Shown: in pieces, positions 1-64,000 of the stretch
How positions within the stretch are numbered: position 1 is the stretch's first letter
How the letters are laid out: each line of letters opens with the position of its first letter
Assembly (NCBI RefSeq): GCF_009720385.1
Contig: NZ_WARX01000026.1
Span: forward strand, 62,001 to 126,000
DNA length: 64,000 nucleotides
Source of the DNA: Catellatospora vulcania
GTDB lineage: Bacteria > Actinomycetota > Actinomycetes > Mycobacteriales > Micromonosporaceae
Direction of reading: 5' to 3'
Made by a program: the position numbers and the translations under genes
Notes under the pieces: generated by a model
Database searches by the model: none
Seen by the model: only the letters and a program-made list of their open reading frames with translations
Told to the model about the DNA's origin: nothing

Positions 1-506
1 CGGTCCCAGTCGGCGAGCGTCTCGACCAGCATGCCCGGCTCGGGCTCGAAGCCCGCCGCGACACCGCGCCCGGCGGCGTAGGCGGTCACCTCGGCGCAGC
101 CCTCGACGAGCAGCTGCCAGGCGACCTCGGCGGACACGTGCGTCGGGCGCACGCCCGCCCAGAACGACACCGCCTCGGCGTTGAGACCCGCCGCGATGTC
201 GATCGCGCGCTTGAGGAAGTCGACCCGCCGGGCGGCGTCGTCGTGCAGGAAGGTCGGCGCGTGCTTGCGCCGCGGGTCGAGCAGGTAACGCGCCCCGGTC
301 TCCACGACCACGGCCAGCTCGCGTTCGGCGAGCAGCCGCGCGGTGCGGGCGACCTGGTCTTTGACATCCGGGTCGTAGGGGTCGAGGTGCGCGTGGTCGA
401 GCGTCAGCGCGACGCCCGCGTAGCCCAGCTCGGCGATGACGTCGAGCGCGTCGGCCAGCCGGTGGTTGGCGAAGCCGTTGGTGCCGTAGCCGAAGCGCAG
501 GCTCAT
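1..506 (-). CDS. TIM-barrel sugar phosphate isomerase/epimerase, EboE-like (3' end beyond window)
   Basis: The gene starts at 506 (ATG) and runs off the left edge, leaving about 168 residues. The N-terminus MSLRFGYGTNGFANHRL, then 'ELGYAGVALTLDH', 'VVETGARYLLDPRRKHAPT' and 'GFEPEPGM', looks like the xylose-isomerase-like / AP-endonuclease-2 TIM barrel of sugar phosphate isomerases. The ATG overlaps the stop of the upstream UbiA gene (ATGA), so it is the third gene of a translationally coupled operon with inositol-3-phosphate synthase. A protein of this type follows the SCO3242-type prenyltransferase in other actinomycetes and resembles EboE of ebo clusters; this link is from family knowledge. 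The substrate is unknown. Confidence 0.75.
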   Translation of the reverse strand, partial: MSLRFGYGTNGFANHRLADALDVIAELGYAGVALTLDHAHLDPYDPDVKDQVARTARLLAERELAVVVETGARYLLDPRRKHAPTFLHDDAARRVDFLKRAIDIAAGLNAEAVSFWAGVRPTHVSAEVAWQLLVEGCAEVTAYAAGRGVAAGFEPEPGMLVETLADWD

Positions 507-1345
507 GTCGGGGACACCTTCCTCGCGAGCTTGGCCGCGGCCGGGGCGGCGGTCGCGATGGCAGCCCCGACCAGCGGTTTGCCGTGCCGTGCGATGAGCG
601 CGCCCTGCAGTGCGGGCAGCGAGGTGATGCCGGCCCCGACCGCGGCGCGCACCCGGCCCGCGTCGGGGTGGCGCAGCACCTCACGCTGTGCCTTGCCGAA
701 GCGTGTGGCGTACCAGCCGGCCAGCACCGCGGGCAGCCAGCCGCCGCTGCGGCCCGCGGCGTGCGTGGCCACGGCCGCGGTCGCGGTCATGGTCAGCGCG
801 GGCAGCACCCGGTCGGTGCCGCTGACCTCGCGCCGCGACAGCGCGGTGACGGCGTAGGTGTGGGCGGCGACGGCCAGCGCCGGGCGGGCGGCCTTGCGCA
901 GGTCGCCGGTGCTCGCGCCGAGCAGCACGTCCAGTCCCCGGCACAGCGCCATCCCGGCGGGCCCGGCCGGGGAGTTCTTCCACTTCACGTCGTAGGCCCA
1001 CACCGCCCCCGCGAGCAGCCCCGCGGTGGCCAGGGTGCGCTTGCCGCCGCTGGCCGCGGCCAGGGCCAGCCCGGCGACGGTGAGCCCGCCCGCGATGGCG
1101 AGCGCGGCCTCCGGGCTGATCCGCCCGGACGGGATGGGCCGCTCGGGTCGCTCGACGGCGTCGAGTTCGCGGTCGGCCCAGTCGTTGGCGGCCATGCCGC
1201 CCCAGTAGAGGCAGACCGAGGCGGCGGCGATGCCGGCGGTGCGCGCGTCCAGCGTGCCCGCGGCGGTCGCGCCCGCGACCGCGTCCCCCGGCACCGACAG
1301 CGCCGCCGGTGCGCGCACCAGTTGTGCCAGGTCACGCAGCTTCAT
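503..1345 (-). CDS. UbiA-like prenyltransferase, SCO3242/EboC type
   Basis: About 280 residues, very hydrophobic, with repeated Ala/Gly/Leu membrane segments. The first Asp-rich motif of the UbiA superfamily is intact (NDWADRELD, fitting NDxxDxxxD, around residue 60). The second acidic region is replaced by 'YDVKWKNSPAGPAGMALCRGLD', as I recall for SCO3242/EboC proteins. I start at ATG 1345 because it overlaps the stop of the inositol-phosphate synthase gene (ATGA); a longer frame upstream would lie inside that gene. UbiA enzymes move prenyl groups to acceptors in the membrane. In ebo clusters EboC is thought to help build or export an unknown small molecule. The acceptor here cannot be told from sequence. 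Confidence 0.8.
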   Translation of the reverse strand: MKLRDLAQLVRAPAALSVPGDAVAGATAAGTLDARTAGIAAASVCLYWGGMAANDWADRELDAVERPERPIPSGRISPEAALAIAGGLTVAGLALAAASGGKRTLATAGLLAGAVWAYDVKWKNSPAGPAGMALCRGLDVLLGASTGDLRKAARPALAVAAHTYAVTALSRREVSGTDRVLPALTMTATAAVATHAAGRSGGWLPAVLAGWYATRFGKAQREVLRHPDAGRVRAAVGAGITSLPALQGALIARHGKPLVGAAIATAAPAAAKLARKVSPT

Positions 1346-2547
1346 GACGGCTCTCCGGCCGGTTCGGCCCGCCCAGTGGGCGCGGCGCCGCCGGGCTGCT
1401 CGCCCGGCACGTCCGGGACGTCCCAGCCCTGGACCCATTCGCACAGGTCGACCCATTGCTCGGCGAGGCCGTGCGGGACCTGCCCGATCGGGTCCTTGAA
1501 GAAGAAGGCCAGCTCCGGCAGCGGGCCGGACCGGCCTTGGGCGTGGGCGGCGGCGGTGAGCCGGGCCAGGTCCAGCACCAGTGGCGCGGCCAGCGCGGAG
1601 TCGCAGCCGTGCCAGGTGAACTCGAGCCGCATCCGGCTGCCGAGGAAGCCGCTGAACGTGATGAGGTCCCAGGCGGTCTTCAGGTCCCCGATGTCAGGCA
1701 CGTAGTCGATGCGGGTGTGGCCCTCCGGCTCGTAGCCCAGGGTCTCCCGCAGCACCCGCTGCTTGCTGGCGACCTTGGCCGCGTTGGCCTCCGGCCGGGC
1801 CAGCGTCGCGCCGTCGCCGCCGCCCAGCAGGTTGGTGCCCGACCAGGAGCGCACGTGCAGGTTGCGCATCGCGAACATGGGCGCGAGCACCGACTTGAGC
1901 AGGGTCTCGCCGGTCTTGCCGTCGCTGCCCGCGTACGGCACGCCGTGCCGGGCCGCGAGCTGGTCGAGCGCGGGCAGCCGGGCTCCGGTCGACGGGGTGA
2001 AGTCGACGTAGGAGCAGCCCGCCGTGAACGCCGCGTACGCGTAGCGGGCGCTGGGCGGCAGCACCGCTTCGTGGTGCAGGGCTGCGGCGAGCGCGCTCGC
2101 GTCGGCGTGCGCCGGGTGGTCGGGCGGGATGGGCTCGGTCGAGGACACGTTGACCACGACGACGCGGGCGAGCCTGTGACGTTCGCGGAAGTCCACGAGA
2201 TCGGCGGCGATGCGGGTGATGGTGTCGTGCTGGGTCGGCCCGTCGGGGGCTTGGCGCACCTCGGGTTCGACGGTGGCCAGCTCGTCGGCGACGGCGGCGA
2301 CCACCGCCGCGGGCAGCACGCCGGCCGCGACGAGCGAGTGGGCCTTCTTCACCAGGGCCACACAGGACACGTCGTGGCCGCCGAAGACCAGATCGGACAG
2401 GGCCGGTAGCGCCGGGTGGCGCAGCGGGGGCAGTTCGGTGACGCAGCCGATGGGGTCGGCGAGCGAGGCCCGCACCGCCAGCGCGCCGACGATGCTGGTG
2501 ACCGCGACCGAGCCGCGGGCGCCGACGAGCCAGATTCCAGTACGCAC
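1342..2547 (-). CDS. inositol-3-phosphate synthase family protein
   Basis: 401 residues with an N-terminal Rossmann motif (GIWLVGARGSVA) and the family core blocks 'SGTNLLGGGDGATL', 'DYVPDIGDLKTAWDLITFSGFLG' and 'EFTWHGCDSALAAPLVLDLARL'. Inositol-3-phosphate synthase converts glucose-6-phosphate to inositol-3-phosphate using NAD. GTG at 2547 is the start, with AGGAGG six bases upstream. It heads a tightly coupled operon with a UbiA prenyltransferase and a TIM-barrel protein, so it probably serves a special product and not bulk phosphatidylinositol synthesis, for which actinomycetes usually carry a separate Ino1. The C-terminal ~25 residues are Pro/Gly-rich and not conserved. Confidence 0.85.
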   Translation of the reverse strand: MRTGIWLVGARGSVAVTSIVGALAVRASLADPIGCVTELPPLRHPALPALSDLVFGGHDVSCVALVKKAHSLVAAGVLPAAVVAAVADELATVEPEVRQAPDGPTQHDTITRIAADLVDFRERHRLARVVVVNVSSTEPIPPDHPAHADASALAAALHHEAVLPPSARYAYAAFTAGCSYVDFTPSTGARLPALDQLAARHGVPYAGSDGKTGETLLKSVLAPMFAMRNLHVRSWSGTNLLGGGDGATLARPEANAAKVASKQRVLRETLGYEPEGHTRIDYVPDIGDLKTAWDLITFSGFLGSRMRLEFTWHGCDSALAAPLVLDLARLTAAAHAQGRSGPLPELAFFFKDPIGQVPHGLAEQWVDLCEWVQGWDVPDVPGEQPGGAAPTGRAEPAGEPS

Positions 2548-2962
2548 AGGGCCTCCTGTAACGCGTTCGTGGCGGCCATATTAAATCTAGATCTGCAAAA
2601 GTTTCTAGATAGAAACCTGTACTTTTTTCTGATCAACCAAAAGTTTCGTGTGAATGAGCAAATCAGAGGGTCGTCGGGCGGAAAGTTGCCGAGGCAGCCT
2701 TCCCCTCACCCCGGCATTCCTATAGGATTCGACGTCGATAGATATCGGAGACGAGTTTCGGCGACCGGCTCCGGTTCGCGGGTGAGAACCCGGGAATGCC
2801 GTCAACAGGGCGTGCCCGCGCCCCGAGGACGCGTCATGTCTGGTCGCCGAACTTCCGCGTGGCCCCTCGCCCGCGCCGACGGCTGTCCGGACCAGCGCGC
2901 CTCACGGCGTCCGCCGGTCCGACCCCGCCCGCCGCGCTACCCTCTTCCAAGGAGCGAGTCAC
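2548..2962. promoter_or_regulatory. divergent intergenic region with AT-rich island (2576-2660)
   Basis: 415 bp separate the inositol-phosphate operon (leftward) from the ThuA gene (rightward). Positions 2576-2660 are markedly AT-rich for this genome and hold an inverted repeat GTTTCT-AGAT-AGAAAC at 2601-2616. This is the likely promoter/operator of the leftward operon. No convincing gene was seen in the gap; an open frame that crosses it has no family features. Confidence 0.4.
2601..2616. promoter_or_regulatory. inverted repeat, candidate operator of the inositol-phosphate operon
   Basis: Perfect 6-bp arms GTTTCT/AGAAAC around a 4-bp centre, about 55 bp upstream of the GTG start at 2547, inside the AT-rich island. 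The regulator is unknown. Confidence 0.35.
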
Positions 2963-4132
2963 ATGCGAAAACGCGTACTGTCCCTGGTCGCCGGACTGGC
3001 CACCGTCCTGGCGACGACGCTGTTCGCCCCGGCGACCCCCGCGTCGGCCGCGCCGCTGACCAAGGTGCTGGTCTTCTCCAAGACCGCCGGCTTCCGCCAC
3101 TCGTCGATCCCCAACGGCATCGCCGCGATCCAGACGCTCGGCAGCGCGAACGGCTTCACGGTGACCGCCACCGAGGACGCCAACCAGTTCACCGCGGCGA
3201 ACCTGGCCCAGTTCCAGGCCGTCATCTGGCTGTCGACGACGGGCGACGTGCTCAACGCCACCCAGCAGACGGCGTTCCAGAACTACATCGCCGCGGGCGG
3301 CGGCTACGTCGGCGTGCACGCCGCCTCCGACACCGAGTACGACTGGCCCTGGTACGGCGGCCTGGTCGGGGCGTACTTCCACTCCCACCCCGCCATCCAG
3401 AACGCCCAGCTGCGGGTCGAGCCGCCGGTCAACGCCTCGACGGCGCACCTGCCGGCCACCTGGACGCGCAGCGACGAGTGGTACAACTACCGGTCCAACC
3501 CCCGCTCGGCCGTGCGCGTGCTGATGAACCTCAACGAGGGCAGCTACACCGGCGGCAACATGGGCGACCACCCCATCACCTGGTGCCAGAACTACGGCGG
3601 CGGCCGGGCCTGGTACACCGGCCTCGGCCACACCGAGGCCAGCTACACCGACAGCAACTTCACCCGCATGCTGCTCGGCGGCATCCAGATCGCCGCCGGG
3701 GCGGTCACCGCCGACTGCTCGCCCGGCACGCCCCCGGCACCCGGGGTCAGCCTGCGCGCGCGGGCCAACAACAAGTTCGTCACCGCCCCCAGCGGCGGAG
3801 CCGGTGCGCTGATCGCCAGCGCGACCGCCGCGGGCAGCGCCGAGCGGTTCGAGATGATCGACCGGGGCGGCGGCAACATCGCGCTGCGAGCGCTGGTCAA
3901 CTCGCGTTACGTCTGCGCCGACAACGCGGGCGCGAACCCGCTCATCGCGAATCGGACCGCGATCGGCGGCTGGGAGACCTTCGCGCTGATCCGCAACTCG
4001 AACGGTTCGGTGAGTTTGCGGGCCCAGGCGAACGGGAAGTACGTCGTCGCGGAGAACGCCGGCGCGGCGGCACTGATCGCCAACCGGACGGCGATCGGCC
4101 CGTGGGAACAGTTCGACCTGGTCAGCCCCTAG
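2963..4132 (+). CDS. secreted ThuA-domain protein with C-terminal fascin-like beta-trefoil
   Basis: 389 residues. A Sec signal peptide (MRKRV, hydrophobic core, cut near ASA-AP at ~30) precedes a ThuA-like domain (about 33-250): 'KVLVFSKTAGFRHSSI', 'GGGYVGVHAASDTEYDW', 'GRAWYTGLGHTEASY'. ThuA-like domains have a class-I glutamine-amidotransferase-like fold and occur in sugar metabolism. Residues ~265-389 form three repeats of the type 'LRARANNKFVTA...LIASATA...ERFE', a fascin/RICIN-like beta-trefoil that probably binds carbohydrate. It fits the other secreted polysaccharide enzymes in the window. The catalytic role of secreted ThuA proteins is not established. Confidence 0.85.
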   Translation: MRKRVLSLVAGLATVLATTLFAPATPASAAPLTKVLVFSKTAGFRHSSIPNGIAAIQTLGSANGFTVTATEDANQFTAANLAQFQAVIWLSTTGDVLNATQQTAFQNYIAAGGGYVGVHAASDTEYDWPWYGGLVGAYFHSHPAIQNAQLRVEPPVNASTAHLPATWTRSDEWYNYRSNPRSAVRVLMNLNEGSYTGGNMGDHPITWCQNYGGGRAWYTGLGHTEASYTDSNFTRMLLGGIQIAAGAVTADCSPGTPPAPGVSLRARANNKFVTAPSGGAGALIASATAAGSAERFEMIDRGGGNIALRALVNSRYVCADNAGANPLIANRTAIGGWETFALIRNSNGSVSLRAQANGKYVVAENAGAAALIANRTAIGPWEQFDLVSP

Positions 4133-4269
4133 TCGGTGGGGGTCAGGCCGCCCGGTGAGACCGGGTGGCCTGGCCCTGTTTGGGATTTGTCACACAACTG
4201 TCATCGTTGCCAGGGTTATCTGCGCGCCGGGTGGGGAATTGACGCACTCACCGGCAAGGAGGTACCCAG

Positions 4270-4629
4270 GTGGAAGACATGGTCCCGGCGACCGCGGCAC
4301 AGGCAGTGCCGCTGGTCGAGGTGCAGGTGAAGGGCGACCTGGACGCGCAGTCCGCGCCCGAGGTGAACCGCCTTCTCGAACAGGCCCTGGCGCTGCGGCC
4401 GCAGCAGATCGTCGTCGACCTCGCCGACTGCGACACGATCGACGGAGCCGGCGTCCTGCTGCTGCTGGACGCCCACCGGCGGGCCGTGCGCGACGGCGGC
4501 GCCGTCGCCCTGCGCTCGCCGTCAGAGCGGGCCCGCCGGGTCCTGCGCCTGGCCAAGGTCGACCGGATCATGCAACTGCTGCCGTACGCGGTGGTGGAGC
4601 TGGCCCCGGCCGGGCCGGTGGTCGCGTGA
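4270..4629 (+). CDS. STAS-domain protein (anti-sigma factor antagonist-like) lacking the phosphorylatable serine
   Basis: 119 residues, one STAS domain. GTG at 4270 follows AAGGAGG by 7 bp. The SpoIIAA signature block D-S-S-G is D-G-A-G here ('DCDTIDGAGVLLLLDAH', ~60-75), so the serine phosphorylated by SpoIIAB-type kinases is an alanine. In SpoIIAA an S58A change mimics the unphosphorylated, anti-sigma-binding state (family knowledge), so this protein may be constitutively competent or regulated otherwise. Its stop overlaps the GTG of the next gene (GTGA), coupling it to a GT20-like protein. No anti-sigma kinase is adjacent. Confidence 0.85.
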   Translation: MEDMVPATAAQAVPLVEVQVKGDLDAQSAPEVNRLLEQALALRPQQIVVDLADCDTIDGAGVLLLLDAHRRAVRDGGAVALRSPSERARRVLRLAKVDRIMQLLPYAVVELAPAGPVVA

Positions 4630-6089
4630 CAGCCCGCTACGACCTGATCCTGGCCGGCGACCGGGTGCCCACCACCGACCCCGACGACAGCAGCGACCAC
4701 GTCGACGTCGCGCTGGCGTCGCTGCGCCCGTTCGTCGCCGCGCACGGCGGCGCGTGGGCGGCCGTGCCCGAGGACACCGGCTCACCCGACGCCGACGTGC
4801 TGCACGTCGAGGCCGGGGCCGGGGACGCCCGGCTGGGCGCGGGCCTGCTGCGCGCGCTGTACCACCACCAGCCGGCCGAGTTCCCGCCCGGCTGGTTCGA
4901 GCCGTACGAGCAGGCCAACACCGCCATCGCCGATGCCGTCGCCGGGTCCGCGGCGCTCGGCGGCACGGTCTGGGTGCACGGGCACCAGCTCCAGCTGCTG
5001 CCCCGATTGCTGCGCAAGCGGCGGCCCGACCTCGCCACCGCCGTGCACCTGCACAGCGCCTTCCCGCCCGCGGAGTCGTTCGCCCGGCTGCCCGAGCATC
5101 GTGAGCTGCTGTCCGGCCTGCTCGGCGCCGACGTCATCGCGCTGCCGCACCACCGCGCGGTGGACAACCTGCTCGACCTCGCCGGCCGCGTGCACGGGCT
5201 GCCCGTGCGCGACAACCAGATCGCCGTCGGCAACCACCGGGTGCGGGTGCTGGCCTGCGCGCTGCCCGCCGACACCGACGGCATGCGGCGGCTGGCCCGG
5301 CTGCCGCAGGTGCGCGAGCGCGCCTCGGAGGTCCGCGCCGCGCTGCGGGTCGGTGGACCGGTGCTGCTGTCGATCGCGGGCTGGGACCCGTCCGAGGCCG
5401 TCGAGCAGCGTCTGCACGCCTTCGAGCGCTTCCTCGCCGAGCACCGGCCCGAGCCCGCCACGGTCGCGCTCCTGCACGTGGCGTACGGCGACCCGCACAC
5501 CCCCGACGAGCTGGAGCAGCGGGAAAGGGTCGACCGCCTGATCGCGAAGATCAACGGTACGCACGCCAACGTGGGCCAGGCCGTCGTGCACTACGTACGC
5601 GACAACCCCGACCGGCGCGAGCTCGCGGCGCTGTACCTGGCCTGCGACGGCCTGCTGGCCACCCCGGTGCACCACGGCACCGTCAACCCGGCGCACGAGT
5701 TCGTCGCGGCGCGCGGCGAGCTGGGCGCGACCGTCGTGCTCAGCGAGCTGACCAGCGACGCCGCGGACGTGCCTGGGGCGATCGTGGTCAACCCGCACGA
5801 CACCGCCGCCTACGCCGAGGGCATCGCGACGGCCGTGGGCCTGTGCGGTCCCACCCCGCAGGTCCGTCCGGCGCCCGCCGAACACGGCCTGGACAGCTGG
5901 GCTCGGCACGTGCTCGCCGTGGTGCGCGCGCGTGCCTCGGTGGCCCCCGCCCCGGCGGCCGTACGCCCGCGGCGGGTGCCCGCCACACCCGGACACACCC
6001 GCCCAGCCGTCGCGGAACGCGCCGAGCATCTGGGCACGGCACCGGGCGGCACGCCCGGACGCACCGCGTCCCGGCCGGGACGGCCGTGA
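4626..6089 (+). CDS. GT20 (trehalose-6-phosphate synthase/OtsA-like) protein, probably catalytically impaired
   Basis: 487 residues from GTG 4626, which overlaps the STAS stop. GT20 landmarks are recognisable in order: 'DLILAGDRVP' (OtsA '..VSNR..'), 'GGTVWVHGHQLQLLPRLLRKRRPD' (OtsA 'WIHDYHL'), 'VHLHSAFPPAESFARLP' (OtsA 'LHIPFP'), 'AGWDPSEAVEQRLHAFERFL' (OtsA 'RLDYSKG...RF') and 'CDGLLATP...NPAHEFVAAR'. By eye, several OtsA active-site residues are changed: the Asp of WxHDYH is Gly, and the Arg and Lys of the RLDYSKG block are absent. The N-terminal glycine loop is not evident. The last ~50 residues are Pro/Arg-rich. It may have become a sugar-phosphate sensor or scaffold; this is inference from by-eye alignment. 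Confidence 0.75.
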   Translation: MTARYDLILAGDRVPTTDPDDSSDHVDVALASLRPFVAAHGGAWAAVPEDTGSPDADVLHVEAGAGDARLGAGLLRALYHHQPAEFPPGWFEPYEQANTAIADAVAGSAALGGTVWVHGHQLQLLPRLLRKRRPDLATAVHLHSAFPPAESFARLPEHRELLSGLLGADVIALPHHRAVDNLLDLAGRVHGLPVRDNQIAVGNHRVRVLACALPADTDGMRRLARLPQVRERASEVRAALRVGGPVLLSIAGWDPSEAVEQRLHAFERFLAEHRPEPATVALLHVAYGDPHTPDELEQRERVDRLIAKINGTHANVGQAVVHYVRDNPDRRELAALYLACDGLLATPVHHGTVNPAHEFVAARGELGATVVLSELTSDAADVPGAIVVNPHDTAAYAEGIATAVGLCGPTPQVRPAPAEHGLDSWARHVLAVVRARASVAPAPAAVRPRRVPATPGHTRPAVAERAEHLGTAPGGTPGRTASRPGRP

Positions 6090-6170
6090 GCCGGACGCTG
6101 TGACGTGAAGTCCGCCGTCCAGTGCAGACCCTGGACGGCGGGCGGCAACGGGAAGGAAAGCAGAGCCACC

Positions 6171-7214
6171 GTGACACCGATGCTCGACCAGTCGCAGCTG
6201 CTGCGCCGTGCGCACGGCTCCATGCTGATGGCGGCCCGCGCCGACCTGCTGGCCGCACCGCTGCACGACGCCACCATGCCGGATCCGGCCCAGGTCGAGG
6301 CGGTGCTGCGGGCCGGGCGCGGCAGGCAGCCGCAGCCCAGCGCGGCCGCGACCCAGCTGCTGATCCTCGCCGAGCACCTGGGCCGGTACGCGGGCCGGGT
6401 GCACGACGACGTGCTCGCCCTCGAACTGGCCCGGGAGTGGCCGGCGGACCGGCCCGAGCTGGCCGACACCGGCACGGCGCGGGTGCTGTCCGCGGTGCGC
6501 CGCGGCCTGCGCTGGTCGCAGGTGGCCCCGACGGTCCACGACGGACAGGGCAGCTTCGGCAGTGTCGCCGCGGTGCGGGCGGGGGCGGTGGGACTGCTGC
6601 CCGACGCGGGCATGGGCACGGTCGCCGCGCTGGCCCGCCGCACCGCCGGGATCACGCACACGCACCCGCTGGCCCGCGACGCGGCCGCCGCGACCGCCAC
6701 CGCGGTGGCCCTGGCGGCGCGCGGGCAGCCGCTGGCCGCCGCCGACAAGTACCACTTCCTCGACCTGGTCGCCGCGCAGCTGCGTACCAGCGAATTCAGG
6801 TCCGCGCTCGGCCAGGTGCAGACGCTGGTCCGGCACCGCAGCGCCCCGGCCGACGCGGCCGCCACCGTCGGTTCGGGACGCACCGCGCTGCGCTGCGTGC
6901 CCGCCGCCCTGACGGCGTTCCTGCGCCACCCCGACGACCCGGTCGCCGCCATCCGGTACGCGATGATGATGGGCGGGCAGGCCCGGACCGTGGCGACGAT
7001 CGTCGGCGCGGTCTGCGGAGCCCGCCACCCGGGGCACAGCCTGGCCGTGGCGGCCCGGCCCGACGTCACCCGCGGGCTGCGCATCCACGCCGCCGCTGCG
7101 GCGCTGGCCCGGCTGGCGACCGGCCGCCGACCCGCCGGGCTGCGGCGGGGCCGGCCCGAAGCCGGCCCCGTCCCGCAGCTCAGCCCCAGTTCTGGCCGGC
7201 GGGCTGGCGGGTGA
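6171..7214 (+). CDS. ADP-ribosylglycohydrolase-like pseudoenzyme (metal ligands lost)
   Basis: About 347 residues. Its shape follows the DraG/ARH family, but each metal-binding block is degenerate: GDALG is 'ARADLLAAP', the TDDTQ block is 'SAAATQLLILAEHLG', GNGxxMR is 'GQGSFGSVAAVRAGAVGLL', and GGDTDT is 'GGQARTVATIVGAVCGA'. The helical spacing and the 'THPLARDAA' region are kept, so the fold is probably intact without the dinuclear metal centre. It lies 81 bp after the GT20-like gene and in its direction. GTG 6171 was chosen because a GGAAGGAAAG stretch lies upstream; an earlier GTG (6105) and ATG 6180 are alternatives. The 3' end overlaps the convergent AhpD-like gene by 35 bp. An intact homologue occurs at 48328-49281. 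Confidence 0.75.
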   Translation: MTPMLDQSQLLRRAHGSMLMAARADLLAAPLHDATMPDPAQVEAVLRAGRGRQPQPSAAATQLLILAEHLGRYAGRVHDDVLALELAREWPADRPELADTGTARVLSAVRRGLRWSQVAPTVHDGQGSFGSVAAVRAGAVGLLPDAGMGTVAALARRTAGITHTHPLARDAAAATATAVALAARGQPLAAADKYHFLDLVAAQLRTSEFRSALGQVQTLVRHRSAPADAAATVGSGRTALRCVPAALTAFLRHPDDPVAAIRYAMMMGGQARTVATIVGAVCGARHPGHSLAVAARPDVTRGLRIHAAAAALARLATGRRPAGLRRGRPEAGPVPQLSPSSGRRAGG

Positions 7215-7638
7215 CCGCGTTGATCCGGTTGAAGAAGTTGGTCGTCGCGATCCACAGCACCAGCGAGGCGAGCTCGGCCTCACCGAAGTGCTTGGCGGCC
7301 GCCTCCCAGACCTGGTCCGGCACCGCGTCGCCCTTGTCCGCCAGCCGGGTGGCGTGCTCGGCGAGATCGAGCGCGGCGCGCTCGGCCTCGGTGAAGTAGT
7401 CGGTCTCGCGCCACGCCGCGACCGAGAACAGCCGCTCGTCGGTCTCGCCGGCCTGGCGCATGCCGCGGGCGCCGGAGTCGACGCACGCGCTGCAGCCGTT
7501 GATCTGGCTGGCCCGCAGGTGCACCAGGTCCAGTGTCGACTTGGCCAGGCCCGCGGAGTGGGCGGCCTTGTAGATCAGGTTGATGCCCTTCACCGCGTCG
7601 GGCAGCAGGGCGGCGGGGTTGGTCATACGAGCCTGCAT
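7180..7638 (-). CDS. carboxymuconolactone decarboxylase / AhpD-like protein, ECF41 target
   Basis: 152 residues. ATG 7638 is preceded by GGAGGA (6 bp); an in-frame ATG at 7650 lacks a ribosome site. The family core is 'LVHLRASQINGCSACVDSGARGMR', with the CxxC pair and following residues of AhpD-like alkylhydroperoxidase/CMD proteins, and the family tail 'LVLWIATTNFFNRINAVTRQP'. Such proteins use the CxxC pair for thiol redox chemistry. It is divergent from an ECF41 sigma gene, a known pairing (COE genes: CMD, oxidoreductase, epimerase), and an ECF41-type promoter drives it (7709-7735). Confidence 0.92.
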   Translation of the reverse strand: MQARMTNPAALLPDAVKGINLIYKAAHSAGLAKSTLDLVHLRASQINGCSACVDSGARGMRQAGETDERLFSVAAWRETDYFTEAERAALDLAEHATRLADKGDAVPDQVWEAAAKHFGEAELASLVLWIATTNFFNRINAVTRQPAGQNWG

Positions 7639-7673
7639 GGTGTCCTCCAATAGGATCTTGATAGCGCCGGACC

Positions 7674-7700
7674 TGTCACATCGGCCCGATCTCGTTCGTC
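7674..7700 (+). promoter_or_regulatory. ECF41-type promoter of the sigma factor gene
   Basis: TGTCACA at 7674-7680, then exactly 16 bp, then CGTC at 7697-7700, matching the published ECF41 -35/-10 pattern as I recall it. It points at the ECF41 gene start (7775), implying autoregulation and a leader of about 65 nt. Confidence 0.8.
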
Positions 7701-7708
7701 ATCGGTAT

Positions 7709-7735
7709 GACGGGCCGCTTTCCGAAGATGTGACA
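7709..7735 (-). promoter_or_regulatory. ECF41-type promoter of the AhpD-like gene
   Basis: On the minus strand TGTCACA (7735-7729), 16 bp, CGTC (7712-7709), pointing to the AhpD-like gene (start 7638). It mirrors the promoter at 7674-7700. The centre CGTCAT-CGGT-ATGACG (7697-7712) is a perfect inverted repeat, and the outer arms TGTCACATC/GATGTGACA match too. Confidence 0.8.
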
Positions 7736-7774
7736 GATGTGGCCTGGATCACGATTCGGGGAGGTATGTGCGAC

Positions 7775-8653
7775 ATGCACGATCAGGACCGGCTGGCGGA
7801 ACGCTTCGAGCAGGACCGGGGACGGCTGCGCGCGGTGGCGCTGCGGATGCTCGGCTCCTCGGCCGAGGCCGACGACGCCGTACAGGAGGCCTGGCTGCGG
7901 CTGAGCCGCACCGACGTCGCCGAGGTCGGCAACCTCAGCGGCTGGCTGACCACCGTAGTCGGCCGGATCTGCCTGGACATGCTGCGCTCGCGCAGCACCC
8001 GCCGCGAGGACCTGCTCGACGACACCGCCGACGCCGACCTGCCCCCGCTCGGGGCCACGTCCACCGGAGCCGACCCCGAGCAGGAGGCGGTGCTGGCCGA
8101 CTCGGTCGGGCTCGCGCTGCTGGTCGTGCTCGACACGCTCACCCCCGCCGAGCGGCTGGCGTTCGTGCTGCACGACATGTTCGCCGTGCCGTTCGACGAG
8201 CTCGCCCCGGTCATCGGCAAGTCCCCCGACGCGGCCCGGCAGCTGGCCAGCCGCGCCCGCCGCCGGGTGCAGGGGCAGGCCCCGGCCGGCGAGGTCGACC
8301 AGGCCCGCCGACGCGAGGTCGTCGAGGCGTTCCTGTCCGCCGCCCGCGAGGGCCGCTTCGAGGCGCTGCTCGTCGCACTCGACCCCGACGTGGTGATGCG
8401 CGCCGACGCGACCGCCGTGTCCTACGGCTCCAAGGGCGAACTGCGCGGCGCGGACACGGTCGCCGGCTACTGGAACGGCCAGGCCGCCGAGGCGCGCACG
8501 GCACTGGTCGACGGCGTCGTCAACGCGGTCTGGGCACCGCGCGGCAAGGTGCGCGTGGTGCTGGCCTTCACCGTCGTCGACGGCCGCATCGCCGCCATCG
8601 ACCTCACCGCCGACAAGGACCGCCTCGCCGACCTGGACGTGTCGCTGCTCTGA
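7775..8653 (+). CDS. ECF RNA polymerase sigma factor, ECF41 (SigJ-like) with SnoaL-like C-terminal domain
   Basis: 292 residues. Sigma70 region 2 (~5-70: 'RLRAVALRMLGSSAEADDAVQEAWLRL') and region 4 (~110-165: 'LTPAERLAFVLHDMFAVPFDELAPVIGKSPDAARQLASRARRRV') are followed by a SnoaL_2-type domain (~180-290). This layout defines ECF41, in which the fused C-terminal domain replaces a separate anti-sigma factor and controls activity. ATG 7775 was chosen because GGGGAGG ends 10 bp upstream; ATG 7766 is too close to it. The divergent neighbour is the AhpD-like protein, and both genes carry ECF41-type promoters. No anti-sigma gene is nearby, as expected. Confidence 0.92.
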   Translation: MHDQDRLAERFEQDRGRLRAVALRMLGSSAEADDAVQEAWLRLSRTDVAEVGNLSGWLTTVVGRICLDMLRSRSTRREDLLDDTADADLPPLGATSTGADPEQEAVLADSVGLALLVVLDTLTPAERLAFVLHDMFAVPFDELAPVIGKSPDAARQLASRARRRVQGQAPAGEVDQARRREVVEAFLSAAREGRFEALLVALDPDVVMRADATAVSYGSKGELRGADTVAGYWNGQAAEARTALVDGVVNAVWAPRGKVRVVLAFTVVDGRIAAIDLTADKDRLADLDVSLL

Positions 8654-8666
8654 CGACCCGCTCAGC

Positions 8667-8743
8667 CCTGCCATGATCGCTGTTTCGTGTCAAAACGTGT
8701 GGTCGGACCGCATATTTCGACACCAGACAGCGATCATGGCAGG
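8667..8743. repeat. long imperfect hairpin with perfect 17-bp arms
   Basis: Arms at 8667-8683 (CCTGCCATGATCGCTGT) and 8727-8743 are perfect reverse complements. The 43-nt loop contains a further short inverted repeat (GTGTC/GACAC). It lies 14 bp after the ECF41 stop, so it can act as its terminator, but it is longer than needed and has no T-tract. It may be a REP-like element. Confidence 0.7.
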
Positions 8744-8831
8744 ACTGGACAGCCACCCCGCTGAACACGCCCCGGCTGCTGCGGCCACCCCCGCTAGGCT
8801 CCGCATCGCGGCGATTCACAGGAGGACAATC

Positions 8832-9857
8832 ATGGCTCGGACCACCCCGCCCCGGCCGGTCGACATCGCTGCTGTTTTTCCGGAGCTGCGGGATCATGTG
8901 GGTGCCACCACCCGGCTGCATCCCCGCCCCGGCATGCCGACCGTGCATGACAGCTCCGCCGGCGGCCCGCTGCTGTGGCCGGCCGACGAGCCCTGGCCGC
9001 ACTGCGCGGACGGCCACGACTACCTGTTCCAGCCGCACCGGCCGGAGACCGTACGGCAATGGCGGCGGATCCTGGGCGCGGCCTGGGGCCGCACCCGCCG
9101 CGGCGAGCAGCTGCAGCTCACCGAGCAGGAACGCGCCGAGCTGCCCGACCTGGACGACTGCGCCCCCGCCGAACTCGCCGAGCAGCCGATCGCGATGGTC
9201 CCCGTCCTTCAGCTGTATCGGCGGGACGCGCCGGGTTTCCTCGGCCCGGACGACACCGACCTGCTCCAGGTGCTGTGGTGTCCGCTGGATCACGGCGAAC
9301 TCGGCTACAACCCCCGGGTGCTGCCGGTGTGGCGGCGCGCCGCCGACGTCGGCATGGTGCTGTCCGTGCCGCCCGAGCCCCTCATCATCTCGGACTCGTA
9401 CCTGCCCGAACCCTGCCTCCTGCACCCCGAGCAGGTACGCGAGTACGAGTACGGCGGCCTCCTGCCGCAGGAGCTGGACGAGCGCATCCAGCAGTGGGAG
9501 GAGGAGCAGGAGGAACGCTGCTCCGACGGCGAGCCCGCGTACTCGTACCAGTTCGACCTGTCCATCGCCCCGGGATGGAAGCTCGGCGGCTTCGCCTCAT
9601 GGCATCTCACCGATCCCCACCCGATGGACTGCGCCGAGTGCGGCGAACCGATGCGGTTGCTGTTGACGATCGCCGGCGACGAGTGGGACGGCGGCTCGGG
9701 CAGCTGGCGGCCGGCGGAGGACGCCGAACCCGGCGAGTTCCATTCGCTGCACAGCGACAACAGCCCGACAGCGGTGTCGATCGGCCGCGGCTACTCCCTG
9801 TGGATCTTCTACTGTCCGGTCTCCTTCGGCCACCCGCATGGAACCGCCATGCAGTAG
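8832..9857 (+). CDS. DUF1963 (YwqG-like) domain protein
   Basis: 341 residues. ATG 8832 follows AGGAGG closely. Blocks such as 'GGPLLWPADEPWPHCADGH', 'MVPVLQLYRRDAPGF', 'LQVLWCPLDHG', 'KLGGFASWHLTDPHPMDCAECGEPMRLLLTIAGDEW' are typical of DUF1963 cytoplasmic proteins. The pair CAEC may bind zinc. DUF1963/SUFU-type proteins are found as immunity-like proteins in polymorphic toxin systems (family knowledge), but there is no toxin gene nearby. The gene ends 6 bp from the convergent ECF42 sigma gene. Confidence 0.85.
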   Translation: MARTTPPRPVDIAAVFPELRDHVGATTRLHPRPGMPTVHDSSAGGPLLWPADEPWPHCADGHDYLFQPHRPETVRQWRRILGAAWGRTRRGEQLQLTEQERAELPDLDDCAPAELAEQPIAMVPVLQLYRRDAPGFLGPDDTDLLQVLWCPLDHGELGYNPRVLPVWRRAADVGMVLSVPPEPLIISDSYLPEPCLLHPEQVREYEYGGLLPQELDERIQQWEEEQEERCSDGEPAYSYQFDLSIAPGWKLGGFASWHLTDPHPMDCAECGEPMRLLLTIAGDEWDGGSGSWRPAEDAEPGEFHSLHSDNSPTAVSIGRGYSLWIFYCPVSFGHPHGTAMQ

Positions 9858-9863
9858 GGCCGA

Positions 9864-11087
9864 TCAGGCCTCGTCGCGCAGGCGGGCGATCTCGGTCAGC
9901 AGGTAGCGCAGCTCCGGGGCGCTGGATGTGCCGACCGCCGCGGCGCGCAGCTGCTCGATCGCGCCCGGGCGGTCGCCGGCCATCTCCAGCAGGTGGCCGC
10001 GCACGGCGGCCAGCCGGTGGTGGCCGGGCAGCCGCTCGTCGAGGGTGTCCAGCACCTTCAGGCCCGCCTGCGGGCCGTCGACCATGGCCAGGGCCACCGC
10101 GCGGTTCAGGGTGACCATCGGGTTGGGCTGGATGCGTTCGAGCACGCCGTACAGGGCGAGGATCTGCGGCCAGTCGGTCTCGTTCGCCGTGGCCGCCTCG
10201 TCGTGCACCGCCGCGATCGCGGCCTGCAACTGGTACGGCCCCACGGCCTGCTGCTTCAACGCCGCGCTGATCAGGTCGACGCCCTCGGCGACCGCCGCCC
10301 GGTTCCAGCGGGCGCGGTCCTGCTCGGGCAGCGGGATCAGCTCCCCGTGCGGGCCGGTGCGCGCGTCGCGCCGGGCGTCGTTGAGCAGCATCAGCGCCAG
10401 CAGACCGGTGACCTCGGGCTCGTGCGGCAGCAACCGGTGCACCTCGCGGGCGAGCCGGATGGCCTCCTTGGACAGGTCGGTACGCACCAGCTCGCCGCCG
10501 CCGCTGCTCGCGTACCCCTCACTGAAGATCAGGTAGAGCACGTGCAGCACGGCGTCGAGCCGGGGCCGCCAGTCCGCGCCCGACGGCAGCCGGAACGGCT
10601 CGCCGGAGGCGTGGATGCGCTGCTTGGCGCGGCTGATCCGCTGGCCCATGGTGGACTCGGGGACCAGGAACGCGGCGGCGATCTCGGCGGTGGTCAGGCC
10701 GCCGACCGCGCGCAGCGTCAACGCGATCGCCGACGGGGGCGTCAGCGCGGCGTGGGTGCACATGAACAGCAGCTGCAGGGTGTCGTCACGGTCCGCCGCG
10801 CTCTCGTCGGCCGCGGCCGCCGCCACGGGCTCCCAGTCCTGCTCCTCCCGGCGGCGTCGGGCGTCGTCGCCGCGCCACATGTTGATCAGCCGCCGGGACG
10901 CGGTGGCGATGAGCCACGCCTCGGGGCTGTCCGGCAGCCCTTCGACGGGCCAGTGCAGGTGCGCGGCGAGCAGGGCCTCCTGCACGGCGTCCTCGGCGGT
11001 GTCGAAGTCGCGGTACTTGCGCGCGACCACGGCGAGGACCCGCGGCGCGAGGGCGCGCAGCAGGTCCTCGATCGACCGGTCGGTCAT
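9864..11087 (-). CDS. ECF RNA polymerase sigma factor, ECF42 with C-terminal DUF6596/TPR-like extension
   Basis: 407 residues, twice the length of a simple ECF. Region 2 (~10-75: 'RVLAVVARKYRDFDTAEDAVQEALLAAHLHW') and region 4 (~115-165: 'PSAIALTLRAVGGLTTAEIAAAFLVPESTMGQRISRAKQRI') are followed by a ~220-residue helical extension ('LYLIFSEGYASS', 'LLALMLLNDARRDART', 'QLQAAIAAVHDEA', 'LNRAVALAMVDGPQAGL') typical of ECF42. ECF42 genes travel with DGPF/YCII proteins, and one lies 6 bp upstream here. The extension is thought to be needed for activity. ATG 11087. Confidence 0.92.
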   Translation of the reverse strand: MTDRSIEDLLRALAPRVLAVVARKYRDFDTAEDAVQEALLAAHLHWPVEGLPDSPEAWLIATASRRLINMWRGDDARRRREEQDWEPVAAAAADESAADRDDTLQLLFMCTHAALTPPSAIALTLRAVGGLTTAEIAAAFLVPESTMGQRISRAKQRIHASGEPFRLPSGADWRPRLDAVLHVLYLIFSEGYASSGGGELVRTDLSKEAIRLAREVHRLLPHEPEVTGLLALMLLNDARRDARTGPHGELIPLPEQDRARWNRAAVAEGVDLISAALKQQAVGPYQLQAAIAAVHDEAATANETDWPQILALYGVLERIQPNPMVTLNRAVALAMVDGPQAGLKVLDTLDERLPGHHRLAAVRGHLLEMAGDRPGAIEQLRAAAVGTSSAPELRYLLTEIARLRDEA

Positions 11088-11093
11088 CGCGGA

Positions 11094-11489
11094 TCAGGCG
11101 TCGGCCTGCGGCGGGCCCACGATCGGGCGCACCTCGATCGGGATGCCGAGCGGCTGGCCGTCCTTGCCGGGCGCGGACGACGCCTTGGCCGCGATCTCGT
11201 ACGCCCGCTCCGGGCCGGCGCAGTCGACGATCCAGAAGCCGATCAGGAACTCCTTGGCCTCCGGGAACGGGCCGTCGGTGACCGCGGGCGCGCCCTTGCC
11301 GTCGTGGCGGACGATGCGGGCCTGGTCGGGGAAGGTGAGGCCCTCGTTGAAGACCATCTCGCCGCCCTCGCGCAGCTCGCGGTCGAAGTCGTGCTGGAAC
11401 TCGATGTGCCGCTTCACGTCCTGCTGCGACCAGTTCATGATGCCCTCGGTGGCGTCCTGACCCGTGTGCATCATGATCATGTACTTCAT
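11094..11489 (-). CDS. YCII-related DGPF-domain protein, ECF42 partner
   Basis: 131 residues. ATG 11489 lies 8 bp after AGGAGGAG. The 'MKYMIMMHTG' start, 'VTDGPFPEAKEFLIGFWIVDC' (the DGPF motif) and the final 'VEVRP'-like strand mark the YCII/DGPF family, small alpha-beta barrels of unknown reaction. It is directly upstream of an ECF42 sigma gene in the same direction, the standard pairing, and is probably its target. A TGTCGA hexamer lies about 100 bp upstream on the minus strand (11591-11586) and could be the -35 box; I found no clear -10. Confidence 0.9.
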   Translation of the reverse strand: MKYMIMMHTGQDATEGIMNWSQQDVKRHIEFQHDFDRELREGGEMVFNEGLTFPDQARIVRHDGKGAPAVTDGPFPEAKEFLIGFWIVDCAGPERAYEIAAKASSAPGKDGQPLGIPIEVRPIVGPPQADA

Positions 11490-11655
11490 CTCGGTTCTCC
11501 TCCTGGCGATCCGTGGTGGCGGCGGCCGCCTGTCGGGCCTGTCCCGCCACCCTCTCACCGGGTAGACACCGCCGGCCGCGCGCCTTCGACATCCGCGCCG
11601 CACATTTCTCAAGATTTTTTCTGGAAGGGCGAACGACCTGCTCCGGGCATGGTCA

Positions 11656-11683
11656 GGGGCTCCGTTCCATGGAACGGAGCCCC
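11656..11683. terminator. perfect 28-bp palindrome, terminator of the DUF4235 gene
   Basis: 14-bp arms GGGGCTCCGTTCCA and its exact complement meet without a loop at 11669/11670. It lies 18 bp beyond the stop of the leftward DUF4235 gene and upstream of the DGPF/ECF42 operon, which it would insulate. Confidence 0.75.
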
Positions 11684-11700
11684 TGGGTGCGCGCCCTGCC

Positions 11701-11967
11701 TCAGTCCGGCCAGCTGCCGGTGAGCGCCTTGACGCCGTGCGCGCCGCCACGGTCGACCGCGGCCTTGACCAGTCCGAAGACCGCGCCCTGCAGCGCCGCG
11801 GCGAGCAGGATCTCGGCCCATCCCTTCGTCGGGTCGGTGGCGTGCGGCGCCTCGCGCTTACCTGACGCGATCCGCCAGATCTGCTTGAACGCCACCCCGG
11901 CGACGGCACCGGCCACGGCGCCGCTCACCATTCCGATCGGCTTGTAGACCAGCTTCTGCGTGTTCAT
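11701..11967 (-). CDS. DUF4235 small membrane protein
   Basis: 88 residues: 'KLVYKPIGMVSGAVAGAVAGVAFKQIWRI' (first membrane segment), 'DPTKGWAEILLAAALQGAVFGLVKAAVDRGGA' (second) and the family ending 'VKALTGSWPD'. DUF4235 proteins are small actinobacterial membrane proteins without known function. ATG at 11967. It is followed by a strong palindromic terminator and so is probably monocistronic or expressed with the upstream oxidoreductase gene (18 bp away). Confidence 0.85.
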   Translation of the reverse strand: MNTQKLVYKPIGMVSGAVAGAVAGVAFKQIWRIASGKREAPHATDPTKGWAEILLAAALQGAVFGLVKAAVDRGGAHGVKALTGSWPD

Positions 11968-11985
11968 GGCAGGCCCATACCCGCT

Positions 11986-12915
11986 TCAGGCGAGCCGTAC
12001 CGCCAGCTTGCCGACGCTGCCCGCGGCGAAGTCGGCGAAGGCTTGCGGCACCTCGTCGAGCTGGTAGGTGCGCTGCACCGGCACCTCCAACCGGCCCGCC
12101 GCCACCTGGGCGGCCAGGTGCTCCAGGCCGGCCGGGTCGAGGTCGGCGTTGACCGACAGCGCGACCACGTCGTGCACACCCATCTGGTCCTGGCCGATGC
12201 CGAGCAGCGAGGCGAACCGGCCGCCCGGAGCGATCAGCTCGGCCAGCGCGAACGGGTCGCCTGCCAGGTGCACCGCCGCCTTGACGCCGCCCGGGGCGAT
12301 CGCGGCGACCTGCCCGATGACGTCGCCGGTGCGGTCGATGACGTAGTGCGCGCCGAGGCGGCGTACCAGCCGGGTGCCCTCGCCGGGATCGGCGGTCGCC
12401 AGCACGACGGCTCCGCGCGCGGCGGCGAGCTGCACCACGAGGCTGCCGACGCCGCCGGTCGCACCCATGATCAGCACGGTCTCGCCGGGCAACGGCGCGA
12501 TCGCGTCGACGACCGTGGCGGCGGCCGCGCCGGCCAGGCCCAGCGCGCCGGCGGTGGTGAGGTCGAGTCCGTCTGGCACCCGGGCGAGGCTCGTGGACGG
12601 CACCACCACGTACTCACCGAAACCGCCCGCCTGCAGCGGGAATGTCAGCACGACGCCGAAGACGGCGTCGCCGGTGGCGAAGCCCTCGACCCCGTCGCCG
12701 AGCTGGTCGACGGCGCCGGCGAAGTCGCGGCCGAGCACCACCGGGAAGCGGTGCTCCATGAACGCCGCCATGTGACCGCTGATCACCGCGGTGTCGAACC
12801 CGTTGAGCGAGGACGCGGAGACCTTGACCCGCACCTCGCCCGGCCCGGCCGACGGCGTCGGCACGTCCGCCAGCTTCGCCGCCGCGCCCAGTTCCGCGCT
12901 GATGATCGCGCGCAT
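11986..12915 (-). CDS. NADP-dependent zinc-independent alcohol dehydrogenase/quinone oxidoreductase family protein
   Basis: 309 residues of the MDR superfamily: N-terminal GroES-like domain ('VRVKVSASSLNGFDTAVISGH', 'PVVLGRDFAGAVDQLG'), cofactor domain 'ETVLIMGATGGVGSLVVQLAAARGA' with the GxxGGVG fingerprint of zinc-free quinone oxidoreductases, and 'YVIDRTGDVIGQV'. Structural zinc cysteines are absent. ATG 12915 follows GAGGAG by 8 bp. The substrate is unknown. Confidence 0.88.
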   Translation of the reverse strand: MRAIISAELGAAAKLADVPTPSAGPGEVRVKVSASSLNGFDTAVISGHMAAFMEHRFPVVLGRDFAGAVDQLGDGVEGFATGDAVFGVVLTFPLQAGGFGEYVVVPSTSLARVPDGLDLTTAGALGLAGAAAATVVDAIAPLPGETVLIMGATGGVGSLVVQLAAARGAVVLATADPGEGTRLVRRLGAHYVIDRTGDVIGQVAAIAPGGVKAAVHLAGDPFALAELIAPGGRFASLLGIGQDQMGVHDVVALSVNADLDPAGLEHLAAQVAAGRLEVPVQRTYQLDEVPQAFADFAAGSVGKLAVRLA

Positions 12916-13307
12916 ATGTACTCCTCACCTGGTGTCCATGATGGAATACGCGCGACGTTAGGGCAGCGCCCGCACCCTCGATACCGTCCGTAACGACGGC
13001 AGCACGCATCCTCCGGCCGCCGGGCTGACCCGTCGGAGGTAACCGCCCTCCGCATGGATGTCACTTTCAGTGACCGCCGACGCCGATCAGGTCGCGCGCG
13101 TCGCCGGAAGCGGCGACGACAGCGCATCCGCCGCCTGCTAGTGCTGATCCACATCGGACTGGAGTCGATCTCATAGAGAGCGCTCTCTTGACGGGGGGAC
13201 GACTCCGTCCTAACGTGACGGTTGTCAATTTATTAACAGTGCTTACCAAATGTGTTCTGCCCGGAACGCCTGGTAGCACACCCAGCACGCTCCTGGGAGG
13301 TAGTCCC
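12916..13307. other. 392-bp divergent intergenic region upstream of the GH16 gene
   Basis: It separates the leftward oxidoreductase from the rightward GH16 gene. It contains a LacI-type palindrome (13175-13188) and an AT-rich box with ATTAACAGT (13232-13240). No credible gene was seen. Confidence 0.5.
13175..13188. promoter_or_regulatory. LacI-family-type operator upstream of GH16
   Basis: The perfect 14-bp palindrome AGAGAGCGCTCTCT, centred on the CG step with GCGC core typical of LacI/GalR regulators (compare the CebR/CelR box GGGAGCGCTCCC), lies 120 bp before the GH16 start. No LacI gene is in the window, so the regulator would be encoded elsewhere. Confidence 0.65.
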
Positions 13308-14561
13308 ATGCGTAGAACGACCCGACTGCTGGCCCGGCTGACCGTGGCCGCGCTCGCCGCGGCCGGCCTCACCGTGCCCGCCACCGTCATCACCGCCACC
13401 CCCGCCCTCGCCGTCGGCCCGCAGACCTGGTCCGACGAGTTCAACGCGGCCGCCGGCACGCCCGTCAACGGCAGCAAGTGGAAGTTCGACATCGGCGGCG
13501 GCGGCTGGGGCAACAGCGAACTGCAGTACTACACCAACAGCACCAACAACGCGGTGCACGACGGCGCGGGCAACCTCGTCATCACCGCCCGCCGGGAGAA
13601 CCCCGCCGGCTACGGCTGCTGGTACGGCAGCTGCCAGTACACCTCCGCACGACTGCTCACCGCCGACCGGTTCACGCAGGCCTACGGCCGCTTCGAGGCC
13701 CGCATCAAGATCCCGCGCGGCCAGGGCATCTGGCCCGCGTTCTGGATGCTCGGCAGCGACATCGCCACCAACCCGTGGCCGAACAGCGGCGAGATCGACA
13801 TCATGGAGAACATCGGCAAGGAGCCCGGCACCGTCCACGGCAGCCTGCACGGCCCCGGCTACTCCGGCTGCTGCTCGCTGACCGGCCAGTACACCCTGCC
13901 CGGCGGCGCGCGGCTGGCCGACGCCTTCCACACCTACGCCGTGGACTGGGCACCCGACTCGGTGACCTGGTTCATCGACGGCATCCAGTACTCCCGCAAG
14001 ACCCGTGCCGACGCGGGCGCCAACCGCTGGGTCTTCGACCACCCGTTCTTCATGCTCCTGAACGTGGCAGTCGGCGGCGCGTGGCCCGGTTCCCCCGACG
14101 GCAGCACCGTCTTCCCGCAGTCGATGGTCATCGACTACGTCCGGGTCTTCGCCCAGGACGGCGGCACGCCGCCCGCCGGCGGCACCCCGCTCATCGGCCA
14201 GGGCAGCAACCGCTGCATCGACGTGCCCAGCTCCAACACCGCCAACGGCAACCGGCTGCAGATCTGGGACTGCAACGGCACCGGCGCGCAGCGCTGGTCC
14301 TTCGAGTCCGACAGCAGCGTGCGGGCACTGGGCAAGTGCATGGACGTCAACGCCGGCTCGTCGGCCGACGGCACGGCCATCCAGCTCTGGGACTGCAACG
14401 GCAGCGGGGCGCAGAAGTTCGTCCTCAGCGGCGCCGGCGACCTGGTGAACATCCAGGCCAACAAGTGCGTCGACGTCACCGCCGCGGGCACCGCCAACGG
14501 CACCAAACTCCAGCTCTACACCTGCAACGGCACCGGCGCCCAGAAGTGGCGCAAGGGCTGA
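13308..14561 (+). CDS. secreted GH16 endo-beta-1,3-glucanase (laminarinase-like) with C-terminal RICIN/CBM13 domain
   Basis: 417 residues. Signal peptide to about residue 36 (ATPALA). GH16 domain ~40-285 has the catalytic signature GEIDIMENIG, with nucleophile E162, D164 and acid/base E167, and 'GQGIWPAFWMLG' before it. After a Pro/Gly linker, residues ~295-417 hold three QxW-type units ('QIWDCNGTGAQRW', 'QLWDCNGSGAQKF', 'QLYTCNGTGAQKW'), a beta-trefoil CBM13-like domain. It probably cleaves beta-1,3-glucans of fungal or algal walls outside the cell. ATG 13308 follows GGGAGG by 8 bp. A LacI-type operator suggests sugar-dependent control. Confidence 0.93.
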   Translation: MRRTTRLLARLTVAALAAAGLTVPATVITATPALAVGPQTWSDEFNAAAGTPVNGSKWKFDIGGGGWGNSELQYYTNSTNNAVHDGAGNLVITARRENPAGYGCWYGSCQYTSARLLTADRFTQAYGRFEARIKIPRGQGIWPAFWMLGSDIATNPWPNSGEIDIMENIGKEPGTVHGSLHGPGYSGCCSLTGQYTLPGGARLADAFHTYAVDWAPDSVTWFIDGIQYSRKTRADAGANRWVFDHPFFMLLNVAVGGAWPGSPDGSTVFPQSMVIDYVRVFAQDGGTPPAGGTPLIGQGSNRCIDVPSSNTANGNRLQIWDCNGTGAQRWSFESDSSVRALGKCMDVNAGSSADGTAIQLWDCNGSGAQKFVLSGAGDLVNIQANKCVDVTAAGTANGTKLQLYTCNGTGAQKWRKG

Positions 14562-14583
14562 CGCTCGCCACCTGCGCGCTGGT

Positions 14584-14643
14584 GCAGTTTCGGGGAAAGT
14601 GCAGCCATTCGGCCTGCCGATGATGCAGTTTCCCCGAAACTGC
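14584..14643. repeat. REP-like palindrome, copy 1 (GCAGTTTCGGGGAAA family)
   Basis: Arms GCAGTTTCGGGGAAA (14584-14598) and TTTCCCCGAAACTGC (14629-14643) are exact complements, extended inward with one mismatch. It starts 23 bp after the GH16 stop. A second copy is at 30654-30713. It could terminate GH16 transcription, but sequence identity between distant copies suggests a repeat family. Confidence 0.75.
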
Positions 14644-14776
14644 GGCCGGATCACCGACCGCCTCGTCTCCCGGGTACGCCGAATCCGGGAGACGAGGCAC
14701 GTCTCGTCCTGGGGACATGAGGCGGTGACCTCGGTGGAGAAGACGTGTTCGACGTAGGGGCGGGGAGTCCGCCCGC

Positions 14777-14992
14777 CTATCGCGGAAGCCAGACCGCCTC
14801 GGCGGTTGTCGCAGCCACGCCGCCCCACCGGTCGCGGCACACATAGGACAGACTCGCGTGAATTGCCCGGTCGTCGTTGTCGCGCAAGACCGGTCGGCCG
14901 CAGTGCAGACAAGGGGCGACGAGCGGATAGGACCGCCCCGTCCCACTCGCCCCTGGCGGCGTTTCCGTGGCTTCAGCAGCCGGAGTCGTCAT
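14777..14992 (-). CDS. small hypothetical protein with Cys pairs
   Basis: 71 residues, not recognised. ATG 14992 is preceded by GGAAGGTGAGG. Contains 'PCLHCGRPV' and later a single 'VCRD', so a half zinc-ribbon is possible. It is divergent from the XRE-NUDIX operon. Base use resembles the surrounding genes, but with so short a frame it may be spurious. Confidence 0.4.
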   Translation of the reverse strand: MTTPAAEATETPPGASGTGRSYPLVAPCLHCGRPVLRDNDDRAIHASLSYVCRDRWGGVAATTAEAVWLPR

Positions 14993-15327
14993 GGCCTCAC
15001 CTTCCCCATTGCGTCACGGACCGCCTGGCCGGACGGGACACGATCGTCACGTCCGGCCAGGGTTACGACCGGGCTCACCGGCGGCGAGGCGGCTGAACTG
15101 CCGGGTGCGAGCGGGAGATCGGCTCTTCCCGCAACCAGCGGATCCCGACCGGCGGCGCCGGGACCTCAGACTCCGAATCCCCCGAAGCCTGCCGAACACG
15201 ACGCCGATATGAATGTCCATCTACAGGCCCGCCGCCAACAGGTCGGCAACGGCGCAGAAGTGATGCATCGGCATTGCGCCACCCACGCTGATGTGCGTGG
15301 ATGTCCGTGAGAGAGGGAGGTGCGCCA
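14993..15327. other. 335-bp intergenic region before the XRE regulator
   Basis: No gene recognised. It contains a hairpin/operator candidate at 15283-15300 close to the regulator's start. Confidence 0.4.
15283..15300. promoter_or_regulatory. inverted repeat, candidate operator of the XRE-NUDIX operon
   Basis: CCACGC-TGATGT-GCGTGG, perfect 6-bp arms, 28 bp upstream of the XRE start codon. The position suits autoregulation by the downstream helix-turn-helix protein. Confidence 0.4.
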
Positions 15328-16494
15328 ATGGTGCGCGGCAGGCTGGCTGAGCGGCGAAAGACTGTCGGGCTCAGCCAGGAGAAGCTGGCCGAGTCGCTTG
15401 GCGTCGATCGCTCGACGGTGGTGCGCTGGGAACGCGGGGCAGCCATGCCCCAGCCTTGGCTGCGTCCGCGCCTGGCAAGTGCGCTTCAGCTGACGATCCG
15501 CGAACTGGCGAGCCTGTTGGAGAACGCACCTGACCTCACCGTCGCGACTGCGAGTAGCCGGGCCGCGGGGACACCCGCGTGGGACGGCAGCGGCATACAG
15601 ACGATGCTCCACTTCCGGATCGCCGATTTGCAGCTGGGCGGCCAGTTCCTGTACGAAGACGTCCTGGCCTATCTGCGCCAAGCTATCGGCCCGCGACTTT
15701 TCGACGCGACCGATGCAGATGCTCCGCAGTTGCTTGCCGCCGCGGCCGGGCTGACGGAGATGGCGGGGTGGATGGCCTACGACAGCGGCCTTACGCTATT
15801 GGCGAGCCGGCATTTCAACAGGGCCTTCGAGTTCGCCAGAACGAGCGGGGACCGGCACCTGGGCGGCCATATTCTCGCCAGTCTCAGTCACCTCGCTCAT
15901 CATGATCGGCACCCGGAGGAGGGGATCCGCTACGCGGACCGCGGCCTGAGTCTTATGAGTCGAGACGACACCGCGCCGGGCGTGCGTGCCCGCCTGCACG
16001 CGATGCGCGCACGCGGTTACGCGGCCCTGCGAGATCCGGCTCGTTGTGACGCGAGCATCGACACGGCCGAGCGGCTGCTGAGCGAACCGCTCCATCGAGC
16101 CGCGTCGCCATGGCCCAGCGTCTTCGACGGCGGCTCGCTGGCGCTGGAGAAGGCACGCTGCTACCGACAGCTCGGGCGGCCGACCCTCGCCCGTGTCGCG
16201 ACCGCCTCGGCGATCGCCGCCCGCACGCCCGACAGAGTCCGAAGTCGCGCTTTCGCACAGCTCACAGCCGTATCGGCCATGATCGACCAGGCTGAGGTCG
16301 ACGAGGCCTGCGAGGCCGCCGGAAAGGTCGTCAGCGCCACGAGATCCCTCGGCTCTCAGCTCGTGCTTCGGCAGTTGGCGGCGCTACTACCCCGGTTCGC
16401 CCCGTACGCTGGCAATCGTGATGTCGCCGAGTTCCTCGACAGCCTGCGGGAACGGCTGTCCGAACGACACCGCGCGCCCGGACAGGCCGACTGA
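15328..16494 (+). CDS. XRE-family transcriptional regulator with TPR-like sensor domain
   Basis: 388 residues. HTH_XRE at ~3-60 ('LAERRKTVGLSQEKLAESLGVDRSTVVRWERGAAMP') precedes ~300 residues of helical hairpins ('HFNRAFEFARTSGDRHLGGHILASLSHLAHH', 'RLHAMRARGYAALRD', 'LALEKARCYRQLGRPTLARVATASA') typical of TPR-like domains in actinobacterial regulators. ATG 15328 was chosen for GGGAGG 7 bp upstream over an ATG at 15301. A NUDIX gene starts 11 bp after its stop; XRE-TPR/NUDIX pairs are frequent in actinomycetes. The signal sensed is unknown. Confidence 0.88.
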   Translation: MVRGRLAERRKTVGLSQEKLAESLGVDRSTVVRWERGAAMPQPWLRPRLASALQLTIRELASLLENAPDLTVATASSRAAGTPAWDGSGIQTMLHFRIADLQLGGQFLYEDVLAYLRQAIGPRLFDATDADAPQLLAAAAGLTEMAGWMAYDSGLTLLASRHFNRAFEFARTSGDRHLGGHILASLSHLAHHDRHPEEGIRYADRGLSLMSRDDTAPGVRARLHAMRARGYAALRDPARCDASIDTAERLLSEPLHRAASPWPSVFDGGSLALEKARCYRQLGRPTLARVATASAIAARTPDRVRSRAFAQLTAVSAMIDQAEVDEACEAAGKVVSATRSLGSQLVLRQLAALLPRFAPYAGNRDVAEFLDSLRERLSERHRAPGQAD

Positions 16495-16505
16495 TCGCGG
16501 CGTCC

Positions 16506-17048
16506 ATGAGCGCTGAGCAGCCCTTGTACCAGCGCGATCCGGAGGCATGGCAGGCGCACCTGGCGGAGGGCAATCGCATCCAGCCCCGCAAACGAGTCGG
16601 TGCTGACGTGCTCTTCCGCGACCAGACGGGCAACGTTCTCATCGTCGAGCCACGCTACAAACCCGGCTGGGACCTCCCCGGCGGCATGGCGGAGGCCAAC
16701 GAGCCCCCGCTGGCAGCGGCGGTCCGGGAGGTCACCGAGGAACTCGGAATTGCCTGGGGCGGCGGCCGCATGCTGGTCCTCGACTGGGTGGCACCGCACG
16801 GCCCCTGGGACGACAGCCTCATGTTCGTCTTCGACGGAGGGGTGCTGACGACAGCCGAGCAGCAGCGCATCATGCCAGCCGACAATGAGTTGGGCGCATA
16901 CGCCTTTGTTCCGGCAGACGATGCCATGGCGAGGATCGGCTCGCGGCTCGCAAGGCGACTCGATGCGGCGCTACACGCGGCGGGCGACGGCACGACGGTT
17001 TACCTGCACGACGGCCAAGACATCGAAAGAGTCGCACCTCCTCGGTAA
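16506..17048 (+). CDS. NUDIX hydrolase
   Basis: 180 residues with a perfect Nudix box (G-x5-E-x7-REVTEELGI; 'GMAEANE...REVTEELGI', ~60-83). N-terminal 'KRVGADVLFRDQTGNVLIVEPRYKPGWDLPGG' is the usual beta grasp. It hydrolyses nucleoside diphosphates linked to another moiety; the substrate cannot be inferred. It is the second gene of an operon led by an XRE-TPR regulator and followed 9 bp later by a zinc-ribbon protein. Confidence 0.92.
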   Translation: MSAEQPLYQRDPEAWQAHLAEGNRIQPRKRVGADVLFRDQTGNVLIVEPRYKPGWDLPGGMAEANEPPLAAAVREVTEELGIAWGGGRMLVLDWVAPHGPWDDSLMFVFDGGVLTTAEQQRIMPADNELGAYAFVPADDAMARIGSRLARRLDAALHAAGDGTTVYLHDGQDIERVAPPR

Positions 17049-17057
17049 CGTGACCCG

Positions 17058-17504
17058 GTGATTCGCGACGTCCACCCCGGCGCGTCTGATGTTCCGGACG
17101 AACAGCGCTGCCCCAAGTGCGGCACCGACGGGTTACCGGTGCTGATCGGCTTGGCCGACGAGTCCGCAGTGGAGGCCGCCGCAGCGGGCGAACTCATCTC
17201 TGGCGGCTGTATGCGCTTGATCGACGGCAACACATGGGGGTGTTCCTCCGGCCACGAGTGGGCCGCCGACGATCAGGCCTGGACACAGGCCGTCAACCGC
17301 GCTCTGGCCGGGCGCCCCCGTTGCCGCGGCTGCGGTGGCGCGACCCGCCGCGTGGTCTACCCGCGTGCCCTGGCCTACCTCAGCGAGACCGTCGGGCTCG
17401 CCGAGGAGATCGCAGCCGGCGAGGCCGAGATGGCGGCCGACGACGGACCGCCCGATGTCTACTCCATCCGGATCTGCCGGGACTGCCGGACCGTCGCGGC
17501 ATGA
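17058..17504 (+). CDS. hypothetical protein with three CxxC zinc-ribbon pairs
   Basis: 148 residues, family not recognised. Cysteine pairs 'CPKCG' (~18), 'CRGCGG' (~96) and 'CRDC' near the C-terminus suggest one or two zinc knuckles; a single Cys lies in 'WGCSSGHEW'. GTG 17058 is near the NUDIX stop and the final TGA overlaps the next ATG (ATGA at 17501), so it belongs to the operon. The function is unknown. Confidence 0.7.
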   Translation: MIRDVHPGASDVPDEQRCPKCGTDGLPVLIGLADESAVEAAAAGELISGGCMRLIDGNTWGCSSGHEWAADDQAWTQAVNRALAGRPRCRGCGGATRRVVYPRALAYLSETVGLAEEIAAGEAEMAADDGPPDVYSIRICRDCRTVAA

Positions 17505-18193
17505 CATCGCCCAGGCCGCACCGGACGCCGAAGCCCCGGCACGTGCTCGACGCCAAACGCGGGCTGACCCCGCGGGCACGGGCGTTTCTCGCCGCGCACG
17601 GGGTCCGGCGCGAGGTGTGGTCGGCCGAGCAGCACCGCAGGCACTGGCACCGCTACCACCGGCCCGCGGAGGCGATCGAGCACCTGGCCGCCTACCAGGG
17701 CCGGTGGGGCGGGCTGGAGCTGCCGCCGTCCCCCGAGTACGAGGGCGGCCCGCACGTTCTGGACGCCGACGACCCGACCGTCGAGGAGGGGCTGGGGGCC
17801 TGTTTCACGGCGGGCCGCCCGCGGGCCGCCCTGGCGTACGGGTTCATGGTCGACGGTGCGGGCCGCTTCGGCATCGTCGCGGGCGACACGTGGGTGCCGC
17901 TGCACGGCTCGGTCGAGGGCTGGGTGGAGTCCGTCGCGCTGCGCCACCTCGCCGACCGGATGCCCGCCAAGGTGGCGCTCGCGACCGGGGCCAGGCTGGA
18001 CGGGCTGCCGGAGCGGCTGCGGCTGCGCCCGGTGGCCGAGGTCGCCGGGGACACCGACGGCTGGTGGCGCGGCGAGGACACGCTGCTCGCGATCTACCGG
18101 GGCGAGGCCCGGCTGTTCGGCAACGCGCACTACCAGACGGCGTACCTCTATACGGGCATCGACCAGCTCACCGAGCGGCTCCGCGCAGGCTGA
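17501..18193 (+). CDS. hypothetical cytoplasmic protein
   Basis: 230 residues, not recognised. Basic N-terminus with several Trp ('EVWSAEQHRRHWHRYH'), then an alpha/beta region 'YGFMVDGAGRFGIVAGDTWVPLHGSVEGWVESVALRHLADRM', a layout reminiscent of SMI1/KNR4-like or SUKH immunity-type proteins, but I cannot confirm it. Starts by ATGA overlap with the zinc-ribbon gene. No membrane segments. Confidence 0.65.
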   Translation: MTSPRPHRTPKPRHVLDAKRGLTPRARAFLAAHGVRREVWSAEQHRRHWHRYHRPAEAIEHLAAYQGRWGGLELPPSPEYEGGPHVLDADDPTVEEGLGACFTAGRPRAALAYGFMVDGAGRFGIVAGDTWVPLHGSVEGWVESVALRHLADRMPAKVALATGARLDGLPERLRLRPVAEVAGDTDGWWRGEDTLLAIYRGEARLFGNAHYQTAYLYTGIDQLTERLRAG

Positions 18194-18245
18194 GGGTGCT
18201 TCGGCGCGGTGGATGACGTTGGCGTGCGCCCGTTACGCTCGGCCG

Positions 18246-18809
18246 GTGACCGCGCGCCGCCCCTTCCCGCAGAAGATCCTGATCTACGGGGTGTACGGGG
18301 CCGGCAAGTCCACCCTCGCCCTGGAGCTCTCCCGGCGGCTGGGCCTGCCCTGGCAGCCGGTCGACGAGCTGACCTGGGAGCCGGGTTGGAAAGAGGTCCC
18401 GACACCGATCCAGCGGGACCGGATCGCGGCGGTCTGCAAGCGCAGGTCCTGGATCCTCGACGGCGCCTACAAGGACTGGCTGGACGTGCCGCTCGCCTCC
18501 GCCGACCTGGTCATCGGCCTGGACTTCTCGCGCGGCCTGACGCTGCGGCGGCTGCTGCGGCGCACCGCGCGGCTGGTATCCACCGGCGAGGTCATCTGCA
18601 ACGGCAACCGCGAGACGCTCGGCAGCGTGCTGTCCTCCGAGTCGATCATCCTGTGGCACTTCGCGTCGTTCGGCCGTAAACGCCGCCGTATGCGCCGGTG
18701 GGCGGCGGACTCCCCCGGCCCGCAGGTGCTGCTGTTCCGCACCCCCGCCGAGCTGGACCGCTGGCTGGACGAGCTGAGCCCGGTCAGCTCGGGGCGACCA
18801 CCACGGTGA
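18246..18809 (+). CDS. P-loop NTPase, adenylate kinase/topology-modulation-like
   Basis: 187 residues from GTG 18246. Walker A 'GVYGAGKST' (~15-23), then 'VDELTWEPGWKEVP', 'RSWILDGAYKDWLDVPLASADLVIGLDFSRGLTLRRLLRRT', matching small kinases of the FlaR/topology-modulation group, in which the bulky central region contacts a nucleotide or nucleic acid. The real substrate is not known. No strong ribosome site is seen before GTG, so the start is uncertain. Its 3' end overlaps the convergent GNAT gene by 26 bp. Confidence 0.75.
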   Translation: MTARRPFPQKILIYGVYGAGKSTLALELSRRLGLPWQPVDELTWEPGWKEVPTPIQRDRIAAVCKRRSWILDGAYKDWLDVPLASADLVIGLDFSRGLTLRRLLRRTARLVSTGEVICNGNRETLGSVLSSESIILWHFASFGRKRRRMRRWAADSPGPQVLLFRTPAELDRWLDELSPVSSGRPPR

Positions 18810-19479
18810 AGGTGAGCTGCCGCCGGACGGCGAAGCCCATCGCCTCGTAGAGCCGGATCGCGCCGGTGTTGTCGCTGGCCGCGTGCAGGAACGGCGTCTC
18901 GCCGCGCCGCCGCACGCCCGCGGCGACCGCGCGGATCAGCCTGGTGGCCAGGCCCTGGCCGCGGTACGCGGGATCGGTGCACACCGCGCTGAGCTCGGTG
19001 AAGCCAGGCGGGTGCATCCGCTCCCCGGCCATCGCCACGAGCCTGCCGTCCTGCCTGATGCCGAGGTAGGAACCCATCTCGACGGTGCGCGCGAGGAACG
19101 GGCCCGGCTTGGTGCGTTGGACAAGGTCGAGCATCTCCGCCACGTCGGCCGTGCCCAGCGGCACCGCCTCGGGTTCGTCAGCGACCGCGAGCGCGGCGTC
19201 GACCAACTGGACGACCTCGTCCTGCCAGGTGATCTCCCAGCCCGCCGGCACCGGGTAGTCGCCGATGAGCACCGCCCGTCCACCGGGGCCGACCAGCGTC
19301 GCGAGGTCGCCCCACGCTCGAGCGCCGGCGCCCGCCGGCAGCGCGGCGAACGGCGTCACCGCCGGGTCGTAGCAGACCGCCTGTCCGTGCCGCCGGGCGA
19401 ACGCGCCGTGCGGGCCGGTCAGGGCCGCCCCGGCGGGGTCGTCGAGCACGCTGGTGCCGATCGTGTGCACGCCGCTCAT
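18784..19479 (-). CDS. GNAT-family N-acetyltransferase
   Basis: 231 residues. The C-terminal half carries the GNAT fold: 'LSAVCTDPAYRGQGLATRLIRAVAAGVRRRGETPFLHAASDNTGAIRLYEAMGF', with the acetyl-CoA motif Q/RxxGxG/A. The N-terminal ~110 residues are a second, degenerate GNAT-like half, as in FR47-type proteins. Start ATG 19479 (an ATG at 19500 is possible). The acceptor is unknown. Confidence 0.85.
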   Translation of the reverse strand: MSGVHTIGTSVLDDPAGAALTGPHGAFARRHGQAVCYDPAVTPFAALPAGAGARAWGDLATLVGPGGRAVLIGDYPVPAGWEITWQDEVVQLVDAALAVADEPEAVPLGTADVAEMLDLVQRTKPGPFLARTVEMGSYLGIRQDGRLVAMAGERMHPPGFTELSAVCTDPAYRGQGLATRLIRAVAAGVRRRGETPFLHAASDNTGAIRLYEAMGFAVRRQLTFTVVVAPS

Positions 19480-19591
19480 CACAGACCCACTCCCCCGCAA
19501 CGATGCCCTGATCAGCAGAGGCCATCGTAGTCGCCGAGCCGGGGCACAGCTGGGCCGGTCCGTGACCGGTGGCCGGGGTGCGGCCCGGTGG

Positions 19592-20776
19592 TCACTCGGC
19601 GGGCACGGCTTCCGGCACGGCCCGCGAACGTGCCCGGCGGTGCAGCGCGATTCCGGCCGCCAGGCCGACCACCAGCAGCGCCAGGAGCAACCAGGGCCAG
19701 ATCGTCACACCGGAGGTCCGGGACCCGGCGACGACGACGAGCGCGGGCGACGCGGACGCCGACGGTTCGTCGGCCGGCAGCGCCTCGACTGACATGGACG
19801 CAGACGGTGCCGCGGAGGGCGACGCGGACGGCGCAGGCGTGCCGGTCGCAGCGCCGCTGCCGGAGCCGGAACCGGTGCCCGAGCCGCTGCCGGTGCCCGA
19901 GCCGCTGCCGCCGGACGCGCCGGTCGGCCCCGCGCAGCCCGCGACCTTGATGAGCATCCGGTAGTCGTTGTTGTAGGTGTTCGGGTCGTTCATCGACGCC
20001 GTCCAGCCCTCACCCGGGCCCTCGGTGCCCATGGTCTTGTCGCAGCCGTTGACCTTCACCCGTACCCGGACGGTCCTGGTCTGCCCGACGGCGATGTCCT
20101 CGATCCCGCAGTGGTACGTGGTCGCCGTGGTGGTGCAGCCGTCGCCGCCCGCGTAGCGGGTGCCCGGCTGGGCGCTGCCGGCGAACAGCTCCACCGACTT
20201 CGGCGCGCCGGGGCCCGCGTTGCGCACGGTATGGGTGACCGTGACGGTCTGCCCGATCTGGGCGGTGGGCACGTTCGAGCTCATGACGAGGTCGGCGACG
20301 TCCGGGCGCACCTCGACGGTGCCGCTGGCCGTGCTGTCGTGCGGCGCGGGGCTCGACGTCAGGGTCAGGCGCACGGTGCCGGCCGGACCGGCGGCGGCGG
20401 TCGCCTTGGCGCGCAGCGAGAGCGTGGCGCGGAACTTCTTCTCACCGTCGATCTGCAGGGTGCCCCAGGTGCAGGTGACCTTCGCGCCCGATCGGGAGCA
20501 GGGCGAGCTGACCCCGACGATGTCCACCTTGCCGGTGATGCCGGAAAGGTCGGCGACGAGTTTCACGCCGGTGACCTGCCCGGTTCCCGACGCCTGCACG
20601 CCGATCGGGACACCGGTCGAGCCACTCTGCCCGACATAGGTCGACATCCCGGTGCCGTACTCGACGAAGAACGGCGCCAGGTGTACGCCGTCCGCGCTCG
20701 CGGGCGCCGGCGTCGCGACCAGTGCGGCGACCACGGCGGTAGCCGTGAGCAGGGCACGCTTGAGCAGTGAGGGCAT
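19592..20776 (-). CDS. secreted cell-surface protein with CARDB/DUF11-like domain and C-terminal membrane anchor
   Basis: 394 residues. Signal peptide (MPSLLKRALL..., cut near PASA-DG, residue 28); beta-rich domain with 'VADLSGITGKVDIVGVSSPCS' and a DUF11/CARDB-like part 'PDVADLVMSSNVPTAQIGQTVTVTHTVRNAGPG' with several Cys; then a Gly-Ser-Thr/Ala-Pro linker (~275-345; repetitive DNA at 19840-19920); a final hydrophobic helix (~360-380) and a basic tail. No LPXTG motif is visible, so it is anchored by the membrane helix. Probably a wall-spanning surface or adhesive protein. Its role is unknown. Confidence 0.8.
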   Translation of the reverse strand: MPSLLKRALLTATAVVAALVATPAPASADGVHLAPFFVEYGTGMSTYVGQSGSTGVPIGVQASGTGQVTGVKLVADLSGITGKVDIVGVSSPCSRSGAKVTCTWGTLQIDGEKKFRATLSLRAKATAAAGPAGTVRLTLTSSPAPHDSTASGTVEVRPDVADLVMSSNVPTAQIGQTVTVTHTVRNAGPGAPKSVELFAGSAQPGTRYAGGDGCTTTATTYHCGIEDIAVGQTRTVRVRVKVNGCDKTMGTEGPGEGWTASMNDPNTYNNDYRMLIKVAGCAGPTGASGGSGSGTGSGSGTGSGSGSGAATGTPAPSASPSAAPSASMSVEALPADEPSASASPALVVVAGSRTSGVTIWPWLLLALLVVGLAAGIALHRRARSRAVPEAVPAE

Positions 20777-20825
20777 AGCCCGGCAGTATAGGAGTCGGCC
20801 GCCGAGCCGTGGCTCCCGTCGCCGG

Positions 20826-21308
20826 TCAGAACAGGCGGCGCTGCCCCGCGTGCAGCGCGATGTGTGCGGCGAGCTGGTCGCCGTCGGCGACGAGCAGGTC
20901 GCTGAACCGGACCCGGCCGCCGGGCACGTGCACGGTGAAGTCGCGCCGGGTGGTGGCGAACGCGCCGTTGCTGGTGTTGACGGTGACGCCCTCGACGTAC
21001 GCCACCTCGTGCCAGGTCACCACGTGCTGGATCCGGCCGAGCGCGCCGACCGTGATCATTCCGCGCTCGAACACGTGGATCGCCCGGTTGCGGCGGATGA
21101 GTAGGGCCTGCCCGAGCAGGCCGACGATGATCACGGTGCCGGCGAGCTGGTAGGGCGTGATGTCGGCGCCGAAGCCCAGCACCAGCGTGGTCGCGGCGAT
21201 GATCGGGGCGATGAGCAGCTGTGCGACCGGCCTGGTGCCGTAGCGCTGCACCGGGCTGCCGAATCCGGCGAGGGCAGCCCGGTCCGGGACGCTCATACCG
21301 CGCTTCAT
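20826..21308 (-). CDS. membrane protein with C-terminal PH-like soluble domain
   Basis: 160 residues. Two hydrophobic segments (~28-48 'LLIAPIIAATTLVLGFG', ~52-70 'LAGTVIIVGLLGQALLI') are followed by a beta-rich part 'IHVFERGMITVGALGRIQHVVTWHEVAYVEGVTVNTSNGAFATTRRDFTVH', as in DUF6585/bacterial PH-type proteins. Function unknown. 49 bp downstream of the surface-protein start region in the same direction. Start at 21308 or the Met at 21296. Confidence 0.65.
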   Translation of the reverse strand: MKRGMSVPDRAALAGFGSPVQRYGTRPVAQLLIAPIIAATTLVLGFGADITPYQLAGTVIIVGLLGQALLIRRNRAIHVFERGMITVGALGRIQHVVTWHEVAYVEGVTVNTSNGAFATTRRDFTVHVPGGRVRFSDLLVADGDQLAAHIALHAGQRRLF

Positions 21309-21371
21309 CGATGACCCTCCACATAAGACATACGGAGGGTACCGTAGCGATACACGGTACGTAGGGGTGGG

Positions 21372-21956
21372 TCAGGCCGCCCACTTGGTGAGCCAGCGGT
21401 CGATGCGGCGCAGCTGCCGCGGCGTCAGCCCGGCCTCCACCGGCGGAGCCACCACCAGTGCCCGGTCACCCCACGGCCTGGTGTCGGCACGCCGCAACTG
21501 GTGGCGTACGTCGTCGTCGGTCCACAGCAGCGGCCGGCCCTCGTCGAGCACCCGCTGCGCGGCGGGCAGCTTCCACCAGGTCTGCGCCGTCCTGGCCAGC
21601 GGTGTCGCCAGGGCGGTGTCCTGCGAACCGAACTCGGGGCACTCGCGCACCGGCCAGGCCGGCAGGCCCAGCACGCTGCCGACGTTGACGGAGTGGTGCT
21701 GCCAGGTGCTGTGCCACCAGATCTCGGCGCGGCCCTGGTCATGGACTCCGCGCAGGAATTCCAGCACGGGCGTCGCGGCGAGGATGGGCCATTCGAGGTC
21801 GTGCTTGCTCGGCGCGGAGGCCCGGACCCATACGTGGTCCGGCCAGACGCGCCGGTCCGGCAGGTCGGTGACCGCATTGATCACACCGTCGATGTCCAGC
21901 AGCCAGATCGGCACTCCCTTGGCGGCCGGGCGCTCCCGTCGCACCAGCGCGATCAC
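21372..21956 (-). CDS. HAD-like hydrolase domain protein
   Basis: About 194 residues. Motif I 'PIWLLDIDGVINAV' (DxDGV) near the N-terminus and 'GRAEIWWHSTWQHH' (motif II-like), then '...PLLWTDDDVRHQLRRADTRPWGD' (DD motif) fit a small HAD-superfamily hydrolase, related to actinobacterial DxD proteins next to RNA-repair genes. The start is not clear: GTG 21956 or GTG 21914; neither has a strong ribosome site. The gene is divergent from the TROVE gene. Confidence 0.65.
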   Translation of the reverse strand: MIALVRRERPAAKGVPIWLLDIDGVINAVTDLPDRRVWPDHVWVRASAPSKHDLEWPILAATPVLEFLRGVHDQGRAEIWWHSTWQHHSVNVGSVLGLPAWPVRECPEFGSQDTALATPLARTAQTWWKLPAAQRVLDEGRPLLWTDDDVRHQLRRADTRPWGDRALVVAPPVEAGLTPRQLRRIDRWLTKWAA

Positions 21957-22341
21957 CCCCCCGGTCCGTCCATTGCCGACTTCAGTCTTACGCCGTCCGG
22001 CCAGGGCGGGCAAGGCTCGGCGCGGGCAGATCACGATCGGATAAATGCGTTGCCGTACGCCGCGAGCGGTCGGTAATTTCACCGGCACACCTCCCGGTGC
22101 GCTGGTGACGGCTACTTCATCTGACAAAAGCCTGCCGTCGCCGACCCGGTCTCGGGAGGTGCCACCACACCGTGACACCCCGTCCGTGGGCTGATGCCCA
22201 CCGGGCCGCGGGCCGCATGCCGGGTTCACCGGCCGCCGGCCCGAATTACTCAGGCGACAGCGCAGCAGCCGCGTCGCCGCCGATCCTGATCCTGGGTGTG
22301 TGGTGCGCCGTGTTCTGACCGGCGCCGGACGGGGGACGTCG
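21957..22341. other. 385-bp gap upstream of the TROVE gene, possible Y-RNA locus
   Basis: No coding gene is convincing here; the open frames have no family features. Several GC-rich inverted repeats are seen. A tRNA-T-arm-like hairpin, GCCGG-GTTCA-CCGGC, lies at 22219-22233, followed by further stems. Bacterial Y RNAs often lie beside the TROVE gene and carry tRNA-like modules, so this is where one would be sought; the evidence is weak. Confidence 0.25.
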
Positions 22342-23934
22342 ATGGCCCGATTCAACTTCAAGGTGCGCGCCAACCGCCACGAACTCGACGACGTCAGCCT
22401 GGTCCGCCGGCTCGTCCCGCCGGCGTACGCCGAACGGGTGCCGCGGCAGTGGGTCACCGAGGAGCGCGCCCCGGCCTTCCCGCGCTCACCCCGGCTGGAG
22501 CTGTTCCTGCTGGCGGTGTCGCACATGGTCGGTAGCGACACCTTCTACGAGCGGTCCGCGGATCGCGACGCCCGCTTCCGCGAGCTGGTGCGCACCGTCG
22601 CGGTGACGGAGGCGGACTGGTTCGCGCGGTTCGTGCCGTGGCTGCGGACCGGCGCGATGCTGCGCTCGGCGTCGATCGTCGCGGCGCTGGAGGGTGCGCA
22701 CGCGCAGGTCGAGGCGGGCATTCCCGGCTCCCGCGCGGTGGTGGACAGCGCCCTGCAGCGTGCCGACGAGCCCGGCGAGGCGCTGGCGTACTGGCTGGCC
22801 AGGTACGGGCGGAGGCTGCCGAAGCCGGTCAAGCGCGGCGTCGCCGACGCCGTGCGCCGGCTCTACACCGAGCGGAGCCTGCTCAAGTACGACACCGAGA
22901 CGGCCCCGGTGCGCTTCGGCGACGTGGTCGAGCTGACCCATCCGGTGGCGGTCGCGCCGTGGCAGGGCGACCTGTTCCGGCACGCGGTCGACCGCCGCCA
23001 CGGCCGCGACCGGCCCGCGCCGGACTCACTGCCGACCGTGCGCGCCCGCGCGGAGCTGGCGGCGACACCGGTGGCGGACCGGCCGGCCGTCACCGACCCG
23101 GCGGTGCTGGCCAAGGCCGGAATGACCTGGGAGGCGCTGGCCGGCTGGCGGCAGTCCACCATGGACGCCGCGGCCTGGGAGTCGATCATCCCGAGCATGG
23201 GCTACCTCGCGCTGCTGCGCAACCTGCGCAATTTCGACGCGGCCGGGATCAGCGACAACGTCGCCGCGGCGGTCGCCGCCCGGCTGTCGGACCCGGGCGA
23301 GGTGGCGCGCTCGCGGGTGCTGCCGATGCGGTTCCTGTCGGCGCACCGCGCGGTGGGCCACCCGCGCTGGGCGTACCCGCTGGAACTGGCGTTGCAGCAC
23401 GCCCTGGCCGACGTGCCCGCGCTGGACGGCCGGGTGCTGGTCCTCATCGACACCTCGGGTTCGATGCAGTCGCAGTTCAGCAGGGACGGGAGCCTGCGGT
23501 ACTGGGACGCCGCGGCCGTGTTCGGCCTGGCGCTGGCCGCGCGGGCGGCCGAGCCCACGGTGGTGTCGTTCTCCAGCGGCGCCGCCGTGTTCCCGCGGGA
23601 GCCGGGCGAGTCGCTGCTGTCGGCGCTGCGGCGGTTCAAGGACGGCTACTTCTTCGGCGCGGGCACCGAGACCGAGCAGGCGCTCCGGCGCCACTACGAC
23701 GGCCACGACCGGGTGGTCATCCTGACCGACGAGCAGGCACGGTGGCACGGCGCACGCGACGTCGCCCACTCGGTGCCCGCCCGGGTGCCCGTGTACACCT
23801 GGAACCTGGCCGGCTACCGCCTTGGCCACACCCCGGCCGCCGGCAACCGGCACACCTTCGGCGGGCTGAGCGACGCCGCCTTCGCGATGATCCCGCTCGT
23901 GGAGGCGGGCGACAGCGACCGCTGGCCGTTCTGA
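22342..23934 (+). CDS. TROVE-domain protein (Ro60/Rsr homologue)
   Basis: 530 residues. ATG 22342 with GGGGGA upstream. The N-terminal ~340 residues are a HEAT-like TROVE ring: 'RLELFLLAVSHMVGSDTFYERSADRDARFRELVR', 'YWLARYGRRLPKPVKRGVADAV', 'WESIIPSMGYLALLRNLRNFDAAGI', 'RVLPMRFLSAHRAVG'. Residues ~360-530 are a von Willebrand A domain with MIDAS 'LIDTSGSMQ' and 'ILTDEQA'. Ro60/Rsr binds Y RNAs and misfolded RNAs and helps RNA quality control with PNPase. No Y-RNA or RtcB gene was identified beside it. A Rossmann-fold protein follows 104 bp downstream. Confidence 0.93.
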   Translation: MARFNFKVRANRHELDDVSLVRRLVPPAYAERVPRQWVTEERAPAFPRSPRLELFLLAVSHMVGSDTFYERSADRDARFRELVRTVAVTEADWFARFVPWLRTGAMLRSASIVAALEGAHAQVEAGIPGSRAVVDSALQRADEPGEALAYWLARYGRRLPKPVKRGVADAVRRLYTERSLLKYDTETAPVRFGDVVELTHPVAVAPWQGDLFRHAVDRRHGRDRPAPDSLPTVRARAELAATPVADRPAVTDPAVLAKAGMTWEALAGWRQSTMDAAAWESIIPSMGYLALLRNLRNFDAAGISDNVAAAVAARLSDPGEVARSRVLPMRFLSAHRAVGHPRWAYPLELALQHALADVPALDGRVLVLIDTSGSMQSQFSRDGSLRYWDAAAVFGLALAARAAEPTVVSFSSGAAVFPREPGESLLSALRRFKDGYFFGAGTETEQALRRHYDGHDRVVILTDEQARWHGARDVAHSVPARVPVYTWNLAGYRLGHTPAAGNRHTFGGLSDAAFAMIPLVEAGDSDRWPF

Positions 23935-24038
23935 GGCCGCGCGGACGCGCACCGGTGCCGGTCGTTGCCGACGAGGTGGGCAGGCGATAGTGTCCGCGAC
24001 GCACCGCGGCCGCCACCGCCCGGCGAAGGAGTTGCACG

Positions 24039-25505
24039 ATGGCATCATCCGGGGTCGTCTTCCCCGTCAGCACCGGCACCGAGCGCAGCACGTCCGCGCT
24101 GGGCAGGGCCGTGGTCGCCGACGCGCTGCGGCCGGTCGACCCCGTCGGAGCCCGCGCGGCCGAACACGAGACGAACTGGCGCGCCGATTACCTGGTGCAC
24201 TTCCGGCGGTTGGTGGAGGCGGGGCTGATCTCCGGCGACGCCGCGCGCAGCAGTGCCGCAGCCGGGCTGGCCTCGCTGCACGACCGTATGCGGGTGGTCA
24301 CCGAGGACGGCGAGACCGGCCTGCGGGCGGCGTTCGAGCGCAAGCCGGACCGGTCCGCGGAGCTGGGCACGGTGACCGTCGGCGGCGACGGCGACACCGA
24401 CCGTGAGCTGTCCCTGCCGTACCGGGGCGAGCGGCTGCGCGGCGACGCGCTGGCCCGGCAGCTGGACGCGTGGGTCGCCGCCGGGGTCGTCGAGCCGAGC
24501 TGCGCGGAGGCGGTGCGCGCGGTGATGGCGAACCCGGACTGGCTGAACCTGTCCGACGTTCGGGTGGTGGCGCTGGGCGCGGGCGCGGAGATGGGGCCGA
24601 CGCATTCGCTGCTGCGCTGGGGCGGCGAGGTCGTCGCCGTCGACCTGCCGCGCCCGCAGCTGTGGCGCAACCTGCTGGAGACCGCCCGGCGGTACGGCGG
24701 CAGGCTGCGCATCCCGGTCGCCGCTTCCCGCCGCGACCACGCGGACCTGGCCGAGGTCGCCGGCGCGGACCTGCTGCACCAGCTGCCCACCGTCGCGGAC
24801 TGGCTGCTCGGGGTGGACGGCCGGCTGGTCGTCGGCAACTACGTCTACGCCGACGGGGCGACCAACCTGCGGGTCTGCGCCGCGGTGGACGCCCTGACCG
24901 AGCACCTGCGCGGGCAGCGCCCGGACACGGCGCTGGCGTTCCTGGCCACCCCGACGGACGTGTTCGCCGCGCCGGGCGAGGCCGTCGCGCAGGCGGACGA
25001 GAAGTACCGGCAGCCCTCGACGCTGCGCACCCTGCGCGGGCCGCTGCGGTTCGTGTCGGCGGGTCGGCTGCTGCGGCGCAACTACCCGCCCGAAGCCGAC
25101 CCGGGCATCTGCGACAGTCTCGTGGCGCAGCAGGGCCCGAACTATGCGCTGGCCAAGCGGCTGCAGCGGTGGCGGGCGGCGGTGGCCCGGCACGAGGGCG
25201 CGACGGTCAGTTTCAAGGTCGCGCCGCCGACGCGTACCCGCTCGGTGGTGAAGAACCGGGTGCTGGCCGCGGCGTACGCGGGCGCGCCGGCGTTCGGGGT
25301 GGAGGTGTTCGAGCCGGCCACGTCCAACACGCTGATGGCCGCACTGCTCGTGCACGACCTGCGCAATCCCCCGCCGGTGCGCGAGCACGTGTGGCAGGAG
25401 GAGGCCCAGGGCGCGGCGCACGGCGGGCTGTGGCGGATGCCGTACGCCCCGCGTAGCGCCCTCGGCCTGGCGGCCCTGCTCGGCCTGGGCGGCGCACGCA
25501 ACTGA
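24039..25505 (+). CDS. unrecognised Rossmann-fold (dinucleotide/SAM-like) protein next to TROVE
   Basis: 488 residues; ATG 24039 follows AAGGAG by 9 bp. A glycine-rich nucleotide-binding motif 'VRVVALGAGAEMGPTHSLLRWGGEVVAVDLPRPQLW' (~168-205) resembles the first half of a SAM- or NAD-binding fold with the acidic end of strand 2 (VDL). Later 'QLPTVADWLLGVDGRLVVGNYVYADGATNLRV' and a basic helix region 'YALAKRLQRWRAAVARHEG'. I do not recognise the family. It lies 104 bp after the TROVE gene and may be an RNA-linked or unrelated metabolic protein. Confidence 0.7.
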   Translation: MASSGVVFPVSTGTERSTSALGRAVVADALRPVDPVGARAAEHETNWRADYLVHFRRLVEAGLISGDAARSSAAAGLASLHDRMRVVTEDGETGLRAAFERKPDRSAELGTVTVGGDGDTDRELSLPYRGERLRGDALARQLDAWVAAGVVEPSCAEAVRAVMANPDWLNLSDVRVVALGAGAEMGPTHSLLRWGGEVVAVDLPRPQLWRNLLETARRYGGRLRIPVAASRRDHADLAEVAGADLLHQLPTVADWLLGVDGRLVVGNYVYADGATNLRVCAAVDALTEHLRGQRPDTALAFLATPTDVFAAPGEAVAQADEKYRQPSTLRTLRGPLRFVSAGRLLRRNYPPEADPGICDSLVAQQGPNYALAKRLQRWRAAVARHEGATVSFKVAPPTRTRSVVKNRVLAAAYAGAPAFGVEVFEPATSNTLMAALLVHDLRNPPPVREHVWQEEAQGAAHGGLWRMPYAPRSALGLAALLGLGGARN

Positions 25506-25557
25506 CACGGCGCGGCCCGCACCGGCGGACATCCGTCGGTGCGGGCCGCCGCGCCGG

Positions 25558-26034
25558 TCAGGCCAGCGTCTTGAGGTACGCGTCCAGGGCCTGGTAGGAC
25601 TCGTTGGCGCCGCCCTCCATGCCGGAGGCGACCATGCCGTCACGGTCCTCCTTGTTGGCGAACGTCGACGTGCCGGTGAGCGTGGTCTTGCCGTCCTTGT
25701 GCTCGAAGACCAGGCGCTCGACGGAGATGTGGCCCGGCATGCCCTCGAACTCGAACGTCTGCACGATCAGTTCCATCGGCACGATCTCGCGGACCTCGCC
25801 GCGGAAGGCCCATTCCTCGCCGTTGTCGCCGTGCTCGACGATGCGCCACTTGCCGCCGGGCCGGAAGTCGAACGCGGTGACGTCGGCCTCGTGGCCGCGT
25901 GCCCACCACTTCTTCAGGTGCTCGGCCTTGGTGTGCACCTCCCACACCAGCGCGAGGGGCGCGTCGAAGCTGCGCGTCATCACGATCTCGAGGTCGCCCT
26001 GCAGTTTGACGTCCAGGGTCTTGGTTTCGCCCAT
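25558..26034 (-). CDS. SRPBCC-family protein (AHSA1-like), ArsR-associated
   Basis: 158 residues of the START/Bet-v1 fold: 'DLEIVMTRSFDAPLALVWEVHTKAEHLKKWWARGHEADVTAFDFRPGGKWRIVE', 'MPGHISVERLVFEHKDGKTTLTGTSTFANKEDRDGMVASGMEGGANESYQALDAYL'. It belongs to the AHSA1/SRPBCC group linked to ArsR regulators. It starts 1 bp after the ArsR gene, a two-gene operon seen widely in actinomycetes. The ligand is unknown. Confidence 0.9.
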   Translation of the reverse strand: MGETKTLDVKLQGDLEIVMTRSFDAPLALVWEVHTKAEHLKKWWARGHEADVTAFDFRPGGKWRIVEHGDNGEEWAFRGEVREIVPMELIVQTFEFEGMPGHISVERLVFEHKDGKTTLTGTSTFANKEDRDGMVASGMEGGANESYQALDAYLKTLA

Positions 26035-26035
26035 C

Positions 26036-26374
26036 TCACTTCTCCTCTGCTGTGGGACCCGTCTGCAGGGTCCGCAGGTAGTCGTCCAGCCGGTCGTAGC
26101 GCTCGTCCCAGAAGCGGCGGTACTGCTCCGCCCAGGCCGAGATGTCGCGCAGGGGGGCCGCCTCCAGCCGGCAGGGCCGCCATTGCGCGTCCCGGCCGCG
26201 GGTGATCAGGCCCGCCTGCTCCAGCACCTTCAGGTGCTTGGAGACGGCCTGGAGGCTGATCGGAAACGGCTCGGCGAGCTGGTTCACGGTGGCTTCGCCG
26301 TCGGCCAGCCGGGCGAGGATCGCCCGTCGGGTCGGGTCGGCCAGCGCCGCGAAGACCAGGCTCAGTCGGTCCAT
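26036..26374 (-). CDS. ArsR-family transcriptional regulator
   Basis: 112 residues from ATG 26374 (GAGGCGG upstream). Winged helix 'LVFAALADPTRRAILARLADGEATVNQLAEPFPISLQAVSKHLKVLEQAGLITRGRDAQWRPCRLEAAPL'. No metal-binding cysteine cluster is present, so it probably senses a small organic ligand or is itself coupled to the SRPBCC protein. Palindrome and TCAACC repeats upstream at 26388-26410 are its likely operator. Confidence 0.9.
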   Translation of the reverse strand: MDRLSLVFAALADPTRRAILARLADGEATVNQLAEPFPISLQAVSKHLKVLEQAGLITRGRDAQWRPCRLEAAPLRDISAWAEQYRRFWDERYDRLDDYLRTLQTGPTAEEK

Positions 26375-26387
26375 GTCCGCCTCTCTA

Positions 26388-26410
26388 TTCAACCAACCGG
26401 TTAATCAACC
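26388..26410. promoter_or_regulatory. ArsR operator candidate
   Basis: The core AACCGGTT (26395-26402) is palindromic and is flanked by TCAACC/TCAACC repeats; it lies just upstream of the ArsR start, the usual place for autoregulation. Confidence 0.5.
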
Positions 26411-26479
26411 GACAAGTTGAGTATGCACCTCACTGGCACCGCATGCAAGACATACCCAGACCCCCTAGGGTCACTCCCC

Positions 26480-27523
26480 ATGACCGACACCGACGAGGAC
26501 CACCCGGGCTGGCACGCCATCGACGCCGCGCTCAGCCGGCTCTACCCGGGCGTCGAGCCGCGGCACTACGGCACGCCGATCAAGTGGAGGCTCGGCGGAC
26601 CCGGCCCGCTGGACGGCGTCAGCTTCTACCGCCGTCACGACCACTGGCACGTGGTCGGTTACGGCATGTCCGAGCTGTACATCAAGGAGTGGGACGACCC
26701 GGAGCAGTCGGGCTGGGGGTTCGAGTTCACCTTCCGGGTGGCCCGCCCGGCGGACGAGGACTCCCCGCCGCTGTGGGCGGCGGACTTCCTGCAGGCCCTG
26801 GCCCGGTACGTGTTCGGCTCGGGCAACGGCTTCGCGCCCGGCCACCATCTGGACCTCAACGGGCCGATGTGCGCCGAGCGGCCGAACACCGCCATCCGCG
26901 CTGCCGCCTTCACCGACGACCCGGAACTCGGCGTCATCGACACCCCGCACGGGCAGGTGCGGTTCTTGCAGGTCGTCGGCCTGACCGTGGAGGAGTACGC
27001 GGTCATCGAGCAGTGGGACGCCGAGCGCCTGCTCGCCGCGCTGCGGTCGCGGCTGCCGTTGCTCGTCACCGACCTTGACCGCGGTGACCTCACCGGCGAC
27101 GCCGAGATCGCCGCGGCGATCTCCCACGGCGTGCGCCACGACGGCTCCGTCACCGGCGCGCTGTTCGTCGCGGAGGCGAGCTGGCAGCAGCAGGACGGCG
27201 CCACCACGGTGACCGTCGGGGCGAATGCCGCCGCTCGGATCGGGCGGGTGCTGGCGGCCCGGCTGCCGTTCGGCCGCGACCTGTACGTCATCGGGCCGGA
27301 GAGCGGGGTCCACATCCTGCCAGGCGAGCAGGTCACGACGTCCCAGGAGGGTGACGGCCCGCTGGACCTGCAGCTCACGCCCGAGGTGCTGGCAGAACTC
27401 ACCGGCTTGCTGCGACCCGTGGCCGGGGTGCACCGGCTGGCTGCCGCGCCGGAGCTGACCGTCCGTATCGTGCGGTCGCAGATTCGCGACCAGAGCGGGG
27501 CGGTCGTCGCCGAGGTCGGCTGA
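26480..27523 (+). CDS. SUFU (suppressor-of-fused-like) domain protein
   Basis: 347 residues. N-terminal SUFU domain (~5-180): 'GWHAIDAALSRLYPGVEPRHYGTPIKWRLGGPGPLDGVSFYRRHDHWHVVGYGMSELYIKE', 'GWGFEFTFRVARPADEDSPPLWAADFLQALARYVF', 'GVIDTPHGQVRFLQVVGLTVEEYAVIEQWDAERLL'. The C-terminal ~150 residues are a second beta-rich domain. Bacterial SUFU proteins are mostly immunity-type proteins of polymorphic toxins, but no toxin lies nearby. ATG 26480 chosen by homology start; an upstream in-frame start at 26417 would lie in the promoter/operator region. Confidence 0.85.
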   Translation: MTDTDEDHPGWHAIDAALSRLYPGVEPRHYGTPIKWRLGGPGPLDGVSFYRRHDHWHVVGYGMSELYIKEWDDPEQSGWGFEFTFRVARPADEDSPPLWAADFLQALARYVFGSGNGFAPGHHLDLNGPMCAERPNTAIRAAAFTDDPELGVIDTPHGQVRFLQVVGLTVEEYAVIEQWDAERLLAALRSRLPLLVTDLDRGDLTGDAEIAAAISHGVRHDGSVTGALFVAEASWQQQDGATTVTVGANAAARIGRVLAARLPFGRDLYVIGPESGVHILPGEQVTTSQEGDGPLDLQLTPEVLAELTGLLRPVAGVHRLAAAPELTVRIVRSQIRDQSGAVVAEVG

Positions 27524-27586
27524 CCCGGATCGGGCTCGGGCAGCGGGCAGTCCGCGACGGCGGCCGGCTGCCCGAGCGCCGTCGGG

Positions 27587-28186
27587 TCAGGAGACCTTGG
27601 TCAGCGGCCAGCTGACGTAGCCGTTGCTCAGCTGCGCCCGGTCGCCGGAGCAGGTGTAGGACACCGTGTTCTTGGCCAGGTCGAGGTTGCCGTCGAAGGC
27701 GCCGTTGGGCAGCGGCGTCTCGACGCCGTTCATGGTCATGACCGACTTCGTGGTGATCTTGCCGCCGGGCATCACGCCGCCGATCTTCCCGTCCTTGGTC
27801 GTGTACGACGTGCTGGTCGCTGAGCCGTTGAGGGTCGTCTTGCCCTCGACGGTCGCGCCGGACACGGTGGACTTGATCGAGATGACCGCGTTGTCGTACG
27901 TGATGGTCAGCTGGTCGGCGAACTCCAGGGTGATGCTGCCGGTGCCCTTGCCCTCGCCGCCGCCGAGCCTGGCGGCCGCCTTGGCCATGGCGTCCACATC
28001 GGCCGCCCATTTGCCGGTCAGGCAGCCGTCCCCGGTGCCCGCGACGCTGCCCGCCGAGGCCGTCGCGGCTGGTGCGCCCGGTGCGCCGCTGGACGCGGGT
28101 GTGGTCCCGGGAGTGTCGGCGGTGCAGGCGGCGGTGGCGAGAGCGGCGGCGAGCACGAGTACGGCCAGAGGGCCCGAAGTTTTCAT
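27587..28186 (-). CDS. secreted lipoprotein
   Basis: 199 residues. Lipoprotein signal ('MKTSGPLAVLVLAAALATAAC', lipobox ATAAC with Cys ~21), then a Ser/Ala/Gly/Thr linker and a domain with 'CLTGKWAADVDAMAKAAARLGG', 'SITLEFADQLTITYDNAVISIKSTVSGATVEGKTTLNGS', 'YTCSGDRAQLSNGYVSWPLTKVS'. The repeated Thr/Gly beta-strand pattern suggests a beta-barrel-like ligand-binding domain. Not recognised. The two later cysteines could form a disulfide. ATG 28186. Confidence 0.75.
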   Translation of the reverse strand: MKTSGPLAVLVLAAALATAACTADTPGTTPASSGAPGAPAATASAGSVAGTGDGCLTGKWAADVDAMAKAAARLGGGEGKGTGSITLEFADQLTITYDNAVISIKSTVSGATVEGKTTLNGSATSTSYTTKDGKIGGVMPGGKITTKSVMTMNGVETPLPNGAFDGNLDLAKNTVSYTCSGDRAQLSNGYVSWPLTKVS

Positions 28187-28252
28187 GGCGCACATCGTGC
28201 CGACGCGCCCTTTCCCTGTCTCCTGACTGACAGGAAGCCGTCAGCGGGTGGA

Positions 28253-28277
28253 CGATACTGTGTGGCACACACTATCG
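28253..28277. promoter_or_regulatory. 25-bp PadR-type operator
   Basis: A 25-bp near-perfect palindrome (3 changed positions, one being the centre) with arms CGATA-TGTGTG and CACACA-TATCG. It ends 8 bp before the PadR start codon, as expected of autoregulation. Confidence 0.75.
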
Positions 28278-28285
28278 TGTGACGC

Positions 28286-28621
28286 ATGGTCAACGACGAG
28301 CAGCTCTCGACGCACCTGCAGGAACTGCGCCGAGGCACCGTCGTGCTGGCCTGCCTGCTCGTGCTGCGACAGGCCAACTACGGATACGCGCTGCTCGACC
28401 TGCTGGAGCAGCGCGGGTTCGCGGTCGACGCGAACACCCTCTACCCGCTGCTGCGCCGCCTGGAGAAGCAGGGGCTGCTGACCAGCGACTGGAACACCGA
28501 CGAAGCCCGGCCGCGCAAGTTCTACCGCACCAGCGCCGAGGGCGAGCAGCTCGCCGAGACGCTGGGCCGCGACTGGGACGCCCTCGACGCCGCATTCCGT
28601 GCTCTGAAAGGCCGGCCATGA
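28286..28621 (+). CDS. PadR-family transcriptional regulator
   Basis: 111 residues, winged helix of the PadR type: 'LACLLVLRQANYGYALLDLLEQRGFAVDANTLYPLLRRLEKQGLLTSDWNTDEARPRKFYRTSAEGEQLAETLGRDWDALDAAF'. ATG 28286; there is no obvious ribosome site, and the operator ends 8 bp upstream, so the transcript may be leaderless. Its stop overlaps the next ATG (ATGA), coupling it to a membrane protein. Confidence 0.92.
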   Translation: MVNDEQLSTHLQELRRGTVVLACLLVLRQANYGYALLDLLEQRGFAVDANTLYPLLRRLEKQGLLTSDWNTDEARPRKFYRTSAEGEQLAETLGRDWDALDAAFRALKGRP

Positions 28622-29559
28622 CCACCCTCACCGACCGCTACGTAGACGCCGCGCTGCGCCGCCTGCCCGGCCGCCAGCGCGGCGACATCGAGAAGGAACT
28701 GCGCACCGCGATCGCCGACGCCGTGGACGACCGGGTGGAGGGCGGTGGCGACCCCGCCGCGGCCGAGATCGAGGTGCTGACCGGCCTGGGCGATCCGGCC
28801 CGGCTCGCCGCCGGGTACGCCGACCGGCCGCTGCACCTGATCGGACCGGCGCTCTACCACGACTACACGCGCCTGCTCGCGGCGCTGCTGGCCACCGTGG
28901 TGCCCGCGGCAGCCGCGGGGGTGGGCCTGGTCCGGGCGCTGCGCGGCGAGGACGCGCTCACCCTGGCCGGTGACGCGCTGTCGGCGGCGTTCACCACGGC
29001 GGTCCACCTGGTCTGCTGGACCACGTTGGCCTTCGCGGCCCTCGACCGCCTGCCCCGCCTGCGTCCCGGCCCGGCCCGGCCATGGAGCGTCGACGCGCTG
29101 CCGGCGCGGCCCAGCCGGCGGGCCAGATACGCCGAGCTGGCGACGCTGACCGTGGTGACCGCGCTGTTCTGCACGTTCGTGCTGCTGACGCCGGTGGTCA
29201 GCACGCGCGCCGACGCGGCGGGCGAGCCGATCGGGCTGCTGTCGCCGTGGCTGTGGGAGACCGGCGTGGTGTACGCCTTCCTCTGCCTGGGTGTGGCCGG
29301 GCTCGGGTTCGCGTTCGCCCGGCACTACGCCCGCTGGAGCGTGCCGCTGGCGCTGTCCGGCGCGCTGGTCGAGGTCGCGGCGCCGCTGACGCTGATCTGG
29401 CTCGTCACGACCGAGCGGGTGCTCAACCCGGCCTTCGTCACCGCGGCAGGCTGGGGTCCGGACACCACCCGGTGGATCGGCATCGGCCTGATCGCGATGT
29501 CCTCGCTCAGCCTGCTGCACACCATCACCGACGGGTTGGGCCAGGCCCGCCACCGCTGA
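28618..29559 (+). CDS. HAAS-type (permease-prefix domain) membrane protein, PadR partner
   Basis: 313 residues. N-terminal ~85 residues form the HAAS/permease-prefix domain ('DRYVDAALRRLPGRQRGDIEKELRTAIADAVDDRV', 'LGDPARLAAGYADRPLHLIGPALYHDY'), followed by about six membrane segments. PadR plus HAAS-type proteins form a common regulatory unit for envelope or resistance functions; the membrane part's role is unknown. Starts within the PadR stop codon (ATGA). Confidence 0.85.
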   Translation: MTTLTDRYVDAALRRLPGRQRGDIEKELRTAIADAVDDRVEGGGDPAAAEIEVLTGLGDPARLAAGYADRPLHLIGPALYHDYTRLLAALLATVVPAAAAGVGLVRALRGEDALTLAGDALSAAFTTAVHLVCWTTLAFAALDRLPRLRPGPARPWSVDALPARPSRRARYAELATLTVVTALFCTFVLLTPVVSTRADAAGEPIGLLSPWLWETGVVYAFLCLGVAGLGFAFARHYARWSVPLALSGALVEVAAPLTLIWLVTTERVLNPAFVTAAGWGPDTTRWIGIGLIAMSSLSLLHTITDGLGQARHR

Positions 29560-29644
29560 ACCCGGCTCGCCCCTGCCATGACCTTGCGTTGCCCCGAGAG
29601 CGCGGCCGCCGGGACCGCTGGCGTGCCCAGAAAAGGAGACCCCT

Positions 29645-30625
29645 GTGAAAGCGATCGTCCGTGACAGGTACGGCACCGCCGACGTGGTGCGCTTCACCGA
29701 CGTCCCGAAGCCCGCCGTCGGGCCGGAGCAGGTCCTGGTCCAGGTACGCGCCTGCTCGCTCAACTTCGGCGACCGGGCGGCCCTGCACGGTGAGCCCCGC
29801 GTGGTCCGGCTGGCCTGGGGGCTGCGCCGGCCGAAGGTGACGGTGCTGGGCCGTGACGTCGCCGGGACCGTCGTCGAGGTCGGCGCGAAGGTGAGCCGCT
29901 GGCAGCCCGGCGACGAGGTGTTCGGCGAGGTGAACCAACGCGGCTTCGCCGAGTACGTCGCCGCACCCGCCGACCACCTGGCCCGCAGGCCCGCCGGGGT
30001 GAGCTTCGAGCAGGCGGCGACGCTGCCCGTGGCCGCGAGCACGGCCCTGCAGGCGCTGCGCCTCGGCGCTGTCACGACAGGCAGCCGGGTGCTGGTCAAC
30101 GGGGCCTCGGGCGGTGTCGGCACTTTCGCCGTGCAGCTGGCCGCCGACCTCGGCGCGCAGGTGACCGGCGTGTGCAGCACCCGCAACGCCGAGCTGGTGC
30201 GCTCGCTGGGCGCGGAGGTGATCGACTACACCCGGGAGGACTTCACCCGGGGCGACCGCAGCTACGACGTGATCTTCGACCTGGCCGGCGGCCACGGGCT
30301 CGCGGCCATGCGCCGGGTGCTCGCACCGGGCGGGGTGTACCTGTCCTCCAGCGGGACGGGCGGCCGGGTGCTCGGCCCGCTGCCGCACCTGCTGAAGGTG
30401 ACCGTGCTGGGCGCGGTGACCCGGCAGCGCCTGCGCGTCGTGGCTGCCCGCCGCGACACCGCCGACCTCGACCACCTCGCCGACCTGGTCGCCGCCGGGC
30501 GCCTCTGTCCCGTCATCGAACGCGTCCGCCCGCTGTCGGAGACCGCCGAGGCCCTGCGGCGCCTCGAAACCGACCACGCCCGCGGCAAGATCGTCCTTAC
30601 CGTCCCCGACTCCCCCGAACGCTGA
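29645..30625 (+). CDS. NAD(P)-dependent quinone oxidoreductase-like MDR dehydrogenase
   Basis: 326 residues. GTG 29645 follows AAGGAGACCC. GroES-like domain ('QVLVQVRACSLNFGDRAALHG', 'VTVLGRDVAGTVVEVGAKV'), nucleotide domain 'GSRVLVNGASGGVGTFAVQLAADLGAQVTGVCSTRNAELVRSLGAEVIDYT', typical of zinc-free quinone reductases. No zinc cysteines. Substrate unknown. A REP-like palindrome follows 29 bp after its stop. Confidence 0.9.
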   Translation: MKAIVRDRYGTADVVRFTDVPKPAVGPEQVLVQVRACSLNFGDRAALHGEPRVVRLAWGLRRPKVTVLGRDVAGTVVEVGAKVSRWQPGDEVFGEVNQRGFAEYVAAPADHLARRPAGVSFEQAATLPVAASTALQALRLGAVTTGSRVLVNGASGGVGTFAVQLAADLGAQVTGVCSTRNAELVRSLGAEVIDYTREDFTRGDRSYDVIFDLAGGHGLAAMRRVLAPGGVYLSSSGTGGRVLGPLPHLLKVTVLGAVTRQRLRVVAARRDTADLDHLADLVAAGRLCPVIERVRPLSETAEALRRLETDHARGKIVLTVPDSPER

Positions 30626-30653
30626 ACCCGCTCGCGCCACGGCTCGTCCGGTC

Positions 30654-30713
30654 GCAGTTTCGGGGAAAGCGCACGAATGTGCGCCGTCGTTGGTGCGCTT
30701 TCCCCGAAACTGC
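30654..30713. repeat. REP-like palindrome, copy 2 (GCAGTTTCGGGGAAA family)
   Basis: Perfect 21-bp arms at 30654-30674 and 30693-30713 with an 18-nt loop; the outermost 15 bases of each arm match copy 1 at 14584-14643 exactly. It sits between two convergent gene ends and may terminate both (oxidoreductase and GH18), but its recurrence suggests a mobile or selfish repeat family. Confidence 0.8.
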
Positions 30714-30766
30714 CCGGCCCGGCGGCGGGAAGATCCCGACGCCCGGCCGGTGGTGGCGGTACGGGG

Positions 30767-32695
30767 TCAGGGCATGGAAACCAGGTGGTTGTGGACGGTG
30801 TTGGCGAAGTTGTAGCCGTTGGACGCGTCCCAGTTGATCGACCAGGTCATCGCGCCGCGGATGGTGGGCCAGCGCGCCGGCGGGACGAAGCTGCCGCAGT
30901 TGGTGCCGGCGGCCAGGCAGTTCAGCGCGTTGTTGACCACGGACGGGCTGACGTAGCCGCCGCCCGCGGCCTGGGTGGTGGCGGGCAGTCCGAGCGCGAT
31001 CTGGTCGGGCCGCAGCGCCGACTGCAGCTGGATGCAGGCCAGCGCGGTGAGGAAGTTGACCGTGGCCTGCGAGTACGCGAACTGCTGGTCGCAGCCGAGC
31101 ATGCTGCCCGAGTTGTAGAACTGGGTGTGCACGATGGTCAGGATGTCGCGGATGTTGAGCGCGAGCGAGAAGTAGCCCGCCCCCGTGGACTGCATGTCGA
31201 TGGTCTGTGGGGCCATCGTGATGATCAGGCCTGAGCCGACGCGGGAGCGCAGGTTGCGCAGCGCCTGCTCCATGTAGGTGGCGTTGAGGCCGTTCTCGAG
31301 GTCGATGTCGACGCCGTTGAAGCCGTAGTCGGTGATCAGGGTGTAGAGGCTGTTGGCGAAGTTGGTCGCCGCGGTGGAGCTGCTGACCGAGACCGAGCCG
31401 AGTTCGCCGCCGACGGACAGGATGACCTTCTGGTTGCGTGACTTCAGGGTGGCGACGTCGGTGCGGAACTGGGCGTTGGTGTAGCCGCCGAGCGCCGAGG
31501 ACAGGCCGGAGTCCACGTTGAAGGTGACCGCGCCGGGGGTGCCGGACACGGCGTCGGCGAACGCGACCGCGACGATGTCGTAGGTGGTCGGCACCGAGGA
31601 CAGCCGCAGCGGCGTGGCCCCGTTGACGAAGTTCTGCCAGTACCCGGTGAGCAGGTGCTTGGGCAGGGTGCCGGTGGTGCAGCCGGTGGTGGTGCCGGAG
31701 GCTGCGGCCGACGCCGGGGACTCGCCGGCGCTGTTGTAGGCGCGCACCGTGTAGGTGTGGCTGGAGCAGGTGGCCAGGCCGGTGATGGTGGCGCTGGTGC
31801 CGGTGACGGTGGCGCGCACGGTGCTGCCCTCGTACACCCGGTAGCCGGTGACGGTGCCCGACGAGGCGCTCCAGCCGACGTTCAGCGAGGTGTTGGTCGC
31901 GCCGCCGACGGTGACGTTGCCGGGGGTGCCGGGCACGCCGGTGCCGCAGCCGGTGGTGGTGACGGTGACGGTGCCCGAGCGCGGCGACTCGCCGACGCTG
32001 TTGTACGCCGCGACGGAGTAGGTGTGCGTGCTGCACGCGGCGAGTCCGCTGACGGTGGCGCTGGTGCCGGTGACGGTGGCGCGCACGGTGCTGCCCTCGT
32101 ACACCCGGTAGCCGGTGACCGTGCCGGACGACGCGCCCCAGCTCAGCGCGACCGACGTGTTGGTGATCGAGCCGGCGGCCGGCGTGCCGGGCGTGCCGGG
32201 CACGGTGGGATTGGTGCCGCCCTGGCCCTGCAGCGAGACGTCGTCGGCGAAGTAGGTGCCGGTGCCGTACCAGCCGTGCAGGTAGACCTGGATCGAACTG
32301 CTCGCCGCGGTGAAGGTCAGGGTGAGCTGGGTCCAGTTGGTCGCGTTCGGGGTCCAGGTGGACGCGCCGCCGTTGACGCCGAGGTACACGTAGCTGCCGC
32401 GCACCCACGCCGACAGCGTGTACTGGGTGCCGGAGACGACGGAGACGGTCTGGGTGCACTTGCTGTTGTCGGAGGCGCTGGCCGCGCCCTGCAGCGCCTT
32501 CGTGCCGGTGCGCACCGGGGTGGACACGACGCTGCCGAGGTTGCCGGTGCAGCTCCACGGCGACAGCGCGCCGGACTCGAAGCCGCCGTTGACGAGCACT
32601 TCGGCGGCGGAGGCGGGCGCGGGCAGCGCCGCCACCGCGAAGGTGGTGACCAGCGCGGTGGCCAGGGCCGCCGCCGCTGTTCGCAGTCTGTTCAT
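30767..32695 (-). CDS. secreted GH18 chitinase with N-terminal CBM and two fibronectin-III modules
   Basis: 642 residues. Signal peptide (MNRLRTAAAAL..., cut near PASA-AE, ~30); carbohydrate-binding module ~31-165 ('VLVNGGFESGALSPWSCTG', CBM4/9 or CBM16-like); two FnIII domains ~170-255 and ~265-350 sharing the identical stretch 'VTGYRVYEGSTVRATVTGTS'; GH18 domain ~360-640 with 'FNGVDIDLE', whose final Glu (about E467) is the proton donor; the first position is Asn (allowed). It degrades chitin, probably exo/endo by processive action. An AT-rich box is upstream of the start (32755-32790). ATG 32695. Confidence 0.93.
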   Translation of the reverse strand: MNRLRTAAAALATALVTTFAVAALPAPASAAEVLVNGGFESGALSPWSCTGNLGSVVSTPVRTGTKALQGAASASDNSKCTQTVSVVSGTQYTLSAWVRGSYVYLGVNGGASTWTPNATNWTQLTLTFTAASSSIQVYLHGWYGTGTYFADDVSLQGQGGTNPTVPGTPGTPAAGSITNTSVALSWGASSGTVTGYRVYEGSTVRATVTGTSATVSGLAACSTHTYSVAAYNSVGESPRSGTVTVTTTGCGTGVPGTPGNVTVGGATNTSLNVGWSASSGTVTGYRVYEGSTVRATVTGTSATITGLATCSSHTYTVRAYNSAGESPASAAASGTTTGCTTGTLPKHLLTGYWQNFVNGATPLRLSSVPTTYDIVAVAFADAVSGTPGAVTFNVDSGLSSALGGYTNAQFRTDVATLKSRNQKVILSVGGELGSVSVSSSTAATNFANSLYTLITDYGFNGVDIDLENGLNATYMEQALRNLRSRVGSGLIITMAPQTIDMQSTGAGYFSLALNIRDILTIVHTQFYNSGSMLGCDQQFAYSQATVNFLTALACIQLQSALRPDQIALGLPATTQAAGGGYVSPSVVNNALNCLAAGTNCGSFVPPARWPTIRGAMTWSINWDASNGYNFANTVHNHLVSMP

Positions 32696-32754
32696 CGGAG
32701 CTCCGATCTCGGGACACGGGGGAGCCGTTCTCCTGGGATCGTCGCGGGTCGATA

Positions 32755-32790
32755 ATTAACAGTCAATAAGCCTTACTATTAATTCCCACC
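32755..32790. promoter_or_regulatory. AT-rich box upstream of GH18 (contains ATTAACAGT)
   Basis: AT-rich stretch with ATTAACAGT (32755-32763) and ATTAATTC (32779-32786), 60-95 bp before the start at 32695, in a GC-rich context. ATTAACAGT also lies upstream of the GH16 gene (13232-13240). It may be part of a chitin/glucan-linked promoter. Confidence 0.4.
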
Positions 32791-32861
32791 AATTGAGACG
32801 GTACACAGACGACACAGGCCCGCTCGCCTACCGCGAGCGGGCCTGTGCTGCTGTTACGTGA

Positions 32862-34283
32862 CTACTCGGCGTCCGCGCCGACCCGCTCCGGCAGCGGCAT
32901 CCGCTGCGCCGGAACCGCGATCTCGCTGTCGCGGCGGCCGTTGGCGTACTCGGCCAGCTCGGGGTCGCCCTCGTGGTGCTGCTGCTCCACCTCGTCCTCG
33001 GGCTGCTCGACCTCGGCCTGCTCGCCCTGCTCGGCCTGCTGCAGCTCCTGCGAGAGCGCTTCGGCCTGCTGCGCCACCTCGACCAGCTCCGCCTGCACCT
33101 CGGGCATCTCGGACGCCTCGGGCTCGGCGGCCGAGTGGCGGGGGTTCGGGCGCATCTGCACGCGCGGGTACTCCCCGGTCTCGACCCCGCCCACGGCGGC
33201 GGCCATGACGGCCGCGGCGGCGAGGTTGGCCACCCGCTCGGCCTCGCGCTGCACCCTGGCCCGCACCGCCACGGCGTGGCGCTCGGCGGACTCGGCCGCC
33301 CGGCGGGCCTCCTCCAGCCGGTGCAGCTCGTGGCCGAGCTCCTGGCTGGTGTCGTGGAGACGCTGCTGCAGCTGGGCGACGTCGCGCTCGGCGGTCGCGC
33401 CGTCCTGGCGGGACTGCACCAGGCGCTGCTGGGCGATGTCCAGCTCGGCCTGGAGCTGGGCCAGCGCCTGGCGGCGGGCCCGGATCTCCTGCTGCACGAC
33501 GGTCAGCTGCTGCTGGTGGGCGGCGTTCTGGTCGTCGGCACGGCGGCGCAGGTCCGACGCGTGCTGCTGGGCCTCGGCGTGCAGCGCGGCGTTCTTCTGG
33601 TTCACCGCGGTGCGCTGGCCGGCCAGCTCACGCTCGGCGGCCGCACGCAGCTCGACGAGCTCGCGCTCCATGTTGGCCTTCCACTGCGAGACCTCCTGCT
33701 GGGTCTGCGCGCGGGCGGCCTCGATCTCCTGCTGCACCCGCACCCGGGCCGCCTCGACCAGGGCGTCGGCCTCGGCGCGGGCGTGCTCGGCCTGCTGGGC
33801 GTTCTGGTCGTGTACCCGCTTGAGCTCCTGCTCGGCACGCTCCAGCGCGCCCTCGCTCTCGGCGCGCAGCCGGTCGGCCTGACCCTGGGCCTCGGCGAGG
33901 ATCTTCTCCGCCTCTTCCTTGTGGTGGGCCATCTGCTGCGCCGTCGTGGTGGTGATCGCCTCGGCCTGCTTCTCGGCGAGCTCCAGGATCTGGTCCACCA
34001 TCGGGCCCAGGTGGCGGAACGAGGCCCGCTCGACCTGTGCCGGGCGGTTGCGCAGCTCCGCCAGCTCCGACAGGTCGGTGTGCTGGCGCTTCAGCCGCTC
34101 GGTGAGGTCGCGGACCTGCCCGAGCGCGCGCTCGCGCTCGGCCGACAGCGACGACACCTCGGCGTTGATGCGCGCGATGTACTGCTCGACCTGCCGCTGG
34201 TCGTACCCGCGCAGCTTGACCTCGAAGTCGGGCCGTGCCGCCAGGTCGTCGCGTAGTGCGAGCACGTCCTCGTCCTGAGACAT
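32862..34283 (-). CDS. long DivIVA/FilP-like coiled-coil protein
   Basis: 473 residues. ATG 34283 follows GGAAGGAAG. The first 60 residues ('FEVKLRGYDQRQVEQYIARINAEVSSLSAERERAL') look like the DivIVA-type N-terminal curved-membrane-binding segment. Residues ~60-360 are heptad-rich, Glu/Gln/Ala/Arg-dense coiled coil ('AEAQGQADRLRAESEGALERAEQELKRVHDQNAQQAEHARAEADALVEAARVRVQQEIEAARAQTQQEV'). The tail is acidic and Gln/Glu-rich. It probably forms or marks polar growth scaffolds, as Scy/FilP/DivIVA do in filamentous actinomycetes; which of them is unclear. A frame reading further upstream is not the gene. Confidence 0.85.
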   Translation of the reverse strand: MSQDEDVLALRDDLAARPDFEVKLRGYDQRQVEQYIARINAEVSSLSAERERALGQVRDLTERLKRQHTDLSELAELRNRPAQVERASFRHLGPMVDQILELAEKQAEAITTTTAQQMAHHKEEAEKILAEAQGQADRLRAESEGALERAEQELKRVHDQNAQQAEHARAEADALVEAARVRVQQEIEAARAQTQQEVSQWKANMERELVELRAAAERELAGQRTAVNQKNAALHAEAQQHASDLRRRADDQNAAHQQQLTVVQQEIRARRQALAQLQAELDIAQQRLVQSRQDGATAERDVAQLQQRLHDTSQELGHELHRLEEARRAAESAERHAVAVRARVQREAERVANLAAAAVMAAAVGGVETGEYPRVQMRPNPRHSAAEPEASEMPEVQAELVEVAQQAEALSQELQQAEQGEQAEVEQPEDEVEQQHHEGDPELAEYANGRRDSEIAVPAQRMPLPERVGADAE

Positions 34284-34509
34284 ACGTCTTCCTTCCACAA
34301 GATCACCAACGCATCGGCCGGCGGGCGTGCCGCGCCGCGGGGGATGCGGTGCGGTCGGCGAACCCGCCTGCGCATCCGCAGACGGTACCGGCGTCCCTAT
34401 GTTCGCCGTCACCCCGCCCCGCCACCAGTCCACCGACCGTTCACGTTTATGTCGGATCGGGGCCTGCCGGACGTGTTGGCACCGCAGTTGAGCCAATGCG
34501 GCTTGCTTT

Positions 34510-34539
34510 TGGCACCAGCGTGGTGCCATAGTGGTGCCA
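34510..34539. promoter_or_regulatory. RHH operator: three 8-bp boxes overlapping the start codon
   Basis: TGGCACCA (34510-34517) and two TGGTGCCA boxes (34521-34528, 34532-34539) are spaced by 3 bp, an 11-bp period that is one helical turn. The last box touches the ATG of the RHH gene, as in autoregulated HicB/Arc-type operons. Confidence 0.75.
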
Positions 34540-35054
34540 TGGAACTGACGCCGTATGTGGAGAAGCTCCGAGCCGAGCTGGCCGTCGCCGCCGAGACCGG
34601 CGGCGAGGAGGCCCGTGCCCTCGCCGAGCGCCTCGCCGTGCCGCTGGAGTCGGCGATCCGGCTCACGCTGCTCGAGGCGCTCTCGGCGGCGGCCGACGAG
34701 ATCACCCGCGAGCTCGCGCCGGGCTCGGTCGAGGTGCGCCTGCGCGGGCTCAACCCCGCCTTCGTGGTGAACACCCGGCAGAGCCCGCCGGACGAGCACT
34801 CCCCCGCCCCTGCCGCCGCGCCGGCCTGGGACGACACCGCCGGGGAGAAGGGCGCGACGGCGCGGATCAACCTGCGGCTGCCCGACGAGCTCAAGACGCG
34901 CATCGACGAGGCGGCCGCCCGGGAGCGGCTGTCGGCCAACGCGTGGCTGGTCCGTGCCGCCGCGGCCGCGCTGGACGCCGGTGCCGCCCCGCGCCCGGCC
35001 GCCCGGCCCGGCGGCACCGACCTCGGCCAGCGCTACACCGGCTGGGCCCGCTGA
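34539..35054 (+). CDS. HicB-like RHH (ribbon-helix-helix) regulator
   Basis: 171 residues. The C-terminal RHH fold is 'ARINLRLPDELKTRIDEAAARERLSANAWLVRAAAAALDA' (~107-147). The N-terminal ~80 residues hold helices ('VEKLRAELAVAAETGGEEARALAERLAVPLESAIRLTLLEALSAAADEITREL') before 'VRLRGLNPAFVVN'. Such RHH genes precede DUF4097 and DrrAB-type ABC genes in other actinomycetes. No toxin is adjacent, so it is a regulator, not an antitoxin. The three-box operator covers its start. Confidence 0.85.
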   Translation: MELTPYVEKLRAELAVAAETGGEEARALAERLAVPLESAIRLTLLEALSAAADEITRELAPGSVEVRLRGLNPAFVVNTRQSPPDEHSPAPAAAPAWDDTAGEKGATARINLRLPDELKTRIDEAAARERLSANAWLVRAAAAALDAGAAPRPAARPGGTDLGQRYTGWAR

Positions 35055-35116
35055 CCGACGCCTGCCCACCCGCCCACCCGCGGATCCACCGACCAGACCG
35101 ATGCGAGGGAACCACC

Positions 35117-36007
35117 ATGCCCACCTTCGACACACCTGAGCCGATCACCGTGTCCATCAGCGTCATCGCCGCCGACATCCGGATCGTGGCCAGCGAACGC
35201 GCCGACACCGTGGTCGAGGTGCGCCCGGCCAACAACAGCGCCAAGTCCGTCCGGATCGCCGAGCAGACCCGCGTGGAGTACTCCGACGGCCGCCTGCTGG
35301 TGAAGACGCCCAAGCACCTCAACACGCTGCTGGGCCGCCCCGGATCCCTCGACGTGGAGATCCACCTGCCCGCCGGGTCGTCGCTCGACGGCGACACCGG
35401 CATGGGCGACCTGCAGGCCGACGGGCCGCTGGGCGAGTGCCGGTTCTCCACCGGCTACGGCCGGCTGTACTTCGGCCAGACCGGGCGGCTGCGCGCCAAC
35501 ACCGGCGCCGGCGAGATCAGCGCCGACCGGGTGCTCGGCGACGCCGAACTCACCACCGGCGCCGGTCGCACCCGGGTCGGGCTCGTCGCCGGCAACGCCG
35601 TCATCAAGAGCTCGACCGGCGGCTGCGAGGTCGGCACGATCACCGGCACCGGCCGGATCAACGGCGCGGACGGCCACATCACCGTCGGCCGGGCGGTGGC
35701 CGAACTCAGCGCCAAGACCGCCAACGGCGACGTCGCCGTCGAGCGGGCCGAGGCCGGGCTCACCGCGAAGACCGCGTACGGCGACATCCGCGTCGGCGCC
35801 GCGGTGCGCGGCACGCACGTGCTGGAGACCTCCGCGGGCCGCATCGACGTCGGCATCCCCACCGGCACCGCCGTCTGGCTGGACCTGAGGTCCACCGGCA
35901 CGGTGCGCAACTCCCTCGACAACGTCCCCGGCCCGGAGGAGTCCGACGAGCGCGTCGAGGTGCGCGCCCGGACCTCCTGGGGCGACATCATCATCCACCG
36001 CTCCTGA
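35117..36007 (+). CDS. DUF4097 beta-solenoid protein
   Basis: 296 residues, ATG 35117 after GAGGGA. DUF4097-type repeats: 'DIRIVASERADTVVEVRP', 'LDVEIHLPAGSSLDGDTGMGDLQADGPLGECRFSTGYGRLYFGQTGRLRANTGAGEISADRVLGDAELTTGAGRTRVG', a parallel beta-solenoid with turns of ~16-20 residues. No signal peptide. In this operon context (RHH, ABC ATPase, permease) it may sense or gate the transporter. Function unknown. Confidence 0.85.
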   Translation: MPTFDTPEPITVSISVIAADIRIVASERADTVVEVRPANNSAKSVRIAEQTRVEYSDGRLLVKTPKHLNTLLGRPGSLDVEIHLPAGSSLDGDTGMGDLQADGPLGECRFSTGYGRLYFGQTGRLRANTGAGEISADRVLGDAELTTGAGRTRVGLVAGNAVIKSSTGGCEVGTITGTGRINGADGHITVGRAVAELSAKTANGDVAVERAEAGLTAKTAYGDIRVGAAVRGTHVLETSAGRIDVGIPTGTAVWLDLRSTGTVRNSLDNVPGPEESDERVEVRARTSWGDIIIHRS

Positions 36008-36018
36008 AAGGACGCCCC

Positions 36019-36981
36019 ATGCCCACCCCCGCGAACGCCATCGAGGTCACCGGCCTGCGCAAGGCGTACGGCAAGAAGACCGTCCTGGACGGCATCGACC
36101 TGCACGTGCCCGCCGGCACGATCTTCTCCCTGCTCGGCCCCAACGGCGCGGGCAAGACCACGGCGGTCAACATCCTGTCCACCCTGCTGCGCCCCGACGC
36201 CGGCCGGATCCGGGTGGCGGGCCACGACCCGGCCACCCACCCCGACGACGTCCGCGCCGCGATCGGCCTCACCGGCCAGTTCTCCGCGGTGGACGGCTTC
36301 CTCACCGGCGCGGAGAACCTGGCCCTGATGGCCGACCTGAACCACCTGGACCGCCGCGAGGGCCGCCGCCGCGTCGCGGACCTGCTGGCGCGCTTCGACC
36401 TGACCGAGGCCGCCAAGACACCGACCACGACCTACTCCGGCGGCATGAAGCGCCGGCTCGACCTGGCGATGACCCTGGTCGGCAACCCGCGGGTGGTCTT
36501 CCTCGACGAGCCGACCACCGGCCTGGACCCGCGCAGCCGCCGCACCATGTGGGACAGCATCCGCAGCCTGGTCGCCGACGGCGTCACCATCTTCCTGACC
36601 ACGCAGTACCTGGAAGAGGCCGACCAGCTCGCCGACCGGGTCGCGCTGCTCGACCACGGCCGGATCATCGCCGAGGGCACCCCGGCCGAGCTCAAGCGCC
36701 TCATCCCGGGCGGCCACATCCGGCTGCGTTTCGCCGGGCTCGCCGAACTGGAGTCCGCGTCCCACCTGTTCGGGACCTCGACCCGCGACGACGACGCGCT
36801 GACCCTGCAGGTGCCCAGCGACGGCGGCGTCCGCTCGCTGCGCGAGGTGCTCGACCGGCTCGACGGCGCGTCCGTCGAGATCGCCGAGCTGACCGTGCAC
36901 ACCCCCGACCTCGACGACGTCTTCCTCACCCTGACCGGCCGGCCCGACCCCGCCACCCTCGAAGGAGCGAACAACCGATGA
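36019..36981 (+). CDS. ABC transporter ATP-binding protein, DrrA-like
   Basis: 320 residues. Walker A 'GPNGAGKTTAVNIL' (~41-54), signature 'YSGGMKRRLDLAM', Walker B 'VVFLDEPTTGLDPRSRRTMW', and a C-terminal regulatory domain ('PGGHIRLRFAGLAELESASHLFGTSTRDD'), typical of DrrA/CcmA-type drug exporters. Stop overlaps the permease start (ATGA at 36978). It probably exports a hydrophobic compound with the next gene product. Confidence 0.92.
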   Translation: MPTPANAIEVTGLRKAYGKKTVLDGIDLHVPAGTIFSLLGPNGAGKTTAVNILSTLLRPDAGRIRVAGHDPATHPDDVRAAIGLTGQFSAVDGFLTGAENLALMADLNHLDRREGRRRVADLLARFDLTEAAKTPTTTYSGGMKRRLDLAMTLVGNPRVVFLDEPTTGLDPRSRRTMWDSIRSLVADGVTIFLTTQYLEEADQLADRVALLDHGRIIAEGTPAELKRLIPGGHIRLRFAGLAELESASHLFGTSTRDDDALTLQVPSDGGVRSLREVLDRLDGASVEIAELTVHTPDLDDVFLTLTGRPDPATLEGANNR

Positions 36982-37763
36982 GCACCAACGCGTACGCCCT
37001 GCGCGACTCGACCACCATGCTGCGGCGCTACCTGCTGCGCGCCCGCCGCTACCCGCTGATCGGCTTCCTCATCGGCATCCCGGTCATCATGCTGCTGCTG
37101 TTCGTGTACGTCTTCGGCGGCACCCTGGGCGACGGCATCGCCGCGGGCGGCGGCCGGGCCGCGTACGCCAACTACGTCACCCCCGGCATCCTGCTGCTCG
37201 CCATCGCCAGCGCGCCGCAGCTCACCGCGATCGGCGTGGCGCAGGACATGACCGAGGGCATCATCGCCCGGTTCCGGACCATGGCCATCTTCCGGCCCGC
37301 GGTGCTGACGGGGCACGTGCTCGGCAACCTGGTTCAGCTGGTCGTGGCGCTGGCCGTCGTCGTCGGCGTGGCCGTGCTCGTCGGCTTCCGTCCGAACGCG
37401 ACCCCGGTCGAGTGGGTCGCCGCGTTCGGCCTGCTGACCCTGGTCTCGTTCGCCGTCACCTGGTTCGGCGTGGCCTGCGGGCTGACCGCGCGCACCGTCG
37501 AGTCGGCCAGCAACCTGCCCATGCCGCTGATCCTGCTGCCGTTCCTGGGCAGCGGCTTCGTGCCCACCGACTCGATGCCGGACGCCGTCGGCTGGGCCGC
37601 CGAGTACCAGCCGTTCACGCCCGTCATGGAGACCGTGCGCGGCCTGCTGCTGGGCACCGGCATCGGCAACAGCGCCTGGCTGGCCCTGGCCTGGAGCCTC
37701 GCCATCACGGTGTTCTGCTACATCTGGGCCAAGCGCCGCTTCAATCGCGACGGCGCGAGCTGA
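36978..37763 (+). CDS. ABC-2 type transporter permease, DrrB-like
   Basis: 261 residues with six membrane segments (for example 'YPLIGFLIGIPVIMLLLFVYVFGG' and 'LALAWSLAITVFCYIWAKRRF') and the ABC-2 core '...GIIARFRTMAIFRPAVLTGHVLGNLVQLVVALAVVVGVAVLVGF'. Starts by ATGA overlap with the ATPase gene. Together they form a DrrAB-type exporter regulated presumably by the RHH protein. The substrate is unknown. Confidence 0.92.
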   Translation: MSTNAYALRDSTTMLRRYLLRARRYPLIGFLIGIPVIMLLLFVYVFGGTLGDGIAAGGGRAAYANYVTPGILLLAIASAPQLTAIGVAQDMTEGIIARFRTMAIFRPAVLTGHVLGNLVQLVVALAVVVGVAVLVGFRPNATPVEWVAAFGLLTLVSFAVTWFGVACGLTARTVESASNLPMPLILLPFLGSGFVPTDSMPDAVGWAAEYQPFTPVMETVRGLLLGTGIGNSAWLALAWSLAITVFCYIWAKRRFNRDGAS

Positions 37764-37929
37764 GCCCGGCTGGCTGCAGCGCACGTCCCCCGGCACCACA
37801 TGGTGCGGCGGCGGTCACCGGGAATCGGGTGGCCGCCGCCGTTTGCGTGGCCCGGCCCGCACCCGGAGCAGTTCCAGGCGGGGTCGATGGCCGAGGCCCG
37901 GGGGTGTGTGACCGCGCTACCCTGCCCGG

Positions 37930-39216
37930 GTGATCGAAGCAGCCGCGGCGACCGACGCCTCCGAAACGCCCCCGCGCCGTGGATCAGTCGTCCTCGCTGC
38001 CCTGATCGGAGCCGTCGCCGGGGCGGCCGGGGCGGCCTCCTGGGGACCGTGGGCGATGGCGGCCGGGGCGGTCGCGGGCGGGCTGCTGCTCGGGCTGGTC
38101 GACGTGCTGGCCCGCGCGCGGCAGCGGCCGGGCGAGATCCCGGCGCTGTGGTCGCGGATCGTCATGAGCGCCGCCCTGGCCGCGCCCTGCGGCTGGGCGC
38201 TGGCCGCGCTCGGCGCGAACTCCCTGCTCGTCGGCGTCATCACCGGTGGCGTCGCAGGGCTGCTGGGCATCCGGCCGCACAAGGTCGCGCTCGGCCCGCT
38301 GGTCGGCGCGGCGCTCGGCTGGGCCATGGCGGGCGTGCCCGGGGCGATCCTGGCGGCGGTGACGGTGGCCGCGTTCCGGGTGCTGTCCGCGCTGCTCTTC
38401 CGCGACCCGCAGGTGAGCATGCTGGCCGAGCAGGTCGACCCGGCCCGGCTGCCGTTCGTGGTGCCGCTGGCCGCCCGCACCCGCTACGTCGGCACCGGCT
38501 ACGTCGCCGACCTCGCCGCCGACCTGGGCGGCGAGTACCGGCCCGACCACCCTGACGTCGGCATCGTCGCCTCGCTCGACGAGCTGGCCGGGCCGGGCTT
38601 CGACCCGGCGGGCGTGGACCCGCTGGTGCGCGAGTTCTACGAGCACACCACCCGGTTCACCCTGGACATCGAGCCGCGCTGGCGGGCCTGGGTCCGGCCC
38701 GGTTACCTGCTCTACCGCAACCTGGTCGCCCGGCCGCTGGGGCAGGCCAACGTGCCGATGAACCAGCGCGAGACACAGCGGGGCGTACGCAGCCGGATCG
38801 ACACGGTCAGCGTGGACGGCGCGATCACGGTCCGGGGCTGGATCCGCTCGTTCGCCGACACCGACGAGCCCATCTACGTCGGCGTCTACACCACCTACCG
38901 GCACGACGGGCGCGGTTACGTCAGCGTCGGCTTCCCGCTGCCGCAGGCCAGTTTCACCGCGACCCTGGAGCCCCGGGCCCGGCCGGGCGGCGGGCTGGTG
39001 CTGACCAGCCGCAGCAGGCTGGACCAGCCGGGGCACTACCTGAGCTTCGTCGACCCGGCCGACGGGCGGCTGACCACGGCGGCGGTGCACGGCTTCGCCG
39101 AGGACCTCGACGTGTACGTCCAGGACGGGCAGCTGCGGGCAGAGCACGCGTTCCGGGTGTTCGGCCTGCCGTTCCTGGTGCTGCACTACCGGATCAGCCG
39201 CAAGCCCGCGCGCTGA
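37930..39216 (+). CDS. unrecognised membrane protein with long cytoplasmic C-terminal domain
   Basis: 428 residues from GTG 37930. The N-terminal ~150 residues contain five to six hydrophobic segments. The C-terminal ~280 residues are soluble, with '[92 protein letters not shown]' and a beta-rich end '[34 protein letters not shown]'. I recognise no family. It lies alone between the DrrAB operon and the DUF1800 gene. Confidence 0.7.
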
Positions 39217-39347
39217 GGCCGCCAACGTCTGGTCCGCACTGCGGGCCTGATGGAAGGCCCGTGGCCGGACACTCACCGTCCGTAGCCTTACGTTGCCCGT
39301 ACACGCTGCGCGGGCGATCCGGATCAAGGCCTGCCTAGGATCGGCGC

Positions 39348-40667
39348 ATGGCGGAACGGGAGAAGGTCGCGCACCTGCTGCGGAGGGCAACGTTCGGGCC
39401 CACCGCCGACGAGGTGGACCGGGCCGAGCGGGCCGGATACCAGGCGACCGTCGAGGCACTGCTCGCGCCGGACGGCGCCGACCGGGGCACGGGCCGCACG
39501 CCCGCCCCGAAGCTCGGCGCGGACCCCTACACGGACCTGCCCAAGAAGCCGACCCGCGAGCAGCGCCAGCGCGCCCAGCAGGCTCGCAAGGAGCAGGTGC
39601 AGCAGCTCACGCACTGGTGGGTGGACCGCATGGTCGCCGCCGAGCACCAGCTCACCGAGAAGCTGGTCTTCTTCTGGCACGGCCACTGGGCAACCAGCGT
39701 GCAGAAGGTCAAGTCGGCCGCGCTGATGCTGAACCAGCAGGAGACCTTCCGCCGCGACGGCCGGGGAGACTTCGGGGTGCTGGTGCGGGCGATGCTGCGC
39801 GACGGCGCGCTGATCCACTGGCTGGACGGGCAGCGCAACACCCGCAAGGCCCCGAACGAGAACCTAGCCCGCGAGCTGATGGAGCTGTTCACGCTAGGCA
39901 TCGGCGCGTACACCGAGGCCGATGTGAAGGCCGCGGCCCGCGCGCTGACCGGCTGGACCGTGGACCGGGTCGACGGCACGGCCGCGTTCCAGCAGGCCCG
40001 CCACGACGGCGGCGAGAAGACCGTGCTCGGGCGCACCGGCCCGCTGGACGCGGACTCGCTGGCCGAGGCCATCCTCGCGCAGCCCGCCGCGAAGACGTTC
40101 CTGCCGGAGCGGCTGTGGTTCCGGTTCGCCTCCGGCGAGCCCATGCCCGCCGGCGTACGCGACCGGCTGTCCGCGGCGTTCGCCGGGCACGACGTGACCG
40201 CGCTGGTCCGGGCGCTGCTGCTGGACGAGCAGTTCACCACCACCGGCGGGCAGCTCGTGAAGCAGCCGGTGGAGTGGCTGGTCGGCGCGGTGCGCCAGCT
40301 CGGCGCGGACGGCGCCGACGCGGGCATGAAGCAGCGCAAGCAGCTCTACCAGGGGCTCGCCCGGCTCGACCAGGTGCCGTTCAAACCGCCGAGCGTCGGC
40401 GGCTGGCCGTCCGGCACGGCCTGGCTCAACACGTTCGCCACGCAGACCCGGGTGCAGCTGGCGCAGGCCCTGTCGGCCGCGGCTAGCCCCGCGTTCCTGG
40501 AGCGGCTGTCGGCCGCCCCGGTCAAGGGCCGCCCGGACGCCCTGGCCCGGCTGCTGGTCGTGGACGCCTGGACCGACCGGACCCGGGCGGTGCTCGACGG
40601 CGCGGCCAAGGACGCCCGGAAGCTGACCGTGCTGGGGCTGATCAGCCCCGAGTACGCGGTGCACTGA
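39348..40667 (+). CDS. DUF1800 domain protein
   Basis: 439 residues of the DUF1800 family ('VAHLLRRATFGPTADEVDRAERAGYQATVEALLAP', 'WWVDRMVAAEHQLTEKLVFFWHGHWATSVQKVKSAALM', 'NENLARELMELFTLGIGAYTEADVKAAARALTGWTV', 'FLPERLWFRFAS', 'VGGWPSGTAWLNTFA'). No signal peptide is visible. DUF1800 genes are nearly always followed by DUF1501 genes, as here, 20 bp downstream. The family role is unknown, possibly linked to secreted polysaccharide or redox metabolism. Confidence 0.92.
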   Translation: MAEREKVAHLLRRATFGPTADEVDRAERAGYQATVEALLAPDGADRGTGRTPAPKLGADPYTDLPKKPTREQRQRAQQARKEQVQQLTHWWVDRMVAAEHQLTEKLVFFWHGHWATSVQKVKSAALMLNQQETFRRDGRGDFGVLVRAMLRDGALIHWLDGQRNTRKAPNENLARELMELFTLGIGAYTEADVKAAARALTGWTVDRVDGTAAFQQARHDGGEKTVLGRTGPLDADSLAEAILAQPAAKTFLPERLWFRFASGEPMPAGVRDRLSAAFAGHDVTALVRALLLDEQFTTTGGQLVKQPVEWLVGAVRQLGADGADAGMKQRKQLYQGLARLDQVPFKPPSVGGWPSGTAWLNTFATQTRVQLAQALSAAASPAFLERLSAAPVKGRPDALARLLVVDAWTDRTRAVLDGAAKDARKLTVLGLISPEYAVH

Positions 40668-40687
40668 GACTTCGAGGAGGACCCCCG

Positions 40688-41920
40688 ATGGACACCACGA
40701 CCCGGCGCAAGTTCCTGATCGCCAGTGGCGTCGTCGGCGGCGCGGCGCTGGCCGCGGGCGCGACCACGCTGGCCCTGACCGACCTCCTCGCGACCTCCGG
40801 CGACCGCCCGGAAGGCGCGAAGACCCTGGTCGTCATCACGCTGTACGGCGGCAACGACGGCCTCAACACCGTCATCCCGTACGCCGACCGCGCCTACCAG
40901 GACGCCCGTCCCGAGCTGGCCTACGACGGCGGCGAGGTGCTGCGCCTGGACGACAGCACCGGGCTGAACCCGGCCCTGAAGGGGCTGCACGAGCTGTTCG
41001 GCGGCAAGAAGCTCGCGGTCGTACGCGGTGTCGGCTACCCCAAACCCGACCGCAGCCACTTCCGCTCGATGGACATCTGGCAGACGGCCAACCCCGAGCG
41101 GCCCGGCAACACGGGCTGGATCGGGCGCTGGCTCGACGGCGTGGGCGGCGACCCGCGGCTGGCCGTGTCGTTCGAGAAGGTGCTGCCGCCGCTGCTGGCC
41201 GGGGAGCGCAGCGCGGGTGCGGTGATCGGCGCTGCCGACGCGAAGCTGCCCAAGGCGGTCACCGCCGAGGCCCTGGCCGGGTTCGCGGCACCGTCGGCCG
41301 GGGAGCCGCCACTGCAGGCACGGGCCGCGGCCTGCTTCGGCGACCTGGCCCGGGTGCGGGAGATGGCCCAGCAGGTCAAGGACGCCGACACCGACGACGA
41401 CGGCGGCGACGAGGAGAAGGTCCCGGCGACCGGCACCGGTGGCCTGGCCGGGCTGCAGGCGCAGCTCGACCTGGTCGCGCAGTGCATCGAGGCCGGGGTG
41501 TCGACGCGGATGTTCTCGGTGTCGCTGGGCGGCTTCGACACCCACGCCGACGAGCGCAACCTGCAGGAGCAGCTGCTGTCCTACCTGGACAAAGGGGTGA
41601 CCGCGTTCTACCGGCGGATCACCGCGCATCCGGCGGGCAAGGACGTGGTGGTGCTGGTCTACTCCGAGTTCGGGCGGCGGGTGCGGGCCAACGCCTCCGA
41701 CGGCACCGACCACGGCACGGCGTCCAATGTGTTCGTGCTGGGCGAGTCGATCCCGGGCGGGATCTACGGCGAGCAGCCGAGCCTCACCGACCTCGACGAC
41801 GGGGACCTCAAGTTCACGACGGACTTCCGCGACGTGTACGCCAGCGCCCTGGACCGGGTCCTGCAGGCCGATCCGGGGGCCGCGCTCAACGGCTGGAAGG
41901 GCCGCCTTCCCTGGTGGTGA
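40688..41920 (+). CDS. DUF1501 Tat-exported protein
   Basis: 410 residues. Tat signal at the N-terminus ('TTRRKFLIASGVVGG', twin Arg) followed by the DUF1501 domain with 'LVVITLYGGNDGLNTVIPYADRAYQDARPEL', 'FGGKKLAVVRGVGYPKPDRSHFRSMDIWQTANPE', 'SLGGFDTHADERNLQEQLLSYLDKGVTAFYRRI', 'VLVYSEFGRRVRANASDGTDHGTASNVFVLG', a sulfatase/alkaline-phosphatase-like fold. ATG 40688 follows CGAGGAGG. Works with the DUF1800 protein upstream; the substrate is unknown. Confidence 0.92.
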   Translation: MDTTTRRKFLIASGVVGGAALAAGATTLALTDLLATSGDRPEGAKTLVVITLYGGNDGLNTVIPYADRAYQDARPELAYDGGEVLRLDDSTGLNPALKGLHELFGGKKLAVVRGVGYPKPDRSHFRSMDIWQTANPERPGNTGWIGRWLDGVGGDPRLAVSFEKVLPPLLAGERSAGAVIGAADAKLPKAVTAEALAGFAAPSAGEPPLQARAAACFGDLARVREMAQQVKDADTDDDGGDEEKVPATGTGGLAGLQAQLDLVAQCIEAGVSTRMFSVSLGGFDTHADERNLQEQLLSYLDKGVTAFYRRITAHPAGKDVVVLVYSEFGRRVRANASDGTDHGTASNVFVLGESIPGGIYGEQPSLTDLDDGDLKFTTDFRDVYASALDRVLQADPGAALNGWKGRLPWW

Positions 41921-41971
41921 TCCCACGGTCGCGGCCGGGGATGGTGCGCGCGGCGGGGATGGCCTAGCTTC

Positions 41972-42643
41972 ATGCGCATGTCTCGAAAGATCGCCGCCGT
42001 CCTCGCCGCGGTGGCCGTGGCCGTGCTGCTGCCCTCCCCCGCGCAGGCGCACGGCCAGCTGGCCTTCTCCGACCCCGCGGACCGCAGCACGCTGACCGAG
42101 CCCCGCGACAGCGTGCGCCTGGTGTTCACCGAGAAGGCGAACCCGGGCGCGTACTTCACGGTGAAGGCCCCCGACGGCACCCGGGTCGACCACGGCTGGT
42201 CCGGCGGCGAGCCCAAGCCGCTGCCCACCCCGGTGCAGGAGCTGACCCTGCGCGACGGCAACTGGGAGCCGCAGGTCTACAACACCGGCTTCCCGGCGGT
42301 GATCCCCGTGTCGCACTGGCCGCAGACCGGCGTCTACACCATCACCTACCTGTCGGTGGCCTCCGACGGCGACAAGGTCTCCGGCGAGATCCGCTTCGAC
42401 TACCAGGGCAAACTGACCGCCGCGCCCGCCGGCTGGCAGCCGCCGACCAATCAGCCCGATCCGCTGCTGCTCGGCCAGACCGCGCAGCCCCAGCAGCCCG
42501 CCGCGACCGGCGGTGCGCCGGTGGCGGCACCCGCCCCTGCCGAGCCCGGCTCCACGACCTGGCCTTACTGGGCACTCGCCGGGCTGGTGGCAGCCCTGGC
42601 CGTCGGCGGGGTGCTCGTGCACCGGCGGCGCACCGCCCGCTGA
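41972..42643 (+). CDS. CopC-like copper/resistance protein with C-terminal membrane anchor
   Basis: 223 residues. Signal peptide ('MRMSRKIAAVLAAVAVAVLLPSPAQA', cut ~26), then HGQLAFSDPADRSTLTEPRDSVRLVFTEKA, the CopC/YobA copper-binding domain start, with His1 of the mature protein as an expected Cu ligand. After a Pro/Ala linker (~170-195) comes one membrane helix (~200-218). Related to YcnJ/CopC domain proteins but without a CopD domain, so it may deliver copper outside the cell. Start 41972 or 41978. Confidence 0.85.
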   Translation: MRMSRKIAAVLAAVAVAVLLPSPAQAHGQLAFSDPADRSTLTEPRDSVRLVFTEKANPGAYFTVKAPDGTRVDHGWSGGEPKPLPTPVQELTLRDGNWEPQVYNTGFPAVIPVSHWPQTGVYTITYLSVASDGDKVSGEIRFDYQGKLTAAPAGWQPPTNQPDPLLLGQTAQPQQPAATGGAPVAAPAPAEPGSTTWPYWALAGLVAALAVGGVLVHRRRTAR

Positions 42644-42774
42644 TCCGCGCCCCGGCGCATCGACTTCCACGAATCGACTTCGGCCCGCGTCGCACCCGCT
42701 GTGCGACGCGGGCCGCCCGCTGTCCGTGAATCTCGTTCGCAGGCGCCCTGTGGCGCGCGTCCGAGGGAGGCAGG

Positions 42775-43482
42775 ATGACCCGGATCGTCGAGAAGATCCA
42801 CGGTTCGGCCGGGGAGCGCCGCCTCCAGCAGGCGCACGGGACGGCCGGCCGGGCGCAGCGCTTCTACGACCAGCAGGTGCTCGACCATCTCAACGAGCGC
42901 ATGACCGCGTTCGTGGGCCGCCAGGAGATGATGTTCGTGGCGACCTCCGACGCCGCCGGGGAGTGCGACAACACCTTCCGGGCCGGACCGGCCGGGTTCG
43001 TGCACGTGCTCGACGCGGGGCGGCTCGCCTGGCCGGAGTACCGCGGCAACGGGGTGATGGCGAGCCTGGGCAACATCACCGAGAACGGCCACGTGGGCCT
43101 GCTGTTCGTCGACTTCGTCGGCGACGTCATCGGGCTGCACGTCAACGGCCGGGCGACGGTGGTCGAGGACGACCTCGCCCGGGCCGCGTACCCGGACCTG
43201 CCGGTCGACCCGGTCCCCGGGCGGCGGGCCGAGCGCTGGGTGCTGGTCGAGGTGCAGGAGGCCTACATCCACTGCGCCAAGCACATCCCGCGGATGGCGA
43301 AGGCCCCGCGCAAACGCGAGTGGGGCACCGACGACGCCCGGCGCAAGGGCGGGGACTTCTTCGGCGCGGCCGCCGACGCCGCCGCGCGCGCGGCCACGCC
43401 CGCCGACGACGTCCCGCCCACGCTGCTGCGGCGCTGGCTGCGCCGGATCAGGCCGGGCCGTCGCGTCACCCCGGCGGTGTGA
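42775..43482 (+). CDS. pyridoxamine 5'-phosphate oxidase-family (FMN-binding split barrel) protein
   Basis: 235 residues. 'FVGRQEMMFVATSDAAGECDNTFRAGPAGFVHVLDAGRLAWPEYRGNGVMASLGNITENGHVGLLFVDF' is the split-barrel flavoprotein core of the PNPOx-like group. ATG 42775 after GAGGCAGG. The C-terminal 60 residues carry 'YIHCAKHIPRMAK', typical of F420/FMN-linked members. The reaction is not known. Its 3' end overlaps the convergent response-regulator gene by 17 bp. Confidence 0.85.
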   Translation: MTRIVEKIHGSAGERRLQQAHGTAGRAQRFYDQQVLDHLNERMTAFVGRQEMMFVATSDAAGECDNTFRAGPAGFVHVLDAGRLAWPEYRGNGVMASLGNITENGHVGLLFVDFVGDVIGLHVNGRATVVEDDLARAAYPDLPVDPVPGRRAERWVLVEVQEAYIHCAKHIPRMAKAPRKREWGTDDARRKGGDFFGAAADAAARAATPADDVPPTLLRRWLRRIRPGRRVTPAV

Positions 43483-44122
43483 CCAGGCCCAGCTCGTACG
43501 CGGTGATGACGAGCTGGACGCGGTCGCGGGCGGCCAGCTTCGTGAGCAGCCGGGCCACGTGCGACTTCGCGGTTGCCGGGGAGATGAACAGCTCCTGGGC
43601 GATCTCGCCGTTGGACAGCCCGCGGCCGATCAGGGTGAGCACTTCCCGTTCCCGGTCGGTGATACCCGGATCGGGGCGCGGCGTGCGCGGGGCGGCCGGC
43701 GCGGCGGCGAAGTCGGCGATGAGGCGGCGGGTGACGCTCGGCGCGATCAGCGCGTCCCCGGCGGCGACGACGCGGATCGCGGCCAGGATGTCGTCGAGTG
43801 CCATGTCCTTGACCAGGAATCCGCTGGCCCCGGCCCGCAGCGCCCCGTAGACGTGGGCGTCCTCGTCGAACGTGGTCAGCATGAGCACCCGGGCCGGACC
43901 GGACGCGGCGGTGATCTGCCGGGTCGCCTCGATGCCGTCCATGCCCGGCATGCGGATGTCCATCACCACCACGTCGGGCCGCACCTGCGCGGTCAGCCGG
44001 ACCGCGTCCGCGCCCGTGCCGGCCTCCGCCACGACGGCCAGGTCGGGCGTCTCGTTGATCAGCACCCGCAGCCCGGACCGCACCAGCGGCTGGTCGTCGG
44101 CGAGCAGCACCCGCACCGTCAT
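43466..44122 (-). CDS. LuxR-family response regulator
   Basis: 218 residues. REC domain with acceptor Asp in 'RPDVVVMDIRMPGMDG' (~54), and C-terminal HTH_LuxR 'LTDREREVLTLIGRGLSNGEIAQELFISPATAKSHVARLLTKL'. ATG 44122 overlaps the histidine kinase stop (ATGA), so it is the second gene. Both lie next to an ABC transporter divergently transcribed at 45474, its likely target. Confidence 0.93.
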   Translation of the reverse strand: MTVRVLLADDQPLVRSGLRVLINETPDLAVVAEAGTGADAVRLTAQVRPDVVVMDIRMPGMDGIEATRQITAASGPARVLMLTTFDEDAHVYGALRAGASGFLVKDMALDDILAAIRVVAAGDALIAPSVTRRLIADFAAAPAAPRTPRPDPGITDREREVLTLIGRGLSNGEIAQELFISPATAKSHVARLLTKLAARDRVQLVITAYELGLVTPPG

Positions 44123-45342
44123 CGTGCACCCACCGCCGCGCCGTGCGCCACGATCGTGCCGGGCTGCTCGGGCAGCGGCAGGCGTGCGGTGACCCGCCAG
44201 CCGCCCTCAGCGCGCGGTCCGGCGGTGAACTCGCCGCCGAGCAGGGCCACCCGCTCGCGCATCCCGGTGACGCCGTAGCCGGCACCGGGGGCGGCGCTGC
44301 CGCGGCCGTCGTCGGTGACCTCCAGGCACAGCTCGGCGTCGCGGTAGTCGACGGTCACCGCGCAGTGCGGCGTGGCCGCGTGGCGTACCACGTTGGTGAC
44401 GGCCTCCTGCACCACCCGGTACGCGGCCAGTTCGATGTCGCCGGGCAGCGCCCGCCGGTCGCCGCGCCAGTCCAGCGCGACCCGTACCCCGCCGCCCGCG
44501 GTGGTGTCGACCAGCCGGTCCAGGTCGGCGAGCACCGGAGCTGGCGGGGCGACGTCGCCGGGGGCGTCCTGGCGCAGCCCGACCAGCATGCGCCGCAGCC
44601 CGGCGAGGGTCTCACGGCTGGTCTCCTCGATGGCCCGCAACGCGTTGCGGGCCTCGGCGGGCTGGGTGTCGATGACGCGGCGGCCCATGCCCGCCTGGAT
44701 CGCGATGACGCCGATGCTGTGCGCGACCATGTCGTGCAGCTCCCGGGCGATGCGCAGCCGCTCCTCGGTGGTGGCCTGGCTCGCGGCCCGGACGCGGATC
44801 GCCTCGGCGTGCTCGCGGCGGGCCCGCACCGAGTTGCCGACGGTCCAGGTCAGCGCCATGGCCAGGGTGGGGATCTCGAATTCGAAGACGGGCGTGTTCA
44901 GGCCGTTGCCGTAGCCGATGACGACCTGGACGAGCAGCGCGGCGAAGGCCACGCTGGCGGAGACGCGCCGGGACCGGTTCGCCGCGACGACGGCCACGGC
45001 GAGGTCGACGGCGATGATCTCCAGGTAGCGCATGTCGGTGAGGTAGGCGACCTCCTGGGTGTGGATCGCGACGGTGGCCGCGGCGGAGCCGAACAGCAGC
45101 AGGCCCAGCGCGGTGAGTGGACGGCGGCGCAGCAGCGCGAACGGCAGCGCCAGCGCGAGGGCGGGCAGCAGGTGGCGTACCGACAGCCACGGCACCAGGT
45201 CGACGCTGCCGCCGCCCGCGCCGTCGGTGATCGCGAAGAACAGCAGGAACGGTGACGCCAGCGCACCGGTCCACGCCAGCGCGGCGCGCACCTGCGCCAG
45301 GGCGGTCCGGCGGGGTCGCCGGTCAGGGGTGTCGAGGTCCAC
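44119..45342 (-). CDS. sensor histidine kinase (HisKA_3)
   Basis: 407 residues. Several N-terminal membrane segments (~15-155), then the dimerisation/phosphoacceptor motif 'RIARELHDMVAHSIGVIAIQAG' (His ~214) and an HATPase with 'EVTDDGRGSAAPGAGYGVTGMRERVALLGGEF'. GTG 45342. Partner of the LuxR-type regulator with ATGA overlap. The signal is unknown; the divergent ABC transporter suggests envelope or drug stress. Confidence 0.92.
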   Translation of the reverse strand: MDLDTPDRRPRRTALAQVRAALAWTGALASPFLLFFAITDGAGGGSVDLVPWLSVRHLLPALALALPFALLRRRPLTALGLLLFGSAAATVAIHTQEVAYLTDMRYLEIIAVDLAVAVVAANRSRRVSASVAFAALLVQVVIGYGNGLNTPVFEFEIPTLAMALTWTVGNSVRARREHAEAIRVRAASQATTEERLRIARELHDMVAHSIGVIAIQAGMGRRVIDTQPAEARNALRAIEETSRETLAGLRRMLVGLRQDAPGDVAPPAPVLADLDRLVDTTAGGGVRVALDWRGDRRALPGDIELAAYRVVQEAVTNVVRHAATPHCAVTVDYRDAELCLEVTDDGRGSAAPGAGYGVTGMRERVALLGGEFTAGPRAEGGWRVTARLPLPEQPGTIVAHGAAVGAR

Positions 45343-45473
45343 CCGGCGAGAGTAGCCAGCTCAGCGTGGTGGGGCATCGGCCCGTGGGCGTACGCCCACG
45401 GGATGCAGTCCGGCCCGCGGTTGCCGTCCGCGGCCCGATGCCGGCGGCCGCCGCGCCGGACAGGATCGTTCCC

Positions 45474-46379
45474 ATGATCGAAGTCATCGGCCTGACCAAG
45501 CGTTACGGCGGCAAGACCGCTGTCGACGACCTGTCCTTCACCGTGCGGCCCGGACATGTCACCGGCTTCCTCGGCCCGAACGGCGCGGGCAAGACCACCA
45601 CGCTGCGGGTCGTCCTGGGCCTGGACGCGCCCACCGGCGGCGCGGCGACGGTAGGCGGGGTGCCGTTCCGCTCGCACCGGCGTGGCCTGCATCACGTCGG
45701 CGCACTGCTCGACGCGCAGCAGGTGCACGGCGGGCGCAGCGCCACCGCCCATCTGAGCGCGCTGGCCCGCAGCAACGGCATCGGGCGGCGGCGGGTCGGC
45801 GAGGTGCTGGCCGAGGTCGGCCTGACCGACGCGGCGCACCGCCGGGTCGGCGGCTTCTCGCTGGGCATGAAGCAGCGCCTGGGCATCGCGGCGGCGCTGC
45901 TGGGCGACCCGCCGGTGCTGATGTTCGACGAGCCGATCAACGGCATGGACCCCGAAGGCGTGCGCTGGGTGCGCCACCTGTTCCGGCGGCTGGCCGCCGA
46001 GGGGCGCACCGTGTTCCTGTCCAGCCACCTGATGACGGAGATGGAGCACACCGCCGACCAGCTCGTCGTCATCGGGCAGGGACGGCTCATCGCCGCCGAG
46101 CCGCTGCGCGCGTTCGCCGACCGCGGCACCCGCCGGCGGGTCACCGTGCGCACCCCGCAACCGGCCGTGCTCGCCGCCGCGCTGACCGCCGCGGGCGCGA
46201 CCGTCGACGCCGCACCCGACCACCTCGCCGTACGCGGGCTGAGCGCCGAGCGCATCGGCGCGCTCGCCTTCGCCAACGCGGTCGAGCTGCACGAGCTGAC
46301 CACCCGCACCACCAGCCTGGAGGAAGCCTTCATGGAGATCACCGCCGGTCACGCCGACCACCTGGCCGGGTCGCGATGA
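45474..46379 (+). CDS. ABC transporter ATP-binding protein
   Basis: 301 residues, ATG 45474. Walker A 'GPNGAGKTTTL', signature 'FSLGMKQRLGIAAALLG', Walker B 'VLMFDEPINGMDPEG', H-loop 'SSHLMTEMEHTA'. A C-terminal ~90-residue domain follows. Members of this class pair with ABC-2 permeases, here 46376-47233 with ATGA overlap. It is divergent from a two-component system, suggesting a bacitracin/antibiotic-type response; the substrate is not known. Confidence 0.92.
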   Translation: MIEVIGLTKRYGGKTAVDDLSFTVRPGHVTGFLGPNGAGKTTTLRVVLGLDAPTGGAATVGGVPFRSHRRGLHHVGALLDAQQVHGGRSATAHLSALARSNGIGRRRVGEVLAEVGLTDAAHRRVGGFSLGMKQRLGIAAALLGDPPVLMFDEPINGMDPEGVRWVRHLFRRLAAEGRTVFLSSHLMTEMEHTADQLVVIGQGRLIAAEPLRAFADRGTRRRVTVRTPQPAVLAAALTAAGATVDAAPDHLAVRGLSAERIGALAFANAVELHELTTRTTSLEEAFMEITAGHADHLAGSR

Positions 46380-47233
46380 CCACGTCCCTGCAACCGGCCC
46401 CGGCCGTCGCCGCCCGCACCCGCGCCGCCGTGCCGCCGGCCCGGTTCGCCGACCTGGTCGCCGCCGAGTGGATCAAGCTGTGGTCGCTGCGGTCCACCCC
46501 GTGGACACTCGGCCTGGCCACGCTGTTCGTCGTCGGAGCGGCCGCGCTGGCGGCCAAGGCCGACTACGACAACTTCCCGTTCTACGAGCCCGAGACGCAG
46601 CGCGAGCACATGTTCTCCCTCGGCGACGCGTTCCCACAGGAGGGCTACCTGACCCTGATGCTGGTCGCCGCCAGCCTCGGCGCGCTGACCGTGGTCTCCG
46701 AGTACGGCAGCGGCCTGATCCGGGCCACGACGGCGGCGGTGCCCGCCCGCGGCGCGGTCGTGCTCGCCAAGGCCGTGGTGACGGCCGCGGTGTGGGCCGT
46801 GACCGGTATCGTCATCGCCTGCGGCTCGTTCGCGGCATCGCAGGCGATCCTCGCCGGACGCGACGCGGCGGTGTCCATCTCGGACCCGGTCGCGATCCGC
46901 GCCGTGGCCGCCTCCGCGCTGCTCGCCCCGGTCTGCGCGCTCATCGGCCTGGGCCTGGGCGTGCTGATCCGCCACACCGCTACCACCATGGTCACCGGCG
47001 TGTTCCTGCTCATCATGCTCCCGACGATGTTCTCCTCGGACAAGCGCTGGTCGGCTGAGCTCGGCCACCTCATGCCCGGCATCGCCTGGAACCGACTGGT
47101 CACCGACTGGATGCCCCCACCGCACCCCGGCTACTTCCCCGCCACCGTGACGGAATCCTGGCTGGTCCTGACCCTCTGGCCCGTCGCGCTGCTCGTCCCC
47201 GCCCTCCTGTCCGTCCGCCGCCGCGACGTCTAA
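46376..47233 (+). CDS. ABC-2 type transporter permease
   Basis: 285 residues with six membrane segments. An N-terminal 'EWIKLWSLRSTPWTLGLATLFVVGAAALAAKADYD' is the classical start of ABC-2 permeases in actinomycetes. Starts in the ATPase stop codon (ATGA). Followed 13 bp after its stop by a GAAGG...CCTTC palindrome that may terminate the operon. Confidence 0.9.
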   Translation: MTTSLQPAPAVAARTRAAVPPARFADLVAAEWIKLWSLRSTPWTLGLATLFVVGAAALAAKADYDNFPFYEPETQREHMFSLGDAFPQEGYLTLMLVAASLGALTVVSEYGSGLIRATTAAVPARGAVVLAKAVVTAAVWAVTGIVIACGSFAASQAILAGRDAAVSISDPVAIRAVAASALLAPVCALIGLGLGVLIRHTATTMVTGVFLLIMLPTMFSSDKRWSAELGHLMPGIAWNRLVTDWMPPPHPGYFPATVTESWLVLTLWPVALLVPALLSVRRRDV

Positions 47234-47236
47234 CCC

Positions 47237-47287
47237 CGAAGGAAGCGCGCCTTCACATCGCTATGCGATGTAGAAGGCGCCCTTCTC
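47237..47287. repeat. GAAGG...CCTTC palindromic element, copy A, at the ABC operon end
   Basis: A unit GAAGGAAGCGCGCCTTC (47239-47254) is followed by a hairpin ACATCG-CTATG-CGATGT and GAAGGCGCCCTTC (47273-47285). The outer arms pair into one long hairpin (47247-47260 with 47266-47280). It is similar in layout to the element at 56242-56290. It may terminate the permease transcript. Confidence 0.7.
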
Positions 47288-47573
47288 ACACCGATCGGCC
47301 TATGACCAGGAACGCGGCTCGCTGCGGGCGCGGCGAGGCGGCCGGGCGCCACTGCGGAAAACGTGACGGCATCGACCTGTCGGGATGTGCGCACATAGAC
47401 ACAGTTGCTGGCCGTACGTCCCGAAGGTCGGCGGAGCGGGTGACGCGCCTTCCCCGCCAGCGGCGGGGCGACTACCATCGGCGCTGTTCTCGCCGGTGCA
47501 GGCTGCGCGGGAACGTGGACCCGGGCCGACGGGAGTCGCGGCGTTGCGAACACTGGGGTGAGGAGAACCTGCG
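47288..47573. other. intergenic region upstream of the coiled-coil gene
   Basis: 286 bp between the palindrome and the 47574 gene. A gene was not seen. It holds GC-rich short inverted repeats and 'GTGAGGAGAACCTGCG' directly before the ATG (ribosome site GAGGAG). Confidence 0.5.
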
Positions 47574-48305
47574 ATGACCGACAACCGGTTGAAGGGTCGA
47601 GTGAAGGGCCTGTTCAGCGGCCCGGCGGAGAACGAACCTATGGAACAGCAGAACAACAGCGTGCTCGCGGACCCGGAGGCTGAGCGGCAGGCGCTGCAGG
47701 TGCTGGTGCTGGCCCGGCGCACGGCCGACGAGCACGTCGCCAACGCACAGGCCGAAGCCGAGCGGATCAAGGGCGACGCCCGAGCCAAGGCCGACGACCT
47801 GGCCCGTGACGCACGCGGCATCGTGGAAAGCGCCCGCCAGGAGGCGGCGCAGATCCAGGCCGCCGCGCAGGCCAGGGCCGTCGAGATCAGCCGCGAGGCG
47901 CAGTCGCACGCCGACAGCGCCCGCCGGGAGACCGAGCACATGGTCGCCGACGCCCGCACCAACGCGACCAACATCGTGGAGGCCGCCCAGGCCAAGGCCG
48001 ACGAGCTGGAGCGCGACGCCCTGCAGCAGTACGAGGACGTGGTGGGCAGCCTGGAGGGCAAGCGCTCGGTGCTGCAGCGGCGCATCGAGGCGCTGCAGAA
48101 CTTCGACCGCGACTACCGGGCCCGGCTGCGCAAGTTCATGAACAGCCAGCTCGACGCGCTCGACCTGGACGAGCACCCCGCACCCGAGGGTGACGACGAG
48201 GACGAGCACTTCGCCGAGGTCGCGGCCCCGGAGCACAAGCAGCCGGCCGTGGTACGCCGCCAGCCGGCCGCCGTGGTGGTGCCGCAGGAGCGCCGCCGCC
48301 CCTGA
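47574..48305 (+). CDS. short DivIVA-like coiled-coil protein
   Basis: 243 residues, ATG 47574 with GAGGAG upstream. Residues ~35-150 are heptad-repeat coiled coil: 'LVLARRTADEHVANAQAEAERIKGDARAKADDLARDARGIVESARQEAAQIQAAAQARAVEISREAQSHADSARRETEHMVADARTNATNIVEAAQAKADELERDAL'. The region 'ALQNFDRDYRARLRKFMNSQLDAL' is the DivIVA/Wag31-type hinge and end; the acidic tail and a Pro-rich tail follow. It probably aids polar growth. An intact ADP-ribosylglycohydrolase gene follows 22 bp downstream. Confidence 0.85.
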   Translation: MTDNRLKGRVKGLFSGPAENEPMEQQNNSVLADPEAERQALQVLVLARRTADEHVANAQAEAERIKGDARAKADDLARDARGIVESARQEAAQIQAAAQARAVEISREAQSHADSARRETEHMVADARTNATNIVEAAQAKADELERDALQQYEDVVGSLEGKRSVLQRRIEALQNFDRDYRARLRKFMNSQLDALDLDEHPAPEGDDEDEHFAEVAAPEHKQPAVVRRQPAAVVVPQERRRP

Positions 48306-48327
48306 GCGGCGGCCCGCTGACAGCGCC

Positions 48328-49281
48328 ATGACCACCGGAAGATCGGACCGGGTGGCCGGCGCGCTGCTCGGCGTGCACGCCGGGGATGCGCTCGGCGCGA
48401 CCGTCGAGTTCGACTCCTGGGAGTACATCCGGTTTCGTTACCCGGACGGCATCCGGGAGATCGTGGGCGGCGGCGTGTTCGAGTGGCCGCCCGGCCACGC
48501 CACCGACGACACGGACCTGACCCGTGCCGTCGCACTGGCCTATCTGGACCCCGGCGACGATGTGGTGCTGTCCGCTGCCCGCCTGATGCTGAGCTGGTAC
48601 GAGGGCGACTGGCCCGGCCGCGAACCCGGCCGCCCGCCCGTGGATGTCGGCGGTGCGACCGAGGACGGGCTGCGCGCGTTCGCCCGCACCGGCGATCCGG
48701 ACACCTGCGGCGCGGGTCCCGGCCGGGCCGGCAACGGCTCGCTGATGCGCTGCATCCCGACCGCGCTCGCGGTCCGCGACCGCGACCGGCGGATCCGGGA
48801 GTCGATGCGCATCTCCGCGGTCACCCACTCCGACGCTCGGTGCACCGTCGCCTGCGCCGCGTACAACGAGATCGTCGCCGCGCTGGTCGAGGGCGTCCCA
48901 CCGGCGGACGCCGTGGCGATCGGCGCGGCCATCGCGCGCGAGCTGGACAACCGGGACGTGGCGGACGCGATCGCGCTAGGCGAGCGGCTGGACCTGGCCG
49001 AACTCTCCCGGACCGGCGTGACCGGCCTGCCCGACGACGGCAACGGGTACGTGCTCGACTCGCTGGCGCTGGCGGTCGCCGCCGTGCTCGACTTCCGTGC
49101 CCTGCCGGACGTGTTGATCGACATCGTGGCCCTGGGCAACGACAGCGACACCAACGCGGCGATCGCGGGCGGGCTGCTGGGCGCCCGCGACGGTGTTTCG
49201 TCCATCCCGGACGGCTGGCTGTCGCCGCTGCAGTTCAGGGCCGAGTTCACCGACCTGGCCGCGAAGTTCTACCAACCCTGA
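48328..49281 (+). CDS. ADP-ribosylglycohydrolase family protein (intact motifs)
   Basis: 317 residues, ATG 48328. The metal-binding motifs are present: 'HAGDALGATVEF' (GDALG, ~18), 'TDDTDLTRAVALAYL' (TDDT), 'GNGSLMRCIPTALA', 'SDARCTVACAAYNEI' and 'NDSDTNAAIAGGLLGARDGVSSIP' (Mg ligands). DraG/ARH enzymes hydrolyse ADP-ribose from proteins (for example dinitrogenase reductase) or small ADP-ribosyl compounds. Target unknown. Compare the degenerate relative at 6171-7214. Confidence 0.9.
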   Translation: MTTGRSDRVAGALLGVHAGDALGATVEFDSWEYIRFRYPDGIREIVGGGVFEWPPGHATDDTDLTRAVALAYLDPGDDVVLSAARLMLSWYEGDWPGREPGRPPVDVGGATEDGLRAFARTGDPDTCGAGPGRAGNGSLMRCIPTALAVRDRDRRIRESMRISAVTHSDARCTVACAAYNEIVAALVEGVPPADAVAIGAAIARELDNRDVADAIALGERLDLAELSRTGVTGLPDDGNGYVLDSLALAVAAVLDFRALPDVLIDIVALGNDSDTNAAIAGGLLGARDGVSSIPDGWLSPLQFRAEFTDLAAKFYQP

Positions 49282-49393
49282 CGACGGCCGCAGACGTTGC
49301 CCTGACACTAATGAAGTTAACAAGGATCTTGGCTTTGCGCCATCGGGCACTCGACGGAGTGTGCAGCTCAGAGGCGATGGCTATGGTCAGCCG

Positions 49394-50272
49394 ATGCCTA
49401 CTCCCCTGATCAATGCGGCCTCGTCAGGTGCCTGGAAGCTCGGTGACCTGACCGTCAACCGGATCGGATTCGGCGCGATGCGCCTGCCCGGCGGCGCCAA
49501 CTACGGCTACAGCGGCGCCAGCGACCGCGACCGGGCCATCGGCGTACTGCGCCAGGCCGTCGAGCTGGGCGTGAACCACATCGACACGGCGGCGTTCTAC
49601 TTCTCGCCGCTGCGCTCGGCCAACGAACTGATCAACCGGGCGCTCGCGCCGTACTCCGACGACCTGGTCATCGCCGCGAAGGTCGGGCCCGGCCGCGACC
49701 CGTCCGGCGAGTGGCTGCCGCTGGCCCGGCCCGACCAGCTGCGCGGGCAGGTCGAGGAGAACCTGCGCCAGCTCGGCCGCGACCACCTCGACCTCGTCTA
49801 CCTGCGCCAGCACGGCCTGGACTCGGTGGCCGAGCACTTCGGCGTCCTGGCCGAGCTGCGCGACGCCGGACTGATCCGGCACCTGGGCCTGTCCAACATC
49901 CGGCCGCAGCACCTCGCGCAGGCGCAGGCCATCGCCCCGGTCGTGAGCGTGCAGAACCCGTACGGCGTCGACACCCGGCGGATGCACGACGAGTTCGTGC
50001 GGGTCTGCGGCGAGCAGGGCGTCGCGTTCGTGCCGTTCTTCTCGCTCGCCGGCGAGGGCAAGGAGTCCGGCGGGGTCGCCCGCAATGACGCCGTCCTGTC
50101 CGTGGCGCAGGCACACGGCGTGACGGCCGCCCAGGTGCGGATCGCGTGGACGCTCAGCCGCGGTCCGCACACCCTGGCCATCCCCGGCACCGGCAACCCC
50201 GACCACCTGGTGGAGAACATCGCCGCCGGGGCGCTGCGCCTGTCGGCAGAAGAGCTGGCCGCCCTGGAGTAG
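49394..50272 (+). CDS. aldo/keto reductase
   Basis: 292 residues, ATG 49394. AKR fold: 'NRIGFGAMRLPG', 'GVNHIDTAAFYFSPLRSANELINRAL', catalytic Tyr in 'FYFSP', Lys in 'VIAAKVGPGRD', 'LGLSNIRPQHLAQAQAI', 'QNPYGVDTRRMHDEF' and 'TLAIPGTGNPDHLVENIAA'. Uses NADPH to reduce carbonyls; substrate unknown. A MFS transporter follows 53 bp later. Confidence 0.92.
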   Translation: MPTPLINAASSGAWKLGDLTVNRIGFGAMRLPGGANYGYSGASDRDRAIGVLRQAVELGVNHIDTAAFYFSPLRSANELINRALAPYSDDLVIAAKVGPGRDPSGEWLPLARPDQLRGQVEENLRQLGRDHLDLVYLRQHGLDSVAEHFGVLAELRDAGLIRHLGLSNIRPQHLAQAQAIAPVVSVQNPYGVDTRRMHDEFVRVCGEQGVAFVPFFSLAGEGKESGGVARNDAVLSVAQAHGVTAAQVRIAWTLSRGPHTLAIPGTGNPDHLVENIAAGALRLSAEELAALE

Positions 50273-50325
50273 CCCACCACCTCGACATCGGCAGCTCCAT
50301 TCCACGGGGGAAGGAACCGCATTTG

Positions 50326-51594
50326 ATGATCACGACAAGTCAGCCCACCGTCCCGTCGCCGCACCGATCCTGGCTGGTCGAGCGGGGGCTTATCCCGGAT
50401 CGCGGCCCGCAGCGCGTGATCGCGCTGGCGACCTTCGTCAACATGGTCGGCACCGGCGTCTTCATGACCAGCGCCGCGCTGTTCTTCACCCGCTCGGTCG
50501 GCCTGCCGCTGGCGAAGGTCGCCCTGGGCATGGGTATCGCCGCCCTGGTCGGCATGCTTGCCGGGATGCCGGTCGGGCATCTGGCCGACCGGCGCGGGCC
50601 CCGCGAGATCTATCTGGCCACCCTGATCGTCCGTGCCGTGTCGATGGCGTCGCTGGTGTTCGTCCACTCGTTCTGGCTGTTCGTGGTGGTGGTGTGCCTG
50701 ACCCAGCTGGCCAACTCGGCGGGCGGGGCGGCGCGCGGGCCGCTGGTGCGGGGATTCGGCGGCACGAACCTGACCGGGTTCCGCTCCTACCTGCGCTCGG
50801 TCGCCAACCTCGCCGGGTGCTGCGGGGCGCTGGCGGCGGGCACGGCCGTGCAGCTGGACACCCGGGCCGCGTACCTGGCGCTGGTGCTGGGCAACGCGCT
50901 GAGTTTCGTGGTCTGCGCGGCCGTCATCACCCGGCTGCCGGCTCTGCCTCCGGTCCCGGTGCCCGAAGAGTCGGCCGGTCGCTGGGTCGTCCTGAAGGAC
51001 ACCCCCTATCTGGTGGTGACCGCGCTCGACGCCGTCATGTCGATCCAGGGTCAGGTGCTGGTCTTCGCGCTGCCGTTGTGGATCACGTTGCGCACCGACG
51101 CGCCGCGCTGGTTCATCGGGGTGGCCGTGGCCGTCAACACCGCCCTGGTCGCGGCGCTTCAGGTCCGGGCGAGCCGGGGCATCGACACCGGCCCGGCCGC
51201 GGGGCGGGCGTTGCGCCGTTGCGGGCTGGCGTTCCTGGTCGGCATGGCGCTGATGGCGGCGACGGCGGGCATACCGGGGTGGCTGGCCGTGGTGCTGCTG
51301 ACCGTCGGGATCGCCACGCACACCGTCGGCGAGCTGTGGCACGCGGCCGCGTCGCTGGAGCTGCAGTTCCGGCTCGCGCCGGCGCACGCCCAGGGCCAGT
51401 ACACCGGGGTGTCCGGGTTCGGCACGGGGCTGGCGAACGTGATCGCGCCGTCGGTGCTCGGCCTGCTCTGTGTCACCTGGGGCACGCCCGGCTGGCTGCT
51501 GATGGGCGGGGTGTTCGTCGTGGTGGGACTGTCCGCGCCGCACGTCGTGCGATGGGCCGAGCGGACGCGCCTGCAGGCGGCTCCGGCCGTCTGA
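50326..51594 (+). CDS. MFS transporter (drug/metabolite exporter type)
   Basis: 422 residues with about 12 membrane helices. MFS motif A variant 'GHLADRRGPREIYLATLIVRAVSMASLVFVH' after TM2. ATG 50326 after GGGGGAAGG. The start 'ALATFVNMVGTGVFMTSAALFFTRSVGLPLAKVALGMGI' is TM1-2. It is probably an efflux carrier of unknown substrate. Confidence 0.9.
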   Translation: MITTSQPTVPSPHRSWLVERGLIPDRGPQRVIALATFVNMVGTGVFMTSAALFFTRSVGLPLAKVALGMGIAALVGMLAGMPVGHLADRRGPREIYLATLIVRAVSMASLVFVHSFWLFVVVVCLTQLANSAGGAARGPLVRGFGGTNLTGFRSYLRSVANLAGCCGALAAGTAVQLDTRAAYLALVLGNALSFVVCAAVITRLPALPPVPVPEESAGRWVVLKDTPYLVVTALDAVMSIQGQVLVFALPLWITLRTDAPRWFIGVAVAVNTALVAALQVRASRGIDTGPAAGRALRRCGLAFLVGMALMAATAGIPGWLAVVLLTVGIATHTVGELWHAAASLELQFRLAPAHAQGQYTGVSGFGTGLANVIAPSVLGLLCVTWGTPGWLLMGGVFVVVGLSAPHVVRWAERTRLQAAPAV

Positions 51595-51723
51595 GCGTCC
51601 ACGACCGTTTCGGGCGGTCCGGATTGTCCCGGGCCGCCCGGCAGCACCTGACCTCGGTCGCAGGCCGAACGCACGATCCACATCCGACGGAGGTACATAT
51701 TGGCATCCGTCCACCCATAGACA

Positions 51724-51749
51724 TTGACAGTAAAGCTTCCTAATAATGA
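51724..51749 (+). promoter_or_regulatory. AT-rich promoter box of GH18 number 2
   Basis: TTGACAGTAAAGCTTCC (51724-51740) followed by TAATAATG. AGTAAAGCTT resembles AGTAAGGCTT upstream of the other GH18 gene on the minus strand (around 32765-32774). Distance to ATG 51754 is short, so the transcript may be nearly leaderless. Confidence 0.4.
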
Positions 51750-51753
51750 CGCC

Positions 51754-53151
51754 ATGCCGAACTCCTCACGAACGCTGCGCCGCTCAGCCCGCTGGGCGGT
51801 CGCCATCGCCACCAGCGCGGCGGCCACCCTCGCGGTCGCGGTCGTATCCATGCCGAGCGGCCAGGCCGCGCCGACCCCGATCAGCGCCCTCGTCGCCTGC
51901 ACCGCCCCGGCCTGGGCCGAGGGCAACACCTACACCGTGGGCACCCAGGTCACCTACAACGGCCGGCTGTACCGCGCGCTGGTGACCCACACCGCCCACG
52001 TGGGCGCCGGCTGGAACCCCGCGGCGACCCCGTCGCTGTGGACCGACCTGGGCGCGTGCGACGGCACCCCGCCGTCCCCCTCGGCCTCGCCCTCGCGGCC
52101 CCCGTCGCCGTCCCCGTCGGCCTCGCCCTCGAAGCCGCCGTCGCCGTCCCCGTCGGTGTCCCCGCCGCCGTCGCCGTCCACCTCGCCCGGCGGCACCACC
52201 TGCGCCGTGAAGTCGCGCCCGGCCGGCAAGGTCCTGCACGGCTACTGGGAGAACTGGGACGGCTCGTCCAACGGTGTGCACCCGCCGTTCGGCTGGACGC
52301 CGATCACCGACGCCCGCATCCGCCAGCACGGCTACAACGTCATCAACGCGGCGTTCCCGGTCATCCGCTCCGACGGCACGGTGCTGTGGGAGGACGGCAT
52401 GGACGCGGGTGTGAAGGTCGCCACCCCGGCTGAGATGTGCGCGGCCAAGGCCGCCGGCCTGACCATCCTGATGTCGATCGGCGGGGCCACCGCCGGTATC
52501 GACCTCAGCTCGTCCACGGTCGCCGACCGGTTCGTCGCCACCGTCGTGCCGCTGCTGAAGAAGTACAACTTCGACGGCATCGACATCGACATCGAGACCG
52601 GCCTCACCGGCAGCGGCAACATCAACACGCTGTCGACCTCGCAGGCCAACCTCATCCGCATCATCGACGGCGTGCTCGCGCAGATGCCGTCCAACTTCGG
52701 CCTCACCATGGCCCCGGAGACCGCGTACGTCACCGGCGGCAGCGTCACCTACGGCTCGATCTGGGGCTCCTACCTGCCCATCATCAAGAAGTACGCCGAC
52801 AACGGCCGGCTGTGGTGGTTGAACATGCAGTACTACAACGGCAGCATGTACGGCTGCGCCGGCGACTCCTACTCGGCCGGCACGGTGCAGGGCTTCGTCG
52901 CGCAGACCACCTGCCTCAACACCGGCCTGGTCATCCAGGGCACCACGATCCGGGTGCCCTATGACAAGCAGGTCCCGGGTCTGCCCGCCCAGGTCGGCGC
53001 GGGCGGCGGCTACATGGCCCCGTCGCTGGTGTCGCAGTCGTGGAACAGCTTCAACGGCCAGCTCAAGGGCCTGATGACCTGGTCCATCAACTGGGACGGG
53101 TCGAAGAACTGGACCTTCGGCGACAACGTCAAGGCGCTCCAGGGCCGCTGA
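51754..53151 (+). CDS. secreted GH18 chitinase with CBM5/12
   Basis: 465 residues. Signal peptide (basic start, cut near GQAAP, ~37); CBM5/12 domain ~45-105 ('CTAPAWAEGNTYTVGTQVTYNGRLYRALVTHTAHVGAGWNPAATPSLWTDLG'); Ser/Pro linker ~107-150; GH18 catalytic domain ~155-465 with 'FDGIDIDIE', the final Glu about E281. Start at ATG 51754 by signal-peptide position; no ribosome site. It cleaves chitin outside the cell. The two GH18 genes differ in modules and are not recent duplicates. Confidence 0.93.
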   Translation: MPNSSRTLRRSARWAVAIATSAAATLAVAVVSMPSGQAAPTPISALVACTAPAWAEGNTYTVGTQVTYNGRLYRALVTHTAHVGAGWNPAATPSLWTDLGACDGTPPSPSASPSRPPSPSPSASPSKPPSPSPSVSPPPSPSTSPGGTTCAVKSRPAGKVLHGYWENWDGSSNGVHPPFGWTPITDARIRQHGYNVINAAFPVIRSDGTVLWEDGMDAGVKVATPAEMCAAKAAGLTILMSIGGATAGIDLSSSTVADRFVATVVPLLKKYNFDGIDIDIETGLTGSGNINTLSTSQANLIRIIDGVLAQMPSNFGLTMAPETAYVTGGSVTYGSIWGSYLPIIKKYADNGRLWWLNMQYYNGSMYGCAGDSYSAGTVQGFVAQTTCLNTGLVIQGTTIRVPYDKQVPGLPAQVGAGGGYMAPSLVSQSWNSFNGQLKGLMTWSINWDGSKNWTFGDNVKALQGR

Positions 53152-53213
53152 CCGGCATTGATCCACGGGCTCCGTCCACGCTGCCGCGCAGCGGTGGGCG
53201 GAGCCCGCACCGG

Positions 53214-53630
53214 TCAGGCCCGGTACGGCCCGACCCGGTACATCCCGGTCATCTCCGGGTCCTTGCGGTAGCCGAACGACTTGTACAGGCGTTTCGTGTC
53301 GCCCGCCGCGAACAGGCCGACGAACGAGCGCGGCCCCGCCTGCGTCGCGATCCACCGCTCCAGGGCGGTGACGATGGCCCGGCCGACCCCGCGCCCCTGG
53401 TGTTCCGGCAGCACCGCGATGTCGTGCAGGTAGAAGTAGATCGCGCCGTCGCCGAGCACCCGCCCGACGCCGACCACCTCGCCGCCGTGCACCGCGACGA
53501 CGGCGTGCAGCGACCGGGCCAGCGACACCGGCAGCGCGTCCGCGTCGTACGCAAGCTGCCAGCCGACCGCGCTGGTGACCGCGATGAATTCGTCGAGCGT
53601 CGGCAGCCGGTCGATCACGTCATAGGACAC
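53214..53630 (-). CDS. GNAT-family N-acetyltransferase
   Basis: About 138 residues with start GTG 53630 (an upstream ATG is possible but not conserved-looking). GNAT core: 'AIYFYLHDIAVLPEHQGRGVGRAIVTALERWIATQAGPRSFVGLFAAGDTKRLYKSFGYRKDPEMTGMYR', with acetyl-CoA motif QGRGVGRA. Acceptor unknown. The gene is alone between GH18 and a two-component system. Confidence 0.85.
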   Translation of the reverse strand: MSYDVIDRLPTLDEFIAVTSAVGWQLAYDADALPVSLARSLHAVVAVHGGEVVGVGRVLGDGAIYFYLHDIAVLPEHQGRGVGRAIVTALERWIATQAGPRSFVGLFAAGDTKRLYKSFGYRKDPEMTGMYRVGPYRA

Positions 53631-53726
53631 GGGCGGCGACTTTAGCTGACATATACGGACACATCCGCTCGCCACTCCGCCACCGTCACCACGGCATCGT
53701 GGATGTGGCAGGCCCGGCACGCGGTG

Positions 53727-54383
53727 TCAGTCCGGCGGGCGCAGGCCGTGCTCGCGGGCCAGGATCGCGGCCTGTACGCGGCTGCGCAGGCCCAGCTTGG
53801 CCAGAATCCGGCTGACGTGGGTCTTCACGGTCGCCTCAGCCATCGCCAGCGCCTGCGCGACCTCGCCGTTGGACATGCCCGCGCCGAGGCAGCCGAGCAC
53901 CTCCTGCTCCCGTCCGGTCAGCGTGGCCAGGTCCGGGGCGGCCGCCGGATCGGTCCACTGCGGCGCGGCCAGGAACCGGTCCAGCAGCCGGCGGGTCGCC
54001 GCCGGCGCGATGATCGCGTCACCGCGCGCGACGGTGCGCACCGCGTCGGCCAGCGCCCCGGCCTCGATGTCCTTGAGCAGGAAACCGGCCGCCCCGGCGC
54101 GCAGGCCGCCGAACACGTACTCGTCGAGGTCGAACGTCGTCAGGATGAGCACCTGGGCCAGCCGCTGCGCGACGATCTCCCGGGTCGCGGCGATGCCGTC
54201 GAGCACCGGCATGCGCACGTCGAGCAGGGCGACGTCGGGGCGCTCGCGGCGGCACAGCTCGACCGCCTGCGCCCCGTCGGCCGCCTCCCCGACGACCTCG
54301 ATGTCGGCGTGCGTACGCAGGATCAGCACGATGCCCGAGCGCACCGCGGGCTGGTCGTCGGCGACCACCACCCGGATCGTCAT
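53727..54383 (-). CDS. LuxR-family response regulator
   Basis: 218 residues. REC domain 'ERPDVALLDVRMPVLDG' (Asp ~54), then HTH_LuxR 'LTGREQEVLGCLGAGMSNGEVAQALAMAEATVKTHVSRILAKLGLRSR'. ATG 54383 overlaps the kinase stop (ATGA). Closely similar in layout to the pair at 43466-45342, but sequences differ enough that they are separate systems. Confidence 0.93.
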   Translation of the reverse strand: MTIRVVVADDQPAVRSGIVLILRTHADIEVVGEAADGAQAVELCRRERPDVALLDVRMPVLDGIAATREIVAQRLAQVLILTTFDLDEYVFGGLRAGAAGFLLKDIEAGALADAVRTVARGDAIIAPAATRRLLDRFLAAPQWTDPAAAPDLATLTGREQEVLGCLGAGMSNGEVAQALAMAEATVKTHVSRILAKLGLRSRVQAAILAREHGLRPPD

Positions 54384-55564
54384 GCCCCCGCCTCCTCGGT
54401 GTGGCGCACGGGCAGCCAAGCGCGCAGCCGCCACCGGCCGTCCGCGGGCCCGGCGGTCAGCGTGCCGCCGAGCAGCGCCGCCCGCTCCCGCATACCGATC
54501 AGCCCGTGCCCGCTGCCCGGCGTGGACCCGCCCGGCCGCAGCTCGTTGTCCGTCTCGATCAGCACCCGGTCGGCGTCGACGTCGACCCGCAGCACCGCCG
54601 TGCCCGTGCCGTGCTTCCACGCGTTGACCAGGCTCTCCCGCACGATCCGGTGCGCGGCGAAGTCGACACTGACCGGCAGGGCCCGATCCAGGCCGCCGCT
54701 GTGCAGCTCGACGGCCAGCCCGTCGGTGCGCGCCTGCGCGACGAGCTGCGGCAGCGAGGCCAGCCCGGGGCGGGTGGCCGGGTCGGCCGGCCCCGCGTCG
54801 CCGTCCTCGCGGAGCAGGCCGATCATCTGCCGCATCTCGGCCAGCCCGGAGACACTGCTCTCCCGGATCTGCTCGACGGCCTGGCGGACCAGCTGCGGGC
54901 TCGGGTCGGGCGCGGACAGCACCGCGGTGGCGTGGATGGCGATGGCGCTGAGCTGGTTGGCGACCACGTCGTGCAGCTCGCGAGCCATCCGGGCCCGCTC
55001 GTCGGCGACGGCCTGGCGGCGCTCCCAGGCCGCCAGCCGCGCCGTCTCCTCGGCCCGCTGCCGCTGGATACGCGCCTGGTCACGGTACTGCCGCACGCTG
55101 ATGCCGGTGACCGTCGGCAGCACCGCGACCAGCGCCACCACCAGGCCGAGCACCACGCCGCGCCAGTCGCCGGAAGCGACAACGCCCGCCGCCGCGGCCA
55201 GCACCGAGGCGGCGACCCAGCCGAACAGGTTGGCACGCCACAGCCACGGCCTGCCGTAGACGCACGCGTCGTAGACGACCTGCGTGAAGATCAGCGCGGT
55301 GCCGAGCGAGCCGCCGAGCAGGGTGTCGGCGGCCAGCGCCACCAGACCGATCGCCTCGCCGGTGCCGGGGGCCAGCCGCCGCAGCAGGCAGCAGGCGGCC
55401 ATCACCGTCATCGGCACCAGCAGCACCCAGTGCGGGACGTCGGACCACAGGCTCGTGCCGAAGAACATGCGCCAGCCGCCGACCGCGTACAGGACCAGGC
55501 CGCCGAGGAACGACACCAGGCTGATGGCCAGGTCGGTGCGCCAGGAAGGCCAGCGTGCGGTCAC
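54380..55564 (-). CDS. sensor histidine kinase (HisKA_3)
   Basis: About 394 residues. Five to six N-terminal membrane segments, then 'RMARELHDVVANQLSAIAIHATAV' (phosphoacceptor His ~200) and the HATPase end 'STPGSGHGLIGMRERAALLGGTL'. GTG 55564 is chosen (VTARWPS start); GTG 55597 is an alternative and neither has a strong ribosome site. Pairs with the regulator at 53727. Signal unknown. Confidence 0.88.
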   Translation of the reverse strand: MTARWPSWRTDLAISLVSFLGGLVLYAVGGWRMFFGTSLWSDVPHWVLLVPMTVMAACCLLRRLAPGTGEAIGLVALAADTLLGGSLGTALIFTQVVYDACVYGRPWLWRANLFGWVAASVLAAAAGVVASGDWRGVVLGLVVALVAVLPTVTGISVRQYRDQARIQRQRAEETARLAAWERRQAVADERARMARELHDVVANQLSAIAIHATAVLSAPDPSPQLVRQAVEQIRESSVSGLAEMRQMIGLLREDGDAGPADPATRPGLASLPQLVAQARTDGLAVELHSGGLDRALPVSVDFAAHRIVRESLVNAWKHGTGTAVLRVDVDADRVLIETDNELRPGGSTPGSGHGLIGMRERAALLGGTLTAGPADGRWRLRAWLPVRHTEEAGA

Positions 55565-55695
55565 CTGTCGATCACAGCACACGGCGCGGGCAGGCACGAC
55601 CGGCCGGTGACCGAGACCGCCTACATCCTTCGGTGTACGCAGGGTTCGTGCCGCACGCCGAGGCGCACCGCCCGGCAGCCGGACATGATCGGATC

Positions 55696-56271
55696 ATGTT
55701 GCTGGTCGTCATCGCCGCCTGCGAGGTCGGTTTCTGGGTCATCCTCGCCGCCGGGCTCGCCGCCCGCTACCTGCTGCGCTGGCAGCGGGTGTCGACGGTG
55801 CTGCTGGTCGGCGTGCCCGTCACCGATCTCGTCCTGCTCGCCGCCACCGCGCTGGACCTGTCCCGCGGGGCGACGGCCACCTGGGCGCACGGGCTCGCGG
55901 CGGCGTACCTGGGCTTCTCGGTGGCGTTCGGGCCGTCGATGGTCCGCTGGGCCGATGTGCGGTTCGCGCACCGGTTCGCGGGCGGGCCGGCCCCGGTGCC
56001 CCCGCCGCGGTACGGCGCGGCGCGCACCCGGCACGAGTGGCGCGAGTGGGTCAAGGCGCTGGTCGCGTGGGCGATCTCGGTGGCGCTGCTCGGCGCGGCG
56101 ATCCTGGTGGTCGGCGATCCCGGGCGGACCGCGGAGCTGCAGGGGTGGATCGGGCGGCTGAGTGTGGTGCTTGGGGTGTGGCTTGTCGGCTGGCCCGTCT
56201 ACTACACCCTCTTCCCGAAGCGCGCCCCCACTGTGGAAGAAGGAAGGGCACCTTCTCAACGGTTTCCGTAG
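55696..56271 (+). CDS. unrecognised membrane protein whose 3' end carries a repeat element
   Basis: 191 residues, ATG 55696. Three to four membrane segments ('LLVVIAACEVGFWVILAAGLAA', 'VSTVLLVGVPVTDLVLLAATAL', 'ALVAWAISVALLGAAILVVG', 'IGRLSVVLGVWLVGWPVYY'). The last residues 'VEEGRAPSQRFP' and the stop are encoded by the first unit of the GAAGG...CCTTC repeat (56242-56290), so the native C-terminus was probably altered by it. Function unknown. Confidence 0.75.
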   Translation: MLLVVIAACEVGFWVILAAGLAARYLLRWQRVSTVLLVGVPVTDLVLLAATALDLSRGATATWAHGLAAAYLGFSVAFGPSMVRWADVRFAHRFAGGPAPVPPPRYGAARTRHEWREWVKALVAWAISVALLGAAILVVGDPGRTAELQGWIGRLSVVLGVWLVGWPVYYTLFPKRAPTVEEGRAPSQRFP

Positions 56272-56290
56272 AGGAAGGGCACCTTCTTAA
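56242..56290. repeat. tandem GAAGGGCACCTTC element, copy B
   Basis: Two units GGAAGGGCACCTTCT (56242-56256 and 56273-56287), period 31 bp, each followed by C/T-AACG. They flank a short hairpin. The first unit overlaps the 3' end of the upstream gene. Each unit is itself palindromic. It matches the layout of copy A (47237-47287) and similar elements I recall from Micromonosporaceae genomes. Confidence 0.75.
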
Positions 56291-56346
56291 CGCGGGCCGC
56301 CGAGCGGGCTGCGGGGGCGGGAAAGTGCTTCGGTTTAATGGCGGGC

Positions 56347-57816
56347 ATGACGACGACCGAGCCTGTCCGGCTCAACGGCCGCTATCGCTTGGACCAGCGC
56401 ATCGGCGCGGGTGGTATGGGCGAGGTCTGGCGCGCCACCGACGAGCTGCTGGGCCGGACCGTCGCGGTGAAGACGGTGCTGCCCTCGCTCGCCGACGACG
56501 CCGACTTCGCCCGCCGCTTCCTCGCCGAGGCGCGGGCGATGGCCGGGGTGCACCACCGCGGCGTCGTCGCCATCCACGACCTCTACAGCGGCCCCGAGGG
56601 CGCGTACCTGGTCATGGAGTTCGTCGACGGCGAACCCCTCTCCCAGGTGCTGGCCCGCTACGGCCGGCTCGCCGCGCCGCCGTCGCTGCACCTGGTCGGC
56701 CAGGCCGCCGACGCGCTGCACGCGGTGCACGGCCGGGGCATCGTGCACCGCGACGTCAAGCCCGGCAACATGCTGGTGCGGCCCGACGGCACGCTGCTGC
56801 TCACCGACTTCGGCATCGCCCGCCGCGACGGCGCGACCGCGCTGACCGCCACCGGCGCGGTCATCGGCACGCTGTCCTATCTGGCCCCGGAGCAGGTGCT
56901 CGGCCACCCGGCCACCCCTCGCAGCGACGTGTACGCCCTCGGCGTCGTCGCCTACGAATGCCTGACCGGGCGGCGGCCGTTCACCGCCGAGAACCCGTTC
57001 GCGGCCGCCATGATGCGGCTCAACCAGGCTCCCCCGCCGCTCGGCCCGCACGTGCCCGCCCCGGTCGCGGCGCTGGTGGAACGGGCGCTGGCCGTCGAAC
57101 CGAACGACCGCTGGGCCGACGCGGCCACCTTCGGCACGGCGATCGCCCAGGTCGCCGCAGCCCTGCGCAGCGGCGTCGCACCCACGCCGGTGCCGCACTC
57201 CGCCGAGCCGACCGTCGTGCAGCAGCGGAGCCCGCTCTCACCGACGCTGCTGGAACCGGGCCTCGCGGCGACGGCGGTCGCCACCCCGCACTCCGGCACG
57301 CCGCACGCTGCCATGCCGGCCGTGCCGCGCACGGGCGGCGGCCTCGCCGCCTCCAACGCCGAAGCCACCGTCCTCACCCCGAGGCCGAACACGGCCCCGC
57401 CGTTCACCCCGGGCACCGGGACACCCGGCGGTGTGGTCGTGCCACCGGGGTTCCGGCCCCGCGACGGCTACTACGTGCCGGTCGCGCCGATGTGCTGGGG
57501 CGGCCTGGTCATCCCCGGCGGCCTGGGCCGCACCCCGCGGCGGATCGCGCCGGACGAGGAGCACTACTGGGAGACGTTCGCCGCCGCGGAACTGCCCGAG
57601 GACGCGGTCTACCTGCGGCAGGAAGAGCTGCTGGGGCACCCGGCCGTGGCCGCGGTGTGCACGGCGCGGGTGCTCGCCGCGAGCAGCCGCGACCCGGCCC
57701 GCACCGTCGGCTGGGAGCTGGAGCCGTGGCCGGTGCAGCTCGGCCGGGACCGCTGGATCTTCCACTGTCTGGCCGGGCCCGGCACGGGCGAATGGCTGGG
57801 CAGCGAATTCGCCTGA
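56347..57816 (+). CDS. soluble serine/threonine protein kinase with unrecognised C-terminal domain
   Basis: 489 residues, ATG 56347. PknB-type kinase domain ~10-270 with 'GAGGMGEVW' (P-loop), Lys in 'VAVKTV', 'HRDVKPGNM' (catalytic Asp), 'DFGIARRDG' and 'APEQVLGHPATPRSDVYALG'. A Pro/Thr-rich linker follows to ~360. No membrane helix is present. Residues ~375-489 ('GFRPRDGYYVPVAPMCWGGLVIPGGLGRTPRRIAPDEEHYWETFAAAELPEDAVYLRQEELLGHP...WELEPWPVQLGRDRWIFHCLAGPGTGEWL') form an unknown Trp-rich domain. Possibly a sensor or substrate-binding module. Confidence 0.9.
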   Translation: MTTTEPVRLNGRYRLDQRIGAGGMGEVWRATDELLGRTVAVKTVLPSLADDADFARRFLAEARAMAGVHHRGVVAIHDLYSGPEGAYLVMEFVDGEPLSQVLARYGRLAAPPSLHLVGQAADALHAVHGRGIVHRDVKPGNMLVRPDGTLLLTDFGIARRDGATALTATGAVIGTLSYLAPEQVLGHPATPRSDVYALGVVAYECLTGRRPFTAENPFAAAMMRLNQAPPPLGPHVPAPVAALVERALAVEPNDRWADAATFGTAIAQVAAALRSGVAPTPVPHSAEPTVVQQRSPLSPTLLEPGLAATAVATPHSGTPHAAMPAVPRTGGGLAASNAEATVLTPRPNTAPPFTPGTGTPGGVVVPPGFRPRDGYYVPVAPMCWGGLVIPGGLGRTPRRIAPDEEHYWETFAAAELPEDAVYLRQEELLGHPAVAAVCTARVLAASSRDPARTVGWELEPWPVQLGRDRWIFHCLAGPGTGEWLGSEFA

Positions 57817-57834
57817 GGCGGCATACTCATCGAC

Positions 57835-58494
57835 ATGGGTCCCCTCGCCCGCCGCGGCGCGGTCTTCGCCGGGTTCGCCGCGGCCACCGCGCTCGCCGCG
57901 TACGCCCTGCACCATGCCAATCTCGATGCCTGGACGTGGTTCAACCCCGACCCGCAGGGCTTCGACCAGGAGCTGTGGGCCTGGCTGACCGCGGGCGCGT
58001 TCGCGGCCACCGCCGGCACCCTGGTCGCGCAACTGGGCGCGCTCCTGTTCGGACGGTATGCCCAGCGTGACGGCGCGGGCCTGCCCACCGCGGTCGCCGC
58101 CGGGCTGGGCCTGGCCCTGACGCAGCTCGCGGTGGCGGTGCCGAGGGCCGTCGACCGGCTGAACGGCAAAGGCATGGCGATCGAGATGGCGCGCCACGGC
58201 CACCCGTTCGACCCTGCGCTGTGGCGGCAGCCGCTGGTGGTGACGGCCGTCCTGGCGGCCGTGGTGAGCTGCCTGGCCTGGTCGATCATCGGGTACGGCA
58301 TCGGGCGGCGCGCCGGCAGCGTGGTCCACGCCGTGCTCGGGGTCCTCGCCGTGCTCCTCTACGTCCTGGTGCAGGGCGTGTTCACCGGCGCCGGGCCCTG
58401 GTGGGCGCCGGCCGTGCTCGCGCTCGCGCCCTGCCTGGCCGCGGTGCTGCTGTCCCGCAACTCCGCCACCACGCCCGCCGCGGCGGGCACCTGA
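57835..58494 (+). CDS. unrecognised membrane protein downstream of the Ser/Thr kinase
   Basis: 219 residues with about five membrane helices, ATG 57835, 18 bp after the kinase stop, so probably co-transcribed. 'FNPDPQGFDQELWAWLTAGAFAATAGTLVAQLGALLFGR' lies early. I do not recognise the family. It may be a target or membrane partner of the kinase, which has no helix itself. Confidence 0.75.
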   Translation: MGPLARRGAVFAGFAAATALAAYALHHANLDAWTWFNPDPQGFDQELWAWLTAGAFAATAGTLVAQLGALLFGRYAQRDGAGLPTAVAAGLGLALTQLAVAVPRAVDRLNGKGMAIEMARHGHPFDPALWRQPLVVTAVLAAVVSCLAWSIIGYGIGRRAGSVVHAVLGVLAVLLYVLVQGVFTGAGPWWAPAVLALAPCLAAVLLSRNSATTPAAAGT

Positions 58495-58509
58495 CCCCGG
58501 CGGGGCCGC

Positions 58510-59064
58510 TCAGCGCTCCAGCAGTCGGCGCAGCACCGGCCGGGCCGCCTCCACCGGATCCGCGTCCGGGGGCACGCTCAGCGCTCCGGCCAGCCACAGG
58601 CTGGCGAAGCCGTGGGCGATCGACCAGCCGGCCCGAGCCGTGTTCTCGCTGCCCACCGGGGAGGCCTCCGCCGCACGCGCACCCTGGGCCAGCAGCGCCC
58701 CGGCCCGCTCGCGGGCGTGCCGCACGGCCGTGTCGTCGGCCCGGTAGAGCTTCGGCTGGAACATCACGCCGAAATGGACCGGATGCGCGGTGGCGAAGCG
58801 CACGTACGCGAGCCCGGCCTCCAGGAAGTCCGGCCCCGCGTCCTTGAGCGTGTCGGCGAGCAGGTCGAAGCCCTCCGCGGCCAGCGCCGTCAGCAGCCCG
58901 GCCTTGTCACCGAAGTGATGTGCGGGGGCGGCGTGCGAGACCCCGGCCCGGCGGGCCAGTTCACGCAGGCTCCAGCCGTCGAGTCCGGACTCCCCGATGG
59001 CGTCGACCGCGGCGTCCAGCACCGTCCGCCGCAGATCTCCGTGGTGGTATCCGATCGTCCTCAC
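58510..59064 (-). CDS. TetR-family transcriptional regulator
   Basis: About 184 residues. N-terminal HTH: 'YHHGDLRRTVLDAAVDAIGESGLDGWSLRELARRAGVSHAAPAHHFGDKAGLLTALAAEGFDLL'. GTG 59064 was chosen because an operator arm (59098-59111) would lie inside the gene if translation began at 59115 or 59100. It faces away from a DoxX gene, its likely target. Ligand unknown. Confidence 0.85.
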   Translation of the reverse strand: MRTIGYHHGDLRRTVLDAAVDAIGESGLDGWSLRELARRAGVSHAAPAHHFGDKAGLLTALAAEGFDLLADTLKDAGPDFLEAGLAYVRFATAHPVHFGVMFQPKLYRADDTAVRHARERAGALLAQGARAAEASPVGSENTARAGWSIAHGFASLWLAGALSVPPDADPVEAARPVLRRLLER

Positions 59065-59097
59065 GTCCTTCCGCGGTGACCGAGGTCTCCATCTTTC

Positions 59098-59149
59098 CAT
59101 TGACAAGTTCTTCACGTCCAGACTACCGTCGGTCCAGAACTTGTCAATG
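59098..59149. promoter_or_regulatory. mirrored TetR operator/promoter pair
   Basis: 14-bp perfect arms CATTGACAAGTTCT (59098-59111) and AGAACTTGTCAATG (59136-59149) flank 24 bp. Each arm contains a TTGACA -35 box, directed outward to the DoxX gene (TACCGT -10 at 59124-59129) and, on the minus strand, to the TetR gene (TAGTCT -10). TetR binding would block both promoters. Confidence 0.7.
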
Positions 59150-59171
59150 ACTAGACCAGGAGAGAACCACC

Positions 59172-59693
59172 ATGACCCTCGCCGTACTGATCATCGGTCT
59201 GCTGGTCCTGCGCGGGCTCGGCGCGCTCGGCGTGCGCAGGTTCGCCACCTGGGCCGCGAGCGGCGCGCACGCGCTCGCCGCGATGCTCGTGATGACCGCG
59301 ACCGCGCATTTCGTCCCGGCCGGCGTGACGGTCATGCCGACCCACGCGGACCTGGTGGCGATGGTGCCGCCGTTCGTGCCCGCCCCCGGCGCCATGGTGT
59401 ACGCGACCGGCGTGCTGGAACTGCTCGGCGCGATCGGGCTCGTCGTCACCCGCACCCGCCGCGCCGCAGGCCTGTGCCTGGTGGCACTGTTCCTGCTGCT
59501 CCTGCCCGCCAACGTGTACGCCGCGGTCGCCGACGTGCCGTTCCACGGCGAGGCGGCCTCGCCGCTGTGGCAGCGCATCCCCGAGCAGGTGCTCTACATC
59601 GGCGTCGCGCTCGCCGCGGCACTGTCCGCCCCGGCGTCGCACCACGCCGTCCACACCCGACCCACCGAGGTGACCGCCGCCACGCTCCCGTGA
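59172..59693 (+). CDS. DoxX-family membrane protein
   Basis: 173 residues, about four membrane helices; ATG 59172 follows AGGAGA. 'GALGVRRFATWAASGAHALAAMLVMTATAHFVPAG' and 'ATGVLELLGAIGLVVTRTRRAAGLCLVALFLLLLPANVYAA' are DoxX features. Some DoxX proteins take part in redox/thiosulfate handling. It is controlled by the divergent TetR. Confidence 0.88.
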   Translation: MTLAVLIIGLLVLRGLGALGVRRFATWAASGAHALAAMLVMTATAHFVPAGVTVMPTHADLVAMVPPFVPAPGAMVYATGVLELLGAIGLVVTRTRRAAGLCLVALFLLLLPANVYAAVADVPFHGEAASPLWQRIPEQVLYIGVALAAALSAPASHHAVHTRPTEVTAATLP

Positions 59694-59721
59694 GCGGGGC
59701 CGCGAACCGGCCCGCAACCCG

Positions 59722-60261
59722 TCAGCGGGCCGGTTCGGCCTCCAGCCGGTCCTGCTGCGAGCCGGCCGCGCTGAAGCCGAGCAGGGCGACGCCGCCGAGC
59801 ACGCCGGTCCACGGCGACGCGGCCTCCGTGACGGTCAGCGCGAGAACGCCCCCGACGATCGCCAGGCCGATCATGACCCAGCCCAGGCGGGCGAAGACAG
59901 GCGCCCGGAACGCTCCGGCGAACGGCAGGAAGTGCGCTCCCACCACGAGCACCACCCACGGCACCGTCAGCACGGGCTGGTGCAGCACGTTGTTGATGAC
60001 ACCCGCGCCGACCGGGATGCCCAGCGCCATCGCCGTCACCGAGAAGCCGTAGACGCGGATCGCCTGCCGCGACGGCGGTTCCGCCGGACCCGGCACACCC
60101 ACCGGCCGGATCACCGCGAACCACACCACCGCGACGAAGGCCAGCACCCCGACGACCCGCACCAGCGTGTCCACCGGCGCGGAAAGCTGCCCCGCGTTGA
60201 CGAGAATGAAGACCAGGCCGCCGATGGAGCCGATCATCGCTCCGATACGTTCTCCGCGCAT
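59722..60261 (-). CDS. membrane protein of unknown function
   Basis: 179 residues, ATG 60261. Six predicted hydrophobic stretches ('IGSIGGLVFILVNAGQL', 'LVRVVGVLAFVAVVWFAVI', 'RQAIRVYGFSVTAMALGIPVGAGVINNVL', 'LTVPWVVLVVGAHFLPFAGAF', 'VMIGLAIVGGVLALTV', 'TGVLGGVALLGFSAAG'). Not recognised. It is convergent with DoxX (28 bp). Confidence 0.75.
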   Translation of the reverse strand: MRGERIGAMIGSIGGLVFILVNAGQLSAPVDTLVRVVGVLAFVAVVWFAVIRPVGVPGPAEPPSRQAIRVYGFSVTAMALGIPVGAGVINNVLHQPVLTVPWVVLVVGAHFLPFAGAFRAPVFARLGWVMIGLAIVGGVLALTVTEAASPWTGVLGGVALLGFSAAGSQQDRLEAEPAR

Positions 60262-60396
60262 CGCCCCATCCAACCATGATCACTCAGGGTGAGCCGTGCC
60301 GGTACGAATCAGGCATACGCCGAAGGCGCTGCGCCCCAGCGCCTGTGTCCCCCACCACTAAGGCCACCTCGAACGGTGATCGCTGCGATAACGTCG

Positions 60397-60506
60397 GCAG
60401 CGCGAAGGGGAGTAGTTCCCGAACGTGGTGGTCGACATACTGGCCCGCTCCGGCGGTCCCGGCCACCCGACCTGGCCTCCGGCCAGGTGAGCGAGACCTT
60501 CGACTC
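60397..60506 (+). ncRNA. yybP-ykoY manganese riboswitch
   Basis: The hallmark core AAGGGGAGTAG (60405-60415) and GAGCGAGACCTTCG (60489-60502) are present. P1 pairs CGAAGG (60403-60408) with CCTTCG (60497-60502); a second stem ACCTGGCC-TCC-GGCCAGGT (60470-60488) lies between. This is the consensus of the yybP-ykoY Mn2+ aptamer, which switches on UPF0016/MntP-type exporters. It lies 70 bp upstream of the TMEM165-type gene. Confidence 0.9.
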
Positions 60507-60576
60507 AGGCAGTCCATGCCGGGTCGAGGTCGTCGCATGCGCCTTCAACCCGGTGAACACGTCCCGGGAGGACACA

Positions 60577-61164
60577 GTGGAAGGTTTCCTCGCCGCTCTG
60601 GCGATCAGTTTCGGCGTCATCTTCGTGGCCGAGCTGGGTGACAAGTCCCAGCTGATGGCGATGACGTTCGCCACCCGCTACCGCACCGGCATCGTGCTGG
60701 CCGGCATCACCATCGCCACCGCCGTGGTGCACCTGGTGTCGGTCGGGGTGGGGGTCGGGCTCGGCAGCGCGCTGCCCACCGGCTGGATCGCGCTCGCGGC
60801 GGGCCTGGCGTTCCTGGCGTTCGCCGCCTGGACGCTGCGCGGCGACAGCCTCACCGAGGAGGAGAAGACCAAGGCCCAGCGCGGCGGGAAGTCGGCGCTG
60901 TGGGCCGTCGGCGGCGCGTTCTTCCTCGCCGAACTCGGCGACAAGACGATGCTGGCGACCATCACCCTGGCCACCCAGCACGGCTGGTTCGGCACCTGGG
61001 TCGGCTCGACGGTGGGCATGGTCGCCGCCGACGCGCTGGCCATCCTGGTCGGCCGCTGGCTGGGCCGCAGCCTGCCCGAGCGGGCCGTGCGCTACGGCGC
61101 GGCCGCGCTGTTCGTTCTTTTCGGCGTATGGCTGCTGGTGGATGCCGTCGGCCAGCTCACCTGA
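60577..61164 (+). CDS. TMEM165/GDT1 (UPF0016) family manganese exporter
   Basis: 195 residues from GTG 60577 (GGGAGGA ends 5 bp upstream). Two E-x-G-D-K-[ST] motifs, 'VAELGDKSQL' (~18-27) and 'LAELGDKTML' (~115), each opening a three-helix half; the halves are linked by a charged loop 'EEEKTKAQRGGKS'. This is the UPF0016/GDT1 fold, which exports Mn2+ (or Ca2+) in exchange for H+. The preceding Mn riboswitch supports Mn2+ as the substrate. Expected to be induced by excess Mn. Confidence 0.93.
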   Translation: MEGFLAALAISFGVIFVAELGDKSQLMAMTFATRYRTGIVLAGITIATAVVHLVSVGVGVGLGSALPTGWIALAAGLAFLAFAAWTLRGDSLTEEEKTKAQRGGKSALWAVGGAFFLAELGDKTMLATITLATQHGWFGTWVGSTVGMVAADALAILVGRWLGRSLPERAVRYGAAALFVLFGVWLLVDAVGQLT

Positions 61165-61212
61165 GTCCGGCTCCCCTGCGGCCCCGCTGCGGCCGCAGGG
61201 GACCGCTCGCCG

Positions 61213-61653
61213 TCACGACGCCAGGGCCATGCTCCACAGCCAGATCGCCATCGCGGTGAGGCCGATGATCGCGAGCGTCTTGAACAGGAGCATGAACACT
61301 CCCTCGGAGAGGACTGCCACCTGCGGTTTCGAGGGCAGGTAACGCACCGTGTACTCCTGTCCGACGGTCGTCCGCGGATCGATGTGTCCGCTGACGGTGT
61401 GCCTACCGCGCGCCACGGTGTACCGGACGGTGCCGCGGCATCCGTAGTTGCCGAACCGGCTGATGCCGGTCACCTTGCCCACCACCGTCTGACCGGACAG
61501 GCGCAGCCGCCACTCCCTCAGCGTTGCAGGGCCTTCGATCGCGGCACTGACGGCCGGCAACGAGGTCAATACGGCAACGAAGAACCATCTCACCACCTCC
61601 GGCACCCGCGGTCCCTTCGTCGACGCTGCACGCACGGTAGCGGTCAGCGGCAA
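61213..61653 (-). CDS. DUF3592-like membrane-associated protein
   Basis: 146 residues at most; the start is uncertain (possible internal GTG). A hydrophobic N-terminal segment, a beta-rich domain 'QTVVGKVTGISRFGNYGCRGTVRYTVARGRHTVSGHIDPRTTVGQEYTVRYLPSKP', resembling DUF3592 proteins, and a C-terminal membrane helix 'FKTLAIIGLTAMAIWLWSMAL'. Function unknown. Confidence 0.65.
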   Translation of the reverse strand: MPLTATVRAASTKGPRVPEVVRWFFVAVLTSLPAVSAAIEGPATLREWRLRLSGQTVVGKVTGISRFGNYGCRGTVRYTVARGRHTVSGHIDPRTTVGQEYTVRYLPSKPQVAVLSEGVFMLLFKTLAIIGLTAMAIWLWSMALAS

Positions 61654-61689
61654 GGCGCGGTGTCCGCCGGCCGATCCTCGCGCCGACCC

Positions 61690-62172
61690 TCAGGCGCCGG
61701 CCAGGTCCTCGGTGGCGGCCCGGCCGGCTTCGATCGCGCGGTCGAGGAATCCGGCGATGACGTCCAGTTCCGCGTAGCTGTAGCCGGCGCAGATGTCTTC
61801 CACCGCATTGTTCATGCCTGCCAGCAGGCCGTGCACCTCGCCCGCGCGGTCGGGCAGGGCGCGCACGCTCACCCCGCGGCGGTCGGCCGGGTCGGGTTCG
61901 CGGGTCACCCAGCCGGCGTGTTCGAGCCGGTCGAGGATGCCGGTCATGGTTGCCGGGTGCACCCCGGCCCGCCGCGCGACAGCGCCGGGATTCAGCGGCC
62001 CGTGCCGGCTGATCAGTTCGAGACAGTCCAGGTCGACATCCTTGAGTTCCAGCCGTGCTCCCACCTGCCGGTTGAGCATGGCGAGCTGGTCGCGCAACTC
62101 GCGCAGGCCGTCTTTGATCTCGTGGGTGCGCTGCCGCCGCGCACGGGCGTCGCCAGGTGCCACGGAACTCAT
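61690..62172 (-). CDS. MarR-family transcriptional regulator
   Basis: 160 residues, ATG 62172. Winged-helix core 'DCLELISRHGPLNPGAVARRAGVHPATMTGILDRLEHAGWVTREPDPADRRGVSVRALPDRAGEVHGLLAGM' is typical of MarR. Upstream, an inverted repeat at 62199-62216 is a candidate operator. No obvious target gene is divergent within short range; the next upstream gene is the small acidic protein. Confidence 0.9.
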   Translation of the reverse strand: MSSVAPGDARARRQRTHEIKDGLRELRDQLAMLNRQVGARLELKDVDLDCLELISRHGPLNPGAVARRAGVHPATMTGILDRLEHAGWVTREPDPADRRGVSVRALPDRAGEVHGLLAGMNNAVEDICAGYSYAELDVIAGFLDRAIEAGRAATEDLAGA

Positions 62173-62198
62173 GCGCACGACCCCAAGGCCCGGATTAA

Positions 62199-62216
62199 TA
62201 CGATTCTCATATCGTA
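62199..62216. promoter_or_regulatory. MarR operator candidate
   Basis: TACGAT-TCTCAT-ATCGTA, perfect 6-bp arms, in an AT-rich spot 27 bp upstream of the MarR start. Confidence 0.5.
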
Positions 62217-62285
62217 CGGAATCCGGTTCGGTCCGTCCGGTGTTTGGAAGTGCTGACGGCGACGTGGAGCAGCCACGGCGACGTG

Positions 62286-62648
62286 CTACGCGAGATCCCG
62301 GACAAGCTTCACGGTGTATTCGGTGTCGTTGTGGTGGCCCTCGAAATCCGAGAACTCGCCGGCCGCGAAAGACCAGCCGCCTTCGGCGATGACCGCGCGG
62401 AGCATGTCCAGCGGAAGCTCCACCGCCGCCGCAGGCATCTCCCACTCCCCCACGACGACCTCCACGGCGCGCTGGGCCAGCTCGTCGAACGTCGCGAACT
62501 CGTCCGGCTCGTCGTCGTCGACCTCCTGCCACCGCCCCTCGGCCGCCCGGCGCAGCAGCTCGGCCTCCATGGCCTCCGCTCCGTTGATGTCTTCGTCCCA
62601 CTCGTGCTCGAAGTACGAGAAACGGAGCAGTCGACGCTCGGCGGTCAT
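62286..62648 (-). CDS. small acidic hypothetical protein
   Basis: 120 residues, ATG 62648, which overlaps by 1 bp the stop of the upstream SRPBCC gene. Acidic centre 'QEVDDDEPDEFATFDELAQRAV', end 'WSFAAGEFSDFEGHHNDTEYTVKLVRDLA'. Not recognised. Probably co-translated with the SRPBCC protein. Confidence 0.65.
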   Translation of the reverse strand: MTAERRLLRFSYFEHEWDEDINGAEAMEAELLRRAAEGRWQEVDDDEPDEFATFDELAQRAVEVVVGEWEMPAAAVELPLDMLRAVIAEGGWSFAAGEFSDFEGHHNDTEYTVKLVRDLA

Positions 62649-63139
62649 CAGGATTCCTCCATGGACGTCTCGATCGCTGCCAGCACCACCGGGTCCTGGC
62701 AGCCGGCGGCGAAGCCTGCGATGCGGCGGCGGATGTCCCGGCCGAGCAACCACATCCCGACCCGGTCGGCAATCGGGCGGATCACCGCCGGCCGGGTGCG
62801 GAAGTGGTAGCGCCACGTGGCGACCGTGTGGCCGGGCTGCTCCGCCGGCGCGAAGCGCCAGCCGCCGGCCATCATCTCGAAGAACCACGGCCCGCGGACC
62901 ATCTTCATGCCGACGTTGGTGGGCGGGGCGTAGGAGACGTACTCGCTGACCATGGACAGGCCGTGCCGCGACCGGGTGAACGTGCGCACCCCCTTGCCTG
63001 GCCGGGCAGCGCCGTCGAGCAGGTGCTGCTCGCGCACGAACGGGTCCCAGCGGTAGCGGGTCTCGCCGGTGGTCTGCGACACCGCGAACGCGACCGCGGG
63101 CGGGACGGGGACGATCGTCACGGCCTCCACGACGGGCAT
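62648..63139 (-). CDS. SRPBCC (polyketide cyclase/START-like) family protein
   Basis: 163 residues, ATG 63139. 'VEAVTIVPVPPAVAFAVSQTTGETRYRWDPFVREQHLLDGAARPGKGVRTFTRSRHGLSMVSEYVSYAPP' and 'ATWRYHFRTRPAVIRPIADRVGMWLLGRDIRRRIAGFAAGC' fit the SRPBCC fold. Its stop overlaps the next ATG (TGATG). Ligand unknown. Confidence 0.75.
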   Translation of the reverse strand: MPVVEAVTIVPVPPAVAFAVSQTTGETRYRWDPFVREQHLLDGAARPGKGVRTFTRSRHGLSMVSEYVSYAPPTNVGMKMVRGPWFFEMMAGGWRFAPAEQPGHTVATWRYHFRTRPAVIRPIADRVGMWLLGRDIRRRIAGFAAGCQDPVVLAAIETSMEES

Positions 63140-63267
63140 CGCGCCATCCTGCCATGCGGCGCCACACCTCGCCCGAAGGTCGCCGCCACCAGCATGGATC
63201 ATGCCGGCACATCGCCCTGCCGCCGGGGCTCAGCCCAGTGTCGTACCCGCTCTGCATGATCTCGGCC

Positions 63268-63669
63268 ATGGCCGACCGACCCTCCCAGCACTGGCGCGAA
63301 AACGTCGCCGCAGAAGCCGCCGAAGTGGCCCGAGGCGTTCTCGGGCCGGATGACGCGTTCGCAGCGCAGCTGTTCCCCGTGTCGTTGCTGGATGCGACCG
63401 ACGCCGTCCTCAGCAGGTTCGAGGTCGAAGTCGGGCGGGTGACGGAGCCGACCGACGACGACGTCATGGACATGGTGCGGCGAGTCGTGCTCGATCTGAA
63501 TCGCGTCAACGACGACCACGGCGGAGCCGGCTACGAAACCGGCGAGCGGGAGCAGCTGTGCGATTACATCGATGCCGTTCTGGGCGAGGCCGGCATCGAC
63601 GTGCCCGCATTGGCTGAGCGACGCGGCATCAACCGCTGGGAGCTGACTGACGACTGGCGCGAGTGGTGA
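63268..63669 (+). CDS. hypothetical protein, Smu/SUKH-like helical small protein
   Basis: 133 residues from ATG 63268 (an ATG at 63256 is also possible). 'HWRENVAAEAAEVARGVLGPDDAFAAQLFPVSLLDATDAVLSRFEVEVGRVTEPTDDDVMDMVRRVVLDLNRVNDDHGGAGYETGEREQLCDYIDAVL' is helical. No family recognised; the name is only descriptive. Confidence 0.6.
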   Translation: MADRPSQHWRENVAAEAAEVARGVLGPDDAFAAQLFPVSLLDATDAVLSRFEVEVGRVTEPTDDDVMDMVRRVVLDLNRVNDDHGGAGYETGEREQLCDYIDAVLGEAGIDVPALAERRGINRWELTDDWREW

Positions 63670-63741
63670 CCTGTGGCTTGATTCGCGGCCCGGCAGGCGG
63701 CACGGTCGTGCGCTGACGCCAGGCGCCCGTGGGACCAGCCG

Positions 63742-63966
63742 TCACTCGTTCCCCAGGGCCTCGTAGCCGGCCAGCAGCATGTCGACCGCCTGGGCGAACC
63801 GGGTGTCGAAGTCGAGCCCCGCGCGAGTGCGGATGACTTCGGTGAAGTTGGGGAACTCGTGCGGATCGAGGTCGGCGGCGTGCTGGTCGAGATCGGCTCG
63901 GACCCCTCGTGCCCCGGCGTCCGGCCGACTTCGGCCAGGGTGTGGCCGGTGTGAGCGGTCGCCCCG
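63742..63966 (-). pseudogene. TetR-family regulator remnant (C-terminal end only in frame)
   Basis: The last 50 residues ('RADLDQHAADLDPHEFPNFTEVIRTRAGLDFDTRFAQAVDMLLAGYEALGNE') look like a TetR_C domain ending. Upstream in the same frame there is a stop (TGA at 63969-63967) and no start codon before the first Met near the end, so the rest of the gene is either out of frame past a frameshift or lost. The window ends at 64000. Confidence 0.5.
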
Positions 63967-64000
63967 TCAGGCGCTCCGTGTCTCGTAGGCAGCCCGGCTG

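Follow-up and report, generated by a model that had tools for sequence, protein, structure and literature searches.

What is the role of three adjacent genes whose products keep the folds of known families and lack their key residues? The question was raised by a preliminary description of DNA from Catellatospora vulcania, 64,000 nucleotides long and here called the window, meaning that whole stretch. It took a STAS protein, a GT20 (OtsA-like) protein and an ADP-ribosylglycohydrolase-like (ARH-like) protein to be a possible sensing or scaffold complex that perhaps controls a sigma-factor partner. That reading had missed a direct-repeat element and a two-component system. Catellatospora is a soil bacterium. 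We give a probability of roughly one half to the reading of the locus as an orphan copy of a STAS-centred module controlled by a response regulator (RR), with dead enzymes as binding partners.

Locus organization

The three genes are all present in the window in one direction, and the GTGA overlap described for the first two was found (Table 1). A gap of 81 bp separates the GT20-like gene from the ARH-like gene, for which alternative starts are possible at 6105 and 6180. Gene calls were made with our own script, and starts and small genes are possibly wrong. Rfam gave no match anywhere in the window.

Table 1. Features of the locus, with positions counted from the start of the window.
Feature	Position	Strand	Basis or remark
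Direct-repeat element TGTCACACAACTGTCA (TGTCA-N6-TGTCA, 11-bp pitch)	4188..4203	+	Proposed RR site; 82 bp before STAS start
Likely RBS of STAS gene, AAGGAGGT	4256..4263	+	Read from sequence
STAS-A protein, 119 aa; Gly59 in place of phosphosite Ser	4270..4629	+	Pfam, alignment
GTGA start/stop overlap, STAS-A/GT20-like	4626..4629	+	Sequence; similar overlaps in paralogs and other genera
Degenerate GT20 (OtsA-fold) protein, 487 aa; donor Arg/Lys/Asp gone	4626..6089	+	Pfam, alignment, predicted fold
Degenerate ADP-ribosylglycohydrolase-fold protein, 347 aa; 4/4 acidic metal ligands gone	6171..7214	+	Pfam, alignment, predicted fold

Residue losses in the three proteins

The STAS-A product matches Pfam STAS (52.8 bits, over the cut-off) and also passes the cut-off of the anti-sigma factor antagonist superfamily TIGR00377 (56.9 bits against 53.45). 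We take its phosphosite to be the Ser of a D-S-x-G motif, as in SpoIIAA. The motif in the window protein is D58-G59-A60-G61, and the alignment puts the phosphosite at the Gly. Across the 18 STAS-A rows of alignment A3 (window included) the position holds Ala in 16, Gly in the window protein and Val in one, so that the Ser or Thr of SpoIIAA/RsbV is found in none; Ala also stands there in 19 of 19 STAS-A matches of at least 68 bits (loci L135-L154). The Ser-to-Ala change first reported is thus right in the loss of Ser and, though Ala is the common residue, wrong in the replacement for the window itself, where the alignment rules Ala out. Phosphosite loss alone is not unusual, because 8 of the 20 STAS domains in the same genome, read by eye, have neither Ser nor Thr there. 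STAS-A also has a conserved stretch at H69-R70-R71.

The GT20-like protein scores 201 bits with Pfam Glyco_transf_20, over the cut-off, and 186 bits with the OtsA equivalog, whose cut-off is 565. Its predicted model has a GT-B fold, with OtsA 5k44 as the best PDB match (Foldseek E 3.5e-33, TM 0.77/0.81). Aligned with MtrOtsA, it replaces Arg286 by G252, Lys291 by E257, Asp385 by H350 and Asp144 by G119, and it keeps Glu393 (E358), Arg365 (R330), Gln146 (Q121) and the active-site His (H143); only one of four donor residues (Arg286, Lys291, Asp385 and Glu393) is therefore kept. Tyr90 and Arg324 fall in gapped regions and were left out as evidence of loss, and Arg18 and Gly39 lie outside the mapping. 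The active-site changes first read by eye are borne out by this alignment. In all 16 degenerate rows of alignment A1 the donor Lys has become Glu or Asp and the Arg has become Gly or Asp; Asp144 and Asp385 are retained in two of these rows (L078, L085). Because the donor Lys is acidic throughout, the suggestion that the protein reads UDP-glucose or trehalose-6-phosphate (T6P) in a normal donor site is unlikely to hold.

The depth of GT20 residue loss varies by lineage. The g42 protein retains Asp144 and Asp385 and has lost Arg286 and Lys291; that of g31 retains Arg286 and Asp144, with Lys291 changed to Glu and Asp385 to Ala; and in g39 the donor Arg, Lys and Asp and the His are all replaced. 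Both g44 proteins have His for Arg286, and Lys291 and Asp385 are each retained in one of the two. In a GT20 tree, which left out g42, a 99/96 branch sets the degenerate proteins of Catellatospora, G103 (g31), g17/g19 and g39 apart, and g44 and G033 branch next. A single origin of the degenerate proteins is not secure, because the branches are long.

The ARH-like protein matches Pfam ADP_ribosyl_GH (114 bits, over the cut-off), and its predicted model has ARH3 6g1p as best PDB match (Foldseek E 3e-12), in keeping with the family fold. ARH3 T76-D77-D78 aligns with S57-A58-A59, and D314 and D316 align with Q270 and R272, so that the four acidic ligands of the binuclear metal site are all replaced. 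The statement that all metal-ligand motifs are degraded holds for these four residues and fails for T317, which is kept as T273. All four other ARH matches in the same genome keep TDDT. Despite the loss of the metal ligands, the protein conserves GxGSxG and THxH, a loop and a motif that contact ADP-ribose in ARH3. For both enzyme-like proteins the picture of conserved folds with missing chemistry is upheld by the predicted models, and sequence alignment rules out an active site at shifted positions.

Conservation in relatives

Mean dN/dS is 0.24 for STAS, 0.23 for GT20 and 0.18 for ARH (15 pairs each, six Catellatospora genomes), beside 0.08-0.28 for five flanking genes. These values indicate purifying selection on all three genes, which are therefore not decaying. 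The triple order is kept in the six Catellatospora genomes and in related operons at paralogous and other-genus loci, and these versions rule out that the triple is unique. The window locus is one orphan copy of a module that relatives conserve. To the genes for STAS and the dead GT20 and hydrolase, sister loci add one for a second STAS protein (STAS-B); the genes overlap by 4 nt, and in L073 and L074 all four are chained in this way. The STAS-A gene overlaps that for GT20 in g1, g17, g19 and g39, and the two adjoin in g31, g42 and g44. The module parts are not strictly interdependent, since two of the eight genomes of the genus with a locus reading have no ARH gene at this locus (L083, L084) and STAS-A is absent from L195. 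Other relatives have a STAS with Ser, a STAS beside an intact OtsA, or GT20s with differing losses, and from these other states it may be possible to reconstruct the order of events.

The upstream element and the two-component system

A strict TGTCA-N6-TGTCA repeat lies upstream of 26 of the 37 STAS-A genes read, 44-129 bp away (one at 185), and 11 of the 37 have none; ten lower-scoring second STAS genes were left out of this count. The C. vulcania genome has two strict sites, one at the window locus and one before operon L066 (C27, elsewhere in the genome), which encodes STAS-A, a GT20-like protein, an OmpR-type RR, a HAMP histidine kinase (HK) and a Germane-domain lipoprotein. The reversed control pattern also gave two matches, so the evidence in this genome is the position of the sites and not their number. 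Across 11 genomes of the genus there are 40 strict sites, against five for the reversed control, and each of the 40 has a system gene (for STAS, GT20, ARH or RR) within 700 bp (35 placed in loci read, the other five by coordinate comparison). No element is left in C. methionotrophica (L070), whose intergenic gap is 37 bp.

The common upstream element ties the RR, kinase and lipoprotein genes of L066 to the window locus. Copies of the RR that score 440 bits or more are confined to the nine genomes with the element and present in all of them, and by their coordinates all 15 copies stand behind an element, directly or through an operon; the two genomes without the element have only a 397-bit RR paralog. 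In alignment A7 (12 loci), identity to the C27 copy is 79-86% for the other RRs. Best NCBIfam matches were CseB (230 bits, cut-off 350) and MtrA (216, cut-off 300) for the RR and MtrB (212, cut-off 450) for the HK, all so far below the equivalog cut-offs that the pair is probably a separate group. The element is less exclusive to the system elsewhere in the family than in the genus. Of the 87 sites outside the genus, only 26 have a STAS-A match within 1 kb; for 12 more the nearest is within 15 kb, and for the other 49 it is more distant, as counted with 67 STAS-A matches (29 weaker ones changed nothing). Among 16 loci holding 18 of the 49 far sites, which were chosen and not a random sample, eight lie beside the same two-component genes and eight do not.

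Proposed function and alternatives

The dead-enzyme genes look like working signalling parts and not dying genes, because relatives keep them together, under selection and behind an element common with a two-component system. The regulon is well supported; the biochemical output is our inference. The OmpR-type RR (C27) would bind TGTCA-N6-TGTCA and control the STAS-centred operon. STAS-A, having no phosphoacceptor, would probably be regulated by the amount made rather than through an RsbW-type kinase. The dead GT20, translated together with STAS-A, and the dead ADP-ribosylglycohydrolase are most likely its non-catalytic binding partners, and at the sister loci they may also partner STAS-B; the resulting cytosolic complex would bind or sequester a downstream target. 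This proposal builds on what was observed: the genes with their losses, selection and linkage, and an element that co-occurs with the regulator. We suggest, tentatively and with less assurance, that Micromonosporaceae have a two-component system with a dedicated pseudoenzyme output. It would turn on a STAS scaffold, a dead OtsA and a dead hydrolase, these would form a phosphorylation-independent complex, and abundance-based partner switching would replace switching by phosphorylation. If so, two unrelated metabolic folds have been recruited as binding modules. Two dead enzymes and a phosphosite-less STAS, co-inherited, often translationally coupled and behind one common element, make a compact and testable case of dead-fold signalling, and the repeat is an immediate handle on the small regulon of the RR. 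Among the matches listed from the open-access literature, we found no description of such a module and no study of its regulator.

The proteins could instead be regulatory subunits of trehalose synthesis, with the dead GT20 hetero-oligomerising with the real OtsA of the genome to tune it and STAS-A and the dead hydrolase adjusting the effect. Yeast Tps3 and Tsl1 are thought to act in this way. In four sister loci (L072, L073, L074, L077) the dead GT20 adjoins the gene of an OtsA that keeps its donor residues, and in cluster L206 STAS-A and the two-component genes stand beside an OtsA that retains every residue tested. According to the abstract of PMC3634074, an archaeal trehalose-phosphate synthase (TPS) is activated in a complex by a co-expressed glycosyltransferase. 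No OtsA gene adjoins the window locus, however; three more GT20 matches lie elsewhere in the genome, at 35-38% identity. Because STAS-only loci without GT20 exist (L189-L192), trehalose is unlikely as the core function, and we regard this account as unlikely overall. Also decidedly unlikely is the sensing complex first proposed, in which both folds bind sugar phosphate or ADP-ribose and signal through STAS to a sigma-factor partner. The superfamily score of STAS-A, the conserved GxGSxG and THxH of the ARH-like protein and the His and Glu retained in the GT20 pocket speak for such a sensor. The changes at the donor Lys and Arg in the 16 rows, however, should disfavour a nucleotide-sugar diphosphate, and the ARH3 D314A change lowered ADP-ribose affinity 44-fold (PMC8141533). 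The sigma-factor partner is not supported as stated; Pfam on selected genes identified no recurring sigma or anti-sigma gene in the module loci; an ECF sigma gene at 7775-8653, three genes downstream of the module, is without the repeat.

Purifying selection and retained predicted folds would also suit enzymes with a new chemistry on another substrate, as VldE is within GT20. A study of S. venezuelae OtsA (PMC5247666) found nearly complete conservation, across this enzyme, E. coli OtsA and VldE, of the side chains that bind the donor ribose-diphosphate. The Arg, Lys and Asp of that site are lost here, and chemistry is lost in both unrelated folds of one operon, so this explanation appears improbable. 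Decay without function is highly improbable. It has on its side that the one close match in G118 to the ARH-like protein is a stretch of 62 residues (67% identity) and that module parts are missing in some genomes, but the dN/dS of the six orthologs, inside the flanking-gene range, contradicts it as a general account, and the frames are full-length, with overlaps and an upstream element that are likewise conserved.

Comparison with known systems

The TPSP-GT system of Thermoproteus tenax resembles the module as a complex that joins a prokaryotic trehalose-phosphate synthase to a glycosyltransferase expressed along with it; its TPS becomes active in the presence of the glycosyltransferase, and the abstract of PMC3634074 names neither STAS nor two-component control. 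Similar in layout is AfsQ1/AfsQ2-SigQ of Streptomyces, where the RR and kinase genes are divergent from the target gene. The AfsQ1 site, as given in PMC6988585, is GTnAC-n6-GTnAC, and the box here, GTCAC/T-n6-GTCAT/C, has identical spacing. In relatives a STAS gene or operon takes the place of sigQ, and the likeness is one of layout and site. CseB/CseC and MtrA/MtrB include the best NCBIfam matches of the RR and HK, and a Germane-domain lipoprotein follows, but the pair here is far below their equivalog cut-offs.

Among the protein families, SpoIIAA/RsbV have the STAS domain in common with STAS-A, which has no phosphosite Ser in any of the 18 rows. OtsA shares the predicted GT-B fold of the GT20-like protein, in which the acceptor Asp144 is replaced along with Arg286, Lys291 and Asp385, and the pseudo-glycosyltransferase VldE is a weak sequence match to it. 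ARH3 and other ADP-ribosylglycohydrolases share a predicted all-helical fold with the ARH-like protein, which differs from them in the four acidic metal ligands and in operon context, and the vertebrate relative ADPRHL1 may be a parallel to it.

Organization of the locus

On contig 16 of the 8.83-Mb Catellatospora vulcania genome, three genes encode a STAS protein (STAS-A), an OtsA-fold protein of the GT20 family (GT20-like) and an ADP-ribosylglycohydrolase-like protein (ARH-like). Gene coordinates and Pfam matches bear out the preliminary description of three co-directional genes, the first two overlapping by GTGA. The genes upstream of the triple are kept in seven related loci (L067-L071, L083 and L084), and the five orthologous loci among them (L067-L071) also share the overlap of the ARH-like gene with a convergent CMD-family gene. 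Elsewhere in the window, a TROVE-domain protein is followed by a 488-residue protein with no Pfam match at E 0.001, and an Rfam scan of the window returned no RNA at gathering score.

Location of features in the window and in compared loci (gene calls in the loci were made by a simple script)
Feature	Location	Remarks
UbiA-type prenyltransferase, myo-inositol-phosphate-synthase-like and ThuA-family genes	window 503-4132	upstream of triple
STAS-A	window 4270-4629	same direction as the other two; passes Pfam STAS cut-off
GT20-like	window 4626-6089	overlaps STAS-A by GTGA; passes Pfam family cut-off
ARH-like	window 6171-7214	81-bp gap after GT20-like gene; passes Pfam family cut-off
Overlap of ARH-like 3' end with CMD-family gene	window 7180-7214	35 bp, convergent
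TROVE-domain (Ro60-like) protein	window 22342-23934	
488-residue protein	window 24039-25505	
ADP-ribosylglycohydrolase	window 48352-49281	intact TDDT motif
Region upstream of STAS-A, C. methionotrophica	L070 6200-6238	repeat region missing
Second degenerate ARH-like gene	L072 16962-17915	own upstream repeat
Second degenerate ARH-like gene	L074 12497-13459	own upstream repeat
TGTCATCGAACTGTCA	L245 5352	
ARH-like remnant	G118:C2:2657236-2657418	

Folds and residue losses

Fold, but not key residues, places the three proteins in the families of STAS antagonists, OtsA and ARH. AlphaFold models, a check proposed in the preliminary description, matched best to OtsA 5k44 for the GT20-like protein (mean pLDDT 81) and to ARH3 6g1p for the ARH-like protein (84). 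Mapping onto M. thermoresistibile OtsA, for which a published source assigns a donor role to Arg286, Lys291 and Asp385 and an acceptor role to Asp144 (PMC6879718), confirmed that several active-site residues of the GT20-like protein are changed: the donor residues are G252, E257 and H350, and the acceptor Asp is G119. The protein retains Glu393, Arg365, Gln146 and the active-site His. The GT20 alignment has 16 degenerate rows: 15 carry Gly and one Asp in place of Arg286, all carry Glu or Asp in place of Lys291, and at the Asp385 position 14 carry His and two keep Asp. R, K and D stand at these positions in the four intact OtsA rows.

All metal-ligand motifs of the ARH-like protein had been described as degraded, which holds for the four acidic ligands of the ARH3 metal site (PMC8141533), here A58, A59, Q270 and R272, but not for Thr317, which is kept. 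TDDT is retained in the genome's four other ARH matches, one of them encoded within the window. The GxGSxG and THxH motifs, which contact ADP-ribose in ARH3, are conserved in the ARH-like protein. In STAS-A the Ser of D-S-x-G is indeed lost, but its replacement is Gly59 rather than the Ala reported earlier; the 18 aligned STAS-A rows, window included, have Ala in 16, Gly in one and Val in one. This loss is unremarkable by itself because eight of the genome's 20 STAS domains, read by eye as a control, also lack Ser or Thr at the phosphosite, which the other 12 have.

Conservation and selection

The neighbourhood comparison suggested in the preliminary description showed that six Catellatospora genomes (those of the window and L067-L071) carry the triple in the same position. 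Species-named genomes sharing the locus are C. paridis, C. sichuanensis, C. methionotrophica and C. bangladeshensis. STAS-A and the GT20-like gene are present and the ARH-like gene absent in L083 and L084, and in three genomes placed in the genus (G016, G118 and G133) neither the GT20-like nor the ARH-like protein has a close match, except for an ARH-like piece in G118. A fuller paralogous operon with 4-nt overlaps, STAS-A/dead GT20/dead ARH/second STAS gene, occurs in L073 and L074, and in L072, L073, L074 and L077 there is a nearby OtsA whose donor residues are intact. The clusters of L072 and L074 also hold a second degenerate ARH-like gene. In six other genera (g17, g19, g31, g39, g42 and g44) STAS-A adjoins a GT20 protein that has lost donor residues to varying depth; in genus g22 (L206) the same neighbourhood has an OtsA with every tested residue intact, and the strict repeat TGTCA-N6-TGTCA is absent there.

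Purifying selection acts on all three genes. Mean dN/dS over 15 pairs from six same-locus genomes of the genus was 0.24 for STAS-A, 0.23 for the GT20-like gene and 0.18 for the ARH-like gene, and 0.08-0.28 for five flanking genes in the same comparison.

A direct repeat and a two-component system

The direct repeat TGTCACACAACTGTCA lies 82 bp upstream of the STAS-A start in the window, and TGTCA-N6-TGTCA was found upstream of 26 of 37 STAS-A genes, mostly 44-129 bp away (ten lower-scoring second STAS genes were excluded from the count). Within 732 kb of selected loci there were 54 repeats, 51 of them no more than 700 bp from a STAS, response regulator, ARH or GT20 gene; the median count over the 60 letter permutations of the pentamer was 0, and the runner-up, GTCAT with 11, is the same motif in a shifted reading. 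Since these loci were picked for holding such genes, whole genomes are the fair test of the repeat. In the C. vulcania genome TGTCANNNNACTGTCA has two sites, at the window locus and upstream of a STAS-A/GT20-like/response regulator/histidine kinase/lipoprotein operon elsewhere in the genome (C27), and the reversed control also gave two. Eleven genomes of the genus contained 40 sites of TGTCAYNNNACTGTCA versus 5 for the control, and all 40 adjoin genes of the system (35 in selected loci that were read, 5 by coordinate comparison). Nine of the 11 have both repeat sites and STAS-A; G118, where the ARH-like remnant spans 62 residues at 67% identity, and G133 had zero repeat sites and zero STAS-A matches at 1e-12.

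Among 150 genomes of the family, repeat sites were present in 60 and a STAS-A match in 67. Of the 87 sites outside the genus, 26 have a STAS-A match no more than 1 kb away, 12 have one at up to 15 kb, and for 49 the distance is larger. Half of the 16 loci read, which cover 18 of these 49 far sites, adjoin the same two-component genes; the other eight do not, and one of them (L241) has a different two-component pair nearby. At six loci of other genera (L238, L239, L240, L247, L251 and L252) the same regulator and the repeat face a divergent gene for a small hydrophobic, membrane-like protein, and a STAS protein with the classical phosphosite D-S-A-G was read in L239, L240 and L251; this arrangement is possibly an older form of the system. 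In C. methionotrophica the repeat region is missing upstream of STAS-A at the window locus, where the gap is 37 bp, so the operon may be transcribed from the ThuA-family gene. Sites spelled TGTCATCGAACTGTCA occur in seven genomes of genus g4 and one of g12, and the gene downstream of the one copy read had no match to the profiles of the system.

The two-component genes encode an OmpR-type response regulator, a HAMP/HisKA kinase and a Germane-domain lipoprotein. Among NCBIfam models, the regulator scores best against CseB and MtrA and the kinase against MtrB, in every case far under cut-off. In an alignment of 12 loci, the regulators other than the C. vulcania copy are 79-86% identical to it. 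Regulator copies scoring at least 440 bits, 15 in total, fall in exactly the nine element-bearing genomes of the genus; in the two element-free genomes the regulator match is a 397-bit paralog. Beyond the family, STAS-A stands next to the same two-component genes in families f10 (L151 and L152) and f13 (L149 and L150). Of 397 genomes from the order, 93 gave a match to the STAS-A profile at E 1e-12, as did 19 of 396 from the phylum; many of these matches are weak and may be to other STAS proteins.

Proposed function

The most likely reading is that the regulator would act on the STAS-A operon via the repeat, that STAS-A, without a phosphosite, would be set by its amount, and that the two dead enzymes encoded alongside would partner it in a non-catalytic complex. 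Control of the operon by the regulator is supported by their co-occurrence and by the position of the repeat; binding of the regulator to the repeat, formation of the complex and its target are what we infer. Other accounts compete with this one. The module could tune trehalose synthesis; it could sense ligands, as the preliminary description proposed; or the GT20-like and ARH-like proteins could have acquired new chemistry. Gene decay is contradicted by the purifying selection on all three genes.

No published account of the module was found in the open-access literature searched. The closest described arrangement is that of AfsQ1/Q2, in which sigQ is divergent and the site is GTnAC-n6-GTnAC (PMC6988585).
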